A DNA stretch of 64,000 nt from Porphyromonas cangingivalis. Its GTDB lineage: Bacteria > Bacteroidota > Bacteroidia > Bacteroidales > Porphyromonadaceae. The position numbers and the translations under genes are program-made. A model generated the notes under the pieces. The model had not been told where the DNA came from. It did not search any database and saw nothing but the letters and a program-made list of their open reading frames with translations. The DNA lies in assembly GCF_900638305.1 (NCBI RefSeq), contig NZ_LR134506.1, positions 124,001 to 188,000 of the forward strand, in the 5' to 3' direction. This document shows positions 1-64,000 of the stretch, piece after piece. The stretch's first letter is position 1. Every line of letters begins with the position of its first letter.

Positions 1-209
<209 letters not shown>

Positions 210-238
210 TGCGATTTGCATAGAAAATATGATACAAA

Positions 239-274
239 AGAGACCCTTCACAATAGCGTGGAGGGTCTCTTTTT
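239..274 (+). terminator. rho-independent terminator after the lyase gene
   Basis: An inverted repeat (AGAGACCC...GGGTCTCT, with CAC/GTG pairing further in) is followed directly by TTTT. It lies about 30 bases after the stop of the lyase fragment and separates it from cysS. Confidence 0.85.
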
Positions 275-321
275 GCTTAAATCGGAAGCCTATAATTCGG
301 TGATATATTGAGAGAAAACCG

Positions 322-329
322 TATCTTTG
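322..329 (+). promoter_or_regulatory. promoter -7 box for cysS
   Basis: TATCTTTG matches the Bacteroidota -7 consensus TAnnTTTG and lies 23 bases before the cysS ATG. Its position rules out the upstream in-frame TTG at 308 as the translation start. Confidence 0.6.
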
Positions 330-352
330 TGGCGCAGAATTCACAAAAAGTT

Positions 353-1849
353 ATGAAGGATCAGAAAAAAGAGCTCCTTAGAGCACAATTCAATATCTAT
401 AACACTCGTAAACGTTCTAAAGAATTATTCACACCCAAACACTCTCCTCATGTGGGGATGTATGTCTGTGGACCTACCGTCTATGGGGATGCGCACTTGG
501 GACACGCTCGTCCTGCGGTGACATTTGACTTGTTGTTCAGATACCTTCAGCATTTGGGCTACAAGGTACGCTACGTCAGGAATATCACTGATGTCGGGCA
601 TCTTGAACATGATGCTGATGAAGGTGAGGATAAGATCGCGAAGAAGGCTCGTCTCGAACAGATCGAGCCGATGGAAGTAGTGCAGTATTACTTGACTCGT
701 TACCATAGGGATATGGATCGTCTCAATGTCCTTCCTCCTTCTATCGAGCCTATGGCGAGCGGACACATCATCGAGCAGATCGAGCTGGTCAAGCAGATCC
801 TCGACAAGGGCTATGCGTACGAGAGTGAGGGGTCGGTGTACTTCGATGTTGAGAGGTACAACAAGGATCATAAGTATGGTATCCTCTCGGGACGGAATGT
901 GGATGAGATGCTTGCTACAACACGAGAACTTGATGGTCAGTCCGAGAAACGCAACTTTGCCGACTTTGCTCTTTGGAAGAATGCGAAGCCCGAACACATT
1001 ATGAGATGGCCTTCTCCTTGGGGTACCGGCTTTCCCGGTTGGCACTGTGAGTGTACGGCCATGGGATATAAGTATCTTGGTGACAGCTTCGATATACATG
1101 GTGGCGGGATGGATCTCATCTTTCCACACCATGAGTGTGAGATCGCTCAAGCTGTGGCCTCACACGGTAAGGAGATTGTGGACTACTGGATGCACAATAA
1201 CATGGTCACAGTCAATGGTCAAAAGATGGGTAAAAGTCTCGGTAACTTCATCACTCTTGAGGAGTTCTTCAACGGTACACATCCGCTTCTCGAGCAGGCT
1301 TATGCTCCGATGACGATACGTTTCTTCATGCTTCAAGCGCATTATCGTTCGACCGTGGACTTCAGTAATGAGGCATTGCAGGCTTCGGCAAAGGGTCTTG
1401 AGAGACTTTTGGATGCTTATGCTGCTCTTCAGACCCTCACAGGGGGAGAAACCAATGAGCAACTCCCAGACTATGAGACTGAGTGCTATGCCGCTCTTAA
1501 CGATGACCTCAACAGTCCGATGGTCATTGCTCAGCTCTTCGATGCCACTCGTCGTATCAATGCGGCCAAAGCCGGTGAGTATGCGCTTTCGAGCGAACAA
1601 ATAGAGACCCTCAAAGGGTTGTTTGACACATTCCTCTTTGATATTCTTGGGATGCAACAAGCCGGCACTGCCGTAAACACCGGACATGAGAAGGCTTTCG
1701 CCGGAGCCATGCAGCTTTTGCTTGAGATCAGGCAAGATGCCAAGTCGAAAAAAGATTGGGCGACATCAGATAAGATCAGAGACGAGTTGGCAAAACTTGG
1801 CTTTGAGATCAAAGACACAAAGAATGGTGCAGAGTGGAAACTCTCTTGA
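353..1849 (+). CDS. cysS: cysteine--tRNA ligase
   Basis: Cytoplasmic class I aminoacyl-tRNA synthetase that charges tRNA-Cys. Visible features are [18 protein letters not shown] near residues 37-54 (a zinc-ligand Cys and the HIGH-type motif HLGH), WHCECTAMG and [10 protein letters not shown] with further zinc ligands, and KMGKSLGN (the KMSKS motif). At 498 residues it has family length. I start at the ATG at 353. An in-frame TTG 45 bases upstream would extend the ORF, but the likely -7 box lies between the two. The gene opens a same-strand series of housekeeping genes (panD, argS, deaminase, protease, cyclo-ligase), but the 58-base gap to panD means co-transcription is only likely. Confidence 0.97.
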
Positions 1850-1907
1850 TTGAGAAGTACCAGCACCACAAAAAACTTTTACAGAATACCCAACTACAAA
1901 CTATAAT

Positions 1908-2258
1908 ATGCTTATTCAAGTTTTAAAATCTAAGATCCACAGGGTCCATGTCACTGATGCCAACCTCGACTACATCGGTAGCATCACAATAGATCAGGAC
2001 CTCATGGATGCTGCGGATATACTACCGGGCGAAAAGGTCCAGATCGTAAATAACAACAATGGTGAACGCATCGAAACCTATACGATACCGGGAACAAGGG
2101 GGTCGGGGACTGTCTGTCTTAATGGAGCGGCAGCTCGTAAGTTCCTGAAAGGTGATGTCGTGATCATCATCTCATACGCCATCATGGACAGAGAAGAGGC
2201 CAAGACTTTTGAGCCTAAGGTTGTCTTCCCGGACACAAAAACAAACCTCTTAAAGTAA
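1908..2258 (+). CDS. panD: aspartate 1-decarboxylase (pyruvoyl enzyme)
   Basis: Makes beta-alanine from aspartate for pantothenate and coenzyme A synthesis. The proenzyme cleaves itself at Gly24-Ser25 (seen here as YIGSITID), and Ser25 becomes the pyruvoyl group. The conserved [16 protein letters not shown] and [10 protein letters not shown] segments are present, and 116 residues is the usual length. The short gap to argS (10 bases) suggests co-transcription. Function is confident from the family match. Confidence 0.96.
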
Positions 2259-2268
2259 GCTACATACG

Positions 2269-4080
2269 ATGAGTCAATACAATATAGAAGCAAGACTACA
2301 ATCTGCGATAACAAAGGTGCTGAATGACCTCTATGGAATAGAGGTCAAACCGGAAACAGTTACGATCCAAACGACAAAAAAAGAGTTTGAGGGGCATTAT
2401 ACACTCGTTGTTTTTCCTTATCTAAAGGCCTCAAAGAAGAGTCCTGAGATGACAGCAACGGAGGTGGGTGAGGCTCTCTTGGCTCAGACAGATCTTGTAG
2501 ATCGATTTAATGTTGTCAAGGGCTTTCTTAATCTTGTGTTGGCTCAGCACGTTTTTATCGACCTGTTGAGATCGGCTGCGACGGATGAAAGTTATGGTAT
2601 CACACCCGTCAGTGAGGATGCTCCTTTGTGTATGGTGGAATACTCTTCGCCAAACACCAACAAACCGTTGCATCTTGGCCATGTCCGTAACAACTTCTTG
2701 GGCTACAGTGTGGCGCAGATTTTGAAGGCAAATGGCAAGAGGGTGGTTAAGACCAATATCGTCAATGATAGAGGTATCCATATATGTAAGTCCATGCTGG
2801 CTTGGAAGAAGTGGGGAGACAACGCCACTCCTCAGTCAACAGGCATCAAAGGAGATCACCTTGTGGGCAACTTCTATGTCTTGTGGAATACAAAGTTTGC
2901 AGAGGAGACAAAACCACTCATCGATGGTGGAATGACCAAAGAAGAGGCTGAGACTCAGTCTTCAATCATGGCCGAAACTCGTCAGATGCTCAAGGATTGG
3001 GAAGAGGGTAAGCCCGAAGTCATCGAAATGTGGAAGATGATGAACGAATGGGTTTATGAAGGCTTTGGACAGACATACAAACGAATGGGGGTTGACTTCG
3101 ATAAGATCTACTACGAAAGTGATACTTACCTTGTCGGTAAGGATGAGGTCTTGAGAGGTCTCCGTGAGGGTTTGTTTGTTCAAGATCCCGATGGCTCGGT
3201 ATGGGCCGATCTTACCGGTGAAGGCTATGATAGGAAGATATTACTTCGTTCGGATGGGACTTCTGTCTACATGACACAGGACATCGGTACTGCCAAGATG
3301 CGTTATCAGGACTACACCATCGATCAGATGATATATGTCGTTGGTAACGAGCAGAACTACCACTTCGAGGTTCTTTCAAAGCTCTTGGATAAGCTCGGCT
3401 TTGAGTTCGGAAAGACCCTCAAACACTTTTCCTACGGCATGGTTGAATTGCCCGAGGGTAAGCTAAAGAGTAGAGAAGGTAAGGTTGTCGATGCTGATAA
3501 CCTCATGGACGATATGGCCGAGCAGGCTTACCTCATCTCCAAGAATGCCGGTAAAGGTACTGACATGAGTGAGGCTGAGAGCCGAGAAGTCGCAAGGATC
3601 GTCAGCCTTGGTGCGCTCAAGTACTTCCTATTGAAGGTCGATCCCAAGCGCAGCTTGCTGTTTAACCCCGAGGAGTCTATTGACTTCAACGGTAATACAG
3701 GCCCTTTCATCCAATATACTTATGCTCGTATCCGTAGCATCGAACGCCGAGCAGCGGCGGACGGCACAAAGGGGCTTCTCGATCTTAGTATTGAGGTGGC
3801 TCTGCCTACATTGTCGGACAAAGAGTTGATGCTCATCAGACGTATCAATGAGTTCCCCTCCATAGTTGAGGCTGCAGGATCTGAGCTCAGCCCTGCACTT
3901 ATTGCGAATTACACTTATGAGCTGGTGAAGGAGTATAATCAGTTCTACCACGACCACTCAATCCTAAATGAGCCTGACGATGTCAAGAAAGCTCTCCGTT
4001 TGACACTCTCATCGGCGACTGCAAAGATCATCAAGAGTGCTATGGAACTATTGGGTATCGAGGTGCCCGAGAGAATGTAA
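2269..4080 (+). CDS. argS: arginine--tRNA ligase
   Basis: Class Ia synthetase that charges tRNA-Arg. Visible features are the N-terminal Add1 domain, the catalytic signature EYSSPNTNKPLHLGHVRNN with HIGH motif HLGH, YVVGNEQNYHFEVL in the Rossmann fold, and a C-terminal helical anticodon-binding (DALR) domain ending in SAMELLGIEVPERM. The KMSKS region is the relaxed form GKLKSREGKVV, as is common for ArgRS. At 603 residues it is the expected size. It lies 10 bases after panD. Confidence 0.97.
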   Translation: MSQYNIEARLQSAITKVLNDLYGIEVKPETVTIQTTKKEFEGHYTLVVFPYLKASKKSPEMTATEVGEALLAQTDLVDRFNVVKGFLNLVLAQHVFIDLLRSAATDESYGITPVSEDAPLCMVEYSSPNTNKPLHLGHVRNNFLGYSVAQILKANGKRVVKTNIVNDRGIHICKSMLAWKKWGDNATPQSTGIKGDHLVGNFYVLWNTKFAEETKPLIDGGMTKEEAETQSSIMAETRQMLKDWEEGKPEVIEMWKMMNEWVYEGFGQTYKRMGVDFDKIYYESDTYLVGKDEVLRGLREGLFVQDPDGSVWADLTGEGYDRKILLRSDGTSVYMTQDIGTAKMRYQDYTIDQMIYVVGNEQNYHFEVLSKLLDKLGFEFGKTLKHFSYGMVELPEGKLKSREGKVVDADNLMDDMAEQAYLISKNAGKGTDMSEAESREVARIVSLGALKYFLLKVDPKRSLLFNPEESIDFNGNTGPFIQYTYARIRSIERRAAADGTKGLLDLSIEVALPTLSDKELMLIRRINEFPSIVEAAGSELSPALIANYTYELVKEYNQFYHDHSILNEPDDVKKALRLTLSSATAKIIKSAMELLGIEVPERM

Positions 4081-4112
4081 AAGAATAAGGACGAAAAATA
4101 AGTTATTGTACT

Positions 4113-4571
4113 ATGGACTCAGCACGCAAATCCTCCGAAAAGAAGCAGTTTGAGCTAGACAAAAGGTATCTCCGTATGGCGATGATATGGGCGGAGAACT
4201 CTTACTGCGAACGCCTCAAGGTCGGAGCGCTCGTCATCAAAGACAATATGATCATCTCCGATGGTTATAACGGGACACCTTCGGGGTTCGAGAACATCTG
4301 TGAGGATGAGAACAACGTGACGAAACCGTATGTACTGCACGCAGAAGCCAATGCCATCACTAAGGTGGCCGCATCTTCCAACAACAGCACCGGGGCAACG
4401 ATCTATGTCACCAACGCACCTTGTATCGAGTGCTCCAAGTTGATTATCCAAGCAGGCATCAAGAGAGTCGTCTACAGTAAGGAATATAGACTTACCGATG
4501 GTTGTGATTTGCTCCGAAGGGCAGGTATTACTGTAGAGCACATCCCCCTTGATGATGCCGACATCAAGTAA
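4113..4571 (+). CDS. deoxycytidylate (dCMP) deaminase family protein
   Basis: A zinc-dependent deaminase of the ComEB/dCMP deaminase family, which converts dCMP to dUMP for thymidylate synthesis. The zinc site is visible: HAEAN with His76 and the catalytic Glu78, and PCIECSK with Cys104 and Cys107. GYNGTPSGFENICED is the substrate-loop motif typical of dCMP deaminases. Length is 152 residues. It sits between argS and an S41 protease on the same strand. A competence role, as for the Bacillus namesake comEB, is not implied. Confidence 0.9.
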   Translation: MDSARKSSEKKQFELDKRYLRMAMIWAENSYCERLKVGALVIKDNMIISDGYNGTPSGFENICEDENNVTKPYVLHAEANAITKVAASSNNSTGATIYVTNAPCIECSKLIIQAGIKRVVYSKEYRLTDGCDLLRRAGITVEHIPLDDADIK

Positions 4572-4619
4572 ATTATCGCAAACATCCGATCGTACCAAAT
4601 AAAACATGAACTCCTCCAA

Positions 4620-6317
4620 ATGAAATCAAAAAAAGTTCGCTACGCCTTATCAATTATCTTGCTGGTTGTGTTCAGCATGGGAGGTTACTTATTGGGAAGA
4701 TATGGTTCATCCTTTGGGAAGAGGAAGGACTTTTCGTTTCGGAAGCTCGAAGCTACGCTTGATCTCATAGACAAATATTATGTAGACAGCGTGTCCATCG
4801 ACTCGATTGTAAACAAGCTTGTTCCTGCAGTCTTTGAACAACTTGATCCACACTCATTCTATTTGACAGCAGAGCAACGCTCTCAAGAAAAAGAGTCTCT
4901 CGAAGGACACTTTTTTGGTATAGGGATCACTTTCAACAATATCAAGGATACCGTCATTGTCATCAATACCATCCCGAATGGTCCTTCTGATATCGCAGGT
5001 ATCAAGGCCGGCGACCGGATCATCGGGGTCGACTCGATTAACATTGCCGGACAGAACATCAAGGACGATTCTATCCGCAGTATCCTCAGAGGCCCTGATG
5101 AGAGTATTGTGTCGCTCAGTGTCTTCAGACCCAAAGACAATACGACCAATACCATCCAAGTACGGAGAGGGTCTGTGCCTATCCGTCAGATGGATGCAGC
5201 ATATATGATCAACGACACTCTTGGCTGCATTGCTTTCTCTCGTTTTACCATGAATACATACAACGAGTTCATCAAAGCCTATGCCGAACTCAAACTGAAA
5301 GGAATGAAAGGGCTCGTCTTGGACTTGCGAGATAATCCGGGAGGGGTTATGCACGCCGCACTTATGTTGAGCAACAGCTTTTTGGACAAAGGTGATCTCA
5401 TCATCTATACGGAGGGTAAGTCCGAGTCTCGCAATGATGTGTACAGTGATGGCACAGGAGTGATGAAGAAGTTGCCTTTATATGTCCTTATCAATGAAGA
5501 AAGTGCCTCTTCATCCGAGATTGTCAGCGGTGCACTCCAAGACAACGACAGAGCCATCATCATTGGTCGACGTTCGTTCGGTAAGGGACTTGTACAGCGT
5601 ACTTTCGATTACAACGATGGGTCTTCCCTTCACCTCACCATCTCCAGATATTACACCCCATCAGGCCGTAGCATCCAAAGAGAGTACAGCCTTGGTAAGG
5701 GACGCAGCTACCAGTATGACTGGTACGAGCGTCTGGCGAGAGGTGAATTCTTTCATGAGGATAGTATTCAGCACAAGGGGTTGGTGTATCAGACCGTAGG
5801 AGGTCGTAACGTCTATGGCGGTGGGGGGATCATCCCAGATGTCTTTGTGCCGAGGGATACGACCGGCTATACCGCATACTTCTCAGAAGTTGCATCCCAA
5901 GGGCTTATTCCCAAATTTGCTTTCCTTTACGCAGATAAACATAGAGACCTCCTTAACGGCTTTGGAGATGCTATTGCCTGCTATAGCTTCCTCAAAAATC
6001 AGGGGCTCATCTGGCAGTTTGCAAATTATGCCAATACTCAAGGGGTACGTGTCCGTAATTATCAGATCTACCTGTCTCAAAACCTCATATCAGACATCCT
6101 CTATAGTCTCATCATCTCCTATATATATGGCCAAGATGATGCCGCCAAGGTGAATGCATACAAAGATCCTATGATCATTAAGGCTGTCGATCTCTTCGGC
6201 CAACAGATCTATTCCCCCATGGATCTTGATAAGTATATCCGACCTGCCCAACAAGTCGTGAATGTCTCTCCGGCGGAAGACGAGAACACAGAGGATAATT
6301 CACAAGAAGAGGAGTAA
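4620..6317 (+). CDS. S41-family C-terminal processing peptidase (CtpA-like), membrane-anchored
   Basis: A serine peptidase of the tail-specific protease family acting in the periplasm. Residues 8-26 form an N-terminal membrane anchor or uncleaved signal. A PDZ domain follows (about 90-175, with FFGIGITFNN and GIKAGDRIIGVDS), then the catalytic fold (LVLDLRDNPGG). The Ser-Lys dyad can be assigned as Ser297 in ESASSSEI and Lys322 in RSFGKGLVQ. A C-terminal region of about 170 residues, ending in an acidic tail, is longer than in CtpA of other phyla, as is usual in Bacteroidota. The ATG lies 48 bases after the deaminase stop, and fthC follows after 9 bases. The substrate is unknown. Confidence 0.93.
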   Translation: MKSKKVRYALSIILLVVFSMGGYLLGRYGSSFGKRKDFSFRKLEATLDLIDKYYVDSVSIDSIVNKLVPAVFEQLDPHSFYLTAEQRSQEKESLEGHFFGIGITFNNIKDTVIVINTIPNGPSDIAGIKAGDRIIGVDSINIAGQNIKDDSIRSILRGPDESIVSLSVFRPKDNTTNTIQVRRGSVPIRQMDAAYMINDTLGCIAFSRFTMNTYNEFIKAYAELKLKGMKGLVLDLRDNPGGVMHAALMLSNSFLDKGDLIIYTEGKSESRNDVYSDGTGVMKKLPLYVLINEESASSSEIVSGALQDNDRAIIIGRRSFGKGLVQRTFDYNDGSSLHLTISRYYTPSGRSIQREYSLGKGRSYQYDWYERLARGEFFHEDSIQHKGLVYQTVGGRNVYGGGGIIPDVFVPRDTTGYTAYFSEVASQGLIPKFAFLYADKHRDLLNGFGDAIACYSFLKNQGLIWQFANYANTQGVRVRNYQIYLSQNLISDILYSLIISYIYGQDDAAKVNAYKDPMIIKAVDLFGQQIYSPMDLDKYIRPAQQVVNVSPAEDENTEDNSQEEE

Positions 6318-6326
6318 CTAAAAATC

Positions 6327-6920
6327 ATGACATCTCCCGAAATAAAGAAAGATCTCAGACGGACTGTCAAACAGATATACCGTGAACTGTCGCCCGAAAA
6401 TAGGGCTCAGATCTCTCGGGAGGCTGCACTGCGACTGCTCAGTCGTCTTACAGCCCTTCCAGAAAGAACCAAAGTGGGGATCTTCCTATCCATGTGGGAT
6501 GAGTTGGATACGACTTATCTCATCGAGGCTCTGATGAGTGAGGGTCGCCTGACTGTGCTTGTTCCCAGAGTCGAAGGAGCTGAGATGCAGTTCTATCCAT
6601 ACGATCCCGAAAGGACGACCATCATCTCTGAGTATGGCATCATCGAGCCCAATAATCCTGTGAAAGATGCCGATGTGCCCGAAGTAATGATAGTTCCCGG
6701 GATTGCCTTTGATCCTCAGGGGGGACGAGTGGGAAGAGGCAAAGGCTTTTATGACAAGTACTTCTCCCGCTACAAGACTGAGACTGCTCTGAAGATTGCC
6801 TTTGTCGCAGATTTTCAGATCTTCAGACAAGTTCCTATGGATACGCACGACATCTCCATGGATGAGATCATCACAGACAAGGGACATTATCTCATCAGAG
6901 AGGTCACACTGCATACATGA
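6327..6920 (+). CDS. fthC: 5-formyltetrahydrofolate cyclo-ligase
   Basis: ATP-dependent conversion of 5-formyl-THF to 5,10-methenyl-THF, returning a dead-end folate to the one-carbon pool. The family signature is clear at the C-terminal half: VPGIAFDPQGGRVGRGKG followed by FYDKYFSRY, with a basic N-terminal segment that binds phosphate. Length is 197 residues. It is the last gene of the plus-strand series, 9 bases after the protease, and is followed by a strong bidirectional terminator. Confidence 0.94.
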   Translation: MTSPEIKKDLRRTVKQIYRELSPENRAQISREAALRLLSRLTALPERTKVGIFLSMWDELDTTYLIEALMSEGRLTVLVPRVEGAEMQFYPYDPERTTIISEYGIIEPNNPVKDADVPEVMIVPGIAFDPQGGRVGRGKGFYDKYFSRYKTETALKIAFVADFQIFRQVPMDTHDISMDEIITDKGHYLIREVTLHT

Positions 6921-6972
6921 GAGGCCGCTGTCTGATGGCTGAAGGTGCATCATAGAGAACTGTCAGGGTACA

Positions 6973-7028
6973 ACATAGCAAAAAGGTCAGGGTAAGCAAA
7001 TGCGCTTACCCTGACCTTTTTGCTATGT
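6973..7028. terminator. bidirectional terminator between convergent fthC and mmdB
   Basis: A perfect 25-base inverted repeat (arms 6973-6997 and 7004-7028, 6-base loop) carries an internal A5 run on the left arm and T5 on the right, so each strand reads as a hairpin with a U-tract. It sits between two convergent genes. Confidence 0.9.
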
Positions 7029-7041
7029 GTATGTATAGTTT

Positions 7042-8202
7042 TTAGCCGAAGAAGCCGAGAAGGATACCTGCTGCGACAGCCGATCCGATGACTCCTGCAA
7101 CATTTGGACCCATCGCGTGCATGAGGAGGTAGTTGGACGGATCATATTCAAGACCCACAACTTGTGAGATACGTGCAGAGTCGGGGACGGCAGACACACC
7201 TGCGTTACCGATAAGAGGGTTGATCTTTTTGTCTTTGCGCAAGAATAGGTTCAAGAACTTAACAAAAAGAACGCCCGAGCACGTTGCGATCACGAACGAG
7301 AATGCTCCTAATATGAAGATCTTGATGGACGATGCTGTCAAGAACTCTGTCGCTTGTGTCGAAGCCCCTACTGTGAGCCCCAGCAATATCGTGATGACGT
7401 CGATGAGCGGACCGCGAGCAGTCTCTGCCAGACGACGTGTCACGCCACTCTCCTTGAGGAGATTACCGAAGAAGAGCATCCCGAGGAGTGGCAAACCCGA
7501 TGGCACGATGAATGTCGTCAAAAGTAGACCTACAATAGGGAATAGTATCTTCTCCTTCTGAGACACCAAACGTGGAGGCTTCATTTTGATGGTGCGCTCC
7601 TTCTTGGTTGTCAAGAGCTTCATAAATGGCGGTTGTATGATAGGTACAAGAGCCATATACGAATATGCGGATACTGCTATGGCACCCATAAGGTTGGGTG
7701 CGAGCTTGGACGACAAGAAGATCGCTGTCGGACCATCAGCTCCACCGATGATCCCGATCGCACCGGCTTGGTTCGGCTCAAAGCCGAGATACAGAGCTAC
7801 GATATAGGCAGCGAAGATCCCAAACTGAGCTGCTGCCCCGATGAGGATCAACTTTGGGTTCGAGATGAGAGCAGAGAAGTCTGTCATAGCCCCTATACCC
7901 AGGAAGATAAGAGGGGGGTACCAGCCTTGTTTGACACCTTGGTAGAGTATGTTGAGCACGGAGCCCTCTTCATATATACCGACTTGCAGGCCGGCATCTT
8001 TGAATGGGATGTTACCGATAAGCATACCGAAGCCGATCGGGATGAGGAGTAGGGGTTCGAACTCATACTTTATCCCAAGAAAGATGAACAAAAGCCCCAC
8101 CAAGAGCATCACAATATGTCCTGGTGTGGCGTTTGCAAAGCCGGTGTACGAAAGAAAGATCTCTAAGCTCTCTCCAAAAAATTGAAAGATACCAGCATCC
8201 AT
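7042..8202 (-). CDS. mmdB: methylmalonyl-CoA decarboxylase / oxaloacetate decarboxylase beta subunit (Na+ pump)
   Basis: Integral membrane subunit that decarboxylates carboxybiotin and couples it to sodium export. The protein is almost wholly hydrophobic with about 9-11 membrane segments. It carries the family motifs GGADGPTAIFLSSKLAP (containing the Asp implicated in Na+ coupling in this family), FFGNLLKESGVTRRLA and NPLIGNAGVSAVPDSAR. Length is 386 residues. It is the last gene of the order mce-mmdA-D-E-C-B, 7 bases after the biotin carrier. The carboxyltransferase and epimerase neighbours favour methylmalonyl-CoA over oxaloacetate as substrate; the beta subunit alone cannot tell them apart. 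Confidence 0.93.
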   Translation of the reverse strand: MDAGIFQFFGESLEIFLSYTGFANATPGHIVMLLVGLLFIFLGIKYEFEPLLLIPIGFGMLIGNIPFKDAGLQVGIYEEGSVLNILYQGVKQGWYPPLIFLGIGAMTDFSALISNPKLILIGAAAQFGIFAAYIVALYLGFEPNQAGAIGIIGGADGPTAIFLSSKLAPNLMGAIAVSAYSYMALVPIIQPPFMKLLTTKKERTIKMKPPRLVSQKEKILFPIVGLLLTTFIVPSGLPLLGMLFFGNLLKESGVTRRLAETARGPLIDVITILLGLTVGASTQATEFLTASSIKIFILGAFSFVIATCSGVLFVKFLNLFLRKDKKINPLIGNAGVSAVPDSARISQVVGLEYDPSNYLLMHAMGPNVAGVIGSAVAAGILLGFFG

Positions 8203-8209
8203 CTCTTAC

Positions 8210-8662
8210 TTAGCCAATAGTTACGAGGGTAGCACCTTCTTGGACGTTGTCTCCTTGAGAAACCGCGATCGAGGTTATGGTACCATCCCTGTCTGCCTTG
8301 ATGTCATTTTCCATCTTCATTGCCTCGAGGACAAGGATGCGCTGGCCTCTCTTGACTTCGTCACCCACCTTGCAGTGTACTCCGATGATGACTCCGGGGA
8401 GTGGTGATACCACCGGAGCACCGCTACCCCCTGCTGCAGGTGCTGCCGCTGCAGGTGCAGGAGCAGCTGCCGGCTTGGGAGTGGCTGTTGTGGTAGGACG
8501 GGATACAGGAGTAGGCTTAGGCATTTGCTTTACCTCTTGTTCTTTGTCGAGCTCCACCTTGTAAGTGCTCCCGTTGACTGTGACTTCTGCCACATTGCCT
8601 TCGATACTATTGATCTCCACACGGTATTTGATACCGTTGATGGTGTAGTTAAACTTTTTCAT
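8210..8662 (-). CDS. mmdC: biotin carboxyl carrier subunit
   Basis: Carries the carboxyl group between the carboxyltransferase and the membrane beta subunit. The C-terminal biotinyl domain has the LEAMKMEND motif, with Lys116 as the biotinylation site. An Ala/Pro-rich flexible linker spans about residues 48-80. The N-terminal segment (KFNYTINGIKYRVEI) is the small beta domain typical of this family. Length is 150 residues. Its position between mmdE and mmdB matches the Veillonella mmd gene order. Confidence 0.95.
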   Translation of the reverse strand: MKKFNYTINGIKYRVEINSIEGNVAEVTVNGSTYKVELDKEQEVKQMPKPTPVSRPTTTATPKPAAAPAPAAAAPAAGGSGAPVVSPLPGVIIGVHCKVGDEVKRGQRILVLEAMKMENDIKADRDGTITSIAVSQGDNVQEGATLVTIG

Positions 8663-8706
8663 TATGATTAAGTGTGTTCTTAACTTGTTCGCTAATAAAT
8701 TTAATC

Positions 8707-8934
8707 CTATCTCCTTGGTAGCTCCCTAAGGGTAAGCGTCTTCATTGCCCATGGCGAAGTCGTGCGATAAGCACGTTTAAAGGTGAGCACCCTGTGCTCC
8801 TCATCATGAGGCATAGAGGTCGCTTCATAAAGAGCCATTGCTATCGCTGTGTAGACATCATCTGACACATTTGCGGCACTTTTCTTCTTTGCCGGCGTCT
8901 TTTTAGTGTTTTCTTTTTTCATATTTGATGTCAT
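8707..8934 (-). CDS. small MmdE-like (epsilon) subunit, paralogue of the neighbouring MmdD/OadG tail
   Basis: A 75-residue basic, soluble protein. Residues 25-75 align without gaps to the C-terminal tail of the gene just upstream: DVYTAIAMAL here against DVYAAIAMAL there, both followed by HDEE, then SPW and a TLTxRxxPR ending. In Veillonella methylmalonyl-CoA decarboxylase the epsilon subunit is likewise a short protein homologous to the C-terminus of delta, and the gene order A-D-E-C-B is the same. I therefore infer an epsilon-type subunit that stabilises the complex. The first ATG abuts the upstream TAA; a second ATG, four codons in, is also possible. It has no membrane segment. The N-terminal lysine-rich stretch (KKENTKKTPAKKK) is low in complexity. 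Confidence 0.7.
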   Translation of the reverse strand: MTSNMKKENTKKTPAKKKSAANVSDDVYTAIAMALYEATSMPHDEEHRVLTFKRAYRTTSPWAMKTLTLRELPRR

Positions 8935-9858
8935 TTATTTCTTAGGTGAGGGATTATGTGACTGTCTATGTCTCTGAGGACGTTCAGTGAGGGTGTGTAT
9001 CTTCGAACTCCAAGGAGAGTATCTTCTACGCACTCTGTCGATGGTGATCACCGTGCTCTCCTCGTCATGGAACGAGTTGGCATGCTGGTGAAGAGCCATT
9101 GCTATTGCAGCGTAGACGTCCCCAGGGATGTCGAGGGAAGCCTCTGCCTCCTCGTGTGATGCTCCCGCACTTACAGACTTCTTCTTCACCAACTTCACCG
9201 CTGTCCTTCCGATCATCTTGAAGATGATGTAGGCGACTATGAGTGAACTGAAAACGACGAGCATCGATATAAGTGTCGCTACGATACCACTTCTGTCGTG
9301 GGTCTTGAAGAACTCTGTGTTTCCTTGTGCTATGATGAGCTTGTTGTTGGCTTTTGGGGTAGGACTTTCAGATACTGTAAAGCTCCCTTTACCGTCTTCT
9401 GTCCTTGCGTAGCTTTCGTCAGCTCTCAATCCCGATGGGATGGTGACTTTGTCGATCAAGGTCTTCCCGTCAGAGTCAAAAAGGGCAAGGGTGCTCTCTT
9501 GCTCAGGATCAAGGACAACGCTTGCATGGAAGGTGCCACGCTCTTCTGCTCCATCCAGCCAGACGATCTTGTGTTGGCGAGGGGGGATGAGCGTCTCTCT
9601 GTCTCCACGAGGGATGGGATACTTGGTGGGCTTGGTGATGTCATCGGTGAGAAAGCATCCTCCAAGGTTGAGGGTCGCGGCGGAGGTGTTGTATATCTCC
9701 ACCCACGCACCTCTGTTGCCATATCCATCCATGATACTGCTTTCGTTGACAAGGAGCACTTCGTTGATGCGTAGCGAACGCACCGACTGAGCCCATGTCG
9801 ATAGCGAAAGCATCGACAGCACTAAGATGATACCCCAGTTGATGGTATTTCTTATCAT
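8935..9858 (-). CDS. MmdD/OadG-type subunit fused to an N-terminal lamin-tail domain
   Basis: A 307-residue protein with four visible parts. Residues 1-24 are a signal peptide (cleavage near WAQS). About 28-170 is a lamin-tail-domain-like beta fold (RINEVLLVNES, GAWVEIYNTSAATLNLGG, LALFDSDGKTLIDKV). Residues 191-217 form one membrane helix. Residues 243-296 are the OadG/MmdD-type cytoplasmic tail (DVYAAIAMAL, HDEES, RRRYSPWSSKI). Ordinary OadG/MmdD subunits are about 80-120 residues, so the periplasmic lamin-tail part is an addition. The tail should anchor the carboxyltransferase to the beta subunit. The role of the extracytoplasmic domain is unknown. Gaps of 12 bases to mmdA and zero to mmdE indicate one operon. 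Confidence 0.8.
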   Translation of the reverse strand: MIRNTINWGIILVLSMLSLSTWAQSVRSLRINEVLLVNESSIMDGYGNRGAWVEIYNTSAATLNLGGCFLTDDITKPTKYPIPRGDRETLIPPRQHKIVWLDGAEERGTFHASVVLDPEQESTLALFDSDGKTLIDKVTIPSGLRADESYARTEDGKGSFTVSESPTPKANNKLIIAQGNTEFFKTHDRSGIVATLISMLVVFSSLIVAYIIFKMIGRTAVKLVKKKSVSAGASHEEAEASLDIPGDVYAAIAMALHQHANSFHDEESTVITIDRVRRRYSPWSSKIHTLTERPQRHRQSHNPSPKK

Positions 9859-9870
9859 CTTCGTTTGAGA

Positions 9871-11424
9871 TTATAGAGGGATGTTGTCGTGCTTCTTCGC
9901 AGGGTTGGTCACCTTCTTTGTCTGTAGCTGGTTGAGTGCTCTGACAATGCGGAAACGTGTGTTGCGAGGTTCGATGACATCATCGATGTAACCATAAGAA
10001 GCCGCGTTGTAAGGATTTGCGAATGCTTCACGGTATTCAGCTTCTTTTTCGAGAGCTGCCTTGGCAGGATCTTCTGCATTGGCTACCTCCTTAGCAAAGA
10101 CCACTTCCACAGCACCGGCAGGGCCCATGACTGCGATCTCAGCCGAAGGCCAAGCGTAGTTGACATCACCACGGAGGTGCTTAGAGCTCATCACGATGTA
10201 AGCACCACCATAAGCCTTACGTAGGATGACGGTTACCTTAGGCACTGTTGCTTCGCCATAAGCATAGAGTAGCTTTGCACCGTGGGTGATCACACCGTTG
10301 TACTCCTGACCTGTGCCCGGAAGGAAGCCCGGTACATCGACGAGAGAAACGATGGGGATATTGAAGGCATCACAGAAGCGGATGAAGCGAGCACCCTTTC
10401 GAGATGCGTTACAGTCCAAGCTACCTGCCATCACACGAGGTTGGTTGGCTACGATACCTACTGACTGACCTCCAAATCTTGCGAAGCCGACGATGATGTT
10501 TTGAGCGTAGTCCTTGTGTACTTCGAGGAACTCCCCGTTGTCGATGATAGATCCGATGACTTCGTACATATCGTAAGCCTTGTTGGGGCTCTCAGGGATG
10601 ATTTCGTTGAGTGCATCATCGAGACGATCCACAGGGTCTGTGCACTCGTAGTAAGGAGCCTCTTCGAGGTTGTTTTGTGGGATGAAGCTGATGAGATGAC
10701 GGATGAGGTCGAGACCTTGTTGTTCGTCATCCACGGCAAAGTGAGCCACACCTGACTTTGTCGTGTGTACATCAGCACCACCGAGTTCTTCTTGAGTCAC
10801 ATCTTCATAAGTCACAGTCTTCACGACCTTAGGGCCTGTGAGGAACATATAGCTTGTCCCTCTGCACATGATGTTGAAGTCCGTGAGAGCAGGCGAATAT
10901 ACAGATCCTCCTGCACAAGGACCAAAGATCGCTGAGATCTGAGGAATGAGTCCCGAAGCAAGGATGTTGCGCTGGAAGATCTCTGCGTAACCCGCAAGGG
11001 CATTGACACCCTCTTGGATACGAGCACCACCCGAGTCATTGATACCGATGAGAGGTGCTCCCATCTTCATGGCCTGATCCATCACCTTACAGATCTTCAT
11101 TGCGTGCATTTCACCAAGAGCACCACCGAAGACGGTGAAGTCCTGAGCGAAGACATACACGAGACGGCCGTCGATGGTACCACTACCTGTGACGACACCA
11201 TCACCGAGGAACTTTGTCTTGTCCAGACCGAAATTGGACGAACGGTGCTGTACAAACATGTCTGTCTCCTCGAAGCTCCCTTCGTCAAGGAGCATCTGGA
11301 TACGTTCGCGGGCAGTGTGCTTGCCCTTTGCGTGCTGGCTGGCGATACGTTTTTCGCCACCACCCATGCGAGCTTGTGCTCTAAGATCTATGAGTTCTTT
11401 GATCTTTTCTACTTGTGTACTCAT
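9871..11424 (-). CDS. mmdA: methylmalonyl-CoA decarboxylase alpha subunit (carboxyltransferase)
   Basis: Transfers the carboxyl of (S)-methylmalonyl-CoA to biotin on MmdC, giving propionyl-CoA. The 517-residue protein has the two crotonase-like halves of acyl-CoA carboxyltransferases: the first with [19 protein letters not shown] and [16 protein letters not shown], the second with [17 protein letters not shown] and [13 protein letters not shown]. The family also includes propionyl-CoA carboxylase beta chains and glutaconyl-CoA decarboxylases. The adjacent beta, gamma and delta-like subunits and the epimerase make the sodium-pump decarboxylase the best call. Confidence 0.93.
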
Positions 11425-11481
11425 ACTGTATATTTTAGATAAATTTTGATGTCTTGTTCGTGCCCTGTGAGCCGAGTCTGA

Positions 11482-11898
11482 TTACTTCGCTTCTGTTGGA
11501 TGACAACAAAGTTCGGTAAGCACACTTCTCGTTGATTTAGGATGAAGGAAGGCGATATTGAGCCCTTCAGCACCCTTACGAGGATGGGCATCTATGAGGG
11601 ATACTCCTTTTTCTTCGCACTCTCTCAAAGATGATTCCACATCAGGTACTGCAAATGCGATGTGATGCACGCCTTCTCCCTTCTTTTCGATGAACTTAGC
11701 GATGGTGCTGTCCTCGGATGTGGGTTCGAGGAGTTCGATCTTGGTTCCTCCGACTTTGAAAAATGCCGTTTTCACCTTTTGGTCTTCAACTACTTCGATG
11801 TTGTAGCACTTTAGACCGAGTACGCCCTCATAGTAGGGTAGGGATTCTTCGATGCTTCTGACCGCAATCCCGAGGTGTTCGATGTGAGAAATGTTCAT
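11482..11898 (-). CDS. mce: methylmalonyl-CoA epimerase
   Basis: A VOC-fold metalloenzyme that interconverts (R)- and (S)-methylmalonyl-CoA. It links the B12-dependent mutase, which makes the R form, with the decarboxylase, which uses the S form. The 138-residue sequence has the typical start ISHIEHLGIAVRSIEESLPY with the metal His, KIELLEPTSEDS, GEGVHHIAFAV with a second His, and LNIAFLHPKS. It is the first gene of the decarboxylase operon, 57 bases before mmdA, with its own likely promoter upstream. Confidence 0.94.
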   Translation of the reverse strand: MNISHIEHLGIAVRSIEESLPYYEGVLGLKCYNIEVVEDQKVKTAFFKVGGTKIELLEPTSEDSTIAKFIEKKGEGVHHIAFAVPDVESSLRECEEKGVSLIDAHPRKGAEGLNIAFLHPKSTRSVLTELCCHPTEAK

Positions 11899-11999
11899 AA
11901 TAACTTCATTTTAGGGTCGAGCAGGTAATAACATTACCATACCTGCTTCAAGTGTTATTGACTACTACTAAACAGTAGCTGTTCATTCTTTACCAATTG

Positions 12000-12007
12000 C
12001 AAATATA
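12000..12007 (-). promoter_or_regulatory. promoter -7 box of the mce-mmd operon
   Basis: Read on the minus strand this is TATATTTG, a match to TAnnTTTG, 102 bases before the mce ATG. An inverted repeat lies just upstream where the -33 region should be. Confidence 0.55.
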
Positions 12008-12017
12008 CTTACTTTTT

Positions 12018-12042
12018 TGCACAAGGATGTTTGTTTTGTGCA
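12018..12042. promoter_or_regulatory. inverted repeat TGCACAA-N11-TTGTGCA, candidate operator
   Basis: A perfect 7-base inverted repeat centred about 27 bases upstream of the mce -7 box, overlapping the expected -33 element. It is not followed by a T-run in the direction of the surrounding minus-strand genes, so an operator fits better than a terminator. The cognate regulator is unknown. Confidence 0.4.
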
Positions 12043-12082
12043 GTTTTTTATGATCCTTCGGAGGTGAAGAATAATAAAAACA

Positions 12083-12418
12083 TCACTTACGACGGTCCAA
12101 TGCCGCAGAAACCTCTTCCCAGACCTTGGCATTGTGCACCTTCTCAAACCCTTTCTCTTTGAGGAGGCGGTGAGCCATGGAGCTACGTCCACCGCTTGCA
12201 CAGTAGACGATGATCGGACGATCCTTGGGCAGTTCGGAAGTCCTCTCTGCGAGTTCGTCGATCGGGATGTTGATGCTGTTGTGGACTTTGCCCTTGCGGT
12301 ACTCATCGGCTGTGCGTACGTCCAAGAGTACTGCGCCGTCTCGATGTACGAGGTCATATATATCTTGCATTGATAGGGATGAAGAAGCACCGAATAGTTT
12401 ACCAAATATAGAATTCAT
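12083..12418 (-). CDS. single-domain rhodanese-like protein
   Basis: A 111-residue rhodanese-homology-domain protein, probably cytoplasmic. VLLDVRTADEYRKGKVHNSINIP covers the CH2A/CH2B region, and the active-site loop is CASGGRSS with Cys73 as the sulfur-carrying residue. The four residues after Cys (A-S-G-G) with the following R-S resemble single-domain sulfurtransferases such as GlpE and PspE. The physiological sulfur acceptor is unknown. It is followed on the same strand by the epimerase operon, with a gap of about 180 bases that holds the operon promoter. Confidence 0.88.
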   Translation of the reverse strand: MNSIFGKLFGASSSLSMQDIYDLVHRDGAVLLDVRTADEYRKGKVHNSINIPIDELAERTSELPKDRPIIVYCASGGRSSMAHRLLKEKGFEKVHNAKVWEEVSAALDRRK

Positions 12419-12750
12419 GTCGTTTTGTTTTTGTTGTAAATGTGTTCCGACCGCATTCTCTGCTCATACAGCAGACGAGAGTATCGGTCATAAAAATTGG
12501 GTGATACAACCACCCAAGCAAATATAAAGAAATTTCATTGCGTATCAAAAGTTTAACCATCCCCATTTTGAGGGAGTATTTCGCATTTGGACTTAGCTCT
12601 ATAGGTCGCTCCACGGTAAAAGGTCTGGAGATCGGAATTGACTCTCCGTTTCTGTGTCTTTTTGTGTTGCTTTTTGGGGGACTTTTTTATTGTCATTTCT
12701 TTCTTTGAACTTGCCCAAATCGTTTGTTACACTCGATATCATCATGCCCA

Positions 12751-12839
12751 TAAAAAAGTCGTTAGACTTGTTTCATCGATTCGTAAGACTTTCGTCATCG
12801 AATCTTACGACCTTTTTTGTCGTCTCCTAAGACTTTTTT
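12751..12839. repeat. intergenic repeat, family 1 copy (GTCGTAAGA units)
   Basis: Within the gene-free stretch 12419-12974 this block begins with A6 and GTCGTTAGAC and continues with three more imperfect, partly inverted units (TCGTAAGAC, CATCGAATCTTACGAC, GTCTCCTAAGAC), ending in T6. Related blocks occur at 28108, 56986 and 63776, with a degenerate one near 52341. I see no gene in the rest of the gap; an ORF at 12638-12847 runs through the repeat and is not credible. Confidence 0.75.
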
Positions 12840-12897
12840 CAGGATGACTTGCGAGAGAGTGCTTGGGGAATGAGAGGGTGGTGTGATCGGATAAAAA

Positions 12898-12951
12898 CAA
12901 GGTGGCAGGCGATCGGATGGAATTTGTGCTTTCCGATCGCCTGCCACCTTG
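12898..12951 (-). terminator. terminator after the PepSY protein gene
   Basis: A perfect 20-base inverted repeat (12898-12917 and 12932-12951) with a 14-base loop. On the minus strand it is followed by TTTTT and lies 24 bases after the stop of the gene at 12975. Confidence 0.88.
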
Positions 12952-12974
12952 CGGTTATCGTTTGACTTTAAGAG

Positions 12975-14444
12975 TTATTTTCGTCTCTTTCGGGTGAATA
13001 ACCTCTTGATATACTTGATGCCCAGTACAACGCCTGTGAATGATACCACGGTGCCACCGATGAGCAGGATCCACAAGAAGATGTCTCGTGCAAGAGGGTT
13101 ACCTACAAATGGCTTGACCTTGAACGTGTGGAATGCCGGATATATCCATCTCTCGATCCTGCTACGTGCCGTATAGTGTCGTGTGCGGCCATTCTCTGCG
13201 CTGACATAGAGTGTGGTGCGGTCGTTGTCTTGGACTTCTACCCGATAGGCCGGAAGTGGTGTCCGACGGGGATTGCCTCCGTAGTAGTTGTCGGGCTCTG
13301 TCATCAGAGTGATGGTGTACGGACGTCCGAGGACCTTGTTCAGTTTGCCCTCGACCTCCTGCTGTGTGAGTCGGAACGGTCTGACCTCGTTGCCGACGAC
13401 TTCGAGGGTCAGTGACTCCTCGGTCGTCTGTACGGTGTAGAACTGACGGTCCTCATACCTTTTGAGACCGATCTCCTTCACCTCTCCGGGATAAGCAGCC
13501 AAGATGGCACGGTAATCGCCTTGGAGCTCATTGAGGACAAGGGGCTCTTCGTCGAAGAGTCGCTCTGAGAGGGTCGTGTCTTCATTCTTCATAAACCATT
13601 TGGGCAACGAGTTGAGAGACATGAATCCACTCAAGATGAACATGAAGACAAAGAATCCGAAGAAAAATCCTGTGATGTGATGCCACTTAAAGTCCCATTT
13701 TTTGTACGGACTGCGGAACTTCTTTCGTCTCTTCCATACAACGACATACGAGTATATACCCATGACACCCCCGGCAAGACACATGATCGCACCAAGTCCC
13801 GACAGCCAGGATACGACCGAATTCCACAACTTGGCATCTTGTCTCAGTTGCCAGAAGTACAAGAAGTGGGGGATAGGTCCCAGCCATGCCCAAAATCTGT
13901 CAGACTTCGTCACGAACTGAAGGGCTTTGCCCGTCGTCGATGAAACATAGAGGTAAGACTTGTCAGGATCATCGTAAATGAACTTGTATATGGGGAAATG
14001 TGAGCGGAACGAAGACATCGGGATCCACTGCTCCAGCTGCCTCAGTGTGTCCACTCGTGCGATGTTGCCATTCGCAAAGCGTTTTGCGTAGCTCTCTATT
14101 TCGGCAAATGTCACTTCTCCAAACTTGACCTCTTGCAACAGAGTGTCCGCAGATAGTTTGAACTTGCCCTTGTCCGTGGAGATGTTGAAGAGGGCTTGCT
14201 CTCTCTCCATCTCGATCGACAGCGAGCGGATAGAGGCACTGTCCGGAAGGACGCCCGAAAGGAGCTGAATGTCGGGAAGACTGTCGGGGAGAGAGGTCTG
14301 GTACTTGTGTATGATCCTATTGACGTTCGGAAATCGCTTATAGATCATCACCATGCCCGAGATAAACCACATGAGGAAGAGGACGGACAAAAGTGTCCCC
14401 AGTATCTTGTGTATCTCTCGCATCAAACGAATAAAAAGTCTCAT
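12975..14444 (-). CDS. PepSY-associated transmembrane protein
   Basis: A 489-residue inner-membrane protein with four clear helices: about residues 14-34, 208-237, 253-275 and 455-480. Large extracytoplasmic segments with PepSY-like features lie between them (FPIYKFIYDDPDKSYLYVSSTTGK; YRVEVQDNDRTTLYVSAENGRTR, a classical PepSY beta-hairpin). Relatives (PiuB and similar) are often iron-regulated and sit near siderophore or heme genes, some acting as reductases. Nothing here fixes the substrate. It is transcribed divergently from DUF5063, and a strong terminator follows. Confidence 0.85.
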   Translation of the reverse strand: MRLFIRLMREIHKILGTLLSVLFLMWFISGMVMIYKRFPNVNRIIHKYQTSLPDSLPDIQLLSGVLPDSASIRSLSIEMEREQALFNISTDKGKFKLSADTLLQEVKFGEVTFAEIESYAKRFANGNIARVDTLRQLEQWIPMSSFRSHFPIYKFIYDDPDKSYLYVSSTTGKALQFVTKSDRFWAWLGPIPHFLYFWQLRQDAKLWNSVVSWLSGLGAIMCLAGGVMGIYSYVVVWKRRKKFRSPYKKWDFKWHHITGFFFGFFVFMFILSGFMSLNSLPKWFMKNEDTTLSERLFDEEPLVLNELQGDYRAILAAYPGEVKEIGLKRYEDRQFYTVQTTEESLTLEVVGNEVRPFRLTQQEVEGKLNKVLGRPYTITLMTEPDNYYGGNPRRTPLPAYRVEVQDNDRTTLYVSAENGRTRHYTARSRIERWIYPAFHTFKVKPFVGNPLARDIFLWILLIGGTVVSFTGVVLGIKYIKRLFTRKRRK

Positions 14445-14624
14445 AATCTTACAATGGCTTTATCTTGGTGAAATAATATAGTGTTATGTCTTTCGTTGGA
14501 TGTTTATCTTCGACAAAGATAAAGTTTTCTGTCATTGTATGACCTATGTCCGTAATACAAAAGAGGTTGGCGAGCAGATATGTTTCTTGTCACAAAACTC
14601 TCGTGCAATTAGAAGGTATTTCAT

Positions 14625-14632
14625 TAACTTTG
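14625..14632 (+). promoter_or_regulatory. promoter -7 box for the DUF5063 gene
   Basis: TAACTTTG matches TAnnTTTG 26 bases before the ATG at 14659. It supports the short start and argues against the 53-codon upstream extension of the reading frame. Confidence 0.55.
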
Positions 14633-14658
14633 TATTACAATACTTAGACCATCATCGA

Positions 14659-15240
14659 ATGAATAAAAACATATACCGGGATGAGATCATCGCTTTCGTG
14701 ACTCAGGCTGTCAGGTACTGTGCCCTATTGGCACCCGATGCCTCACAAAAGTGGGATACAGAGACGATCACCAACTGCCGAAAGATACTCGCTACGCTGT
14801 ATGCGACTGCTTTGTCGCTACCTGCGATGGCGACAGATCCTTTTGCCAGCCTTGAGCGTGTGGTGACGGAGCAGGACTACGAGAGAGTAAAACGATTGCT
14901 CGAAGCCGTCTTTGCCGAAGAGGATATGTTTCTGGATACCGAAGTCTACGACATGGTGTACTCCGAGACCCCGATAGGTATGAGTTTGTCCGAGCTCATG
15001 GCAGATCTCTATCAGTACCTCATGGATGCCATGTGGGTGTATCGTGAGGGTGTCGAGAGCCTCAAGGAGCAGGCCATTGCCGAGATCGCTTATACATTCA
15101 GGTATGAGTGGGGCACCAAGTTGCTGACCGTCCTTCGCCAACTCCATCGTATAGATGCCAATACATCAGAGGGTAATACCGGATATGACAGCGATGAATG
15201 GGGTGATGAGGATTTGTCCGAATTGTATGACGAAGCATAA
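14659..15240 (+). CDS. DUF5063 family protein
   Basis: A 193-residue soluble, helical, acidic protein that I recognise as the DUF5063 family of Bacteroidota (IIAFVTQAVRYCALLA near the start; MSLSELMADLYQYLMDAMWVY; EWGTKLLTVLRQLHRI). Its function is unknown. The frame stays open to a further ATG upstream at 14500, but a -7 box at 14625 and the start of family-like sequence both favour 14659. It is followed after 10 bases by an RNase D-like exonuclease and then a rRNA methyltransferase-like gene, so a role in RNA metabolism is possible but only by association. Confidence 0.8.
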   Translation: MNKNIYRDEIIAFVTQAVRYCALLAPDASQKWDTETITNCRKILATLYATALSLPAMATDPFASLERVVTEQDYERVKRLLEAVFAEEDMFLDTEVYDMVYSETPIGMSLSELMADLYQYLMDAMWVYREGVESLKEQAIAEIAYTFRYEWGTKLLTVLRQLHRIDANTSEGNTGYDSDEWGDEDLSELYDEA

Positions 15241-15250
15241 AAGCACTTAG

Positions 15251-15964
15251 ATGACAGATCTGACAAGAGAAATCAGCAAAGACGAACTGAACGAACTGCC
15301 CATAGAGGTCATCCCTATCCCCGTCGAGGTGATAGATGAGACGACTCCCATCGATCGGGTGGGGGAGGTGTGCGACTTGCTCAGATCTTCTGAGATTGTC
15401 GGGTTTGACACTGAGACGAAGCCGAGTTTCACGAAGGGGGTGACACACAAGGTGGCACTCCTGCAGTTGGCCAATGCCGAGCGATCCTATATCTTCCGAC
15501 TTATTAGACTTTCGGACGAAGCCAAAGCTCCTTTGAGAGCGATCATAGAGGATAAAAAACTCATAAAAGTGGGCGTGGGCATACACGACGATGCAAGGAT
15601 CCTTCGGAGCGATTATGAGTGGACACCGGCGGGAATGCTGGAGATCCGACGGCTTACGGTCGAAAATCAGATGCAGGTAGGCTCCCTCTCCAAGATATAT
15701 GCACTCCTCTATGGTAAACGCCTTACCAAGGGGCAGCGTCTCTCTGATTGGGAGAAGGAGACACTCACCGAAGCACAGATCAACTATGCCGGATTGGACG
15801 CATGGGCAGGACTGCGGATATTCGATGCGCTCAAAGATGTCTTCAGGCCGGCGATGGTGGAGAATGTCTTTGAGCCGATGAAGAAGACCGTCCCGAAGGC
15901 TCGTTCGTTCAGAAAGAAGCCTCACTCCACACGCAAACGAATCAGCGATAAGCAAGAAGAATAA
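15251..15964 (+). CDS. RNase D-like 3'-5' exonuclease (DEDDy)
   Basis: A 237-residue protein with the DEDDy exonuclease fold. Exo I is GFDTET (Asp and Glu), Exo II lies around VGVGIHDDARIL, and Exo III is YAGLDAW with the Tyr-x-x-x-Asp arrangement. It lacks the HRDC domains of true RNase D and ends in a short basic tail (KKTVPKARSFRKKPHSTRKR) that could bind RNA. Proteins of this size are common in Bacteroidota as generic 3'-5' exonucleases. The methyltransferase starts 4 bases after its stop, which suggests translational coupling. Confidence 0.88.
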   Translation: MTDLTREISKDELNELPIEVIPIPVEVIDETTPIDRVGEVCDLLRSSEIVGFDTETKPSFTKGVTHKVALLQLANAERSYIFRLIRLSDEAKAPLRAIIEDKKLIKVGVGIHDDARILRSDYEWTPAGMLEIRRLTVENQMQVGSLSKIYALLYGKRLTKGQRLSDWEKETLTEAQINYAGLDAWAGLRIFDALKDVFRPAMVENVFEPMKKTVPKARSFRKKPHSTRKRISDKQEE

Positions 15965-15968
15965 AGAT

Positions 15969-17174
15969 ATGAAACGCAAACGCATAACCATAAAGGACTC
16001 AAGACTCAAAGCAGTAGAACGCAGGCATCCATGGATATTCTCCATGGGGATACGTATGGACAGTGATGCCGACCTTAAGGCCGGTGACTCCGTGTCCGTC
16101 TTCACGAGGGATGGCGAGTGCTTGGGGCATGGCTATTACGAAGAGGGCTCGATCGCTGTCCGGATTCTTTCGTTTGACGAAGGTGCAGACATCGAGAGTG
16201 GCGACTTCTGGTACACCCTTCTGAAGGAAGCACATCATCTTCGTCACTCTTTGGGGCTTGTTCGCGACGAGTCGATCTATCGCCTTGTGCACGGTGAGGG
16301 AGATTATATCCCCGGACTTATCATCGATATTTATGGGGATGTAGCGGTGCTACAAGCTCATACGATAGGCATACACCGACGTCGCAAGATGATCGCAGGG
16401 CAACTGATGAAGGTCTACGATGGTGCACTCAAATGTGTCTACTACAAGTCCGAGACCACTCTGCCCAATAAGCAAGAGGATCACGAGCGAAGCGGTATCC
16501 TCGCCGGTGAGTGGCAGGAGCCTATTTGTGACGAAAACGGCATTCGTATCGTACCGGATATACTAAAAGGGCAGAAGACAGGATTCTTCATCGATCAGAG
16601 GGAGAATAGAAGCCTTCTCGAAAGATATAGCAAGGGACGAAAGGTCTTGAATATGTTTTGCTACACGGGTGGCTTCTCTCTATATGCGCTCAGGGGTGGC
16701 GCAGAGAGTGTGGTGTCGGTGGATAGTTCGGCCAAAGCCATAGACCTCACCAATCGCAATGTCGCCAACAACTTCGATGCTTCTGTCGTCGCCCGACATG
16801 AAGCCCATGCTGCGGATGCGTTCAAGTTTTTGGAAGATATGGAGTATGGTGCGTATGACCTTGTCGTCCTCGATCCTCCGGCTTTTGCCAAGCACAGAGG
16901 TGTACTACACAATGCTTTGCAGGGTTATCGACGCATCAATGCCGAAGCGATCTCAAAGATGCCCGATGGTGGTATCTTATTTACTTTCAGTTGTTCGCAA
17001 GCTGTGTCACCCCTACAGTTCAGACAAGCCGTCTTCACTGCCGCACTGTCTGCCGGTCGTCACGTGAGGGTACTCCAAGTCCTCAGTCAGCCTGCCGATC
17101 ATCCCGTCAGTATCTATCATCCCGAGGGCGAATACTTGAAGGGTCTCGTACTTCATATCGGGGGCAAACTCTGA
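15969..17174 (+). CDS. class I SAM-dependent rRNA methyltransferase (RlmI-like)
   Basis: A 401-residue methyltransferase of the RlmI/RlmK (COG1092) family, which methylates cytosine C5 in 23S rRNA in E. coli. It has an N-terminal PUA domain (about 1-75, with RHPWIFSMGI and LKAGDSVSVF) and an EEHEH-like middle region. The Rossmann domain has motif I in MFCYTGGFSLYALRGG and motif IV in VLDPPAFAKHR. The conserved Cys in the FTFSCSQAV segment is the expected active-site position. The exact target base cannot be read from sequence. Confidence 0.9.
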   Translation: MKRKRITIKDSRLKAVERRHPWIFSMGIRMDSDADLKAGDSVSVFTRDGECLGHGYYEEGSIAVRILSFDEGADIESGDFWYTLLKEAHHLRHSLGLVRDESIYRLVHGEGDYIPGLIIDIYGDVAVLQAHTIGIHRRRKMIAGQLMKVYDGALKCVYYKSETTLPNKQEDHERSGILAGEWQEPICDENGIRIVPDILKGQKTGFFIDQRENRSLLERYSKGRKVLNMFCYTGGFSLYALRGGAESVVSVDSSAKAIDLTNRNVANNFDASVVARHEAHAADAFKFLEDMEYGAYDLVVLDPPAFAKHRGVLHNALQGYRRINAEAISKMPDGGILFTFSCSQAVSPLQFRQAVFTAALSAGRHVRVLQVLSQPADHPVSIYHPEGEYLKGLVLHIGGKL

Positions 17175-17196
17175 TTTTGTAAGACATACTTTCCGT

Positions 17197-17290
17197 CAGG
17201 GGACAGATTTCATTCTGTCCCCGTCCAGAAAACACTCTGTTTCCCCGACAGAAATCATTCTGTCATCCGAGAGAATCTGTACTCGTGAGA
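17197..17290. repeat. intergenic tandem palindromic repeat, family 2 copy
   Basis: Four imperfect units of about 23 bases in tandem, each a palindrome of the type ACAGAAAT-CATTCTGTC (first unit GGGGACAG...CTGTCCCC). It lies in the gap between the methyltransferase and hcp, upstream of the hcp promoter. A similar array lies at 41362-41455, upstream of the arginine decarboxylase promoter. Confidence 0.7.
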
Positions 17291-17383
17291 GCACACTTCT
17301 TTAGGTTTGTCGGTGTTGACTTTGTGTTTCTTTTGATACGTTATGAAAGTGAGAAACGTTATTTTTTGTGAAAGTTTTAAGAT

Positions 17384-17427
17384 GTAACTTCGGTTACGTT
17401 TTTAGCGAATATCTCCCCCTACCTTTG
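17384..17427 (+). promoter_or_regulatory. hcp promoter with GTAAC-N4-GTTAC palindrome
   Basis: The palindrome GTAACTTCGGTTAC (17384-17397) precedes the -7 box TACCTTTG (17420-17427). If transcription starts about 7 bases after that box, the palindrome is centred close to -41, the usual place for a class II Crp/Fnr-family activator. Crp/Fnr-type HcpR regulators control hcp genes in many anaerobes, and GTAAC-N4-GTTAC is the form of site I associate with some of them. The regulator gene is not in this window. Confidence 0.6.
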
Positions 17428-17474
17428 CGGTACAGAATCAAGATAATACTCATCACAAAAAAAACGATAAAGCT

Positions 17475-19133
17475 ATGGGACAGATGTTTTGCTATCAATG
17501 TCAAGAGACTTCTAAAAATCAAGGTTGTACGGTTGTGGGCGTTTGCGGTAAGACCGCAGATGTGGCTAACCTCCAAGACTTGCTTCTCTATCTCTGCAAG
17601 GGAATATCTCACATCACTGTAAGGCTCAGAGAAAAGGGTGTAGAACTTCCCGAGATCAACAAGTTTGTGGTCGACAGTATGTTCATGACGATCACGAATG
17701 CCAACTTTGACAAGTCTCGCTTCATCACTCGTATCCGTATAGCTCAGGAGCTTCGTGATTCTGCGAAGGCTCACCTCCTTTCGATCGGCGGTAACCTCGA
17801 TGATGTCACTTTCGATGGTATCTCTTGGAGTGGGGAGACCGAGATGGAAATGGCTACCAAGGCTGTGGAGGTAGGCATCCTTGCTACCGAAAATGAAGAT
17901 GTGCGTTCGCTGCGAGAGTTGACCATCTATGGGCTCAAGGGTATGGCCGCTTATGCCGAACATGCCTACAATCTCGGTTACGAAGACGGTGAGATCTACG
18001 CATTCATGCAAAGAGCTCTTGTCGCTACGACCAACGACGGTCTTTCGGCTGATGAGCTTACAGCTCTTGTCCTTGAGACAGGGAAGTTCGGTGTACAAGT
18101 CATGGCCCTTCTCGACAAGGCCAATACCTCCAGCTATGGTCATCCTGAGATCACCAAGGTCAACCTCGGCGTGCGTAACAATCCCGGTATCCTCATCAGT
18201 GGCCATGACCTCAAGGATATGGAAGAGCTCCTCAAGCAGACCGAGGGTACAGGTGTCGATGTCTATACACACAGCGAGATGTTGCCTGCGAACTACTATC
18301 CAAAGTTCAAGAAATACGAGCACTTCGTCGGTAACTATGGAAGCTCTTGGTGGCATCAGATCGAGGACTTCGAGAACTTCAACGGTGTCGTCCTCTTCAC
18401 GACGAACTGTATCGTCCCACCTCGTAAGACTTCTACTTACGCAGACCGTGTGTACACGACAGGTGCATCAGGTTTCGAAGGTTTCAAGCACATCGAAGAT
18501 CGCAAAAACGGACAGCCCAAGGACTTCTCTGCTCTCATCGAGCATGCCAAGAAGTGCCTCCCTCCAAAGGAAGTAGAGACAGGCGAGATCATCGGTGGGT
18601 TTGCGCACAATCAGGTCATTGCCCTTGCCGATAAGGTCGTCGAGGCTGTCAAGAGTGGAGCTATCCGCAAGTTCTTTGTCATGGGTGGTTGTGACGGTCG
18701 TATGAAGGGACGTAACTACTACACTGAGTTTGCCGAAAAGCTTCCACACGACACAGTCATCCTCACTGCGGGTTGTGCTAAGTACCGCTACAACAAGCTT
18801 CCTCTCGGCGACATCAACGGTATCCCACGTGTCCTCGATGCAGGTCAGTGCAACGACAGCTACTCTCTCGTGAAGATCGCCCTTGCGCTCAAGGAAGCCT
18901 TCGGTCTCGAAGACCTCAACGATCTCCCTATCGCTTACAACATTGCATGGTACGAGCAGAAGGCCGTCATCGTCCTCCTTGCACTCCTTCACTTGGGTGT
19001 CAAGAACATCCACTTGGGGCCTACACTCCCTGCGTTCTTGTCTCCTAACGTTGCCAACGTTCTCGTAAATGCCTTTGGCATCGCCCCCATCACCGAAGTG
19101 GACGAAGACTTGCGCCACTTTCTTGGGGCTTAA
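17475..19133 (+). CDS. hcp: hydroxylamine reductase / hybrid cluster protein
   Basis: An iron-sulfur protein with a hybrid Fe-S-O cluster that reduces hydroxylamine and, in enteric bacteria, nitric oxide. It helps anaerobes survive nitrosative stress. The N-terminal cluster ligands are Cys6, Cys9, Cys18 and Cys24 (MFCYQCQET...[10 protein letters not shown]). Hybrid-cluster signatures are visible in [36 protein letters not shown] and the [18 protein letters not shown] segment. Length, 552 residues, fits the family. No hcr reductase gene is adjacent. A hemerythrin/PAS protein follows 42 bases downstream and is probably co-transcribed. Confidence 0.97.
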
Positions 19134-19175
19134 TCAGCTGCAATACTAAACCTTCCCACAAAAAACACTGTAATC

Positions 19176-20420
19176 ATGAGTGAGTACATCAACAACGCAT
19201 CAAGGAGAAAGGAAGAACTACGAGAACTCCTTCTCCAGATACATAATGGTGAGCAGGCCGATGCCGTGAGAGACCGTCTCATCGAACGCCTACGCTCTAT
19301 CCCATACAATGAGGTGGTCGAGGTCGAGCAGGAGCTCATCAACGACAAGCTCCTCACCGAGGAGGAGATCCTCAGCTTCTGCGACCTCCACACTGCAGTC
19401 CTTGACGGCAGTATCGACCTCGAAGGGGCAAAGCCTGTCCCAGCAGGACATCCTGTGGATACGTTCAAGAAGGAGAACAGCGCCATCCGTCTTCAGATCA
19501 AGGACTTCTATGCCCTCGTTGAAGCTGTGAAAGGCATCTCTGACAACCAAGTCCCGGGCTATCTCATGCAGCTCCGTACGATCCTCAACAACTTTTGGGA
19601 CGTCGACAAGCACTACAAACGCAAGGAGTATCTTCTCTTCCCCTACCTTGAGAAGCATCACATCACAGGACCTCCCAAGGTCCTCTGGGGCAAGCACGAC
19701 GAGACTCGTGCACAGCTCAAGGCTTCGGTCGAAGTTCTCAAGGCCGGCATCTCTACTGCTGATGCATTTCGTGATGCTCTCACATCTACCATCGCACCTG
19801 CGGTGGAGATGATCGAGGGGATGATCATGAAAGAAGAGGAGATCCTCTTCCCGATGTCTATGGATGTCTTGAGCGACGAAGAGTGGTACAAGGTCTACCA
19901 AGAGACGCCAGAATTTGGCTACACACTCATCGATCCGGAGGATGAGTGGAGGCCCGAAGGCGTGGATAGTACTTCGGAAAGTGCAGCGGTCAATGCACAT
20001 AGTGGAGCCATTCGTCTCTCGTCGGGCAACTTCAACATCGAAGAGCTCGAAGCCCTCTTCATCCACCTGCCCATCGACATCACCTTTGTCGATAAGGATG
20101 ACAAGGTGAGGTTTTTCTCTCACAGTCCCAAGCGTGTCTTTGAGCGCAACAGATCCATCATCGGTCGTGATGTGCGTATGTGTCACCCTCCGGGTAGTGT
20201 CCATATTGTGGAGCAGATACTTGAGGACTTCAAGGCCGGTAGAGAGAGTAAGGCGGCATTTTGGTTGTCCAACTTCATGGGACGCTTCATCCACATCGAG
20301 TACACAGCCGTCCGTAATCCTGAGGGCGAATACCTCGGTGTCGTCGAGGTCACTCAGGACATCTCACACCTGCGTGCGCTCGAAGGCGATCAACGCCTCT
20401 TGTCATACGAAAAGAAATGA
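19176..20420 (+). CDS. DUF438 - hemerythrin - PAS domain protein
   Basis: A 414-residue cytoplasmic protein with three parts. An N-terminal DUF438 domain covers about 10-85. A hemerythrin-like HHE domain covers about 100-235 and supplies likely di-iron ligands (KHYKRKEYLLFPYLEKHH, KHDETR, MKEEEILFP). A C-terminal PAS-type domain covers about 290-405 (LPIDITFVDKDDKVRFFSHS, IEYTAVRNPEGEYLGVVEVTQDI). Such proteins are thought to sense or handle O2 or NO. Adjacency to hcp with no promoter visible in the 42-base gap supports a shared nitrosative-stress role, which is inference. No kinase or output domain is present, so signalling, if any, must be by contact. Confidence 0.9.
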   Translation: MSEYINNASRRKEELRELLLQIHNGEQADAVRDRLIERLRSIPYNEVVEVEQELINDKLLTEEEILSFCDLHTAVLDGSIDLEGAKPVPAGHPVDTFKKENSAIRLQIKDFYALVEAVKGISDNQVPGYLMQLRTILNNFWDVDKHYKRKEYLLFPYLEKHHITGPPKVLWGKHDETRAQLKASVEVLKAGISTADAFRDALTSTIAPAVEMIEGMIMKEEEILFPMSMDVLSDEEWYKVYQETPEFGYTLIDPEDEWRPEGVDSTSESAAVNAHSGAIRLSSGNFNIEELEALFIHLPIDITFVDKDDKVRFFSHSPKRVFERNRSIIGRDVRMCHPPGSVHIVEQILEDFKAGRESKAAFWLSNFMGRFIHIEYTAVRNPEGEYLGVVEVTQDISHLRALEGDQRLLSYEKK

Positions 20421-20531
20421 AAGAACCATAGGTAAGAAGAACTAAAAAAACACTAGACTCCATGTTTATTGTGCAGATCAAATAACTAAAAACTCTTTTT
20501 TTTGACAATGTAAGACTTTTGGTCTGTTCGT

Positions 20532-20575
20532 CCCCTCCCACAGGCTTCAAGCCACCTGTGCGGAGGGGCTTTTTT
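20532..20575 (+). terminator. terminator after the hcp operon
   Basis: The stem is CCCCTCC/GGAGGGG with inner CACAGG/CCTGTG pairing, followed by C and T6. It lies about 110 bases after the stop of the DUF438 gene. Confidence 0.85.
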
Positions 20576-20639
20576 GTGGTATGTCTCCCTATCTGACACA
20601 ATGAGAAGAGGGCATTTCCGAATTGATACAAAAATTATC

Positions 20640-20647
20640 TATCTTTG
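20640..20647 (+). promoter_or_regulatory. promoter -7 box of the corrinoid operon
   Basis: TATCTTTG matches TAnnTTTG and lies 38 bases or more before the riboswitch core, so the leader transcript would contain the whole aptamer. A small hairpin (GTGGGG/CCCCAC, about 20661-20680) separates the two. Confidence 0.6.
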
Positions 20648-20685
20648 TCTTGCTATTGATGTGGGGCGAAGTTTCCCCACAGACA

Positions 20686-20884
20686 CTATTGAGGTTCCCC
20701 AATTTTGAGAGTGCTATCAGTCTCTCATGAGAATGGGATTAAAAGGGAAGTCGGTGCAAAGCCGACACTGTCCCCGTAGCCGTAAGATCATCATGGTACT
20801 GTACGATGCCACTGTCTTTGGATAAAAGAGGATGGGAAGGCGCAGTACTTCGGATCGAGTCGGAAGACCTGCCTCTTTAGGATA
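20686..20884 (+). ncRNA. cobalamin (B12) riboswitch
   Basis: The conserved blocks of the cobalamin aptamer are present in order: GGTTCC (20693), TTAAAAGGGAA, CGGTGCAAAGCCG, TGTCCCCGTAGCCGTAA, CCACTG, GGGAAGG and the B12 box GTCGGAAGACCTGCC ending at 20873. GAGG before and CCTC after can close P1. This aptamer binds adenosyl- or other cobalamins and lowers expression of the downstream genes. It sits 182 bases before the BtuF-like start codon and fixes the corrin character of the transport operon. Confidence 0.96.
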
Positions 20885-21005
20885 GCCGATGTTTCTCGGG
20901 TTGAAGAGACTGATGATGACATTAGTATGTGGAGAGTGTCTGCCTTTATTCGTCATATAATTGGCGAGAGTGCAGTATGTCCTACTACCAAATGTTTGTT
21001 TCGTC

Positions 21006-21056
21006 TACGATACCCCATTGAGTAATTTGATGGTAAAACATAAAATAGGTATCGTA
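21006..21056 (+). promoter_or_regulatory. possible riboswitch expression platform at the btuF start
   Basis: A 9-base perfect inverted repeat (TACGATACC at 21006-21014, GGTATCGTA at 21048-21056) ends on the first base of the ATG at 21056. Folding it would hide the ribosome-binding region, suggesting control of translation rather than a terminator. No T-run follows. Confidence 0.5.
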
Positions 21057-22234
21057 TGATGAATATCTCCAAACTATTGGGAATATGTCTCCTCATCCTC
21101 ATCTGTGGCTCATGTACTCCTTCTGCCAAGAGTGGTGAGACGACTCAGGGCATGGATGCGGTGAGTGACTCTCTGGATTTCGCTTTTCCTGTAAGAGTCG
21201 AATATGCTCAGGGCTTTTCCGTCCAAAATCATGACACACACAAGGAACTTGTCATCTATACACCGGGGACACTTGATACTGCCGGTTATTATGTCCTTTA
21301 TCCTCGTTGGACCGATGCCCCTCATGTGGTGTCGCCCAAGGCGAAGTTGATCCCGGTCCCTGCCCTTACCCTTGCGTGTAACTCTTCGACAGAGATCGGG
21401 GCTCTCTCCATCCTCAAGATATACGACAAACTCATCGCTTGCAGCAACCCTCACTATGTCAATGATACGATCGTCCAACGTCGCATCAAAGAGGGTTATG
21501 TCCAGGGGATAGGGCGAGGTATGAGCCGAGATGTGGAGTCGCTGATCGGCTTACATCCCGAGATCTATCTTCAGGATGTTTATAGTGCGACAGATAAGGA
21601 CGAAGACATCATGGCTTCGGGGATCAATATAGTTTATTACAACAACTGGAAGGAACGCAATCTCCTTGGCCGTGCCGAGTGGTTCAAGGTCATGGCGATG
21701 CTCTTCGGTCGTAATGAGTTGGCCGATAGTGCTTTCCAAGATATGGTCTTGCGCTACGAGGAGGCTCGAAAACTCGCTGAAGGAGTGACCGAGATCGTCC
21801 CTATCATGTATGGTAAAGACTACAAAGGGGTATGGCATCTCCCCGGTGAATATGCTTATATCACCAACCTTTTTGCAGATGCCAAGGTGGCCTACGATTA
21901 TGTGCCGGGAGAGCTTGACAACCGTCCTACGAGTTTTGAGTATATTTTTGCAAATCATCGCCACAAAAAGCTGTGGCTCTGCCTCATGACAGGAGAATTG
22001 ACCACGCTCGAAGACTTCCTCTCACTCAATGAGCGTTACCGTCACTTCGATGCGGCCAAAGAGGGAAATATCTGGGTGGATCGCAAGCTGGTCAATGAAA
22101 ATGGTGGAAACGACTTCTGGGAAAGTGGGCCTTACCATCCCGATCTTTTGCTCAAAGACATCATCAAGATCGCTCATCCCGACCTGCTTCCGGAGTATGA
22201 GACTGTCTATTGGACAAAGCTGACCAATGATTGA
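21056..22234 (+). CDS. corrinoid ABC transporter substrate-binding lipoprotein (BtuF-like)
   Basis: A 392-residue periplasmic binding protein of the BtuF/FecB (helical-backbone) class. The N-terminus is a lipoprotein signal ending in ICGSC, so Cys20 is the likely lipidated residue. The two-lobe fold is visible with ALTLACNSSTEIGALSILK near the first lobe, GIGRGMSRDVESLIGLHPEIYL, and NIVYYNNWKERNLLGRAEWFK. It is the first gene after the B12 riboswitch and is followed by matching permease and ATPase genes, so corrinoids are the probable ligand; a heme-type ligand (HmuT-like) is the alternative. The ATG at 21056 overlaps the putative expression-platform stem; a second ATG follows at once. Confidence 0.88.
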   Translation: MMNISKLLGICLLILICGSCTPSAKSGETTQGMDAVSDSLDFAFPVRVEYAQGFSVQNHDTHKELVIYTPGTLDTAGYYVLYPRWTDAPHVVSPKAKLIPVPALTLACNSSTEIGALSILKIYDKLIACSNPHYVNDTIVQRRIKEGYVQGIGRGMSRDVESLIGLHPEIYLQDVYSATDKDEDIMASGINIVYYNNWKERNLLGRAEWFKVMAMLFGRNELADSAFQDMVLRYEEARKLAEGVTEIVPIMYGKDYKGVWHLPGEYAYITNLFADAKVAYDYVPGELDNRPTSFEYIFANHRHKKLWLCLMTGELTTLEDFLSLNERYRHFDAAKEGNIWVDRKLVNENGGNDFWESGPYHPDLLLKDIIKIAHPDLLPEYETVYWTKLTND

Positions 22235-22280
22235 TAGGATAGTCTTCTCTTTTTCTGACCTTACATAAAAGGCTTTCTCG

Positions 22281-23312
22281 ATGACGCTAAGATCAAGAGT
22301 CCTCCTACTCATCCTATTGCTGCTGATCATAGTGGCTTTTGTGCTCGACATCATGTCAGGTGCCGTATCTATCTCGCCCGAGGCCGTCCTTCGTACGCTT
22401 TGGAACGGAGACAACGGCGAAACATCAAGCTATGTCATCCATAACTTCCGCCTACCCAAAGCTCTGACAGCTCTCTTTGCCGGAGCCGGTATTGCGATTG
22501 CAGGCTTGCAGATGCAAAACCTCTTTCACAACCCTTTGGCGGATACTTCTATCCTTGGGATCAATAGTGGTGCCGGTGTGGGAGTGGCCATGTACACGAT
22601 GGCTTACAGCTTGTTCCCTTCGGTAGCGATATTCAACTCCGGAGTATCTACCTGGGGTATCATCATCTCGGCGTGTATCGGTTCGTCGGTGGTGTTGCTA
22701 CTGATCTCGGCAGTGGCAAGTAGGGTCAGAAATATAGTCTCGGTGCTGATCGTAGGGGTTATGGTCGGCTTCCTTTCGAGTGCGATTATCTCGATCTTGC
22801 AGTTTTTCAGTGATGAAGAGACGCTCAAGACATATCTTTTGTGGTCATTTGGGAGCGTTTCGGGGACGACATGGAGACAACTTCATCTGATGATCCCGAT
22901 CATCACTGCCGGGCTTGTCTTCGCCCTGCTCATGCCCAAGCAGATGAACGCCCTTGCTCTCGGAGAGAACTATGCACGCTCCGTGGGTACGAATGTCAAG
23001 TTCGTCCGCTTTGCCCTTATCGGAATCACCAGTATGTTGGCCGGATGTATCACAGCCTTCACAGGGCCTATTGCGTTCCTTGGGATGGCAGTCCCTCATT
23101 TTGTCAGGTTGTTGTTTCGGACGAGTGATCATCGCATACTCATCCCTGCCACGATGTTGTCCGGATCTCTCCTGCTGATCATCTGTGACATCCTGACCCA
23201 ACTTTTGGGCAAAGGGATGCTACTGCCGATCAATGCATTGACCTCTCTTATAGGTGCACCTGTGGTCATCTTCATCGTGATAAAAGATCATCGTTCGTCC
23301 TCTGTTTTATAG
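22281..23312 (+). CDS. corrinoid ABC transporter permease (BtuC/FecCD family)
   Basis: A 343-residue polytopic protein with about 9-10 membrane helices and the FecCD-family motifs RLPKALTALFAGAGIAIAGL and MQNLFHNPLADTSILGINSGAG in the N-terminal half. GPIAFLGMAVPHFVRLL lies in the coupling-loop region that contacts the ATPase, and the C-terminal segment is NALTSLIGAPVVIFIV. It lies 46 bases after the binding protein and 12 before the ATPase ATG. Family members carry cobalamin, heme or ferric siderophores; the riboswitch argues for corrinoid. Confidence 0.93.
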   Translation: MTLRSRVLLLILLLLIIVAFVLDIMSGAVSISPEAVLRTLWNGDNGETSSYVIHNFRLPKALTALFAGAGIAIAGLQMQNLFHNPLADTSILGINSGAGVGVAMYTMAYSLFPSVAIFNSGVSTWGIIISACIGSSVVLLLISAVASRVRNIVSVLIVGVMVGFLSSAIISILQFFSDEETLKTYLLWSFGSVSGTTWRQLHLMIPIITAGLVFALLMPKQMNALALGENYARSVGTNVKFVRFALIGITSMLAGCITAFTGPIAFLGMAVPHFVRLLFRTSDHRILIPATMLSGSLLLIICDILTQLLGKGMLLPINALTSLIGAPVVIFIVIKDHRSSSVL

Positions 23313-23324
23313 TTTTGTTTGGTG

Positions 23325-24332
23325 ATGAGTACAAGTTTCGGACTACAAACCAAAGGCCTTTCTACAGGCTATCGTGATAGGAAAAGGGGTGAACGCATCA
23401 TCTCCAAGGATCTCAACGTTTCGATAGCTCCGGGAGAGTTGGTCATGTTTATGGGTCCCAATGGGAGTGGTAAGTCTACCCTCATGCACACCATTGCCGG
23501 TCTGCTACCCCCTATATCAGGCGAGGTTCTCATTGGAGGAGAGAGCGTGGCGAAGCAGTCGATAGGTCAGATCGCAAAGATGCTCAGTCTTGTCTTGACA
23601 GAGCGCATAACGAGTGCGACGATGACCGTCGAGGATGTTGTGAGTATCGGTCGTTATCCACATATCGGCTATCTTGGGAAGTTGTCGGAGTATGATCACA
23701 AATTGGTTGCAGAGGCTATTGAACTGTGCAATCTGAGGGGGATGGAGCAACGTACGTTGTCCGAACTTAGCGATGGTGAACGCCAACGCACGATGATAGC
23801 AAGAGCTTTGGCACAACAGACCCCGTTGATCCTCTTGGATGAGCCCACGGCACATTTGGATCTTCCCTCTCGTCTTGATGTCATACTCATGCTCCGTAGG
23901 CTGGCACACGATATGAAGCGTAGCATCCTTGTCTCGACCCATGAGCTCGATCTTGCCTTGTCCTGGGCAGATACGATATGGCTCTTGGATCGTGAGGGAC
24001 GACTCACCACGGGGGCGCCGGAAGATCTTGTGCTTGCCGGAAGTGTCGAAAAGACATTCGGCAACGAATGGTTGGGCTACGACTCAGAGGCAGGAGAGTT
24101 CGTCACCCGACTTGCAAAGAGTAAGGTCATACACCTCGAGGCCGAAGGGTTGTCATACATTTGGACAAAGAGGGCTCTCGGGCGCATAGGTTATGATCTT
24201 GCGACAGACAAACAGCCTGACACTCTTTCTGTACAAGTCAAAGATGGTGTTTGGCACCTTGCTCAAGGCTCGGTGCATCATACAGCCTCCTGCATCAAAG
24301 ACTTGGTCACTCTGATCAATACCATTACCTAA
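23325..24332 (+). CDS. corrinoid ABC transporter ATP-binding protein (BtuD-like) with C-terminal extension
   Basis: ATPase of the import complex. Visible features are Walker A GPNGSGKST, signature LSDGERQR, Walker B LILLDEPTAHLD and the switch His in STHELD. The ABC domain ends near residue 255. About 80 further residues (from KSKVIHLEAEGLSYIWT to the end) form an extra C-terminal domain not present in E. coli BtuD. I start at the ATG at 23325; TTG and GTG codons directly upstream also fall in frame. It is followed 25 bases later by the CobN-family gene. Confidence 0.92.
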   Translation: MSTSFGLQTKGLSTGYRDRKRGERIISKDLNVSIAPGELVMFMGPNGSGKSTLMHTIAGLLPPISGEVLIGGESVAKQSIGQIAKMLSLVLTERITSATMTVEDVVSIGRYPHIGYLGKLSEYDHKLVAEAIELCNLRGMEQRTLSELSDGERQRTMIARALAQQTPLILLDEPTAHLDLPSRLDVILMLRRLAHDMKRSILVSTHELDLALSWADTIWLLDREGRLTTGAPEDLVLAGSVEKTFGNEWLGYDSEAGEFVTRLAKSKVIHLEAEGLSYIWTKRALGRIGYDLATDKQPDTLSVQVKDGVWHLAQGSVHHTASCIKDLVTLINTIT

Positions 24333-24357
24333 GATACATTTGACGCTCGACGATACT

Positions 24358-27300
24358 ATGGCTTCTGATTTGACATACCGCATCCTTTACATCCTTGACG
24401 GCCATACCTCTGTGGCACCATCTCAAGATGACCCTTCTATCCGAGTGGATCGGATAGGGGTATCTCTCCTTGACAGTGGAGACACAGTAGGATGGAGGTT
24501 AGTCAAAGAGGCTGACTTTATATTTCTCTTGACCCACGGCTCGGTGTCTTGCTTTAGGGGGCTCAACCGTCTCTTCGATGAACTCGCAAGTAGACAAGTT
24601 CTTTTCGTGTTCTCCAACATGGAAGATGAAGTCGCAGAGCTCCTGCCACGTCTCAAAGTCAATCAAGCGGATTACCTTACCATACAACGCTATATCAAAT
24701 GCTTTGATGCCGACAATGCCACCCGGTTGCATCGTTTTGTCGCATCGCGTTTTGGAGGGTTGTCCCTCGACTATGAGCCAGCACGGTATCCGCGTTGGCA
24801 AGGGATCTATGGCCAAGAAGAAGAGGACGAACAGGTTTATGTCCGCCAACTACTGGATGCGAAGACACGAGGGGTAAGTGTCATAGGTGTCATAGTGCCG
24901 TTTTATCTCTGTCGTTCTCACAATCTCCTTCACGTAGACAGTCTGCTCTCCTGTATCGAAACCCTTGGAGCCAAAGTATTGCCCATATTCACGACAGGAT
25001 CTGAGGACCCTGTCACCGGCGAACAAGGCCTTTCGGTTGCACTGGAAAAGTACTTCTTGCATGACGGTGTACCGATCCCCGACAGCATCATCAACCTTAT
25101 GCCTTATTCGATGGGAGTCTTTGAGCAGGCGGGGCCGATATGGGCTCGCGAGGATGACAAGACCGGTATCATCGAACGTCTCAATCTTCCCATCTTACAA
25201 GCCTATACGACATATCACAGTGCTGAAGAGTATCGTAAGAATGTAGAGGGCTTGGATGCCATTGCACTTATCTCATCGGTTTGTTATCCGGAGTTTGACG
25301 GTCAGATAGACGGTTATCCCATAGGTACGAGAGAGCTTGCTGATGATGGGTTGCCTTACTATGCTCCTTTTGCAGAAGGCATCGAGACTGTCGCAAAGCT
25401 GGCCTTTCGATGGGCACTGCTCAGGCGCAAACCCAATGAGGAGAAGCGCATCGCCATCATCTTTCACAATATGCCTCCGCGCAACGACAGTATCGGTTGT
25501 GCCGCAGGACTGGATTCTCCTCAGAGTGTGTACAATGTTGTCGAAATCCTCAGGAAAGAAGGCATTTATCTTCCCGATCGTTACAAGGATGGTGATGAGA
25601 TCATCGGTCGCATCATCGATGCTGTCACCAATGACACGGGGTGGCTCGAGGACAAGGAGGTCCTTGCACGTGCCGTGGACAGCATCCCCACATCGCTTTA
25701 CTTGCGCTGGCACGATCTCTTGACACAAGAGGTACAGACAAGGCTCACGAAAAGCTGGGACAAGGCTCCGGGAACATTTAAGGTCATTGACGACCAGATG
25801 CCCGTCCCCGGCATCATCAATGGGAATGTCTTCATCGGTCTTCAGCCCCCAAGAGGTTATGAGGAGCATGCCGAGGAGATTTACCACAGCACAGAAGTCG
25901 TCTGTCCGCATTATTATATCGCCTTGTACCGATGGATCCGCCATGTCTTTGAGGCAGATGTCTTCATCCATGTCGGGACACACGGCTCTTTGGAGTGGTT
26001 GCCGGGGAAGGAGAAGGGTTTGTCCCGATCCTGTTTCCCTCTTGTGAATGCCGAAGATATGCCCCATCTGTACATATACCATACGGCCATCATCGGTGAA
26101 GGGATCCAAGCGAAAAGGCGTTCGGCAGCGGTACTGCTCAATCACATGGAGCCAGCCATGACTGAAGGTGGCACTTATGGCGACTTGACCGACTTTGATG
26201 CTTTGGTGAGTAAGTACCTAACAAGCAATATCACCCCTGCTCAGAAGGCATCTCTCAGATCCGAGATCTTGCAACAGGTCGTCACGCTCAACCTTGATAA
26301 AGACATCGGTTACTCCGAAGACCAAGAGGTTGATGAAGAGTTGTTCGTCAGGTTGCACAATTGGCTCGGGACGCTCAAAGGATCCATGGTACGTGATGGT
26401 CTGCATATATTCGGTCAAGTGCCCGAAGCCGAACGCTTGGAGAGTAGCATCCGTATGCTGTTGAGACTGCCACATGGCAAGATACCTTCGCTTTTGGACG
26501 GCTTGGCACGCTATTATGGCTATAGCGAAGATGTGCTGAGAGATACGCCCGAACACATCGTCTCCGAAGGGATGACCGCTTCGATGATGATCGATCGTCT
26601 GACTGCACTTTCGAGACAAGTCATCACCTCGATGCTTGCATCGGGATTTGTTCATGCCCCCGATGAGGCAGAGCTCACACATATCCTTGGGAGATGTACG
26701 GGAGAGGCTCACTCTCTACGCGCAGTGTTGCAGCTTGCCATCAGTGAGGTTTATCCTCGACTGATGAGAGCCACTGACGAACTGGCGAACCTTTACCTCG
26801 GGACTCAAGCCGGATTTGTCCCACCCGGCAAGGGTGGAAGTCCTTGTCGGGGAGCTCTCGACATCCTCCCTACGGGGCGTAATATGTATGCCATCGATCC
26901 GAATGAGATCCCTTCGCATACCGCTTATGCCATCGGTATGAATCTCGGTGCACAGCTCTTGGAGCGACAGCTGGAAGATACCGGCAAATATCCCGATAGT
27001 ATAGCGATAGTCTTGTACTCGGGAGATCAGATGCGCACTTATGGCGAAGATATTGGAGAGATATTGTGGTTGATGGGTTTGCGCCCGCAGTGGTTGAGTG
27101 ACACCTCAGACAAGGTCGTCGGCCTGGAGGTCATCCCCTTATCCGAACTCGGACGCCCACGTATCGATGTCGTCTCACGTATCTCCGGTCTGTTGAGAGA
27201 TACTTTTCCCAACATCATCACCCTTATCGACGAAGCTGTCCGCATCGTCGTTGCTCTCGACGAAAGCCACGAGGACAACTATGTCAAGAAGCACTACGAT

Positions 27301-28101
27301 GAGGAACTGGCTCAACTTCTCGAAGATGGCATAGATCCCGAGACCGCACGTCAAGAGGCCGCGATCCGTGTCTTCGGATGTCCTCCCGGTACTTATGGCG
27401 GAGGTGTAAATGTACTTGTCGAGACCAAACAGTGGCAAAACAGTGATGATCTCGGCACAGCTGCCATCGCTTGGGGTGGTCATGCCTACACCCAAGGTCT
27501 GCATGGTGCCCTACGTAGAGAAGCCTTTGAGCGTCGTCTTTCCAAAGTCGAAGCAACCGTCAAGAACCAAAACATCATCGGGTTCGATCTCTATGACATC
27601 GACGATGAGTACATCTATCATGGAGGTATCATTGCTGCGGTGAAGAAGTGTAGCGGACGGACACCACAGTCCTACTATGGGAACACCTCAGATCCCTCAC
27701 GCAGTATCGTGCGTACTGTGATGGAGGAGTCTGCTCGTGTCATGCGCTCTCGTCTACTGAATCCCATCTGGATCGAGGGACTCAAGCGACATGGATACCG
27801 AGGGGCATACGACATCGCGTACAACATGGACAACATATTCGGGTGGGATGCCACGGCAGACACTGTGTTGGACTGGAACTATGAGGCACTTGCCGAGCAT
27901 TTCGTCGGTAATCCGGACAATCGAGACTGGATGAGAGAGGTCAATCCATGGGCACTTCAAGAGGTGGCCGAAAAGCTCCTCGAAGCTGCTCAGCGTGGGA
28001 TGTGGAATGCCAAGCCCGAGACCATCGAGATGCTTACGGAGGTCTTTTTGGATTGTGAAGGCCTGTTGGAAGAAGGAGGAAGGAGGTCGACCAAGGAGTA
28101 G
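24358..28101 (+). CDS. CobN-family metal chelatase large subunit
   Basis: A 1247-residue protein of the CobN/ChlH/HmuS family, the tetrapyrrole-binding subunit of ATP-dependent metal chelatases. Conserved segments include PPRNDSIGCAAGLDSPQS, FIHVGTHGSLEWLPGKE (near residue 540), YGDLTDFDALV, GRNMYAIDPNEIPS and FGCPPGTYGGGVN. It is downstream of a B12 riboswitch and corrinoid importer, and upstream of ChlI/ChlD-type ATPases and cbiZ. CobN normally inserts cobalt into hydrogenobyrinic acid diamide with CobS and CobT. Here the partners are ChlI/ChlD-type and no corrin-ring synthesis genes are in view. The direction of reaction (insertion or removal) and the substrate are therefore open. The ATG at 24358 is preferred over an upstream TTG. 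Confidence 0.88.
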   Translation: MASDLTYRILYILDGHTSVAPSQDDPSIRVDRIGVSLLDSGDTVGWRLVKEADFIFLLTHGSVSCFRGLNRLFDELASRQVLFVFSNMEDEVAELLPRLKVNQADYLTIQRYIKCFDADNATRLHRFVASRFGGLSLDYEPARYPRWQGIYGQEEEDEQVYVRQLLDAKTRGVSVIGVIVPFYLCRSHNLLHVDSLLSCIETLGAKVLPIFTTGSEDPVTGEQGLSVALEKYFLHDGVPIPDSIINLMPYSMGVFEQAGPIWAREDDKTGIIERLNLPILQAYTTYHSAEEYRKNVEGLDAIALISSVCYPEFDGQIDGYPIGTRELADDGLPYYAPFAEGIETVAKLAFRWALLRRKPNEEKRIAIIFHNMPPRNDSIGCAAGLDSPQSVYNVVEILRKEGIYLPDRYKDGDEIIGRIIDAVTNDTGWLEDKEVLARAVDSIPTSLYLRWHDLLTQEVQTRLTKSWDKAPGTFKVIDDQMPVPGIINGNVFIGLQPPRGYEEHAEEIYHSTEVVCPHYYIALYRWIRHVFEADVFIHVGTHGSLEWLPGKEKGLSRSCFPLVNAEDMPHLYIYHTAIIGEGIQAKRRSAAVLLNHMEPAMTEGGTYGDLTDFDALVSKYLTSNITPAQKASLRSEILQQVVTLNLDKDIGYSEDQEVDEELFVRLHNWLGTLKGSMVRDGLHIFGQVPEAERLESSIRMLLRLPHGKIPSLLDGLARYYGYSEDVLRDTPEHIVSEGMTASMMIDRLTALSRQVITSMLASGFVHAPDEAELTHILGRCTGEAHSLRAVLQLAISEVYPRLMRATDELANLYLGTQAGFVPPGKGGSPCRGALDILPTGRNMYAIDPNEIPSHTAYAIGMNLGAQLLERQLEDTGKYPDSIAIVLYSGDQMRTYGEDIGEILWLMGLRPQWLSDTSDKVVGLEVIPLSELGRPRIDVVSRISGLLRDTFPNIITLIDEAVRIVVALDESHEDNYVKKHYDEELAQLLEDGIDPETARQEAAIRVFGCPPGTYGGGVNVLVETKQWQNSDDLGTAAIAWGGHAYTQGLHGALRREAFERRLSKVEATVKNQNIIGFDLYDIDDEYIYHGGIIAAVKKCSGRTPQSYYGNTSDPSRSIVRTVMEESARVMRSRLLNPIWIEGLKRHGYRGAYDIAYNMDNIFGWDATADTVLDWNYEALAEHFVGNPDNRDWMREVNPWALQEVAEKLLEAAQRGMWNAKPETIEMLTEVFLDCEGLLEEGGRRSTKE

Positions 28102-28107
28102 AACCAT

Positions 28108-28200
28108 CGAAAAAAGTCGTAGGACTCGATGACGAAAGTCGTAAGATTCGATGACGAAGATCGTAAGACTCGATAATGAAGGTCCTATAACTTGATTTTT
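28108..28200. repeat. intergenic 22-base tandem repeat, family 1 copy
   Basis: Starting 7 bases after the CobN stop, about four tandem units of 22 bases each read GTCGTAAGA-C/T-TCGATGACGAAA, decaying to the right, and the block starts with A6. It splits the corrinoid gene cluster. The rest of the gap (28201-28304) is AT-rich, with no convincing -7 box. Confidence 0.8.
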
Positions 28201-28304
28201 ATCCTTAGGCATCCCTCACTTGATCGAAAAATTTTATGCCAAACTTACACTAAAGAAAAATAAACAATGCTATCTGCAACCCATATAATAATCAAATCTC
28301 TTAT

Positions 28305-29258
28305 ATGACAGTCTCTAACGATCACAGTACCTCGACCGTACCCATATACTTCCCATTCTCTGCCATTGTCGGTCAGGAGAAGATGAAGCGGGCTTTACTC
28401 CTCAATGTCGTGGATCCCTTACTCGGAGGGGTGCTGATCTTGGGCGAAAAGGGAACAGCCAAGTCCACCATCGTGAGGGCTCTGAGTACCCTGCAGGCCG
28501 GCATGACAGTCGTGGAGCTCCCCATAGCCACGACAGAGGACAAGCTGATAGGATCTATCGACATAGAGCACGCCATCTCGACAGGAGAGGTCTGCTTCTC
28601 ACCCGGAATCCTTGCTCGCTCGCATGGCAACATCCTTTATGTCGATGAGGTCAACCTTTTGGAGGACTATCTGGTAGACGTGCTCCTCGACGTTGCTGCC
28701 ATGGGAGTCAATCATATCGAAAGAGAAGGGATCTCGTATGCACATCCTGCCCGATTTACACTCGTGGGGACCATGAACCCCGAGGAGGGAGACTTGCGTC
28801 CTCAGCTCTTGGATCGCTTTGCCCTCTCGGTGGAGGTCAGAGGTGAACGATCTGTGGAGGCTCGCAGTGAGGTCTTGAAGCGCAGACTGGCATTCGAACG
28901 AGATCCCAAGGGGTTTGTAGAGTCTTACGGAGAGGAAGAAGAGTGTCTTCGTCGGAGCTTGCAGGTGGCAAGAGAGCTTCTTCCTCGGATCGTTTATTCG
29001 GATGTTCTGGTAGAAGTCATTGCTCGTATCGGTATCGAGCTTCAGGTGGATGGACACAGAGCAGACATCACCCTCCTCAAAGCGGCTTTGGCCACGGCGG
29101 CCTTGGAGGGGAGTGAGACCTTGACATCGAGCCATATATACTCGGCGGCCGAACTGGTACTGCCTCACCGACTGAGGCGAATGCCCTTCGAGCAGGCTTA
29201 CTTTTCTGCTGATGACCTTCGTCTTCTTTGCGAACGCCTGATACCGGATATTTCGTAA
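28305..29258 (+). CDS. ChlI/BchI-like AAA+ chelatase subunit
   Basis: A 317-residue AAA+ ATPase resembling the I subunit of magnesium chelatase. Visible features are the start FPFSAIVGQEKMKRALLLN, Walker A GEKGTAKST, Walker B NILYVDEVNLL, sensor 1 GTMNPEEGDLRPQLLDRFAL (with the arginine finger region) and the C-terminal helical lid. In the Mg-chelatase model it forms a ring with the D subunit and drives the large subunit. With no chlorophyll genes here, it most likely works with the CobN-family protein, as others have inferred for genomes with cobN but no cobST. Confidence 0.9.
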   Translation: MTVSNDHSTSTVPIYFPFSAIVGQEKMKRALLLNVVDPLLGGVLILGEKGTAKSTIVRALSTLQAGMTVVELPIATTEDKLIGSIDIEHAISTGEVCFSPGILARSHGNILYVDEVNLLEDYLVDVLLDVAAMGVNHIEREGISYAHPARFTLVGTMNPEEGDLRPQLLDRFALSVEVRGERSVEARSEVLKRRLAFERDPKGFVESYGEEEECLRRSLQVARELLPRIVYSDVLVEVIARIGIELQVDGHRADITLLKAALATAALEGSETLTSSHIYSAAELVLPHRLRRMPFEQAYFSADDLRLLCERLIPDIS

Positions 29259-29294
29259 GGGTAGTTTTCTCTTTTTGTAGACAAGTTCGACGGT

Positions 29295-31130
29295 ATGGCA
29301 TATAGATTCTCTCAACTCGTGGGCATGGAAGATGCGGTTAAGGCCGTGGTCGTAACACTATTACGACCACGTGGGGGGAGTCTGCTCTTGAGTGGAAACT
29401 GTGGCACCGGCAAGTCGATGCTCTTGTCGTGTATAGAGTCGATGTGCACCGAGCAGATTGTGCGCCTTCCGTCTTCGCTGAACGAGGATATGTTGTATCC
29501 AAGGGTCTCGCTTTCGGCTTCGCACTCGGGAGGTCTCATCGAGCACGAAGGGTTGTTGAGTCGAATGCGGGGACGTATCGTCCTTATCGAGCACCTCAGT
29601 CTGATGCCCAGAGATCTCATGTCTCAGATCTATTCACATCTGGAGCGACAGAGCGGAGAGGATAGGTACACCATCATCGCAACGACCAATCCGAGGGAGG
29701 GGGCTATCCCTTCCGCCCTTTTGGACAAGTTTGACCTCTTTGTCGAACTACAGACCAGTGAGGTGGTCGATGTCCGTAAACGCATCATTTTGGAAGCCAT
29801 GCGTGAGGCCAAGGCCGAAGAGGATGAGACCTTGAAGAGCCTGTTGACAGCTGCGATGGTGAGGAGAGACGGAGTCTCACTCCCGTCACAAACTGCTTTA
29901 TACATAGCGCAGGTCTGTGCCCACCCCATGACACTCGGACATCGGGCGGAGATCGCACTTTCGGAGAGTGCCCTATCTTGGGCTGCATGGCAAAACAAAC
30001 GTGTCGTCGAGCGTAAAGATGTGGACGCCCTACGTGAGCTTGTATTGAGCCATCGTATGTTGTCGGTGCAGGAGGATGTGCCTCCGATGAGTGAGCCTTC
30101 GGAACCGGATGAGACGCAACAGCAAGAGACAAACGGAGAGAAAACGAATACGGAGGAGACAACTCTTCCGACTTCTTCTGAAAAAGAACTCCCCACCGGT
30201 ATGGAGACCGATCCTCAGGAGGTACTAAAGTCCATGTCTCAGCCTCCGCCTATGGCCGGAGAGGATCGTCCTGCACTCACAGAGCACTCCGAACTGCTAT
30301 TCAATCCGATAGCAGTACCTGCACGCCGGACCCGTGAGCGTGTCGGTTATGGTCGCAGATTGTACAGTTCGCTCCCAAGTAGGCGTGGCCGTAACCGTAG
30401 AGCGATGCTTCCTCGCCAAGATCGATCGGACATCTCACTTCCGGCAACGATAAGAGCCGCTATTCCGTATCAGTACGAACGACACCGAAAAGTGAGGCTT
30501 ACAGACGACTTGATCGATCTTCGTCTGATCATTCACAAGAGTGATTATCGAGTGCACCAACGCCAACGCCGTGGGGGCTATCACATCCTTTTCATTTTGG
30601 ATACTTCCGGATCCATGGGGCTTGGTAAGCGTATGGGGCTGGTCAAGGGGACGATAATAGAGCTTTTGAAGGAAGCATACACCAAGCGCGATCATGTGGG
30701 GCTGCTCACCTTTGCTCAAGATGAAGCTACCCTCCGTCTGCCATTCACCAAGAGTGTAGAGCGAGCTGCTTATCTCATGGAAGATATACGCACAGGGGGG
30801 CGTACCCCCCTGTGGCTTGCGATAGAAAAAGCTAACCAGTACCTTGATCTGGAGCGTAAGAGGGATCCGGAGCTCCTGCCTGTCGTGGTGCTCCTCACCG
30901 ATGGAAGAGCGACTTCGTCGATGAGTGGCGAAAATAATATCGAGCACATACACAAAGTTGCAGAGGCTCTCTCCCAAAGGTGCTACCGTACCCTCGTCAT
31001 AGATACCGAACATGGCTTTCTACGCTTGGGCAAGGCTCAGAAAATAGCGGAGTACATGAATGGCGAATACTATCGCTTCGACGAAATTGTACAACTTAAA
31101 GAATTGATCACCAAGCAAAATAGAACTTAG
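29295..31130 (+). CDS. ChlD/BchD-like chelatase subunit (AAA + VWA)
   Basis: A 611-residue protein with the order typical of ChlD. An AAA-like domain spans about 1-250 (SGNCGTGKSMLLS as Walker A; ATTNPREGAIPSALLDKFDL). An acidic, Pro/Thr-rich linker covers about 255-330. A C-terminal VWA domain has the MIDAS motif DTSGSMG near residue 435 and TDGRATSSMSGE further on. It should bridge the ATPase ring and the tetrapyrrole subunit. It lies 36 bases after the I subunit and 7 bases before cbiZ, supporting one transcript with corrinoid salvage. Confidence 0.9.
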   Translation: MAYRFSQLVGMEDAVKAVVVTLLRPRGGSLLLSGNCGTGKSMLLSCIESMCTEQIVRLPSSLNEDMLYPRVSLSASHSGGLIEHEGLLSRMRGRIVLIEHLSLMPRDLMSQIYSHLERQSGEDRYTIIATTNPREGAIPSALLDKFDLFVELQTSEVVDVRKRIILEAMREAKAEEDETLKSLLTAAMVRRDGVSLPSQTALYIAQVCAHPMTLGHRAEIALSESALSWAAWQNKRVVERKDVDALRELVLSHRMLSVQEDVPPMSEPSEPDETQQQETNGEKTNTEETTLPTSSEKELPTGMETDPQEVLKSMSQPPPMAGEDRPALTEHSELLFNPIAVPARRTRERVGYGRRLYSSLPSRRGRNRRAMLPRQDRSDISLPATIRAAIPYQYERHRKVRLTDDLIDLRLIIHKSDYRVHQRQRRGGYHILFILDTSGSMGLGKRMGLVKGTIIELLKEAYTKRDHVGLLTFAQDEATLRLPFTKSVERAAYLMEDIRTGGRTPLWLAIEKANQYLDLERKRDPELLPVVVLLTDGRATSSMSGENNIEHIHKVAEALSQRCYRTLVIDTEHGFLRLGKAQKIAEYMNGEYYRFDEIVQLKELITKQNRT

Positions 31131-31137
31131 TATTACT

Positions 31138-32298
31138 ATGCAGACTTCTCAATCCGATTTCCCTCGTGACCAAATCCTCTTTCACACCCCTATGGGGGAT
31201 ACTGCTTATTTTGCAAACGAGTCTCTCATCATAGAGTTTGCGGGTAAGCGTGGTGTCGTGAGTGCTTCGAACCTTAATGGAGGCTATCGCACGGACTTGC
31301 GCTATGCTTTCAATCAAAGTGTCGGCAAGCGTCCTGAGATACGGCAACGACGTTGTACCGGCATGAAGGGGAATAATCTCATGGAGCATTATGCCCTCAC
31401 GGCCCAAGAGATAGGTTTGCCGGCATCCATCACCACAGGTATGGGGACGGCTGCACTGATCGAAAACATGGCGATTGCTCAGCGCGAGTACCATGGCGTC
31501 AAAGTCATGGCTGTAGCCACCGCAGGCATAGATGTCAATGGTGGTAGAGCGGGTGATCCTGCTGCATACGATGAGTTTGAGCGTAAGAGTCTCCTCCCTC
31601 CTCCGGGTACGATCAACGTCTTCCTTTTCATCGATGCCAAGCTCGACGGTGGTGCTCTCACGAGAGCTGTCATGACTGCTACCGAAGCCAAGACTGCGGC
31701 CTTGCAAGAACTCATGGCTCCGAGTCGCTATTCCGAAGGCTTGGCGACAGGATCGGGCACAGACACATTGATTGTCATCTGTAACGAAGAAAGTGACATT
31801 ACCCTCTACAACGCCGGGAAGCACGTTCTGTTGGGCGAAATGATAGGTCAGACAGTGAAAGATGCTGTCACTGATGCATTGGACAAGCAGACAGGGATGA
31901 ATCCTTCTCGTCAAGCTTCATTCTTATGGCAAGGGGTGCGCTATGGCATCACCGAGGAGAAGATCCGATCTTATTGCAAGCACATCCGACAAGGTGTGGA
32001 TGACGATACCATCACACCGCTCATCGCAGATTTGGAAAGGGATAATCTCCTTTGTACACAGATATTCGCCATCCTGCACCTCATCGACCAACACCGTTGG
32101 GGTATGGTGTCTCTCGACAGCCTCAAAGCGGTTGTCCAGTCTCTCATGGATGAGATCGGTGTTCGTCATGATCTTCCCGAGAGACTTGATTTGGATCGTG
32201 AACGCATCCACACACCTACATCCGACACCCCTCCGTACAAACTGATCCTCTCTGATCTTATCCTTTTAATAGCTCGCATTATCACTAAGCGAACATAA
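31138..32298 (+). CDS. cbiZ: adenosylcobinamide amidohydrolase
   Basis: CbiZ hydrolyses the aminopropanol side chain of adenosylcobinamide (and pseudo-B12 in some species) to give cobyric acid, which can re-enter cobamide synthesis with a new lower ligand. The family core is clear: KRGVVSASNLNGGYRTDLRYAFN, VMAVATAGIDVNGGRAGDPA and LSEGLATGSGTDTLIV-type sequence (here SEGLATGSGTDTLIVICN), with TLYNAGKHVLLGEMIG after. The protein is 386 residues; the last 140 or so (from about 250) form a helical extension beyond the usual CbiZ domain. It lies 7 bases after the chelatase D subunit and 40 before the outer-membrane receptor. Confidence 0.92.
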   Translation: MQTSQSDFPRDQILFHTPMGDTAYFANESLIIEFAGKRGVVSASNLNGGYRTDLRYAFNQSVGKRPEIRQRRCTGMKGNNLMEHYALTAQEIGLPASITTGMGTAALIENMAIAQREYHGVKVMAVATAGIDVNGGRAGDPAAYDEFERKSLLPPPGTINVFLFIDAKLDGGALTRAVMTATEAKTAALQELMAPSRYSEGLATGSGTDTLIVICNEESDITLYNAGKHVLLGEMIGQTVKDAVTDALDKQTGMNPSRQASFLWQGVRYGITEEKIRSYCKHIRQGVDDDTITPLIADLERDNLLCTQIFAILHLIDQHRWGMVSLDSLKAVVQSLMDEIGVRHDLPERLDLDRERIHTPTSDTPPYKLILSDLILLIARIITKRT

Positions 32299-32338
32299 TT
32301 ATGTAGAACATTAAAGTATTTCAACCAAAGTAATTTTT

Positions 32339-34465
32339 ATGATGAAAAAAACGATTCTTTTCTCACTTGCCTCTGCAGTAACTGCTACTGCTATGGCCAT
32401 GGGACCTATGCCAAAGGATTCCCTCTCTGCGACAGAACTCGGTACAGTGACAGTCTATGCTACTCGTACCATCGTGCCTCTAAAAAAAATCCCAAGTAAA
32501 GTAGAGGTTTTTCAAGGAAAAATCTTGGAACGTAGCGGTAGCTTAAATCTCGGCGAACTACTTAAGACGCACAGCTCTGTCGATATCGTTCAGTATCCGG
32601 GATTCTTGAGTACCATCGGTATGCGTGGTCTCAAACCTAATGGCGGTTATGTCACCCTCCTCACCAATGGTATCCCCACAGGCACAGATAATGTCTCAAC
32701 CTTGGGTATCAGCGACATAGAGCAAGTAGAGGTCCTCAAAGGTCCATTCTCTGCTATTTATGGAACCGGAGCGATGGGAGGTGTCGTGAACTTGATCACT
32801 CGTAAAAGTAAAGAGCAGTTGACCGGAGGAGTTTCCTTTAATTATGGCAGCTATTCTACAGCTCGAGCTTCTGCAGTTTTAGGAGGAGGTATTGTCGGAG
32901 GTCTGTCTTTCGATGCCGGCTTCTCATACAATGCGCAAGGCAAAGACTACCTATCAGGGCATAACTCTCTACTATCCAAGAGCAAATTGGAAGAAACCAT
33001 CCTCGATCCAAAGACAAAAGGTGTAGAGAAGCGGGGAAGTCTCTACAAATCCATGATGGGGCGTCTCCGTTTGGGTTACGATTTCTCTCCTGAGTGGTCT
33101 CTCAACCTTTACAACAGCTTCTTTAGTGCTAATAACACCCCCGTGGGTGGTCATAACTGGAATACCGCCGAACTTACAGGAAAGGATCTCAACCGCTACT
33201 CCACTTCTGTTGAGGTGCTTGGGTCTTTAGGGAGACACGCATTACAATTCACCCCTTACTATAATGTAGAACATGCCAGCTATTTCAATAAGTACAATAG
33301 CTCGGATGCCATTGCGACTTATAAGAGCTCTTTGCGAACATTGGGCTTCCTTTTGCAAGACAATATAAACTTTGCCGGTCATAAGTTTACTGTAGGGCTC
33401 GATGGTCAGCGTCTGGACAAGGAGAACTCAAGTTTTGATAAAATTACAGGCAAACCTAAGAAACCCAGCCAACCGGCTTATGGAACAAGAAGCATGGGAG
33501 CTTTTGCTCAAAGCAATCTAAGCTTTTTTGAAGAACGTCTTAATGTATCATTGGGAGCTCGTCTCGACTACATAAATTTCCTTTTGGAGGCAGATCCACT
33601 TCTAAAGAACGAAGCTAAGAAGGAAACTTATTTGAATGTAACTCCAAATCTTGGTGTGAAATATGAAGTGATTCCAGGACTACTACTCCATGCTTCTGCA
33701 GGAGGAGGCTTCCTATCACCTGATGCATACAAGAAATCCGGTGAGTATGAGGATGCTTATGGTAAGACTCGAGGAAATCCGAAACTAAAGCCCGAGCGTT
33801 CATTTACCATTGACGGTGGAGTCGGTTACTACAACAGGGATTTAGGGCTTTCTTTTGATGCAAGCTACTTCAATACCAATATTCGTGATTTGATTTACAA
33901 CGTTACCGCAGAAGATAATGTAAAGACTTTCGCCAACGGAGACAAAGCTCGACTATCAGGACTTGAATTTTTGCTCTCTTATGACTTCGGTAGTCTTGTT
34001 GATTACAGTTTCTCTCTCCGTACCTATCTCAATGCAACACTTATGTTGGACAGCAAGATGTACGAAAGGAAGAAAGACAAGTGGGATCAAATGCTACTCG
34101 TACGTAAGCAAAACATCACCTTCGGAGCAGACTTTACCTACAGAGCATTCGAACTTGGTTTGAAGGGCCGTTATGCCGGACCATCCATAGACACAAACTG
34201 GAATACAATGGATTGGAATACCAAGACTCCTATCCGTCCCGAACTTCCCGATCTATTGAAAGCTGAACATCCGGAGATCGCTGCCAACAATCAGATCTTG
34301 AACCCTCGTTTCATGACCATCGATGCTTCGGCACACTATTCTTTCCTCAAGGGCTTCCGTGTCAGCATCTATCTCAATAATCTCTTTGATGAGCATTACT
34401 TTGAGAAGGATGGTTACAATATGCCCGGACGCAACTTCCTCACAAGTATCAGTTACCGTTTCTAA
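32339..34465 (+). CDS. TonB-dependent outer-membrane receptor, probably for corrinoids (BtuB-like)
   Basis: A 708-residue receptor. Residues 1-21 are a signal peptide (ending near AMAMG), and GTVTVYATRT may serve as the TonB box. The plug domain spans about 45-155 (DIEQVEVLKGPFSAIYGTGAMGGVVNLITRKS), followed by a 22-strand-type barrel ending in an aromatic residue (ISYRF). It is the last gene of the riboswitch-led cluster, so corrinoid uptake is the likely role; heme is the main alternative since HmuR-type receptors are similar. The base composition looks slightly more AT-rich than the chelatase genes. A terminator follows. Confidence 0.85.
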   Translation: MMKKTILFSLASAVTATAMAMGPMPKDSLSATELGTVTVYATRTIVPLKKIPSKVEVFQGKILERSGSLNLGELLKTHSSVDIVQYPGFLSTIGMRGLKPNGGYVTLLTNGIPTGTDNVSTLGISDIEQVEVLKGPFSAIYGTGAMGGVVNLITRKSKEQLTGGVSFNYGSYSTARASAVLGGGIVGGLSFDAGFSYNAQGKDYLSGHNSLLSKSKLEETILDPKTKGVEKRGSLYKSMMGRLRLGYDFSPEWSLNLYNSFFSANNTPVGGHNWNTAELTGKDLNRYSTSVEVLGSLGRHALQFTPYYNVEHASYFNKYNSSDAIATYKSSLRTLGFLLQDNINFAGHKFTVGLDGQRLDKENSSFDKITGKPKKPSQPAYGTRSMGAFAQSNLSFFEERLNVSLGARLDYINFLLEADPLLKNEAKKETYLNVTPNLGVKYEVIPGLLLHASAGGGFLSPDAYKKSGEYEDAYGKTRGNPKLKPERSFTIDGGVGYYNRDLGLSFDASYFNTNIRDLIYNVTAEDNVKTFANGDKARLSGLEFLLSYDFGSLVDYSFSLRTYLNATLMLDSKMYERKKDKWDQMLLVRKQNITFGADFTYRAFELGLKGRYAGPSIDTNWNTMDWNTKTPIRPELPDLLKAEHPEIAANNQILNPRFMTIDASAHYSFLKGFRVSIYLNNLFDEHYFEKDGYNMPGRNFLTSISYRF

Positions 34466-34487
34466 CACAGACGGTCTAATCTAAACA

Positions 34488-34540
34488 ATAGTCCCTTCCG
34501 TTAGGTATCATAGAGTGCCAATTCGGAAGGGACTATTCTT
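34488..34540 (+). terminator. terminator after the TonB-dependent receptor
   Basis: A perfect 13-base inverted repeat (ATAGTCCCTTCCG and its complement) with a 23-base loop is followed by TTCTTTTAT. It closes the corrinoid cluster. Confidence 0.82.
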
Positions 34541-34605
34541 TTATCGCAGTCACATTTATTCTCCAAGCGAATTTTGAAGGATGACTGTATATATATGAGC
34601 TGAGA

Positions 34606-36138
34606 TTACTTCTTGATCGATAGGGGAATGAGGCGGAAGGGAGCTTTGCCTCTGAGGACTTCGTGTCCGAGAGGAGTTACTTTGAGGGTATAACCATTCA
34701 TATAGTCCATCTTTAGGAGCCCGTTTTGTATCATTTGATAGATGTACTCTCTCCATTGAAGATTGGATAGGTCTTGTCCTACACCATAGGTGGGGAGGTG
34801 GTGGTACTTCAGGTCAAGGAGATCGTACTTCTTTGAGCCACGTAAGATGTCAATGGTCATGTTGATGTTGATCTGCTCGTGGGTGCGGATGATCGCACTC
34901 ATGGCTTTTTGGGCGATGATGACACCGTCAAAGGTCTTGGGCGAAGGATTGAGACAGACATCACAGTTGTTGCAGTTCTCATGTCTTGGGTAGCCGAAGT
35001 AGCCGAGCAGGATCTTGCGGCGACAGATGTCCGCCTCACAGTACCTCTTCATGTATTCCATCTTTTGGCGAACAAGGTCATGCTGTCCACTCTCGCTGAT
35101 CAACTTCTCGACCACGAAGATGTCTGTGTAAGAGTAGAATAGGAGGGTATCGGCCGGCGCACCATCACGGCCGGCTCGTCCGATCTCCTGATAATACCCC
35201 TCGACATTTTTAGGCATATTGTAGTGGATGACCCACCTGATGTCAGCCTTGTCTATCCCCATACCGAAAGCAATGGTCGCACAGATCGCCTCGACCTGTC
35301 CTGACGAAAATGCTCGGTGCACGACCTCTCTGTCTTTGACCGACATCGTGGCATGATAAGGGAGTGCCTTGATCCCCATCTTGTTTAATTCCTTTGCAAG
35401 GGATTCGGTCTCGCTCCTCTTGTTGCAATAGATGATACCGCAAGAGTTATCGTGGTCATTGATGTATTGCTTGATGGCGATGAGTTTGTCTACCTTTTTG
35501 TATCCTCTGCGAACTTCGAGATAAAGATTCGGGCGGTCGAAGTCACCGATAATGAGCTTGGGTGAAGAGAGTTTAAGTTTTGTGACAATGTCCTGACGGG
35601 TTGCCTCATCCGCTGTCGCTGTGAGTGCTATCATCGGGATATGAGGATGAAGCTCTTTGATGATCCCCAACTGAGAATATTCGGGTCGGAAGTCGTGCCC
35701 CCACTGAGAGATACAATGCGCCTCGTCGACGGCGACCATGGAGATGGTCGCACGTTGGAGCAAGTCTTGCCCCAAAGGTGATAGTAAGGTCTCAGGTGCG
35801 ACATAGAGCAACTTGAGATGCCCCATGAGCAAATGTGAGATGACCTCGTCTCTCCTTTTGGGAGTAAGGGTGCTGTTGAGTGTGGCAGAGGGGATTCCAC
35901 GCTCTTCGAGGGCAATGATCTGATCCTTCATCAAGGCAATGAGGGGAGATACCACCAGGGTACAACCATTCAGCAGGAGAGCCGGCAATTGATAGCATAG
36001 AGATTTGCCTGCGCCGGTAGGAAGGACTGCGAGCTGGTCTCTTCCGGTCAGCGCGGTACGGATGATTTCCTCTTGCAGTGGGCGGAACTCATCGTGACCG
36101 AAGTAATGCGACAACGCTGTCTTGAGATCTATCATCAT
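34606..36138 (-). CDS. recQ: RecQ-family ATP-dependent DNA helicase
   Basis: An SF2 3'-5' DNA helicase used in recombination and replication repair. Visible features are the motif 0 region [14 protein letters not shown], Walker [17 protein letters not shown] in [18 protein letters not shown], motif [14 protein letters not shown], and the RecQ zinc-binding cysteines in [17 protein letters not shown] and [10 protein letters not shown] winged-helix RQC region follows. At 510 residues it is about 100 shorter than E. coli RecQ because there is no C-terminal HRDC domain. It is the last gene of a minus-strand series and overlaps the pncC stop by 4 bases. Confidence 0.95.
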
Positions 36139-36638
36139 GACGGAGGGTTGGTGAGGTGTTGGAGCAGAAGTTCAAGTGCCGCTAATGTCACTGTGAGGAT
36201 GTTTTCTTCTCGACCTCGATCCTCAGATTTGATGAGTCTGCTTTGTATGCCTGAGGGGGTGACGATCGCAATCCATACATGACACGGTGGATATCCCTCG
36301 CTTTCGGAAGGACCACACACGCCCGTGGTCGATAGGGCATAGCTTGTCTCGCTGATTTTGCAGATGTTTGTCGCCATTGCCTCTGCCGTCGCCTGTGTGA
36401 CGAGCCCTTGATTCAGTATGTCCGGAGCTATGCCCAGATGCTTTTGTTTGCTCTCGTAGGTGTATGCTATGATGCCTGTGTCGAACCAGCCCGATGCTCC
36501 GGCTACTGCACACAGTGACGATGCCAGCATCCCTCCCGTACAGCTCTCTGCAGTCGATATTGTCGCTTGCATGAACTGCAGCTGTTCTCCGATGGCTTGG
36601 GCGGTGTTGTGTATGGTCGTTCTGAGGTAGTCGGACAT
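36135..36638 (-). CDS. pncC: nicotinamide-nucleotide amidohydrolase (CinA C-terminal domain family)
   Basis: A 167-residue stand-alone CinA C-terminal domain that deamidates nicotinamide mononucleotide to nicotinate mononucleotide for pyridine-nucleotide recycling. The family motif [14 protein letters not shown] contains the catalytic Ser, and [13 protein letters not shown] matches the conserved GIAGP-type loop. I start at the ATG at 36638; a longer in-frame start would run 43 bases into tsaD. The gene lacks the N-terminal molybdopterin-binding-like domain of full CinA. The recQ start overlaps its stop by 4 bases. Confidence 0.9.
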
Positions 36639-36655
36639 CGTTATGGAGTTACGCT

Positions 36656-37690
36656 TTAGATCTGTACACGAGAGTAGGGGGCGGCGTCGATGCTGCATCG
36701 GTGTCCCTCAGCAAATGCAAATATCCCTGCCATAGCTACCATGGCGGCATTGTCGGTCGTGTATGCAAATGGGGGGATGAAGACCTTGTGCCCTGTACGT
36801 TTGCCATAGTCAATGAAAGCATCTCTGAGACCCGAATTTGCAGAGACCCCACCGGCAAGTGCCACTTGAGTGATACCGTATGCTTTTGTCGCCTTCTCAA
36901 GCTTATTCATCAGTATATCGATGATGGTCTTTTGGAGCGAAGCACAGAGGTCTTCTTTATTTTTGACGATGAAGTCAGGATCTTTTGCCAACTCGTCTCT
37001 GAGGGTATAGAGGAAAGACGTCTTCAGTCCACTGAAACTGTAATCGAAGCCCGGGATTTGGGGTTTGGCAAACTTAAAGGCTTCGGGGTTGCCTTGGAGT
37101 GCCAACTTGTTGACGATCGGCCCTCCCGGATAACCCAGACCCATCACCTTTGCACACTTGTCGAAGGCTTCTCCGGCCGCATCATCGATGGTCTTGCCGA
37201 TGATCTCCATGTCAAATGCCGACCGAACAAGGATGATCTGAGAGTTGCCCCCTGATACGAGGAGACAGATGAAGGGGAAGTCCGGAGTATCTACACGCTC
37301 TGCCGGTGTTTGGATGTAATGCGCCAAGACATGAGCTTGCAGGTGATTGACATCTACGAGAGGAATACCCAAGCCCAAGGCAAGGCCCTTGGCAAAGGTG
37401 GTACCGACGAGGAGAGAACCCAGTAGTCCCGGCCCTCTGGTAAATGCGATGGCTCCGAGATCTTCGGGCTTCACGCCTGCCTGTCTGAGGGCTTCGCTCA
37501 CTACGGGGACGATGTTTTGGAGGTGAGCACGGCTGGCAAGCTCAGGTACCACACCACCATAGGCCTCGTGTACCTTCTGTCCTGCAATGACGTTGGACAA
37601 GAGTACATCGCCCTTCAGTACGGCAGCTGAGGTGTCGTCGCAAGAGGATTCGATGCCAAGGATTATCGTATCAGGATTGATGGATGTCAT
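36656..37690 (-). CDS. tsaD: tRNA threonylcarbamoyladenosine transferase subunit TsaD
   Basis: Transfers threonylcarbamoyl to A37 of ANN-decoding tRNAs with TsaB and TsaE. Visible features are LGIESSCDDTSAAV at the N-terminus, FTRGPGLLGSLLVG, the metal ligands His116 and His120 in NHLQAHVLAH, LVSGGNSQI and AGGVSANSGLRDAF. I start at the ATG at 37690 (344 residues), which places the family N-terminus at residue 9; the longer frame adds 15 non-conserved residues. No tsaB or tsaE is nearby. Confidence 0.95.
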   Translation of the reverse strand: MTSINPDTIILGIESSCDDTSAAVLKGDVLLSNVIAGQKVHEAYGGVVPELASRAHLQNIVPVVSEALRQAGVKPEDLGAIAFTRGPGLLGSLLVGTTFAKGLALGLGIPLVDVNHLQAHVLAHYIQTPAERVDTPDFPFICLLVSGGNSQIILVRSAFDMEIIGKTIDDAAGEAFDKCAKVMGLGYPGGPIVNKLALQGNPEAFKFAKPQIPGFDYSFSGLKTSFLYTLRDELAKDPDFIVKNKEDLCASLQKTIIDILMNKLEKATKAYGITQVALAGGVSANSGLRDAFIDYGKRTGHKVFIPPFAYTTDNAAMVAMAGIFAFAEGHRCSIDAAPYSRVQI

Positions 37691-37807
37691 TTTGAGTAAA
37701 TGTTTTGTTCTCGTTGGAGAAAGTCGTGTATGCATATTGCTTCTACTGTCGGACAGCCTAAGCGACTTTAGAGACAGGCCTTGGCTTTGGTTCGGAGCGA
37801 GCGGACT

Positions 37808-38686
37808 TTATTTCAAATAGACGATGATTTCGATGAACATAAATGCCGGTATGGCTGCAAAGAGGATGCTGTCGATACGGTCAAGTACTCCTCCATGTCC
37901 GGGAAGGATGTTGCCTGAGTCTTTGACTCCATACGTCCTCTTGATGAACGACTCAAAGAGATCACCCCAAGTCGCAAAGACCCCTACAAGAGCTGCGAGT
38001 ATGAGCCAGTTGTAGATCGTAGTAACCGCAGGGAAGATGTAGTAGAACGCCAAAGAGCCAAGTAGGGTGAAGACGATGCCACCCACAAAACCTTCGATTG
38101 TCTTCTTGGGCGAAATGCGTTCGAAGAGTTTGTGCTTGCCAAACTTCGAACCTACCAAAAATGCCCCTGTGTCGTTGAGCCAAACAAAGACGAAGATCGG
38201 GAGCAGCCAGAAGGTTCGTTGCATCCCTGAGACATTTCCTTCGAGATCCATTATCGTGCCTTTGTCGACACAAAGGAGCATCAGCATACCGAGAGGTACG
38301 GCGATGTATATGTGGCTGAAGAAGGCCAACCCCACTTCATATATCGGTCTGCTTCGCTCTCGATACAGCTCCGCAGTCAGGTAAAACAGATAATATGCCA
38401 GATATGGAAGAAGCAGGATGAGAAACTCCCGATAGGCCACGCCCTGTATCGAGCTGGTGAAGATCACATAGAAGAGAAGCATCGTCATGAGTGCGTGCAC
38501 GATCTTGAGCATGAGTCGTTTGCGGTTGATGCCCACGATGCTTTGGAGTTCGAAGTTGGCCTGACCTGCAAAGACAGCAAAGACAGCTCCTATGAGCATC
38601 ACAGAATCAAGAAGTATGCCCGACAGAATGACGGCGATGTAGACAATACCCGTAATGGTACGGGCTAAAAGGTTCGAAACGTTCAT
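37808..38686 (-). CDS. cdsA: phosphatidate cytidylyltransferase
   Basis: Makes CDP-diacylglycerol from phosphatidate and CTP, the branch point of phospholipid synthesis, in the inner membrane. The protein has about 7-8 membrane helices. Family signatures are ISPKKTIEGFVGG and the C-terminal LPGHGGVLDRIDSILFA. Length is 292 residues. It lies between an EEP-family membrane protein (35 bases upstream) and tsaD (about 117 bases downstream), all on the minus strand. Confidence 0.95.
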   Translation of the reverse strand: MNVSNLLARTITGIVYIAVILSGILLDSVMLIGAVFAVFAGQANFELQSIVGINRKRLMLKIVHALMTMLLFYVIFTSSIQGVAYREFLILLLPYLAYYLFYLTAELYRERSRPIYEVGLAFFSHIYIAVPLGMLMLLCVDKGTIMDLEGNVSGMQRTFWLLPIFVFVWLNDTGAFLVGSKFGKHKLFERISPKKTIEGFVGGIVFTLLGSLAFYYIFPAVTTIYNWLILAALVGVFATWGDLFESFIKRTYGVKDSGNILPGHGGVLDRIDSILFAAIPAFMFIEIIVYLK

Positions 38687-38721
38687 AAAAACTTCGTTAT
38701 GATAAAAATCGTTTGATATGG

Positions 38722-39840
38722 TTACTGATTAGGTAGTGCAAAGTCCACTATGAGGGGGTTGTGATCACTACTCCATTTGTAGCGTGGTAACTTAGCCCTC
38801 AAGACAGTCATTCGCTCGTCGTAGAAGAGGTGGTCTATGCGGAAGTAAAACAGAGGCTCATTGTACGATATCCCTATGCCCATGCCTTTATCTTCGTAAG
38901 CATCTCTCAGAGAACTACGCATCTTACTGTAAGTGTAAGACATCGGGGTGTCATTCATATCCCCCGTGATGATCGTGTAGTCCGGCTTGTAAGTGTCTTT
39001 GAGGTGTTTGACTTCTTTTTGTACCTCCCTCGACGCTTGAGCACGTTTGGACAGAGGTTTCCCAAGTCGTCCATAGAGCTCTCGTACGAGGCTTGGTATG
39101 CGCTTGAAGAAGTTTTCCTTTGTCACATTGGTATAGCTATCTTTCTCTTTTTTAGTGAGTCTGTATGATTCCATGTGGTTATTCACCAAAAGGAGTTTTT
39201 TGTCGTTTGGAAGTCGGATCAGATACGCTACCGAAGCATTGCCATCTGTCTTATAAGGGTACTCTATGACGTGCTTCTTCACGATGGGATACTTCGAAAG
39301 CAAGACAAGCCCCTGACTATGTGTCTTATAGTCGAAGTGGGCATCCCTATGAGGATAGACCTTGCCGAACTTTTTCCGAAAAGCCAGTGCATTTTCTGCC
39401 TCATCACGAGAGAGGATGGCCTCTTGGAGACAGACTATGTTCGCCTCACTGTTTCGGATGATGTTCTCTGCGCTGAGCGAGTTGGCTCGATTGGGGAGAA
39501 ATCCCGACACATTGTATGTCATGACTCGGAGGTCTTGCGTAGCTTCGTTTTCTTTCAGCGTGATCGGGAAATAACTCTTCAGATAGCTTATCGAGATGAT
39601 CAGCAAGATGGCATGGATGATCAGGTACTTCCATCGTCTTCGCAGCAGGTAAACCACCGTCATCAGCACGAAGAATAAGAAGATGATCGGAAACGCCAGG
39701 TTGAGTACTGCCGGTATAGAGACGATCTGCGGAGACACATACGGAGACAGGAGTGCCCCCCCGTATAGGGACACGAGGATGACCTCGAGGATCAACTCGA
39801 TGGTCCATGTGGTCTTCGCAAAGATATTGTACTTAGGCAT
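38722..39840 (-). CDS. endonuclease/exonuclease/phosphatase-fold membrane protein
   Basis: A 372-residue protein with three N-terminal membrane helices (about 10-100) and a C-terminal EEP domain. The EEP metal-site motifs are present: MTYNVSGF, VCLQEA (Glu), LVNNHMES, IITGDMNDTP (Asp, Asn) and the final SDHNPLIVDF (Asp-His). The catalytic site appears complete. Related Bacteroidota proteins are annotated only as endonuclease/exonuclease/phosphatase family. Whether the substrate is nucleic acid, inositol phosphate or lipid cannot be read from sequence. The domain is probably extracytoplasmic. It lies between a rhomboid gene and cdsA. Confidence 0.88.
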   Translation of the reverse strand: MPKYNIFAKTTWTIELILEVILVSLYGGALLSPYVSPQIVSIPAVLNLAFPIIFLFFVLMTVVYLLRRRWKYLIIHAILLIISISYLKSYFPITLKENEATQDLRVMTYNVSGFLPNRANSLSAENIIRNSEANIVCLQEAILSRDEAENALAFRKKFGKVYPHRDAHFDYKTHSQGLVLLSKYPIVKKHVIEYPYKTDGNASVAYLIRLPNDKKLLLVNNHMESYRLTKKEKDSYTNVTKENFFKRIPSLVRELYGRLGKPLSKRAQASREVQKEVKHLKDTYKPDYTIITGDMNDTPMSYTYSKMRSSLRDAYEDKGMGIGISYNEPLFYFRIDHLFYDERMTVLRAKLPRYKWSSDHNPLIVDFALPNQ

Positions 39841-39858
39841 TTCTTGCTGGTTTATGCG

Positions 39859-40560
39859 TTAGTCAAGGTGTTTCTCCTCGTTCCGAATGATGTTTTTCTC
39901 CTCCTCCGAAAGGGAGTTGTAGCCGGAACTATTGGCTTTCGAGATGACACTTTCCTTACAATCTACTAATTTACGACTTTTATCTGACCTCCGAATGATG
40001 ATCAGCGCAAATATTATCCCCAAGGTATATCCTGATAGGTGACTGTAAAATCCAAGGGTGTTGTGCAGGGAGAAAGTCAGATGATCCGTCATGATGATAA
40101 GAGCCAGTAGAGCGATCGCCATGGCTCGTCTGCCCCTGCGTGACAAAAGGATGATACAGAAGCTCATCAGTGCCGTGGTACCCCCCGAAGCTCCACTAAG
40201 GGTTGCCAGTGTAGGCGATGCAGACAGGGAGGCTATGATGACGAATGTCAGTGCCCCTGAGAGCACTCCACATGAGAATATCAACCAGTACATGCCGGCT
40301 GAGACCTTCCCTTTCGTCAGTAGGATGATTACCGACAGCAGTATGAGTATGGGGGATAAGTGGATCGGTGAGTAGTGTACCAAGGCATAAGTGATCAGAC
40401 TCCATGGGTGAGTCCTAAGGCTCTCCCAATCACCATAAAGACACAGTGTGGCATCGTCCCACGCACCGAACTGCAGAAGGATATATGCCACGAATAGACC
40501 TATCGGCAAGAGAGTCTTGAGCATCACCTGTGTCCGCTCTGCTCCGAGGGGTGTCTTCAC
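39859..40560 (-). CDS. rhomboid-family intramembrane protease (divergent)
   Basis: A 233-residue protein with about six membrane helices. The serine motif is GASGG and the partner histidine appears in FYSHLSGYTLG, so the Ser-His dyad seems intact. The TM2 motif HxxxN of most rhomboids reads HLSPI here, lacking the Asn that helps form the oxyanion hole. A cytoplasmic C-terminal tail (about 190-233) is polar and ends in SEEEKNIIRNEEKHLD. Its start overlaps the end of the next rhomboid gene by 4 bases, so the two are translationally coupled. Substrate unknown. Confidence 0.85.
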   Translation of the reverse strand: MKTPLGAERTQVMLKTLLPIGLFVAYILLQFGAWDDATLCLYGDWESLRTHPWSLITYALVHYSPIHLSPILILLSVIILLTKGKVSAGMYWLIFSCGVLSGALTFVIIASLSASPTLATLSGASGGTTALMSFCIILLSRRGRRAMAIALLALIIMTDHLTFSLHNTLGFYSHLSGYTLGIIFALIIIRRSDKSRKLVDCKESVISKANSSGYNSLSEEEKNIIRNEEKHLD

Positions 40561-41207
40561 ATTCGTCTACGACTGTGGGTCTTTCGCCAAGCCAAAATGA
40601 GGATGAGCCCGAAAAGCATCCCTCCGAGGTGAGCGAAGTGTGCTACATTGTCTCCGGCTCTACCTGCGATGCCGGCAAGGAGTTCGATCACACCGTAACC
40701 GATCACTGCGTATTTTGCTTTGACGGGGATGGGAATGAACATGATGTACAGGGGCATATTGGGAAACATCATCCCAAAGGCTAAGAGAATACCAAACACC
40801 GCACCACTCGCTCCTATAGTAAGCAGGAGATCGTAGTATTGTGGTGGCAGTGTGGGTACGGTGGTGAGCATCCATACGACTTGTTGCACGATACCTGCAC
40901 CTATGCCTGTGATGAGGTAGTAGAGTAAAAATCTCTTGCCCCCCCATACCTGTTCGAGTAGTCCGCCGAACATGAAGAGGGCAAACATATTGAAGAATAT
41001 ATGTCCGAAGCCCGGTGTGCTGTGCAGGAACATATATGTGATCATCTGATAGAATGAGAAGGTCTCTGCTTGGAAATAGTGCATTCCACCAAGGTTGAGC
41101 AGGTCTATGCCGATCCTTGGGAGTGCCAAGCTCGCAAGATAGGCTATGACATTAATGATAATGAGGTTCTTGGTTACCGGCGGCATTGCCGACAATGGAT
41201 TGTTCAT
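40557..41207 (-). CDS. rhomboid-family intramembrane serine protease
   Basis: A 216-residue protein with six membrane helices and all canonical features: HIFFN (HxxxN) in TM2, GASGAVFG with the catalytic Ser in TM4, and HFAHLGGMLFG with the catalytic His in TM6. It is the first gene of a minus-strand series running through to recQ. Substrates are not predictable. The region upstream (41208-41554) holds a repeat array and the divergent promoter for the arginine decarboxylase. Confidence 0.93.
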   Translation of the reverse strand: MNNPLSAMPPVTKNLIIINVIAYLASLALPRIGIDLLNLGGMHYFQAETFSFYQMITYMFLHSTPGFGHIFFNMFALFMFGGLLEQVWGGKRFLLYYLITGIGAGIVQQVVWMLTTVPTLPPQYYDLLLTIGASGAVFGILLAFGMMFPNMPLYIMFIPIPVKAKYAVIGYGVIELLAGIAGRAGDNVAHFAHLGGMLFGLILILAWRKTHSRRRM

Positions 41208-41361
41208 TGATTTTGTATGTGATTTTATTTTTTGTTCAGGAAGTCTTTGTCACACCTTACGGTATCAAAAATGCTGGGACAAGACATACAAAAGTAGTCA
41301 TTTTTTGTGTATCTCTTGCCTTTGGCTTGATTTGGGCATTTGCTTTCGGCGTACATGAAGA

Positions 41362-41455
41362 TTGGAGCAGTCTGTCGCTGCGACAGAATATGTTCTGTCT
41401 CCTGCCGGAATCCTTTCTGTCCTTTGTCAGAATACGTTCTGGCGTCGGGCAGAAA
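41362..41455. repeat. intergenic tandem palindromic repeat, family 2 copy
   Basis: About four imperfect units of 22-24 bases: GACAGAATATGTTCTGTC first, then GGAATCCTTTCTGTCC, CAGAATACGTTCTGG and a partial GGCAGAAAA. It shares the CAGAAT-N4-ATTCTG-type core with the array at 17197-17290. It lies just upstream of the -7 box at 41489. Confidence 0.7.
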
Positions 41456-41488
41456 AACTCGACATTTATTTAATTCATTTTTTATGAT

Positions 41489-41496
41489 TATCTTTG
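41489..41496 (+). promoter_or_regulatory. promoter -7 box of the arginine decarboxylase gene
   Basis: TATCTTTG matches TAnnTTTG, 58 bases before the ATG at 41555, at the downstream edge of the palindromic repeat array. Confidence 0.6.
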
Positions 41497-41554
41497 CATA
41501 TTGATATAAGCATTTGTTTCACCCCCAGTTTATCTAAACAAGAATTTATAGAGC

Positions 41555-42106
41555 ATGAGCAAGATAGTAGGTAACTTAATTCCAAATACTTTTTTTATCA
41601 CCAAGGGTAGTGGAGAGTCTGATCTCGAACTCCATGCAGGGTCATATCACATGGCACTTTATGATGCAGGGATCTCGGACTTCAATATCATGACGTATTC
41701 GTCTGTCCTTCCTGCGACAGCTCGTTTGGTTACGATGGACGATATCGACTTGCCTCCTTTTGGCTCTGAGATGAAGACCATCATGGCGGTGTCACACGGT
41801 ACACAAGACGAGTTTGTCTCTGCTGGTATCGTCTATGGATGGATGTACAAGGATGAGAACTTCGATGAGAAGGTCGGTGGTCTCGTCTGTGAGGTAAGTG
41901 GTCGCTATCGTATCGAAGAGTTGGAAGCTCGTCTCACCAGAGTCATCAACGACTTGCATGAGAAGACATACTCTCAGTATTTCTTGGGTGAACTCAACTT
42001 CGTCACCGAAGGTATCACGGTCGAAAAGAGATATGGTACTGCTCTCGCAGGACTATGCTTCATGGACTTCATCCTCCCTGAAGTGGTCGAGGGAGAAGTA
42101 AAGTAA
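41555..42106 (+). CDS. pyruvoyl-dependent arginine decarboxylase
   Basis: Converts arginine to agmatine and CO2 using a self-made pyruvoyl group. The 183-residue proenzyme has the family cleavage site TYSSVLPATA, with Ser49-Ser50 as the scissile pair, and the conserved GSGESDLELHAGSYH and SHGTQDEFVSAGIVYGW segments. The gene stands alone between a promoter and a terminator, with no agmatinase, agmatine deiminase or antiporter next to it. The product could feed polyamine synthesis or help with acid stress; sequence does not say which. Confidence 0.92.
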   Translation: MSKIVGNLIPNTFFITKGSGESDLELHAGSYHMALYDAGISDFNIMTYSSVLPATARLVTMDDIDLPPFGSEMKTIMAVSHGTQDEFVSAGIVYGWMYKDENFDEKVGGLVCEVSGRYRIEELEARLTRVINDLHEKTYSQYFLGELNFVTEGITVEKRYGTALAGLCFMDFILPEVVEGEVK

Positions 42107-42144
42107 AAAGAGGTATCACTTCCCTTTTTTCGAGAAAATCATAG

Positions 42145-42208
42145 AGACCTCCTACTTCCTCCCTCTCATTGAACGACATGAGGGATGAAGGGGAGGTCTT
42201 TCTTTTTT
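42145..42208 (+). terminator. terminator after the arginine decarboxylase gene
   Basis: A long imperfect hairpin (AGACCTCC...GGAGGTCT outer stem, CCCTCTCAT/ATGAGGG inner stem) is followed by a T-rich tract. It lies 38 bases after the stop and rules out the upstream in-frame ATG at 42185 for the next gene. Confidence 0.82.
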
Positions 42209-42229
42209 ATCACATACTCGTACAATGAT

Positions 42230-42433
42230 ATGAAACCTACCTTTTGGAGAAAACTCAAGACCGTACTTGTGGTGCTGTTTGTCTTGTTTGTACTGGGTGC
42301 TGTGGGATGCTTCTTCGTAATCGAAGAGGGCTGGAAGCGGTTGTTTTTGGCTTCTTGCTCTGCCATCTTGGCGGTAAATGTCCTATTGGCTTACATTTTC
42401 GTAAGGGTCAACGATCGTCGTAGGCCTTCTTAG
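42230..42433 (+). CDS. small hypothetical membrane protein
   Basis: A 67-residue protein with a basic N-terminus (MKPTFWRKLK), two predicted membrane helices (about 11-31 and 38-59, the latter with FLASCSAILAVNVLLAYIFV) and a basic C-terminus (RVNDRRRPS). I do not recognise a family. The start at 42230 avoids the terminator stem. It lies 34 bases before PPi-PFK on the same strand, so it may be co-transcribed. The hydrophobic pattern and codon use look like a real gene, but this is the least certain coding call on the plus strand. Confidence 0.6.
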   Translation: MKPTFWRKLKTVLVVLFVLFVLGAVGCFFVIEEGWKRLFLASCSAILAVNVLLAYIFVRVNDRRRPS

Positions 42434-42467
42434 TTTTACACACTTGTATTTATCAGGTATTTTAGGA

Positions 42468-44126
42468 ATGGAAAGAATTATAGATAATATCAGTCCCCTA
42501 CAAAGGGCGAGGGCAGACTATGAGCCCAAGGTGCCTTCGATATTCAATGGGCATATCCATATTGCAGAGGGCGAGACGACAGTGTCTGTCGACGACTGTG
42601 AGGAGATCAAGGCTCTCTTCCCGAATACTTACGGCTTGCCTATCGTCAGGTTCGAAGCTGCCGAGATGGCAGATACCACTGACCCGATCAATGTCGGTGT
42701 GATCCTCTCAGGAGGACAAGCTCCGGGTGGTCACAATGTCATAGCCGGCCTTTTTGATGGTATTAAGAAGATATCGTCAGAGAGCAAGCTGTATGGCTTC
42801 TTGATGGGACCTGATGGGCTTGTGCAGCATAGGTATAAGGAGTTGACAGCGGATATCATCGATGAGTATCGCAATACAGGGGGCTTCGACATCATTGGAT
42901 CGGGGCGTACGAAGTTGGAGACCAAGGAACAGTTTGACCAAGGGCTTTTGGTCTTGAAAGAACTCAATATCAAAGCTCTTGTCATCATCGGTGGGGATGA
43001 CTCAAATACAAATGCCTGTGTGCTCGCAGAGTACTACAAGTCGATCGATGCAGGCGTACAAGTCATAGGCTGTCCGAAGACGATCGATGGTGACTTGAAG
43101 AACGATCAGATAGAGACTTCTTTTGGCTTCGATACGGCTTGTAAGGTGTATTCCGAGGTCATCGGGAACATTCAGCGCGACTGTAATTCGGCTCGTAAGT
43201 ATTGGCACTTCATCAAGCTCATGGGGCGTTCGGCGTCACACATTGCTTTGGAGTGTGCGTTGCAGGTGCAGCCTAATATCTGCATCATCTCGGAGGAGGT
43301 GAAAGAGAAGCAAACGACCTTGGCTGAGATCGTGGACTATATCGCCAACGTGGTTGCGAAGCGTGCCGATAAGGGTGAGAACTTCGGTACGGTCTTGATC
43401 CCTGAGGGACTCATAGAGTTTTTGCCGGCGATGAAAAAACTTATTACGGAACTCAATGATTTTCTGAGTCGATACGGGGATGATCTCGAATTGGTGAAGA
43501 AGTCTGCAAAGAGGGACTACATCATCTCCAAGCTATCTCCTGAAAATGGGCAGTTCTATGCATCCCTTCCGAAGAGTGTGGCTCAGCAGTTGACCTTGGA
43601 CAGAGATCCACACGGCAATGTCCAGGTATCACTCATAGAGACCGAACAACTCCTTGCCGATATGGTGGGTAAGAAGCTCAAGACTTGGAAGAAGATGGGC
43701 AAATATACAGGGAAGTACAAGGTGTTGACCCACTTTTTTGGTTACGAGGGTCGCTCTTCTGCGCCGTCCAACTTCGATGCTGATTACTGCTACACTTTGG
43801 GGTACACGGCATCGGTGCTTATCGCAGGAGGTAAGACGGGCTATATGAGTACGGTCCAACATACGCACAGACCACACGAAGAGTGGATCCCCGGCGGTGT
43901 GCCCATAACCATGATGATGAACATGGAGAAACGCCACGGTGAGATGAAGCCGGTCATCCGAAAGGCTCTCGTCAAGCTGGATGGTAAGCCCTTCCGTACC
44001 TTTGTGGAGCATAGAGAGGAGTGGGCTTTGAATACATGTTATCTCTATCCCGGGCCGATACAATACTTCGGACCATCGGAAGTGTGTGACCAGCCTACAA
44101 AGACTTTGATGCTGGAGCAAACGTAA
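42468..44126 (+). CDS. pfp: pyrophosphate-dependent 6-phosphofructokinase
   Basis: Reversible phosphorylation of fructose 6-phosphate with PPi instead of ATP, in glycolysis or gluconeogenesis. At 552 residues it belongs to the long (plant-type beta, group II) PPi-PFK class. Visible features are GGQAPGGHNVIAGLFD, IIGGDDSNTNACVLAEYY (Asp residues where ATP-PFK has Gly, a mark of PPi use), the catalytic PKTIDGDLKN, MGRSASHIALE and the C-terminal GYEGRSSAPSNFD. The ATG at 42468 is chosen over an upstream TTG. It converges with the glycosyltransferase gene, whose stop lies 10 bases away. Confidence 0.95.
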   Translation: MERIIDNISPLQRARADYEPKVPSIFNGHIHIAEGETTVSVDDCEEIKALFPNTYGLPIVRFEAAEMADTTDPINVGVILSGGQAPGGHNVIAGLFDGIKKISSESKLYGFLMGPDGLVQHRYKELTADIIDEYRNTGGFDIIGSGRTKLETKEQFDQGLLVLKELNIKALVIIGGDDSNTNACVLAEYYKSIDAGVQVIGCPKTIDGDLKNDQIETSFGFDTACKVYSEVIGNIQRDCNSARKYWHFIKLMGRSASHIALECALQVQPNICIISEEVKEKQTTLAEIVDYIANVVAKRADKGENFGTVLIPEGLIEFLPAMKKLITELNDFLSRYGDDLELVKKSAKRDYIISKLSPENGQFYASLPKSVAQQLTLDRDPHGNVQVSLIETEQLLADMVGKKLKTWKKMGKYTGKYKVLTHFFGYEGRSSAPSNFDADYCYTLGYTASVLIAGGKTGYMSTVQHTHRPHEEWIPGGVPITMMMNMEKRHGEMKPVIRKALVKLDGKPFRTFVEHREEWALNTCYLYPGPIQYFGPSEVCDQPTKTLMLEQT

Positions 44127-44136
44127 GCCTTGAGGA

Positions 44137-45126
44137 TCAAGACCTCTGAGACCTTGACGGTAGTAGGGACAGTATCTTGTTCGTGTGCCTTACACCTAAG
44201 AGCTTTGTCACCGACAGGAAGATACGATGTTTCAGCGGTAGAGATTTGCTTCTGAAGATCAAACACCATGGACAGGAGAGTGCTTCGAAACGCATCAAGT
44301 ACTCTTCCTGTTCTTTTTTTTGTAGTTGACCCAGGATCGATCTGTTGAAACTGTAAAAGAGGGCTCCGGCGTACCGGTAAAGGTAGTTTGATATATTGTG
44401 TTCCGACAAGTATTCGAGTACCTTGATCGTCGCATCGAGGTAGTCTCTTACTTTCTTTGCTGACCATTGACTGTTCATTATGGAGCCTTCACGTTGGAGG
44501 TAGTAATAGATGCCATGTGGAGACACATGAAGTGCATTGATTCTATCAGCCAAGGCCGGTGCGATGATCGAGTCCTCGAACAGAATACCCTCCGTAAATC
44601 GAAGCCCTTCCCACACTTTTCTGCGGTAGATCGCCATACATAGGGACGCCACAGAGGCAGAGAAAATTACTTCTGCACAAGCCTCTTTACCGACATACTG
44701 CCCTTCGGGAAGAGTCCTCAGTGGCGAGGATTCAGTGTGCGCATAGATCTTTTGGACATTAGTCAGGATCATGTCGAGGCTCTTGACATGGCTCAATATG
44801 TTGATATTCTCGACATAAAAATCCGATGACACCCAGTCGTCACTGTCCACGAACGAAATAAATTGACCTCGTGCGATATCCAGACCTGCGTTTCGTGCAG
44901 AGCTGAGACCGCCATTGGCCTTATGTACCACAACGACCCTGCTGTCTCTGAACGCTATCTCGTCACACATCGTTCCGCTCCTGTCGGGCGAACCATCATC
45001 CACGAGGATGAGCTCCAGATCTCGAAAGGGCTGATCGAGGATGCTGTCCACACACTTTGAGAGGGTATCCTCCACGTTGTAGACCGGTACAATGACGGAT
45101 AGAATAGGGCGAGTGTCGGCAAGCAT
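44137..45126 (-). CDS. glycosyltransferase family 2 protein
   Basis: A 329-residue GT-A fold enzyme with SVIVPVYNVEDTL at the N-terminus, ELILVDDGSPDRSG, GLSSARNAGLD and the metal-binding DSDDW motif. The C-terminal 100 residues are helical and basic with no membrane segment. It would add a sugar to a surface glycan or lipid-linked acceptor. It follows a LicD-family gene (6-base gap) and a flippase gene, so it is part of a short surface-polysaccharide group. Donor and acceptor are unknown. Confidence 0.92.
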   Translation of the reverse strand: MLADTRPILSVIVPVYNVEDTLSKCVDSILDQPFRDLELILVDDGSPDRSGTMCDEIAFRDSRVVVVHKANGGLSSARNAGLDIARGQFISFVDSDDWVSSDFYVENINILSHVKSLDMILTNVQKIYAHTESSPLRTLPEGQYVGKEACAEVIFSASVASLCMAIYRRKVWEGLRFTEGILFEDSIIAPALADRINALHVSPHGIYYYLQREGSIMNSQWSAKKVRDYLDATIKVLEYLSEHNISNYLYRYAGALFYSFNRSILGQLQKKEQEEYLMRFEALSCPWCLIFRSKSLPLKHRIFLSVTKLLGVRHTNKILSLLPSRSQRS

Positions 45127-45132
45127 GGCGTT

Positions 45133-45855
45133 TTATTTGTCGTAGACAATGACAGAGAATTTATCGCTGAGGACTTCTCTATTGGGGGCTTTGAAAGTGA
45201 TGTAGTCGTAGTCGGGGTCTTTGATCTTGTATCCTTCGCCATAGCAAGATACAAGGTAGGTATGCTCATCCTCAGGGATGTGTACAGATAGATCTTTGTA
45301 CTGATAGGGTTTGGTGCTCATGTAAGGATGTGTCGTCCGGTACACCCTCATCCCTCCGTACTTCTCAACCATCATGTCGTAGTCCATCCCCTCTTCGGGG
45401 AAGGCGACCAAAGTGCTCATCTTGCCGTCTCGAACATCATAGAAGAATATATCTGTATGCACCCCTTTGTAGGTGTAAACAGTCTCTCTACCGACCTGCC
45501 CCCCATCGACAAGTCGATCGAACTCTCTCTTGAAACCATGTCTCTCGAGAGCTTCGGTGATCTTCGGTGTATAGTCGTGCAGGTACATCCCGAAGTCGAG
45601 ATCCATGTCATTTTCGACATAACTATTGTCTCTGATGACCCCCAGCAGTGTGCCGTAGTCAAGCCAGTAGGGTAGCTCTATTTCTTTGAGCGCATCGGTG
45701 AACGCCTTGAGTATCTCGTGGTGGTAACGTTTGAGGTCTCGATTTTGCCGTTTGATGCTTTTCTTTCGTCCGTATTCGGACAAGGTCTCCCTCAACCATG
45801 CCAACGGACCTGATTTTGCATTGTTGTAGAACGGTAAATATTTGCGCATTTTCAT
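45133..45855 (-). CDS. LicD-family protein (phosphocholine/phospho-sugar transferase)
   Basis: A 240-residue nucleotidyltransferase-fold protein with the LicD motif YWLDYGTLLGVIRDNSY followed by ENDMDLDFGMYL (metal-binding Asp residues). In other bacteria LicD proteins attach phosphocholine or other phospho-substituents to surface glycans. The ATG at 45855 overlaps the flippase stop (ATGA), which argues for this start over the longer frame. No choline uptake or licC-type cytidylyltransferase gene is near, so the transferred group is unknown. Confidence 0.88.
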   Translation of the reverse strand: MKMRKYLPFYNNAKSGPLAWLRETLSEYGRKKSIKRQNRDLKRYHHEILKAFTDALKEIELPYWLDYGTLLGVIRDNSYVENDMDLDFGMYLHDYTPKITEALERHGFKREFDRLVDGGQVGRETVYTYKGVHTDIFFYDVRDGKMSTLVAFPEEGMDYDMMVEKYGGMRVYRTTHPYMSTKPYQYKDLSVHIPEDEHTYLVSCYGEGYKIKDPDYDYITFKAPNREVLSDKFSVIVYDK

Positions 45856-47126
45856 GACTTGAAAACTTTGTGCTTGTGACAATAAAACGCTCGGTAGCAG
45901 AGGATGAACATCTCTGTGACAAGTGTCGCTGCGATGAACAGGTCAAGGCTGAAACTCTGTGTCAGATACAAACCAATATACATCGCCAAAAAGACAATCA
46001 GAGAGAAGATGACGCTGAGATTGAAGGCCTTTGATAGTCCGAACGGTATCATCACCGGCGACCCTATATAGTAGTTGATGTGGTAAAGGAGGATCAGAAG
46101 ACCATAAAATCTGACCGTGTCAATTGCCGGCAACATCTCCATCCCCCCCAATATCCTTACGACCCAAGGACTGAAGACAAACAATAGCCCATAGATGAGT
46201 AGTCCCATTCCGCCTTGGACCCATAGTCCACTACGAGCAAGTTTTTTGCTCTGAGAATGTGCTATGCGAGGATAGATGGCAGAGTTGATCGAGACCCCGG
46301 GGATCATCAGCAGATTGACGATCTTACGAGCGAGATCCAGCCAAGCGACCTCTACGTATCCCAGATATTTACCCACAAAGAGGGTGGAGAGCTGGCTGAT
46401 CGTGACTGCGGACACTCTGGAGAGGAAGAATGGCATGGCCTCTTTTATAAATGCAATGACCTCAGAGATCTTGACCCGAACGAGTCGTCGCCCCTCTTTT
46501 TTGAACAAGAGCAAGAAGCCCACACAAGCTCCTATCATTGTTCCGCCTGTCTGTATCATAGGTATGCGGAGATAGTGATCCGGTAGTGTGATGACAAAGA
46601 AGATGAGGACGGTGAAGAATATCTTGGATATTGAGTCGATGAGGGTCATGTACTTCATCTTCTCGATCCCTTGGAAGTACCATATTGGCAACAACCATTC
46701 GGGGAGACAATATCCGAATGAGAGGAGAAAGAGAAGCCTATTCGTTGCAAACGTCTCAAAATAAAATATGCTGAGGGTATAGAGCAACATCGACAAGGCA
46801 AAGAACGCAGTCTTGATGCTGTAGACTTTAGTTACAATCTTGTCCAGAAGTGCAGGCTCATCCCGGTGGACAGAGACCTCCTTTGTGGCCATGATGTTGA
46901 GACCAAAATTGATCAGGATGATTGCAAAAGCCACAGCGGCCTGAGCATAAGCGACTCGTCCGTATAGATCTGCTCCGATGACCCTGATGAGGTAAGGGTA
47001 GGAGATGAGTGGCAGGACAAGCACCAAGATTTGAAAGACACCGATGTAAGACAAGTTCGACAGAAACAACTTATTGTCCTGAATAAGTTGTCTCCAACGA
47101 GGTGTTTTATTTGAACCGCTACTCAT
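45852..47126 (-). CDS. O-antigen/polysaccharide flippase (Wzx-like, MOP superfamily)
   Basis: A 424-residue protein with about 12 membrane helices of the polysaccharide-transporter type (LSYIGVFQILVLVLPLISYPYLIRVIGADLYGRVAYAQ at the N-terminus is the classic Wzx start). It exports lipid-linked oligosaccharide units across the inner membrane. It starts a three-gene minus-strand unit with LicD and a GT2 enzyme; LicD overlaps its stop by 4 bases. Too few glycosyltransferases are present for a full O-unit pathway, so other genes must lie elsewhere. Confidence 0.9.
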   Translation of the reverse strand: MSSGSNKTPRWRQLIQDNKLFLSNLSYIGVFQILVLVLPLISYPYLIRVIGADLYGRVAYAQAAVAFAIILINFGLNIMATKEVSVHRDEPALLDKIVTKVYSIKTAFFALSMLLYTLSIFYFETFATNRLLFLLSFGYCLPEWLLPIWYFQGIEKMKYMTLIDSISKIFFTVLIFFVITLPDHYLRIPMIQTGGTMIGACVGFLLLFKKEGRRLVRVKISEVIAFIKEAMPFFLSRVSAVTISQLSTLFVGKYLGYVEVAWLDLARKIVNLLMIPGVSINSAIYPRIAHSQSKKLARSGLWVQGGMGLLIYGLLFVFSPWVVRILGGMEMLPAIDTVRFYGLLILLYHINYYIGSPVMIPFGLSKAFNLSVIFSLIVFLAMYIGLYLTQSFSLDLFIAATLVTEMFILCYRAFYCHKHKVFKS

Positions 47127-47310
47127 CTATGCCTTCTCAAATCTTTCGATGCAAAATACACCTCAAAATTACTCGGAATAATCTATATACAAAAGATTTA
47201 GAGGGATATATTCGGTCTCTTTCCTCTGAATTACAATATTTCGTAGTGCCAAGAGTTTCGATTTCTCTTGTTGTTTTTGCTAACTCCTTGTGAGTGTTCT
47301 GTAATATGAA

Positions 47311-47346
47311 AAGAAAGAGCGACCTTGGATGAGGTCGCTCTTTCTT
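47311..47346 (-). terminator. terminator after yitT
   Basis: A perfect 14-base inverted repeat (AAGAAAGAGCGACC and its complement, 8-base loop) lies 7 bases after the yitT stop. On the minus strand the right arm ends in a T-rich run (CTTTCTTTTC). Confidence 0.8.
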
Positions 47347-47353
47347 GATGGGC

Positions 47354-48220
47354 TTATGGTGTAGGGGTTACGTCTTTGGAGGCATCCATGGAGGAGATGA
47401 ATGCGTTGGGGTCAATTTCTCTTACCCCTTTTTTCAACATATTGATCTTCCGCCTGTCCGTGATGGTGAAGATGATGTCACGCTTTTCGCCGTTGTACAT
47501 CCCTTGACCATGCAGGAAGGTTCCCCCCATATCGAGTTTGTTGATGATGAGTTCTCTGATACTTTCTTTTTGAGGGGAGACGATGAACACTGCCTTGTTG
47601 GGGTTTTCGGGTTGAAGGATGTCTACCACCTTACTGTATATGAAGATTGTCAACCAAGAGTACAAGGGGACACTCCAGTCCTTAAATGCCAACAGACCGA
47701 AGAGGACGACGATGGAGTCAATGGTCATGATCATGGTGCTGACTTTGATGTTCGTACCTTTGGCAAGTACTCTCGCCAATACGTCTGTCCCGGCACTGGT
47801 GCTGCCGGCTTTGAAGACACACATCACCCCCAAGCCAAGGATCCCTCCTCCGTAGAAAGCGAGCAAAAACTTGTCGTCGGCTACGGGTGGTGCTTCGCCG
47901 AAGAGAAACCTTATAAGGTCGGTGAAGACAGAGATGAGCACGAAGGTGAGGACAGTCTTGGGCCCGGAGGAGAGTCCTAACTTCCGAATAGCCAGAAAGA
48001 GTAGGGGGACATTGAAGAACAAGGCCGTGATACCTATCGGCAACCCATCGGGGGCGAATGAAAACAAACCTTTGGTGATGTGGTTGAGGACGATCGTCGT
48101 ACCATAAATACCGCCCGGTACGATGTTGGCCGGGGCGATGAAGACTGAGTACGCAAAGGCCTGCAAGAATGCACCGATGACGATATAAGTGATATCAACG
48201 GTTAGTTTGGATGACTTCAT
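47354..48220 (-). CDS. YitT family membrane protein (DUF161/DUF2179)
   Basis: A 288-residue protein with five or six membrane helices (IVIGAFLQAFAYSVFIAPANIVPGG first; GGGILGLGVMCVFKAGSTSAGTDVLAR in the family core) and a C-terminal soluble DUF2179 domain of about 80 residues (AVFIVSPQKESIRELIINKL). The family is widespread and its transport role is not established. It stands between a hydroxyacid dehydrogenase and the flippase group, on the same strand but with gaps that suggest its own unit. Confidence 0.92.
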   Translation of the reverse strand: MKSSKLTVDITYIVIGAFLQAFAYSVFIAPANIVPGGIYGTTIVLNHITKGLFSFAPDGLPIGITALFFNVPLLFLAIRKLGLSSGPKTVLTFVLISVFTDLIRFLFGEAPPVADDKFLLAFYGGGILGLGVMCVFKAGSTSAGTDVLARVLAKGTNIKVSTMIMTIDSIVVLFGLLAFKDWSVPLYSWLTIFIYSKVVDILQPENPNKAVFIVSPQKESIRELIINKLDMGGTFLHGQGMYNGEKRDIIFTITDRRKINMLKKGVREIDPNAFISSMDASKDVTPTP

Positions 48221-48283
48221 AAAAAGTGGTGTGGTAAAACGAATGATGGGATTATCTTCTTTATCACTGATGCTCCTCTTGCT

Positions 48284-49258
48284 TTAGGATACAAGACTCA
48301 CGGAGCGTCCCCCTTCGAGGAAGCCTATGATGTTGTCCGATAGCTCACGTGCCATCTTCACTCTCGAATCATAGGTCTGAGTGCCTACGTGTGGAGTCAT
48401 GGAGACATTTTCGAGGTCATATAGTTCAGGGAGAGGATTGTCGTTGTGCTCGAATACATCGAGACCGGCTCCTGCTATCCTTTTGGTACGTAGAGCTTCG
48501 ACAAGTGCTGCCTCATCGACCACTGCACCTCTGGCCACATTGATGATGATGGCATTTGGCTTCATCTTACTTATAGATTCGGCATTGATGAGGTGGTGGG
48601 AGTCGGGGTTGTATGGTGTGTGTAGTGAGATGACATCGCTTTCACTGTATATCTCATCGAGCGAAGCGTAAGTGACACCGAGTTGTTGCTCTTCTTCGGC
48701 ACTTAGTCTGTGTCGCTTGTAGTAGAGTACTTTCATCCCGAAGGCTTGATAGAGACGTCCTGCTGCCTTGCCGATATTGCCATAACCGATGATTCCGACG
48801 GTCTTGCCACACAGATCTACGCCCATGCCTGCATCGAGACCGGACTTGGCACTGCTGCGGTGACGACGCATCGTCCTGTCCCACTCAGCTACCCTACGAG
48901 TACAACTGAGGAGTAGGGCGAGGGTGAGTTCGGCTGTAGGCATCACCACGCTCTTGGGGGTATTAGATACTGCAATACCTTTGCTGTGTGCATATGCAAT
49001 GTCTATGTTGTTGTACCCCACGGCATAGTTTGCAATCATTTTCAAGTGTGGATATCTGTCGATGTAATCCTTGGTTACAGGTATGCTGAATTCGGTGGCG
49101 ATGACATCAAAGTCTCCTCCAAGAGCTTCCAATTCTTCTTGGGTAAAGGATTTACCAGGCTCGGGGCGTACAACGTCATAACGCTCATAAAGCTCTTCGA
49201 ATCCCTCCTGCACTGTGTCAAAGACGATGAGAATCCGCTTTTTAGGTGTTGTGATCAT
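48284..49258 (-). CDS. D-isomer-specific 2-hydroxyacid dehydrogenase
   Basis: A 324-residue NAD(P)-dependent reductase. The Rossmann signature is VGIIGYGNIGKAAGRLYQAFG, and the catalytic Arg, Glu and His are in NVARGAVVDEAALVEAL, GAGLDVFEHNDNPLPELY and MTPHVGTQTYDSR. It resembles glyoxylate/hydroxypyruvate reductases more than SerA or D-lactate dehydrogenase, but the substrate is not certain. The ATG at 49258 starts the family fold (KKRILIVFDTV); a longer frame upstream would overlap the lptD end. It follows lptD by 28 bases. Confidence 0.9.
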   Translation of the reverse strand: MITTPKKRILIVFDTVQEGFEELYERYDVVRPEPGKSFTQEELEALGGDFDVIATEFSIPVTKDYIDRYPHLKMIANYAVGYNNIDIAYAHSKGIAVSNTPKSVVMPTAELTLALLLSCTRRVAEWDRTMRRHRSSAKSGLDAGMGVDLCGKTVGIIGYGNIGKAAGRLYQAFGMKVLYYKRHRLSAEEEQQLGVTYASLDEIYSESDVISLHTPYNPDSHHLINAESISKMKPNAIIINVARGAVVDEAALVEALRTKRIAGAGLDVFEHNDNPLPELYDLENVSMTPHVGTQTYDSRVKMARELSDNIIGFLEGGRSVSLVS

Positions 49259-49286
49259 TGGATCGTTGTGATATAAGGTGTGTGGG

Positions 49287-52274
49287 TTAGTACCACCTTT
49301 CGGTAGTATTGTATCTAGGTGTATTACTTTGTCTATACTTGAGGTCTTGAAGTAGGGACGACTTGACAGCAATGGAGAAGTTGTACGACTTGAAGGGGCC
49401 GAGAGGGATGAAGCTCGCGGTCATGCTCCAGCAGTGAAGGTCTCTGGTGATGTTGCAAGTCATGTTGGTGATCTTCTTGAGCTCGAAGTTATAGTTCGCC
49501 GAGAAGTTGAAGTTCCAGTTTTTCGTCGGAGAGAACTGCCCATTGAAACTCAAGTCGTGGTTCAACTTGTACTTGTACTCCTTGGTCCGTGTGTCAAACT
49601 TTGAGAAGTCTTGTGCCAATGACATACTGTAGTTGAAGCCCAAGCTCCAATTCATACTGTTTTTCAGATAGCCATCATTGTCGTATTCGCCCAGAGAATG
49701 ATCCTGTTCTCCAAAGAGAGAACCTCCACCACCTCCCGATCCTGACGATGAGCCGGAAGAGAACGAGTTGTCATCCATCATACCTGAGCCCCCCGTGCTA
49801 CTTCCTCTCGAATTACCATTTGTACCCGATGATCCTTCAGTGCCCTCTTCCTTTCGTCCGGTGAATAGAGAGATGAGTTTGTCAAAGGTCTGTGGCGTGA
49901 AATTGTATGAGAACGATGCTCCGGTCGAACGTAGCCTACCCAATCCTCTGCCATTGAGAGCTCTGAGCTTATTCACTCTGTAGGGGACAATCTGTCCATC
50001 TCGCTCGTAGTAGTCCATCGTGTACAAGTCAAAGCCTCCACTGAGTGCCAGCGTGAATGTCTGAGAGAGACGCAAGCGTAATGATGCCGACAGGTCGCTC
50101 CACTGGAATGAGTCGGCAGCCATGTTGTAGCTCGTAGAGAGCGACAGACCGTCGATGAGACTGATCTTCTTGAACGCCGTAGAGTCTTTGGAGTCTCTGA
50201 TCTTTGCTTCGATATTGTTATTGACAGAGAAGGACACACTTCCGCTCTTACCCTGCCCCGGTACACCAAAAAGCTGATGCTGGTAAGGGGAGTAAGGCTT
50301 GTCGACGACCTCACCCTTCGGGGTGATGTAGCTCAACCTTCTCCAATAACCGTAAGATGGATCGCCGAAGTCCGGACGATAAGACAGAGAGATAGATGGG
50401 TCGATACGGTGACGGATCATGCTTACCCACTTACCTAAGAACGGGATGAAAGGAAGTGGTTGCCAAAAACCGTAGACCGTGGTCGAAAGGCTCAATGACG
50501 TGTTGTAGTCATACACACGGTTGAAGCCGTAGATTGTATCCGTAGGCACCACTTTGCCCTGAGCTGCATCATACGCCTGCTCGATCTTCGATGTGTACCA
50601 CCGCTCGGTGTAGTTGAACGAAGGGCTGATCTTGAAGTAGTTGAATAGGTCGAAGCTCGCACTGATGGGGATAGAGTGGTTGAAGCCATTGCGCCAATCT
50701 TTGATAAGGTTGGACTTCAATATCTTATTTTCCTTTGTGTCGATGAAGTTACGTAGCTGTCCCGAGTAAGACACCGAGATCTTTTCGTACCAACGCTCTT
50801 TCCCCACCACTTTTTTCCGCTTGAAAGGGAAGATACGACTCATGGAGATCGAGAGGTTTGGTGCCGTGATCGCTATTGCACTGTCACGGCTCCTCTGTGT
50901 GATGTCGATAGAGCCTGAGATCGAGAAGGGACTGTTGGGGAAACGCTGAGTGAAGGCGACACTCGAACTCTTTGTGTTTTCGCCGAGAATAGCCTGATTG
51001 TACAGTCCGTTGAGATTGTTGTGGTTGTACGAACTTGTGGAGAAGTTTACATTTGCAGACAAGGTGCGATAGGGGTTGGCCTTCGGGTCTTGACTATGGT
51101 TCCAAGCGATACGGAAGTCCGTAGACTTTGCATAGTCGCCTGCCGCTTTGTCTCCTCTTACGGTGACAAGGTAGCTCGCATTGAAGCCACCCCTGAAGGC
51201 GTATCGCTTGTTGTAAGTCGATTGAGCATTTAGTCCCCAAGAGCCCTTGGTGTATATGTCACCGGTGAGTTGGAGGTCTACATAGTCGTTGATCGAGAAG
51301 TAGTAGCCACCGTCACGGAGATAAAACCCTCTGTCGAGCTCATCTCCATACTTCGGAGGTATGATCCCCGAGGTCTGAGACTGGGTAAATGGGAAGAATG
51401 CAAAGGGTAGGAAGATAAAAGGAATGGGCACGTCGGCAAAGACCAAGTAGATCGGGCCGGACACCAAGTTCTTCTCAGGGCGTACCTTCGCCTTTGTCAA
51501 GGCGATGTAGAAGTGTGGGTGAGAGTGGTTGTCACAGGTAGAGTATTTCCCTCCCTCCATGAACATATCCTCATTCTCCATTCTCTTTGTCTTCCCTGCT
51601 GTGATGTAGCCTTCTCCTTGCTTTGTGATCACATCGGTGATGTATCCACGCTGGGAGTTGAAGTTGTATGTGATGGACTTCGCTTCATAGTTCTGCTCTC
51701 CATCTTGGATCTTTGCATAGATTTTTTCCTTTTTGAGAGAGTCCGGATAGTCTATATAGGTCGAATACACCGTACCACTGTCCGTCTTCATGTGCATATA
51801 GTCACCCTGGAGGGTTTGTTGCTTGAACTTCACCGAAGCCTTGCCAAACATCCGCACGAAGTTCTCTCCCGGATAGATCACGATGGAGTCTGTGCTTTCG
51901 AAATTGACAGGCGCATCAAGGTTCATCCCCTTGGTGGAGTCTTGTGAAGCCAAGAGTGTGTCCCCAAGTACTCTTTGGGTAGGATTCAGAAGGTTTTTGG
52001 GGAGAGGTATGCTGTCCGAGATATTGCTGAGACTATCGATTGCAGGGGTGCGGAGAGTGTCGGTGACACTGCGAGTGATGGAGTCTCTCTTGAGCACTTC
52101 CATGAGTAGAGAGTCTTTTTTCTTGGCCTCTGTACGTAGAGAGTCTCTCAGCTCCTTTACTACGGCATAGCTATGTGGAGATAGCTGTATGCTACTTATA
52201 TGTCCCATCGCGAATGAGACACACAAGTAACCAACAATTACTAAGCCTGCTATATATCTTGTGATGCGTTTCAC
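49287..52274 (-). CDS. lptD: LptD-like LPS-assembly outer-membrane protein (Bacteroidota type)
   Basis: A 995-residue protein with an N-terminal signal peptide (KRITRYIAGLVIVGYLCVSFAMG), an OstA-like periplasmic beta-jellyroll (about 120-270, with ENFVRMFGKASVKFKQQTLQGDYMHM) and a large C-terminal barrel ending in the aromatic RYNTTERWY. This is the form of LptD found in Bacteroidota, which with LptE inserts lipopolysaccharide into the outer leaflet. A Gly/Ser-rich stretch of about 45 residues near 820-865 (SGSSSGSGGGGGS) is low in complexity and should be an exposed loop. Upstream, 52275-52572 is non-coding. Confidence 0.85.
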   Translation of the reverse strand: MKRITRYIAGLVIVGYLCVSFAMGHISSIQLSPHSYAVVKELRDSLRTEAKKKDSLLMEVLKRDSITRSVTDTLRTPAIDSLSNISDSIPLPKNLLNPTQRVLGDTLLASQDSTKGMNLDAPVNFESTDSIVIYPGENFVRMFGKASVKFKQQTLQGDYMHMKTDSGTVYSTYIDYPDSLKKEKIYAKIQDGEQNYEAKSITYNFNSQRGYITDVITKQGEGYITAGKTKRMENEDMFMEGGKYSTCDNHSHPHFYIALTKAKVRPEKNLVSGPIYLVFADVPIPFIFLPFAFFPFTQSQTSGIIPPKYGDELDRGFYLRDGGYYFSINDYVDLQLTGDIYTKGSWGLNAQSTYNKRYAFRGGFNASYLVTVRGDKAAGDYAKSTDFRIAWNHSQDPKANPYRTLSANVNFSTSSYNHNNLNGLYNQAILGENTKSSSVAFTQRFPNSPFSISGSIDITQRSRDSAIAITAPNLSISMSRIFPFKRKKVVGKERWYEKISVSYSGQLRNFIDTKENKILKSNLIKDWRNGFNHSIPISASFDLFNYFKISPSFNYTERWYTSKIEQAYDAAQGKVVPTDTIYGFNRVYDYNTSLSLSTTVYGFWQPLPFIPFLGKWVSMIRHRIDPSISLSYRPDFGDPSYGYWRRLSYITPKGEVVDKPYSPYQHQLFGVPGQGKSGSVSFSVNNNIEAKIRDSKDSTAFKKISLIDGLSLSTSYNMAADSFQWSDLSASLRLRLSQTFTLALSGGFDLYTMDYYERDGQIVPYRVNKLRALNGRGLGRLRSTGASFSYNFTPQTFDKLISLFTGRKEEGTEGSSGTNGNSRGSSTGGSGMMDDNSFSSGSSSGSGGGGGSLFGEQDHSLGEYDNDGYLKNSMNWSLGFNYSMSLAQDFSKFDTRTKEYKYKLNHDLSFNGQFSPTKNWNFNFSANYNFELKKITNMTCNITRDLHCWSMTASFIPLGPFKSYNFSIAVKSSLLQDLKYRQSNTPRYNTTERWY

Positions 52275-52340
52275 CTACGGATATCAAATGCTGCGTGGGT
52301 TAGACATAAGCTGATCGTCAATCCAAGCCTGATCCCTAAA

Positions 52341-52400
52341 TCAAGTCATATCAACTTCGTCATCAAGTCATACAATCCTATTCTTCGAGGGTGCGATACT
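52341..52400. repeat. degenerate family 1 repeat in the lptD/ABC-F gap
   Basis: TTCGTCATCAAGTCATACAA (52356-52375) matches the reverse form of the family 1 unit (TTCGTCATCGAATCTTACGA) at 16 of 20 positions, with weaker similarity on either side. The rest of the gap 52275-52572 holds scattered AAGT/ACTT-rich sequence and no gene or tRNA that I can see. Confidence 0.45.
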
Positions 52401-52572
52401 TGTCTTTTAGGGACTTCGGCACTCATCTTTTAAGTACGAACTTATTGACTCTAACTTCAAGTGAGGGACTTTCAAGTTCCTCGATGCTCTATCTGACCAT
52501 CTGCTTATCTCTGACTTACGTTAAATATTATGTTTTCGACGTTATGCAAATGTAGTCAAAACAATCGACCTG

Positions 52573-54441
52573 CTAATCTGATAATTCCGACAAGACCAAC
52601 CATCTTAACTCTTTTTCATCCAATTTTTCTCGAAGTGTTTCATATTCGTCCCCCATTTTTTGGATTTCGGGTCCCGTGTAAGTGCCCGATGACATCATCC
52701 TTTGTAGCTCTTGTAGTCGTTCTTCAAGTTCGGGGATCTCTTGCTCAAGCATCGAAAATTCCTGTTGTTCCTTGAAGCTCCGCCTCTTCTTCTCTCTTTG
52801 GTTTCTTTCCCTGAGCGGTGGGGTAGGCTGCGATGTCTCTTTTGTGGTGGGGGCTTTTTGCTCAGCTTTCTGTTGGAGACGATATTCGGTGTAATTGCCG
52901 GGGAAGTCCTTCACTTCGCCATCTCCTTTGAGGACAAAGAGGTGGTTCGTGAGATTGTCCATGAAATAACGGTCGTGAGAGACAATGAGGGTACAGCCGT
53001 CAAACTCCCTGAGATACTCCTCCAGCACTTGGAGGGTAGGGATGTCCAAGTCGTTGGTCGGCTCATCCAGCACCAAGAAGTTGGGTGCATCCATCAGTAC
53101 CGAGCACAGTTGAAGACGTCTGAGCTCGCCTCCGCTCAGCTTTTCCACATACTCTTGCTGCCTTGCTGGTGGGAATAGGAAGCGTGTCAGGAGTTGCATG
53201 GCAGAGATCTGAGTACCGTTGCCGAGCTGTATCTTTTCGGACTTATCCGTGATGACCTCGATGACCTTCTTCTTAGGGTCAAAGTCGGGTGGGGTCTGAG
53301 CAAAGTAACCGAAACGAACCGTCTCCCCGATTTCAATCGTGCCACTGTCAGGTCGGAGATGCCCCAGGATAAGACGGATGAGGGTCGACTTTCCGGCACC
53401 GTTGGGACCGATGATGCCGACACGGTCACGCCTTGCAAAATTGTATGTGAAATCCTTGATGACTTCTCTGCCATCAAAGCCTTTTTTGAGATGCTTGGCT
53501 TCGAATATCTTTTTGCCGATATAGACTGATGAGGCTTCGAGCTTGGGGCCTTCGGCTTGCTGGATGTTCTTCAACTTGGACTCCGTCTCATAGAAGGCAT
53601 CTTTGCGGTACTTGGCCTTCGTCGCACGAGCTTGAGGCATCCTCCGCATCCACTCCAGCTCTCTCTTGTAGAGGTTGCGGAGGGATTGTTGCTCCTTCGA
53701 TAACTGCTCCATCCGCTCTTCTCTCTTGAGTAGGTATTTTGAGTAATTCCCTTCGTACGTAAAGAGTGTGCCTTGATCCATCTCTATGATGGTGTCACAT
53801 ACCTTGTCAAGGAAGTATCTGTCGTGGGTCACCATCAAGAGCCCTATGTTGCGTGCAGACAGATGCTCCTCGAACCATTCGATCACATCGGGATCGAGGT
53901 GGTTGGTCGGCTCATCCAAGATCAATACATCCGGATCTCCCAGTAGCACGGAAGCTATGGCGATACGTTTGGACTCCCCTCCCGAGAGCCCTTGTGTCGT
54001 CCTTAGGGGATCTTCGATCTTGAGGATGCTGAGGAGGCGACTCAGTTCCCTTTCGATGTCCCAAGCTCCAAGCGCATCCATCTCATCCATGATCTTTGTC
54101 ATGTCTTCGGATGCGCCACGAGAGACAGCCCTCTCGTAAGCTGAGATTACTTCCTTGATCTGAGGCCTGATGCCTGAGATGCAGGCCGACAGGATGTCCG
54201 GATACTCTTCGAAGTGAGACACCTGTGGCAGGTAGGCTACATTGATGTCATTTTGGAATATGACCTCACCCGCGTCTGCGGTCTCTTTGCCTGCGATGAT
54301 GCGCAATAATGTCGACTTCCCCGAACCGTTAGGTGCGATCAATCCAATCTTTTGTCCTTTGTTGAGCGAAAAGCTGATGTCTTCGAAAAGGTGTAAGACA
54401 CCAAAACTCTTGGAAAGGTGTTCGACTTGAAAGAGTGCCAT
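52573..54441 (-). CDS. ABC-F family ATPase (Uup-like)
   Basis: A 622-residue soluble protein with two ABC domains in tandem: Walker A APNGSGKSTLL and GPNGAGKSTLI, signatures LSGGESKR and LSGGELRR, Walker B DVLILDEPTNHLD and FLVLDEPTNDLD. A charged linker (about 240-310) and a C-terminal coiled coil (about 560-615, rich in Glu and Arg) follow the Uup pattern. ABC-F proteins act on ribosomes or DNA-linked processes and are not transporters. No antibiotic context is visible, so a housekeeping role is more likely than resistance. Confidence 0.93.
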   Translation of the reverse strand: MALFQVEHLSKSFGVLHLFEDISFSLNKGQKIGLIAPNGSGKSTLLRIIAGKETADAGEVIFQNDINVAYLPQVSHFEEYPDILSACISGIRPQIKEVISAYERAVSRGASEDMTKIMDEMDALGAWDIERELSRLLSILKIEDPLRTTQGLSGGESKRIAIASVLLGDPDVLILDEPTNHLDPDVIEWFEEHLSARNIGLLMVTHDRYFLDKVCDTIIEMDQGTLFTYEGNYSKYLLKREERMEQLSKEQQSLRNLYKRELEWMRRMPQARATKAKYRKDAFYETESKLKNIQQAEGPKLEASSVYIGKKIFEAKHLKKGFDGREVIKDFTYNFARRDRVGIIGPNGAGKSTLIRLILGHLRPDSGTIEIGETVRFGYFAQTPPDFDPKKKVIEVITDKSEKIQLGNGTQISAMQLLTRFLFPPARQQEYVEKLSGGELRRLQLCSVLMDAPNFLVLDEPTNDLDIPTLQVLEEYLREFDGCTLIVSHDRYFMDNLTNHLFVLKGDGEVKDFPGNYTEYRLQQKAEQKAPTTKETSQPTPPLRERNQREKKRRSFKEQQEFSMLEQEIPELEERLQELQRMMSSGTYTGPEIQKMGDEYETLREKLDEKELRWLVLSELSD

Positions 54442-54488
54442 ATATCGTTGGATGCTTTACTGAGAAAATAATAGACGTCAATCTCCTC

Positions 54489-55643
54489 TCATTTGCCTCT
54501 GAAGAGGAGTGAAAGGGTGACCAACAAGTCGAAGTAGACGATCTTGACCATTACGTTTTGGGAGAGTTCTGCTCTGGCGGTCATGATGTGCTCCATCATC
54601 TTCGGGATCATGCCGAGGGTTTGGAAGTTGGCTATCTGTTGTACCAGCTCCTTGTCTTCCGAACGAGTGTACTGACAGCCGGGCTCGCCATAAATAGTCG
54701 AGTTGGCCTCGCGGATCACATCCAACATGATGTCCAGCAGTTCGATGGCTTCACTTCTCTGGAGTTTGTGCAGCTCTTCGGCTTTCTCCTTGATCAACTT
54801 CGGATCGCCCTTGATGGGAAGGTATAGGATGCGCGAAGCCTCTCTGAACTTAGAGAAGTAGTCTCCTTCGTTTTCGGCACGTAGCAGATCAAGAGCTTTG
54901 CGCAGGTTGCCTTGCGACAAGTGAGAAACCTCCGTGGCAGCCGAACTGCTGATGCCGAAGTGATCCGATAGATAACGTTCGATCTTGTTCTGCGGAATAG
55001 TGGCGGTACGTATGCGTTGGAGACGACTGTATATGGTCGGAAGGATGGCAGAGGGATTGGTCGACACCATCAGGAAGATGACACCCGGTGGCGGCTCCTC
55101 GATGAGCTTGAGGAGGGTATTGGCACAAGGGGTATTCATCAGCTCGGGCAACCATACCAGCACGATGCGATACTTCGACTGAAAAGACTTGTAGGAGAGC
55201 TTGTGCTGGAGGTACTCTGCTTCAGATATGTACATCTGTGGCTGTCTGTTCTCGGATCTCAGGGCTGTCTTCCAGTCTGAGAAGAGTGGTCTCTTCTCTT
55301 TCGAAAGCATAGATCTGAAGTCGGATAGACGATCCACTGAGGTAGGCTTGTCGTTGCTATCTGCCTTGGTGACAGGGAAGATGGGGAAGACATCCGGATG
55401 AGCCAAGGTATCCATCTGAAGGCAGGCTCTGCACCTGCCACAACTGTCGCCCTCCGAGGGAGATTCGCATTGGAGATATCTCGTAAACGCAAGAGCAAGG
55501 GGCAGAGCCTCTCCACCCTCTTTATCTACAAAGAGGAGGGCGTGAGGGGTGTTCTCATCAACAATATACTCGCGCAGTCGCTCGATGAGAGTGTCCTGCC
55601 CGAGTATATCTCTAAAGAAAGGAGTCAGTCTTCCTTCTGTCAT
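54489..55643 (-). CDS. holB: DNA polymerase III delta' subunit (clamp-loader)
   Basis: A 384-residue AAA+-fold protein with FFRDILGQDTLIERLREYI at the N-terminus, the zinc module CESPSEGDSCGRCRACLQ, LIEEPPPGVIFLMVSTNP and LPTIYSRLQRI with the SRC-like segment changed to SRL. The Walker A position reads VDKEGGEALP, so it should not hydrolyse ATP, as expected of delta'. It lies 35 bases after the DHOD-like gene on the same strand. Confusion with the gamma/tau subunit is unlikely because of length and the lost P-loop. Confidence 0.88.
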   Translation of the reverse strand: MTEGRLTPFFRDILGQDTLIERLREYIVDENTPHALLFVDKEGGEALPLALAFTRYLQCESPSEGDSCGRCRACLQMDTLAHPDVFPIFPVTKADSNDKPTSVDRLSDFRSMLSKEKRPLFSDWKTALRSENRQPQMYISEAEYLQHKLSYKSFQSKYRIVLVWLPELMNTPCANTLLKLIEEPPPGVIFLMVSTNPSAILPTIYSRLQRIRTATIPQNKIERYLSDHFGISSSAATEVSHLSQGNLRKALDLLRAENEGDYFSKFREASRILYLPIKGDPKLIKEKAEELHKLQRSEAIELLDIMLDVIREANSTIYGEPGCQYTRSEDKELVQQIANFQTLGMIPKMMEHIMTARAELSQNVMVKIVYFDLLVTLSLLFRGK

Positions 55644-55677
55644 TGTCTCTTGCTGCTCTTGGGGCTTGGCATGTTTT

Positions 55678-56709
55678 TTAGTAAGCCAGACCGGGATGAT
55701 CTTTCGGAGGGGTAGCAGTGTTTATGGGGGTCTCATCGTAGGATGAGAAGTGCTTCATGAACTGTGACCTCTGGTAGAGGTTGAAGTGATCAACTCTCGT
55801 AGCAGCCAATCTGGACTTGAACTCCTCTACGCTTTCATATTTCTTCTCCTCCATCCAGTGATAGAGGTGCTCGTTGAGGCGTGTGATCATCTGTGAGCCG
55901 TTTTGGTACAGTAGTGTACAGAGCTGTACGGTGTCCGCACCTGCGAGGATGCTCTTGATGACATCCTCTCCGGATCTTACTCCCGAAGATATACCGATAG
56001 ACAACTGAGGGGTCGTGCCACGTACGAGAGCTGTGTATCTGAGGCTGTCGAAGAGGTCTCGCGAGCTGGAGAATACATTGCCGATGATGATCTCTTCTTT
56101 GTTGATGTCAATGTCGGGCATGTACATACGGTTGAAGAGGACGACGCCTGCCGCGCCGGCATTGTAGAGGTCTTTGGAGAGCTTGCAGAAGTTGGTGAAG
56201 AACTTGGATAACTTCACGATCACAGGGACTTTCACACTGCTGACCATCTCTTGTACCATCCGTACAAGGCCACTTTCGTGTGTTCCTGCCTCTTCATTGA
56301 CATCGGTATCGATACGCATCACGTTGAGTTCGATCGCCGAAGCTCCTGCTTCGACAAGCTGACGGGCATAGTCCATCCAAGTATCTCTCTTGTAGCAGTT
56401 GATACTTGCGATGACAGGGATAGATACAGAGTCACGACACGCCTTGATGAGGTCGATGTGGGTCGATAGAGCGTTGGATGTCACATAGTGACGAAGGTAG
56501 TCCATTGCCTCGGGGTAGTCACTGTCTTGAGACATATACGCAGCCTCCTGCTCCATTTGTTCTTCAAAGATAGACTTGAGCACAACCGCACCCGCACCCG
56601 CTTCTTCATGGGCTTTGACTTTGTGTACTTTATTCGTGAGCCCTGAGCTCGCTACGACAAGGGGAGATCTTAGGGTCAATCCGGCATAAAGGGTAGAAAT
56701 ATCTGCCAT
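55678..56709 (-). CDS. dihydroorotate dehydrogenase-like flavoprotein
   Basis: A 343-residue FMN-binding TIM-barrel protein (ISTLYAGLTLRSPLVVASSGL at the start; IASINCYKRDTWMDYARQLVEAGASAIELN; VPVIVKLSKFFTNF; GISSGVRSGEDVIKSILAGAD). It resembles class 1 dihydroorotate dehydrogenases and the PreA part of dihydropyrimidine dehydrogenase, but the region GASAIELNVMR lacks the usual Asn-Cys-Pro motif. Annotated Bacteroidota relatives are simply called DHOD-like. No pyrimidine genes flank it, so I do not assign pyrD. Confidence 0.85.
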   Translation of the reverse strand: MADISTLYAGLTLRSPLVVASSGLTNKVHKVKAHEEAGAGAVVLKSIFEEQMEQEAAYMSQDSDYPEAMDYLRHYVTSNALSTHIDLIKACRDSVSIPVIASINCYKRDTWMDYARQLVEAGASAIELNVMRIDTDVNEEAGTHESGLVRMVQEMVSSVKVPVIVKLSKFFTNFCKLSKDLYNAGAAGVVLFNRMYMPDIDINKEEIIIGNVFSSSRDLFDSLRYTALVRGTTPQLSIGISSGVRSGEDVIKSILAGADTVQLCTLLYQNGSQMITRLNEHLYHWMEEKKYESVEEFKSRLAATRVDHFNLYQRSQFMKHFSSYDETPINTATPPKDHPGLAY

Positions 56710-56985
56710 GGTGTCTTAGTATATATTATTGTGATTGTATCTAAGTAATAAAACCATAGACAAAGATAGCAAATTATTGATGCCTGCCGTTTTTCATTTT
56801 GATAAAATTGATGACTAAAGGAGAAAATTTTACTCAAATGCAGGTCTCTCTTGACTTCCTGATTTTGTGCTCTGAGGGTGTTGCTCTTCGTAATGCTTCT
56901 TGAATGGAGCGTTAGGGTCGCATGAAGATATCTTTGTCAGATGATAAGCTTCTTTTCCCTTATCTGTGTGTTCATGATTTCGTCT

Positions 56986-57050
56986 TAAAAAAAGTCGTTA
57001 AACTCGTTGCATCGAGTTTAACGACTTTCGTCATCGAGTGGTAAGATTTG
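56986..57050. repeat. intergenic repeat, family 1 copy with perfect hairpin
   Basis: A7 followed by GTCGTTAAACTCG, a 5-base loop and its exact reverse complement, then TTTCGTCATCGAGTGGTAAGAT. It lies in the 512-base gap between the DHOD-like gene and aspA; apart from this block and the aspA terminator I see no feature in 56710-57221. Confidence 0.75.
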
Positions 57051-57120
57051 ATCTGTCGGCTTCTGCCACTTTTGATGTGACCCTCTATTTGCCCTTGATG
57101 CTTGAGTCAGCTTATAACAA

Positions 57121-57156
57121 AAAAGAGGTCGGACTTCTGTGAGTCTGACCTCTTTT
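57121..57156 (-). terminator. terminator after aspA
   Basis: The stem is AAAAGAGGTCgGACT...AGTCtGACCTCTTTT with a 6-base loop. On the minus strand it is followed by TTTTTTG. It lies 66 bases after the aspA stop. Confidence 0.85.
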
Positions 57157-57221
57157 ATCTATGAGACCGGCAGTGCAGGTTACTCCTTGGCTGTCAGTTT
57201 TTTTGCAATGTTTTGAGGAGT

Positions 57222-58664
57222 TCAATCTTCGTAACCGAGGTCATCCAACTGCTTGATGTCAAGGTGTACGGGTTTGATCATGTTCTCAGGAGCGAGGATC
57301 ATGTCCAATTCAGCCTGAGTGAGGATGCCCTTTTCGATAACAATCTCAGTGATGGGTCGGCTGGTTGCAATGGCTTCCTTGGCGATCTTTGTAGAGTTCT
57401 TGTAGCCGATGTATGGGTTGAGTGCGGTCACGATACCAAGGCTTTCGCTGACGTGTCTGCGACAACGTTCTTCATTAGCCTTGATGCCTACGATACAGAG
57501 ATCACGGAGGGTGTCAAGGCCGACCATAAGGTAGTCTGACGACTCGAAGCAGCACTGTGCCATGACAGGCTCCATCGCATTGAGCTCCATTTGTGCAGAC
57601 TCGCCTGCCATAGTGACACATACGTCGTTACCTATGATCTTGTATGCAATCTGAGATGCTACTTCGGGGATCACGGGGTTGACCTTACCCGGCATGATGG
57701 AAGAGCCCGGCTGACGTGCCGGAAGCTCGATCTCACCGAGACCGCAGCGTGGTCCCGAAGAAAGGAGGCGTAGGTCATTGCTAATCTTGCTCACCTTGAC
57801 TGCGATGCGCTTGAGGGCTTGTGAATAACCGATGAGGTGTGAGGTGTCTGATGTCGCACCTACAAGATCTTCGGCAAGTTTGATGTCCCAGCCTGTGATG
57901 TCCTTGATAGCTTGAGTGCATTCTTCAGCATAACCCGGTACTGCACAGATCCCTGTACCGATAGCTGTGGCTCCCATGTTGATGGTGAGGAGCTGTTCGG
58001 CAGCATGGCGGAGGTTAGGGATTTCTTCTTCGATGATCGAAGCGAAGCCGTTGAATGTCTGACCAAGGGTCATAGGTACAGCATCTTGGAGCTGTGTGCG
58101 ACCCATCTTGATGACGTGTGCAAATTCCTTGCCCTTGACTCTCAATGCTGCAACGAATGACTTCATGTGTTCGATCACACGGAGGTGTGTCGCATAGAGA
58201 CCCAAGTGGATGGCTGTGGGATAAGCATCGTTGGTAGACTGAGATGCGTTGACGTGGTCGTTGGGTGAGCAGTGTTTGTAGTGACCGCGCTCGTGCCCAA
58301 GGATCTCGAGAGCTCTGTTGGCGATGACCTCATTGGCATTCATGTTGGTTGAAGTACCTGCACCTCCCTGGATCATGTCGATAGGGAAGTGTTCGTGGTG
58401 TTTGCCTTCGAGGAGTTCTTGACAAGCCTTTTCGATGGCATCGGCACACTCATGGGTGATCACGCCGAGCTTACCATTTGCTCTGGCAGCCCCCATCTTG
58501 GTCCATGCGAGACCGTGGATGAAGAGTGGGTAGTTGTTGAGCTTGAATGGTGAGATGTTGAAGTTGTCCATAGCTCTCAGAGTCTGGACACCATAAAGTA
58601 CGCTGTTGGGAAGTTCTCTGGAGCCGAGAAGGTCGCTTTCGACCCTTACTTTGTTATTTTCCAT
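57222..58664 (-). CDS. aspA: aspartate ammonia-lyase
   Basis: Converts aspartate to fumarate and ammonia, feeding fumarate respiration in anaerobes. At 480 residues it belongs to the fumarase/aspartase superfamily, with the signature GSSIMPGKVNP holding the catalytic Ser loop, ASQSTNDAYPTAI, GGAGTSTNMNANEVIANRA and GRTQLQDAVPMTLGQ. ESDLLGSRELP at the N-terminus is typical of AspA rather than fumarase (which reads ERDTFG). The ATG at 58664 gives the usual N-terminus. It stands alone, with its own terminator. Confidence 0.93.
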   Translation of the reverse strand: MENNKVRVESDLLGSRELPNSVLYGVQTLRAMDNFNISPFKLNNYPLFIHGLAWTKMGAARANGKLGVITHECADAIEKACQELLEGKHHEHFPIDMIQGGAGTSTNMNANEVIANRALEILGHERGHYKHCSPNDHVNASQSTNDAYPTAIHLGLYATHLRVIEHMKSFVAALRVKGKEFAHVIKMGRTQLQDAVPMTLGQTFNGFASIIEEEIPNLRHAAEQLLTINMGATAIGTGICAVPGYAEECTQAIKDITGWDIKLAEDLVGATSDTSHLIGYSQALKRIAVKVSKISNDLRLLSSGPRCGLGEIELPARQPGSSIMPGKVNPVIPEVASQIAYKIIGNDVCVTMAGESAQMELNAMEPVMAQCCFESSDYLMVGLDTLRDLCIVGIKANEERCRRHVSESLGIVTALNPYIGYKNSTKIAKEAIATSRPITEIVIEKGILTQAELDMILAPENMIKPVHLDIKQLDDLGYED

Positions 58665-58741
58665 TACTAAATGAAATGACAATAAGTGTTAGGAGGCTTT
58701 CGTCAGATCGCCTTCATGATACTGTGATTGTCGGTCGGCAC

Positions 58742-58777
58742 GCTACCTATGCTTCACAGAAGTGAGACATAGGTAGC
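58742..58777. other. intergenic hairpin between DUF1015 and aspA
   Basis: A perfect 10-base inverted repeat (GCTACCTATG and its complement) with a 16-base loop that can pair further. It lies just after the DUF1015 stop. There is no T-run, so it may be a processing or stabilising hairpin rather than a classical terminator. Confidence 0.55.
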
Positions 58778-58793
58778 ATGAGGCCGAGAGATA

Positions 58794-60050
58794 TTATTTG
58801 TCGTTCTCTAAGGTGTGAACGATAAGACCTGAACGTAGCTTAGGCTCAAACCATGTTGTCTTAGGAGGCATGATGTTGCCTGAGTCTGCGATGTCCATGA
58901 GTTGCTTCATTGACACGGGGTAGAGAGCAAGTGCTGCTACCATCTCACCACTATCGACACGCTTCTTGAGTTCGCCAAGACCACGGATACCACCCACGAA
59001 GTCGATACGCTTAGAAGTGCGGAGATCCTTGATGTCGAGGATCTCATCGAGGATGAGGTTAGAAGAGATAGTCACATCGAGGACGCCGATAGGGTCGTTG
59101 TCGTTGTAAGTACCTTCTTTAGCTGTAAGTGAGTACCACTTACCTCCCAAGTAGAGTGCGAAGTTGTGAAGCTTGGCAGGCTTGTACTCTGCTGTGCCCT
59201 TTTCTTCGACGATGAAGTTCTTTTCGAGTGCCTTGAGGAAGTCTGCTTCTGACAAGCCGTTGAGATCCTTCACGACACGGTTGTAGTCGATGATGGTGAG
59301 GTGGCTTGCCGGGAAACATACAGCCATGAAGTAGTTGTACTCTTCGTCACCTGTGTGATTTGGGTTTGCCTTGGCTTTCTCTGCACCTACGAGAGCCGCT
59401 GCTGCGGATCTGTGGTGACCGTCAGCGATGTATAGGTATGGCATCGCAGCGAAAGCCTTGGTGATGGTCTCGATGTCGTTCTTGTCATCGACGACCCAGA
59501 AGTGGTGACCGAAGCCATCGAGTTGAGCTACGAAGTCGTAGATTGGCTCAGTAGCTTTGTATTTGTTGATGATGCGTTCCAGCTCTGCATTGTCTGGGAA
59601 CGCAAGGAATACAGGCTCGATGTTGGCATTGTTGACGCGTACGTGTTTCATACGGTCTTCTTCCTTGTCCTTACGGGTAAGCTCATGCTTCTTGATGACG
59701 TTGTTCATGTAGTCATCTACATTAGCTCCTACGACAATACCATATTGGGTCTTGCCGTTCATTGTCTGAGCATAGATGTAATAGCATGCCTCAGAGTCCT
59801 GAACCAACCAGCCCTTGTCTTGGAACATCTTGAAGTTCTCGGCAGCCTTAGCGTACACATCTTCATCATGCTCGTCCTTACCAACAGGGAAGTCGATTTC
59901 AGGACGGATGATGTGGTAGAGAGACTTTTCGTTGCCCGCAGCTTCTTCGCGAGCCTCATCACTATTTAGGACGTCGTATGGACGTGATGCTACTTGTGTT
60001 ACAAGATCTTGGGGAGGACGAAATCCTCTAAAAGGTTTTACTCTTGCCAT
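58794..60050 (-). CDS. DUF1015 family protein with DGHHR motif
   Basis: A 418-residue soluble protein of the DUF1015 family (VKPFRGFRPP, SRPYDVLNSDEAR, KHELTRKDKEEDR). ADGHHRSAAA (Asp210 to Arg214) resembles the nucleotide-binding loop of the ParB/sulfiredoxin-like fold, in which free-serine kinases of the SerK/SbnI type are found. It is the third gene after serC and serA on the same strand, about 100 bases after serA. Such linkage is common in this phylum, so a role in serine or phosphoserine metabolism is plausible. The reaction is not established, and I name no gene. Confidence 0.85.
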   Translation of the reverse strand: MARVKPFRGFRPPQDLVTQVASRPYDVLNSDEAREEAAGNEKSLYHIIRPEIDFPVGKDEHDEDVYAKAAENFKMFQDKGWLVQDSEACYYIYAQTMNGKTQYGIVVGANVDDYMNNVIKKHELTRKDKEEDRMKHVRVNNANIEPVFLAFPDNAELERIINKYKATEPIYDFVAQLDGFGHHFWVVDDKNDIETITKAFAAMPYLYIADGHHRSAAAALVGAEKAKANPNHTGDEEYNYFMAVCFPASHLTIIDYNRVVKDLNGLSEADFLKALEKNFIVEEKGTAEYKPAKLHNFALYLGGKWYSLTAKEGTYNDNDPIGVLDVTISSNLILDEILDIKDLRTSKRIDFVGGIRGLGELKKRVDSGEMVAALALYPVSMKQLMDIADSGNIMPPKTTWFEPKLRSGLIVHTLENDK

Positions 60051-60154
60051 TGTATTTGTTGTTTATGATATGACGAATAGAGGCAGGTGCGACCGACAGT
60101 AATGATTTACTGCCGGTCGACCCTTTCTCAAATATTATTCTGAAGTGAGTACAA

Positions 60155-61078
60155 TCACTTATTGACTCTGAACTTAGCTTCACCTGTTTGGATGAACGCA
60201 GCGATCTGCTTGGCTGCTGCCATACCTGCGTTGGTGTTGGCTTCGGCTGTCTGAGCACCCATCTTCTTTGCTGTCGCAAAGTATTGGTTGGGGAACTTTT
60301 CGACAAGCTCAGCTTCACAGTCAGGCTTCACGTCAGTGAGGTAAGCAAGGTCAGGTCTTTCGCTGAGCACACGGAGAAGGTCAGCTTCGTTGATGAGGTC
60401 CTTACGAGCGATATTCACGAGGATAGCACCCTTAGGCATACGGCTTAGCAAGTTGTAGTCGATCATCTTCTTTGTGTTTGCGGCAGCAGGCATTGCCAAT
60501 ACCATCACGTCACAAAGACCGAACATAAGTTCTCTATCGTTGAAAAACTTGAAACCGTCCTTTACGAAGTAGTTTGCAGGAGTCAATCTCTGGAAACCAT
60601 AGACCTCCATACCAAATCCTTGACCGATGCGTGCTACGTTCTGTCCGATGTTGCCATAAGACATCACACCAAGCTTCTTGCCCATAAGTTCGCTACCGGT
60701 CTTGCCGTTGAAACCTGTCCTTACGTGGAAGAGGAGCATTGCGAACACAAGCTCTGCAACAGCATTTGAGTTTTGACCGGGTGTGTTCATCACACATACG
60801 TTGTGCTTTGTGGCAGCTTCGCAGTCTACGTTGTCATAACCTGCACCTGCACGCACGACGATCTTGAGGTTCTTGGCAGCTTCGATGACTTCAGCATCGA
60901 TGATGTCACTACGTACGATGATACCTTCGACATCCTTTACTGCGTCAAGGAGTTGACTCTTTTCTGTATATTTTTCGAGCTTTACTACCTCGAAACCGTT
61001 AGCCTCAAGGATCTCGCTGATCTGAGCGACTGCTACGGGAGCGAAAGGCTTTTCAGTTGCAATCAATACTTTTGCCAT
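60155..61078 (-). CDS. serA: D-3-phosphoglycerate dehydrogenase (short form)
   Basis: First step of phosphorylated serine synthesis: 3-phosphoglycerate to 3-phosphohydroxypyruvate. The 307-residue protein has the D-2-hydroxyacid dehydrogenase fold with MSYGNIGQNVARIGQGFGM as the NAD loop and NIARKDLINEADLL near the catalytic Arg/Glu region. It lacks the C-terminal ACT and ASB regulatory domains of long SerA proteins, so serine feedback through ACT is not expected. Placement 34 bases after serC supports the call over other hydroxyacid dehydrogenases. Confidence 0.93.
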   Translation of the reverse strand: MAKVLIATEKPFAPVAVAQISEILEANGFEVVKLEKYTEKSQLLDAVKDVEGIIVRSDIIDAEVIEAAKNLKIVVRAGAGYDNVDCEAATKHNVCVMNTPGQNSNAVAELVFAMLLFHVRTGFNGKTGSELMGKKLGVMSYGNIGQNVARIGQGFGMEVYGFQRLTPANYFVKDGFKFFNDRELMFGLCDVMVLAMPAAANTKKMIDYNLLSRMPKGAILVNIARKDLINEADLLRVLSERPDLAYLTDVKPDCEAELVEKFPNQYFATAKKMGAQTAEANTNAGMAAAKQIAAFIQTGEAKFRVNK

Positions 61079-61112
61079 GACTGAATGATTTTACGGATTA
61101 GTAGTCAATGAA

Positions 61113-62192
61113 TTAGAATTGCTTTTCGAAGTCTTGCATACACTTTACAAGAGCCTCTACAGACTCACGTGGGCAAGCGTTGTAGATAGATGCACGGAAA
61201 CCACCTACTGAGCGGTGACCCTTGATACCTACCATACCTGCAGCCTTTGCGAAGTCCATGAATGCTGCTTCCTTGTCCTTGTGCTCTTCAGCCATTACGA
61301 AACAAACGTTCATGAGCGAACGGTCTTCCTTAGCTGCTGTTCCGACGAACATCTTGTTGCGGTCGATTTCGTTGTAAAGGAGTTCTGCTTTTTCCTTGTT
61401 GAGCTTGTGCATTGCTTCAAGACCACCAAGGTTCTTCACCCACTTTAGAGTTTCGTGCATCACGAAGATAGAGAATACAGGAGGAGTGTTGAACATTGAA
61501 CGATCCTTTTCTGCTTCACCGATGTGTGTACGGTAGTCTACCATGGTTTGGAGCTTGCGGTCTACCTTGCCGAGGAGATCTTCACGTACGATGACGAAAG
61601 TAACACCTGCAGGTCCTACGTTCTTCTGGGCACCACCATAGATGATACCGTACTTGCTCACGTCTACAGGACGGCTGAGGATGTCAGAAGACATATCTGC
61701 GATGAGAGTCACAGGGCTGTCGATGTCTTCGTGGATTTCTGTACCGTAGATGGTGTTGTTTGTTGTGATGTGGAAGTAGTCAACATCTGTAGGGATGGTG
61801 TATCCTTTTGGTACGTAAGAGTAGTTCTTGTCTTCAGAAGAAGCAACGATTTCTACATCACCATAGAACTTAGCTTCCTTGGCAGCCTTCTTTGCCCATA
61901 CCCCTGTTTGGAGGTAAGCAGCCTTCTTGTTGAGCAAGTTTGCAGGTACGTGGAAGAACTGAGTGCTTGCGCCACCACCGAGGAATAGTACTTTGTAGTT
62001 GTCAGGGATATTGAGGAGTTCGCGCCATAGATCTGCTGTTTCCTTCATGATGCGTTCCCAACCCGGAGTACGGTGAGATATCTCAAGGATACCGATACCG
62101 GTGTTGTCAAAATCACGGATAGCTTCGATTGCAGACTCTACTGCTTCGCGAGGGAGGACACATGGTCCGGCGTTGAAATTGTGCTTTTTCAT
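61113..62192 (-). CDS. serC: phosphoserine aminotransferase
   Basis: PLP enzyme that converts 3-phosphohydroxypyruvate and glutamate to phosphoserine and 2-oxoglutarate; it also serves PLP synthesis in some bacteria. Family features are [45 protein letters not shown], and the PLP lysine in [11 protein letters not shown]. Length is 359 residues. It is the first gene of serC-serA-DUF1015. The rarA stop lies 44 bases upstream on the same strand, so the ser genes may be read from rarA or from a promoter in that short gap. Confidence 0.96.
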
Positions 62193-62236
62193 TGTTGAAA
62201 ATTGTTTGAATAAATTTTAGTTTATAAATATAGTAA

Positions 62237-63594
62237 TTACTTTTCAGAATTATCGTTCCTGTTTGTCTCGATTTGCTGACCTTGAGAGGCAGTTGCCCTT
62301 ATTGGCTCACCATACATCTTGTGCATGGTGTTGAGGTACTCGACCATACGTATCTCTTGTGGTTGATCGGTGGGTGTCCAGAAGGTCATCTGCTCCATCT
62401 CCTTCGGCATGTATTGTTGAGGAGCGTAGTGCCCCTTGTATGAGTGAGGGTAGATGTAGCCCACTCCATAGCCCAATTCGGACATCAGTTCGGTCGGTGC
62501 ATTGCGAAGGTGCATTGGGACCGGATGGGCAGGGTTACTGCGTACGTACCCCAATGCTTTGTCTATGGCCTCATAGGCACTGTTGCTCTTAGGGCTCGTC
62601 GCCAGATATATGGTCGCTTGTGCCAGGGGAATGCGACCCTCCGGCCATCCGATCTTTTCTATCGCATCGAATGCCGCTTGGGCGATCAGGAGTCCATTGG
62701 GATTCGCAAGGCCTATATCCTCGGCTGCAAGTATTACCAGTCGTCTGGCGATAAACTTGGGATCCTCTCCACCCTCGATCATTCGTGCCAACCAATACAA
62801 TGCTGCGTCGGGATGACTTCCTCTGACCGACTTGATGAAGGCAGAGATGATGTCGTAGTGCATCTCGCCGCCCTTGTCATAGACCGCCGGGTTTTGTTGA
62901 AGGTGTCTTGCCACATTTTCGTTCGAGATGATCACTGTCTTTGACTTCTGCGCCTCCGGTGTCAGTGTCAGGAGTTCGAGGATGTTCAGAAGTTTCCGCG
63001 CATCACCCCCGGCAGCCGCAAAGAGGGCATCTGTCTCCTCTATCTTAAATTCGAATGCCTGCATGAGTGAGTCCGTCTCTATTGTTTTGTCCAAGAGACG
63101 TCTCATCGCATCTGCATCAAGAGACTTGAGTGTGAAGACTCTGCAACGGGAGAGTAGGGGACGAATGATCTCGAACGAAGGATTTTCGGTCGTCGCCCCT
63201 ATGAGGGTGACGATTCCACGTTCGACAGCATGAAGGAGGGAGTCTTGTTGGGACTTGTTGAAGCGGTGTATCTCGTCGATGAAGAGTATGGGCGTGCCTC
63301 CCGAAAAGAGATTGTTCTTATTTTCTTCTGTCATCTTCAGTACATCACGCACATCCTTGACGCCCGAAGAGACAGCACTGAGGGTATAGAACTGTAGCCC
63401 AAGGTTTTTTGAAATGATGTGAGCCAATGTTGTCTTGCCCACACCCGGAGGCCCCCATAGTATGAAAGAGCGTAAAATCCCCCTGAGAGCATCTCATACA
63501 GCGGTGCTCCCGGCGCAACCAAATGCTCTTGCCCTACATAGGAGTCAAGAGACTGAGGTCGCATTCTTTCTGCTAAAGGTGCTAGTGAGGTCAT
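62237..63594 (-). pseudogene. rarA: replication-associated recombination protein RarA (MgsA), frameshifted as sequenced
   Basis: An AAA+ ATPase that acts at stalled replication forks. The first part (from the ATG at 63594) reads [23 protein letters not shown], the normal RarA start, then leaves frame at a run of five Cs on the plus strand (63479-63483). Adding one base restores [23 protein letters not shown], joining the N-terminus to the downstream ORF (63442-62237). That ORF carries the Walker B region ILFIDEIHRFNKSQQD, sensor TTENPSFEI, and the C-terminal MgsA domain (GEDPKFIARRLVILAAEDIGLANP). All other parts are intact and conserved, so a homopolymer sequencing error or a very recent mutation is likely. 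True gene span is about 452 codons. Confidence 0.9.
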
Positions 63595-63775
63595 TTCCAG
63601 TACAAAGGTCGATGTTACTTTTCGCTATTCCAAATTATTTGGCATGTTTTTTTGAACGTTTTGAGAATGCTTTCATTTTCAAGAATGTATTTGTCTCTTT
63701 CACCTCTTGACTTTCGTGTGGTCGGTCGAGTTTTGTGTCTCTTGACTCGTGTCTCCTTGTCTGTCTCTGTTCTCT

Positions 63776-63858
63776 AAAAAAAAGTCGTAGGACTTGATCT
63801 CGAAAGTCGTAAGATTCGATGACGAAAGTCGTAAGATTCGTTTTCGAGCTTTCTACGA
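63776..63858. repeat. intergenic 22-base tandem repeat, family 1 copy
   Basis: A8, then three tandem units: GTCGTAGGACTTGATCTCGA, then twice GTCGTAAGATTCG with GATGACGAAA between, ending in TTTTCGAGCTTTCTACGAC in reverse orientation. It lies upstream of rarA in the gene-free stretch 63595-64000, which otherwise holds only the plus-strand promoter at 63930. Confidence 0.8.
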
Positions 63859-63929
63859 CCGAAATCTCTGGGTGTCCCTATATGGATATGGGAGGTCTGT
63901 AAAGGGTTGGATAATCAGAAATTTATGGT

Positions 63930-63937
63930 TATCTTTG
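63930..63937 (+). promoter_or_regulatory. plus-strand promoter -7 box near the right edge
   Basis: TATCTTTG followed by C, a full match to TAnnTTTG, with TTGG at 63907 giving a 20-base spacer. The gene it would serve lies beyond the window. Confidence 0.55.
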
Positions 63938-64000
63938 CAGACGCTTTGCGTAATCTCTGACAGGAGTTTGAAAGTGAGACCTGTGTATATTGCGTTTAGT

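Follow-up and report, generated by a model that had tools for sequence, protein, structure and literature searches.

A lamin-tail domain on the delta subunit of a predicted sodium-pump decarboxylase in Porphyromonas cangingivalis and other Bacteroidales

Biotin-dependent sodium pumps serve energy conservation in propionate-forming anaerobes. According to the structural study on the Salmonella OAD, the membrane part of this enzyme is a β3γ3 complex in which each γ subunit contributes one helix that lies at the rim against one β subunit, with residues 2–43 of γ resolved as a single helix that precedes a tail, and the C-terminal tail of γ is cytoplasmic and binds the α subunit (PMC7274780). The same study describes the γ/δ subunit as a stabilizer, and the solved example it presents bears no outer domain (PMC7274780). 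Closer to the organism considered here, the gene called oadG in Xylanibacter ruminicola is proposed to be the missing mmdD (PMC11575231); the word "lamin" does not occur in the main text of that paper.

How does the δ subunit of Porphyromonas cangingivalis compare with these examples? The window, i.e. the whole stretch of 64,000 nucleotides that was analyzed (contig NZ_LR134506.1, positions 124,001–188,000), encodes a δ-like subunit with an additional N-terminal lamin-tail domain (LTD), called LTD-MmdD in the following.

The protein and its operon

As read from the sequence, LTD-MmdD consists of a signal peptide, the LTD, a short linker, one helix and an OadG/MmdD tail (Table 1). This is the architecture a preliminary description had proposed, and the profile search it had called for did find LTD similarity: Pfam places the LTD (PF00932) at residues 27–140 with an E value of 3.8e-12 and 47 bits (cut-off 34.3), and OAD_gamma (PF04277) at residues 191–259 with an E value of 2.6e-10 and 41.3 bits (cut-off 27). 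In the alignment, conservation of the LTD region extends past the Pfam match to about residue 172, and the linker to the helix measures about 20 residues, with T167, P168, D188 and G191 invariant in 28 aligned fusions. Every 19-residue window with a mean hydropathy above 1.5 starts within residues 189–206. The hydrophobic core near the N-terminus, GIILVLSMLSLS from residue 9, is shorter than this helix stretch and is followed by TWA-Q, which by eye is read as a signal-peptidase site with cleavage after WA. The helix is directly followed on its C-terminal side by a basic region, which predicts a cytoplasmic tail; the positive-inside rule would thus put the LTD outside the inner membrane and the tail inside, as had also been supposed. 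Hydropathy and sequence fit what characterizes this kind of subunit, namely one helix, an N-terminus outside and a basic C-terminal tail inside, and by analogy to OadG the tail is expected to bind MmdA. The protein lies outside the narrower NCBIfam model oadG_fam (TIGR01195; 18.4 bits, cut-off 36.05), and no solved structure is related to the whole of it by sequence up to an E value of 1. DUF7299, which was considered for the tail, was rejected as its 16.8 bits are below the Pfam cut-off of 27. Taken together, LTD-MmdD is almost certainly a sodium-pump δ subunit bearing an LTD.

Table 1. Features of the δ subunit gene and neighboring pump genes in the window
Feature	Position	Strand	Basis
LTD-MmdD (δ subunit, N-terminal lamin-tail ectodomain)	8935..9858	(-)	307 aa, ATG start; ORF and Pfam
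Predicted signal peptide, residues 1-24	9787..9858	(-)	Hydrophobic core and cleavage site by eye
Lamin-tail domain, residues 27-140 (Pfam LTD)	9439..9780	(-)	Pfam, fold match, 28-row alignment
Single transmembrane helix (predicted), residues ~192-214	9217..9285	(-)	Hydropathy, AlphaFold2 model
Conserved tail, predicted cytoplasmic, residues 246-290 (AAIAMAL..HDEE..TI....YSPWSSKI)	8989..9123	(-)	Alignments
Methylmalonyl-CoA epimerase	11482..11898	(-)	TIGR03081, 152.8 bits, cut-off 114.95
MmdA, carboxyltransferase	9871..11424	(-)	Best model TIGR01117, 814.9 bits, cut-off 998.8 (below)
MmdE-like (epsilon) protein, 75 aa	8707..8934	(-)	δ-tail alignment
MmdC, biotin carrier	8210..8662	(-)	Biotin_lipoyl; EAMKMEN motif; NF047903 102.2 bits, cut-off 200 (below)
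MmdB, Na+-translocating carboxybiotin decarboxylase	7042..8202	(-)	OAD_beta 508.8 bits; TIGR01109 492.8 bits, cut-off 190.6

An AlphaFold2 model built from seven sequences has a mean pLDDT of 60.7. Blocks of ten residues between 51 and 150 score 74–87 with the exception of 101–110 (64), the blocks of the helix 66–74, and the cytoplasmic tail below 50; the model is therefore of fair quality in the LTD and of intermediate quality in the helix. The tail is poorly modeled, and no fold is claimed for it because of this low score. The top Foldseek match of the model, and the sole one with an E value below 0.001, is the tail of human lamin-B2 (8e-4). VIA yielded Z scores of 8.1–8.4 for four lamin A/B tail entries over 99–107 residues at 3.5–3.6 Å and of 9.2 for BT_1938 (4q1z), a DUF4876 protein, and the remaining lamin entries reached 6.1–7.9, values below 8 being such as may reflect a common arrangement alone. 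Matches to archaellum stator and pilin structures (Z about 5–6.4) were discarded as common arrangement and not kinship. The Pfam match and the modeled Ig-like lamin-tail fold both fit membership in the lamin-tail family.

The genes lie on one strand in the order epimerase-MmdA-[LTD-MmdD]-MmdE-like-MmdC-MmdB, so that LTD-MmdD is found together with the decarboxylase α subunit, the biotin carrier and the β subunit; the neighboring genes thereby bear out the assignment to a sodium-pump decarboxylase made in the preliminary description. MmdB exceeds the TIGR01109 cut-off, as fits a Na+-translocating β subunit. The substrate of the pump is most likely methylmalonyl-CoA because of the neighboring epimerase and the best model for MmdA, with TIGR01195, TIGR01117 and NF047903 all scoring below their cut-offs. 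The 75-residue protein encoded 3' of LTD-MmdD aligns with the C-terminal tail of LTD-MmdD, and thus constitutes a second copy of the tail devoid of helix and signal peptide; it was also matched in searches with LTD-MmdD as query and reaches the cut-off of no Pfam or NCBIfam family, DNA_pack_C (12.9 bits, Pfam cut-off 22.8) having been rejected on this ground. In Veillonella, MmdE is a small protein homologous to the C-terminal tail of δ, and by its sequence the 75-residue protein looks like such an ε subunit. Similar frames of 57–80 residues are found 3' of the δ gene in other Porphyromonadaceae.

Spread and variants in the Bacteroidales

A profile made from 28 fusions was run over 392 Bacteroidales genomes of at least 90% completeness. 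Full-length matches comprising LTD and OadG were found in 113 of them, OAD_beta in 314 and a δ-type tail in 311, in some cases through an ε-like tail alone (e.g. G002). Of the δ classes, the full-length fusion is the one counted over the order, the lists of matches being incomplete for the others. The fusion is common in Bacteroidales, neither unique nor universal. Recurrence of the full-length arrangement in so many genomes rules out chance or a misread frame as well as a fusion peculiar to the window genome, and a reading of the fusion as special to this genome is not supported; equally, the opposite concern that it might be universal and already described is not borne out, as this survey and the open-access literature, where no report was found, indicate. 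That known γ/δ subunits lack a large periplasmic part, as had been stated, holds for the solved Salmonella subunit, but does not hold for Bacteroidales. Among the matches listed, OAD_beta resides on the same contig at a distance of at most 4 kb in all 76 fusions for which its position is given, i.e. in at least 76 of the 113. No internal stop is present in 94 of the 113 matches and one stop is listed in 19; in one of the latter (L056 in genome G298) the frame is intact and encodes 315 residues, so the match probably runs past the end stop.

Of 296 genomes drawn from the whole phylum, 81 contain OAD_gamma, and outside the order nearly all OAD_gamma frames are 59–204 residues long, too short for the fusion; two are longer, with 454 (G122) and 416 residues (G301). 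The closest named relative, L002, is from a Porphyromonas MAG and 80% identical in the best segment. Six of the 12 genomes of the window's genus contain OAD_beta and the same six contain the LTD-bearing δ subunit, whereas the other six, among them one genome of 53% completeness (G011), contain neither and all keep MmdA; LTD-δ therefore travels with the pump. Two loci from genomes of the same genus (L038, 196–2958; L039, 3841–6561) retain epimerase, MmdA, a 60-residue ε protein and MmdC and have no δ gene there, and OAD_beta is absent from the entire genomes. This gene set may be a soluble remnant acting as carboxylase or transcarboxylase.

The neighborhoods of 46 loci (26 plus 20) were read, which were chosen by hand, those devoid of an LTD deliberately, so that the following class counts are not frequencies. 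The δ subunit is fused to an LTD in 22 loci, divided into LTD and OadG in two overlapping frames in one (L046), reduced to a signal-peptide-like start and a helix in front of the tail in seven (L040–L045, L063), provided with another ectodomain in four (L062, L068, L073, L077), bare, i.e. by eye devoid of ectodomain and clear signal peptide, in ten, and absent in two (L038, L039). MmdC and MmdB follow δ in all 44 loci that have it, and MmdA directly precedes it in 42. The two exceptions, L069 (5070–7685) and L070 (3296–5931), comprise δ, MmdC and MmdB, with δ subunits that carry an LTD according to the fusion profile. At least two of the 22 LTD-class subunits score below the Pfam LTD cut-off of 34.3 bits (L069, 26.9; L071, 33.1). 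In the divided gene (4392–5341) the frames overlap by 16 bases, which could reflect either a true division of the gene or an error in sequencing.

Other domains are found in the place of the LTD. The δ ectodomains of L062 (2459–3412) and L068 (4888–5844) match choice_anch_I (PF22494) above the cut-off with E values of 6e-14 and 2e-12, covering profile positions 19–162 of 489, about one third of the domain; a comparison of the L068 protein with solved structures yielded weak, scattered matches, the best with an E value of 0.006. The ectodomains of L073 (3666–4664) and L077 (5816–6820) comprise about 170 residues and match no Pfam family above the cut-off. Below the NCBIfam cut-offs, the one of L077 shows a propeller-like match (E 0.0025) and the first residues of L073 an FtsL-like match (E 6e-5). 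Five loci with bare δ subunits (L058–L061, L072) have an N-terminal extension on MmdB; in L061 (5311–6936) MmdB is 541 residues long; it begins with a signal-peptide-like segment and has about 150 additional N-terminal residues, which gave weak, lipocalin-like matches below the cut-off. Moreover, in L064, L065, L066, L067 and L074, from lineages with bare δ subunits, MmdB has a longer loop after GNIP.

History and possible role of the lamin-tail domain

A tree of MmdB was calculated by a quick method from 44 rows, one for the window and the rest for 43 of the 46 loci, and leaves 13 of 41 inner branches open; L005, with two MmdB copies, and L038 and L039, without MmdB, were left out, and the divided L046 was scored as LTD-bearing. 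Presence and absence of the LTD on this tree need at least six changes. The LTD-less δ subunits of Porphyromonadaceae fall into two groups starred on the tree, one of which includes L046, as if the LTD had first been cut off and then lost. If never regained, the LTD would thus have been lost at least twice in Porphyromonadaceae, signal peptide and helix being kept. A second tree compared 42 δ LTDs with 20 other LTDs from Bacteroidales. A branch with 97% SH-aLRT support separates the δ LTDs, which span 18 family codes and include a long branch (L071), from all the others; this tree has no fixed root, and the search profile, made from δ LTDs, favors those other LTDs most similar to them. Such an unrooted grouping is as expected for, and no proof of, a single acquisition of the LTD early in Bacteroidales, which we infer. 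LTDs are also found on other, mostly larger frames in Bacteroidales genomes among the matches listed. Comparison with the one relative L002 gives a dN/dS of 0.06 for the LTD, at a dS of 1.9 that is near saturation, and the cytoplasmic part has much the same value (0.06).

How could a lamin-tail domain serve a sodium pump? By homology with OadG, the δ helix would lie against MmdB and the cytoplasmic tail on MmdA, and δ would thereby anchor MmdA to MmdB. The signal peptide would direct export of the LTD, and the linker of about 20 residues would keep it close to the outer side of the inner membrane, so that three LTDs on such linkers would surround the MmdB trimer. It could be imagined that the LTD forms an accessory periplasmic cap that stabilizes or spaces the MmdB3-MmdD3 assembly, perhaps through contacts that link neighboring δ chains or reach the outer side of MmdB. 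We favor this cap tentatively, giving it somewhat less than an even chance. Against it speak that the γ helices of Salmonella lie at the rim of the β trimer so that three LTDs need not touch, that the LTD might instead contact some other component of the periplasm, and that it was lost repeatedly and has other domains in its place. The LTD is not catalytic or strictly required, since some lineages have dispensed with it and others have a different domain at its position.

Alternatively, the LTD might tether the pump to peptidoglycan or another envelope protein, or sense the envelope. LTDs on the other frames of the order and the different ectodomains that some lineages have at this position would be consistent with such a role, but the short linker with its invariant residues is better suited to docking close by than to spanning a distance, and no peptidoglycan-binding family is among the Pfam matches up to an E value of 0.1. 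Moreover, the MmdB tree implies at least two losses of the LTD, and some lineages that kept the pump genes have other ectodomains in its place; the pump is therefore unlikely to depend strictly on such a tether or sensor, and we consider this role unlikely altogether. It could also be that the ectodomain is a folding handle for export and assembly that orients δ with its N-terminus outside and brings it together with MmdB; any small domain would then suffice. The signal-peptide-like start retained in LTD-less δ subunits of Porphyromonadaceae and the unrelated domains of L062, L068, L073 and L077 agree with a handle; however, complete operons of other lineages contain δ subunits without clear signal peptide, and the LTD is under constraint, as judged from one pair, unlike a mere filler, which makes this possibility a doubtful one.

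A bolder idea is that of an exchangeable crown on the outer face of the pump, to which each δ chain would contribute an LTD, about one third of a β-propeller (choice-of-anchor I) or another domain, or MmdB its own ectodomain; three δ subunits could then close one propeller or one ring of LTDs above the β trimer and couple assembly to the periplasm. We regard this as quite improbable. That the LTD is a neutral passenger of an old fusion would accord with its repeated loss on the MmdB tree but is very unlikely given its dN/dS of about 0.06 against one relative, the 113 of 392 genomes that retain it and the 18 family codes covered by the δ rows of the LTD tree. Natural losses and swaps among relatives make the role of the LTD directly testable by natural variants or by deletion, in an order in which nearly three in ten sampled genomes encode a conserved extracytoplasmic domain on the δ subunit.

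Comparison with known decarboxylases and lamin-tail proteins

LTD-MmdD resembles OadG/MmdD in its single helix, its C-terminal tail on the predicted cytoplasmic side and its operon with carboxyltransferase, biotin carrier and β subunit, and differs from them by about 165 additional residues after the signal peptide, including the LTD. The oadG gene of Xylanibacter ruminicola likewise encodes a proposed δ subunit and shares an operon with mmdB and mmdC (PMC11575231), and L069 and L070 resemble this arrangement in that no MmdA adjoins δ. In the open-access literature, with subscription papers mostly outside the scope of the search, no report was found of an LTD joined with MmdD/OadG or with methylmalonyl-CoA decarboxylase. 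A known subunit is here present in a variant form, real and conserved, that is common among Bacteroidales and on which that literature yielded no report.

Among lamin-tail proteins, ExeM, reportedly a secreted bacterial nuclease that carries an LTD, offers the nearest parallel. ExeM-like secreted proteins and LTD-MmdD share an extracytoplasmic LTD, predicted in the latter, that is joined to another domain, and the LTDs of δ subunits group apart from the 20 other LTDs of the order, a comparison set that does not include ExeM. ExeM, however, is a secreted enzyme, whereas LTD-MmdD is a membrane-bound subunit of a pump.

Follow-up and report, generated by a model that had tools for sequence, protein, structure and literature searches.

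The window, a 64,000-nucleotide stretch of the Porphyromonas cangingivalis genome (positions 124001-188000 of its single 2.40-Mb contig), carries short elements built from 22-bp units at five places (Table 1). One of these elements starts nine bases past the stop of the CobN gene (28101) and corresponds to the match of our profile R1 at 152111-152198 of the genome, and another is located 3′ of the gene for aspartate ammonia-lyase, aspA. A preliminary description of this DNA had listed 22-base repeats at 12751-12839, 28108-28200, 56986-57050 and 63776-63858, with a further site near 52356, and all five places were confirmed, the last as a degenerate copy. Four unit matches with three or fewer mismatches are present in the window, for which the chance expectation is 0.00. 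The degenerate unit at 52356-52377 reaches 18.2 bits, and shuffling an equal amount of sequence produced none of 14 bits or more. The remnant that includes it differs by two mismatches from the unit type of a sister species considered below. The sole match above the gathering score in an Rfam scan of the window is a cobalamin riboswitch (RF00174, 93 bits) at 20701-20890 on the + strand, in the stretch upstream of the CobN gene, and none was obtained at the repeats.

Table 1. Copies of the repeat element in the 64,000-nucleotide window.
Feature	Position in window	Strand	Details
Element, hairpin (++-) form, 88 bp	12752..12839	-	A6 12752-12757, T6 12834-12839; R1 E=2e-11
Element, direct (+++) form	28110..28201	+	A6 28110-28115; units 28115-28136, 28137-28158, 28159-28180
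Degenerate tail of the 28110..28201 element	28181-28200		GGTCCTATAACTTGATTTTT
Degenerate two-unit remnant	52336..52377	-	PWM 18.2 bits
Element 3′ of aspA (57222-58664, -)	56987 to about 57074	-	R1 E=5e-12
Element, direct (+++) form	63776 to about 63866	+	A8; units at 63783, 63805, 63827; tail CTTTCTACGAC

Structurally, the element of P. cangingivalis consists of an A6 run, three consecutive units with the consensus AGTCGTWAGAYTCGATGACGAA, and the tail TCCTAYGACTTT, which is the left end of the element in inverted orientation, for a total of about 86-100 bp. Terminal inverted repeats of the kind that characterize MITEs are therefore present. When the end (AAAAAGTCNTAGGA) was used alone as the query, left and right ends were recovered as inverted pairs spaced exactly 86 bp apart, and both ends are intact in some copies, not all. 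The three units are either all direct (+++, 27 copies in this genome) or have the third unit inverted (++-, 21 copies here and 61 in the sister species). The ++- copies form a strong hairpin that usually ends in T6, and a run of T5 or longer follows the inverted unit in 63 of the 79 such elements whose tail could be scored. Two inverted palindromic units that fold as a hairpin, as in REPINs, are thus seen in the ++- form and are absent from the +++ form, which lacks a tight hairpin. In the element beyond aspA, the stem proved to be longer than the perfect 13 bp reported previously: positions 56991-57006 and 57013-57028 pair perfectly over 16 bp around a 6-nt loop, with T7 on the - strand (fold z about -6). 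The RNA fold z of the 12752..12839 element is about -3 on each strand.

The spacing of the modules is rigid. Across both species, units 1 and 2 are 22 bp apart in 82 of 82 ++- elements, and units 2 and 3 are 18 bp apart across the inversion in 81 of the 82. In both genomes the core of the unit is much more conserved than unit positions 17-22. The tandem repeats of variable copy number and orientation that had been described are real, but they belong to an element whose layout is fixed, with three units between inverted ends, and do not make up a free-form tandem array. Because the units abut at 22 bp with no unique spacers, CRISPR is ruled out, as the preliminary description had also held. A few copies contain four to eight units. 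Among them is an array of eight near-identical units at 812818-812994 of the genome, whose members vary at a single position (GATGATG or GATAATG) in a partly alternating order, and which looks like the local amplification of a two-unit block.

The suggestion that the window samples a genome-wide family was borne out by a search of the whole genome, which gave 109 unit matches at three or fewer mismatches compared to one for a reversed-pattern control. With a position matrix derived from 61 stretches, 214 units score above 14 bits, whereas shuffling those stretches leaves none, and profile R1 gives 127 matches. The unit matrix and a whole-element profile together define about 109 distinct element sites. 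Copies at unrelated places align over 85-98 bp of the element alone and have unrelated flanks, except where a segment has been duplicated locally near 1.78 Mb. Near-identity, at 98-99%, was seen for two pairs of copies (1649188/1655707 and 1583393/1640867).

Gene predictions for assessing placement were made in this analysis with a hexamer-based approach. None of 67 examined elements in P. cangingivalis and none of 94 in the sister species overlaps a predicted gene, in agreement with the earlier assignment of the repeats to intergenic DNA. Codirectional, divergent and convergent gaps are occupied roughly according to their length, and the median distance of an element is about 140-150 bp to stops and about 235-245 bp to starts. 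Collinearity between the two species extends over a 6.4-kb block of the window (57226-63663) and stops outside of it, and in both species each end of this block bears an element. Gene adjacency is kept at three of ten gaps with elements, compared to 17 of 25 other gaps of at least 120 bp (p=0.06), and the elements may mark rearrangement breakpoints.

To establish the distribution of the family, we searched a comparison set of 38 genomes from the same bacterial family. The elements are carried in bulk only by P. cangingivalis and its sister species (G001), which are about 80% identical in aligned nucleotide blocks and 88% identical at the aspA region. Related Porphyromonas genomes had been proposed as the place to look for further copies, and profile R1 has at least 150 matches in the sister species and zero to three in each of the other 36 genomes. 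Each of ten other members of the genus has zero or one match, and matches occur in only one of 26 genomes of the family's other genus, which has three. The best of those three (genome G035) has an E value of 2e-7, and a single match in genome G008 has an E value of 4e-5. Bulk carriage is therefore a property of the two-species clade. No element match was found in plasmids, phages, IMG/VR or GTDB contigs, collections from which the home and near genomes were possibly left out.

The two species share the architecture and differ in the unit. No unit of the P. cangingivalis type is found in the sister genome at two or fewer mismatches, while that genome has 62 matches to RGTTGTCTRACTTGATNACGAA. 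Nearly every sister unit reads AGTTGTCTAACTTGAT where P. cangingivalis has AGTCGTTAGACTCGAT, so that the unit types are GTTGTCTAACTTGAT and GTCGTTAGACTCGAT, respectively. About five elements of P. cangingivalis carry the sister-type unit GTTGTCTAACTTGAT (1464266, 1465847, 1557913, 1919515 and 2329888), which indicates that the switch is near-complete and not total.

The same difference holds at sites that the species have in common. At 115399, in a divergent intergenic region that can be aligned on both sides, both species have an element (-3 and +7 bp). The aspA 3′ site (180993) and the site at 1195818 each have an element in both species with one flank aligned (-3 and 0 bp, respectively), and at the former the distance from the aspartate ammonia-lyase gene matches between the species. 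At all three sites, each copy conforms to the unit type that prevails in its genome, and the core identity of the orthologous pair at 115399 is 57%. More broadly, identity is 0.78-0.81 between non-orthologous copies within a genome and 0.58 between species, and a tree of 45 copies, whose rows were picked with species-specific profiles, splits by species with support of 99/99. Strict orthologous sites with an element in both species number only three or four, and most element sites are not common to both. A sister element lies beside 15 of 33 mapped flanks of P. cangingivalis elements, compared to 17 of 68 gaps that lack one in P. cangingivalis, and the positional agreement between the species is modest (p=0.04).

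Concerted sequence turnover of a palindromic repeat family between sister species is the best reading of these data. A coordinated change of the unit in nearly all copies requires a homogenising process, for which gene conversion, re-insertion into resident copies, and co-evolution with a binding protein are all candidates. As a more tentative proposal, the family could have been rewritten in nearly all copies, orthologous sites included, through strong concerted evolution of about 100 dispersed elements of about 90 bp, or through co-evolution with a recognising protein or recombinase, in either case without a REP-type transposase.

Given the architecture, the sharp boundaries, the recent copies and the clade restriction, we consider it likely that these repeats are short non-autonomous palindromic mobile-like elements, similar to MITEs or REPINs, with three 22-bp modules between inverted ends and with concerted turnover. 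Presumably, copies would spread in trans via an enzyme that recognises the palindrome or the inverted ends, and resident copies might be overwritten by the currently dominant sequence, through gene conversion or re-insertion, to produce the concerted turnover. Selection against insertion in genes and promoters could give rise to the intergenic restriction and to the larger distance from starts than from stops. Where ++- copies are transcribed, the hairpin and its U-run might cause incidental termination on either strand.

A MITE- or REP-like nature had been among the original suggestions, and the inverted ends, the palindrome and the sharp homology boundaries are consistent with it, but neither a Y1/RAYT gene nor a clear target-site duplication accompanies them. 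The recommended search for a REP-associated transposase (PF01797) gave no matches in the P. cangingivalis genome, while a control search was positive in five of 14 named genomes. A pair of ends at transposon distance, as a parent transposon would have, was not found in this genome at one or no mismatch. Abutting repeats at the elements of P. cangingivalis give a marginal excess (1.82 versus 1.58 shuffled, p=0.04), and sister elements show no target-site duplication. Between the two species, the intergenic DNA is too diverged for a clean empty site to be aligned.

It is unlikely that the elements are instead selected bidirectional transcription terminators or attenuators, in which the hairpin and T6 end the transcripts of flanking genes, even though the T-runs after most inverted units, the perfect hairpin with T7 after aspA and the closer approach to stops than to starts are all consistent with such a role. 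The hairpin arms co-vary, with changes on both sides in 12 of 15 pairs. However, the arms are copies of each other, and co-variation is expected where arms copy one another. Pairing between the non-adjacent units 1 and 3 scores nearly as high, and we therefore rejected co-variation as proof of RNA function. The terminator strand faces an upstream gene 20 versus 9 times in the sister species, but its orientation is random in P. cangingivalis (5 versus 5). In addition, about 30% of elements lie between divergent genes, as intergenic length predicts, both orientations are found, and the +++ forms have no tight hairpin. The attenuator role proposed earlier is possible, with no clear support from placement and orientation. 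Likewise, ++- copies might plausibly act as terminators, although neither their placement nor their orientation gives evidence of selection for this activity.

Less probable still is that the phased units are sites of a sequence-specific DNA-binding protein, nucleoid-associated or regulatory, with the species difference reflecting co-evolution of site and protein. This would fit the unit length and phase, both invariant at 22 bp or about two helical turns, as well as the conserved core, the fact that almost every copy has changed in concert at the same positions, and the mild tendency of elements to cluster toward a switch in GC skew near 1.7 Mb. However, near-identical recent copies and mostly unshared sites resemble a spreading mobile sequence, the elements have no consistent position relative to genes, and no candidate protein was identified. 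Minisatellite slippage alone, meaning simple local tandem duplication, is very improbable, because it could explain the few copies with four to eight units, such as the eight-unit array, but fails for about 109 dispersed copies with common ends, a rigid three-unit length and inverted modules, and is contradicted by the alignment of copies at unrelated places over the element alone.

Among known repeats, MITEs such as the BOX, ERIC and Correia-like modular repeats are non-coding, intergenic and modular and have terminal inverted repeats. The mobile-like element described here shares all of these features, but it differs in that neither a parent IS nor a clear target-site duplication was found and in its sequence turnover at shared sites. 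BrickBuilt of Porphyromonas gingivalis is a MITE with a 23-nt consensus (AGAYCATARTATCCTCTCRTRTG) and IS5-like TIRs (GAGACCTT..), and it has 19 copies of 84-991 bp with up to 22.8 repeats (PMC4596501). Both it and our element are intergenic and MITE-like, belong to the genus Porphyromonas, are restricted to close relatives within it, and combine internal tandem repeats of about 22-23 bp with a leader, a tail and inverted ends. However, the element here is about 90 bp long, with three units, inverted modules and about 109 copies. Identity with BrickBuilt was rejected, as its consensus AGAYCATARTATCCTCTCRTRTG and its GAGACCTT ends have no similarity to our unit consensus when compared by eye. 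BrickBuilt is the closest analogue by design and is unrelated in sequence. Klein et al. also refer to 22-nt repeats of unspecified location in P. gingivalis W83 (PMC4596501), and across the ten other genus members profile R1 found no more than one match.

REPINs and GTAG REPs, which are mobilised by RAYT, are likewise short, palindromic, extragenic and high-copy and form hairpins as ssDNA or RNA (PMC3116915, PMC3733652). The element described here resembles them in its palindromic inverted repeats, extragenic location, high copy number and, in its ++- form, hairpin, but it differs in having no PF01797 gene and no conserved GTAG tag at the hairpin foot, where the letters vary in P. cangingivalis (GTTAG, GTAAG, GTTAA) and read GTCTAA in the sister species. 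The CGTC REPs, including Neisseria dRS3, are palindromic, have no dedicated transposase and have been reported in Bacteroidetes among other phyla (PMC3733652). No dedicated transposase was found here either. However, the 8-9 bp stem, 4-5 nt loop and CCA tail that define that group (PMC3733652) were not observed, and the element instead has 22-bp modules with arms of about 15-16 bp.

Short palindromic repeats are widespread among bacteria, but how they spread and how some 100 dispersed copies remain similar is a largely open question, in particular where there is no REP-type transposase. A pair of sister species that agree in element architecture and in some sites, but not in unit sequence, allows homogenisation to be tested directly. 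The elements also seem to break short-read assemblies. Seven contigs of the sister species (C24, C54, C67, C73, C79, C84 and C90) end in or beside elements, and short-read assemblies therefore probably undercount them. In P. cangingivalis, element density is highest at 1.5-1.8 Mb, close to the GC-skew switch (Rayleigh p about 0.008). This switch and the directions of four of the five rRNA operons suggest a replication origin near 1.7 Mb, although dnaA is located at 328-816.
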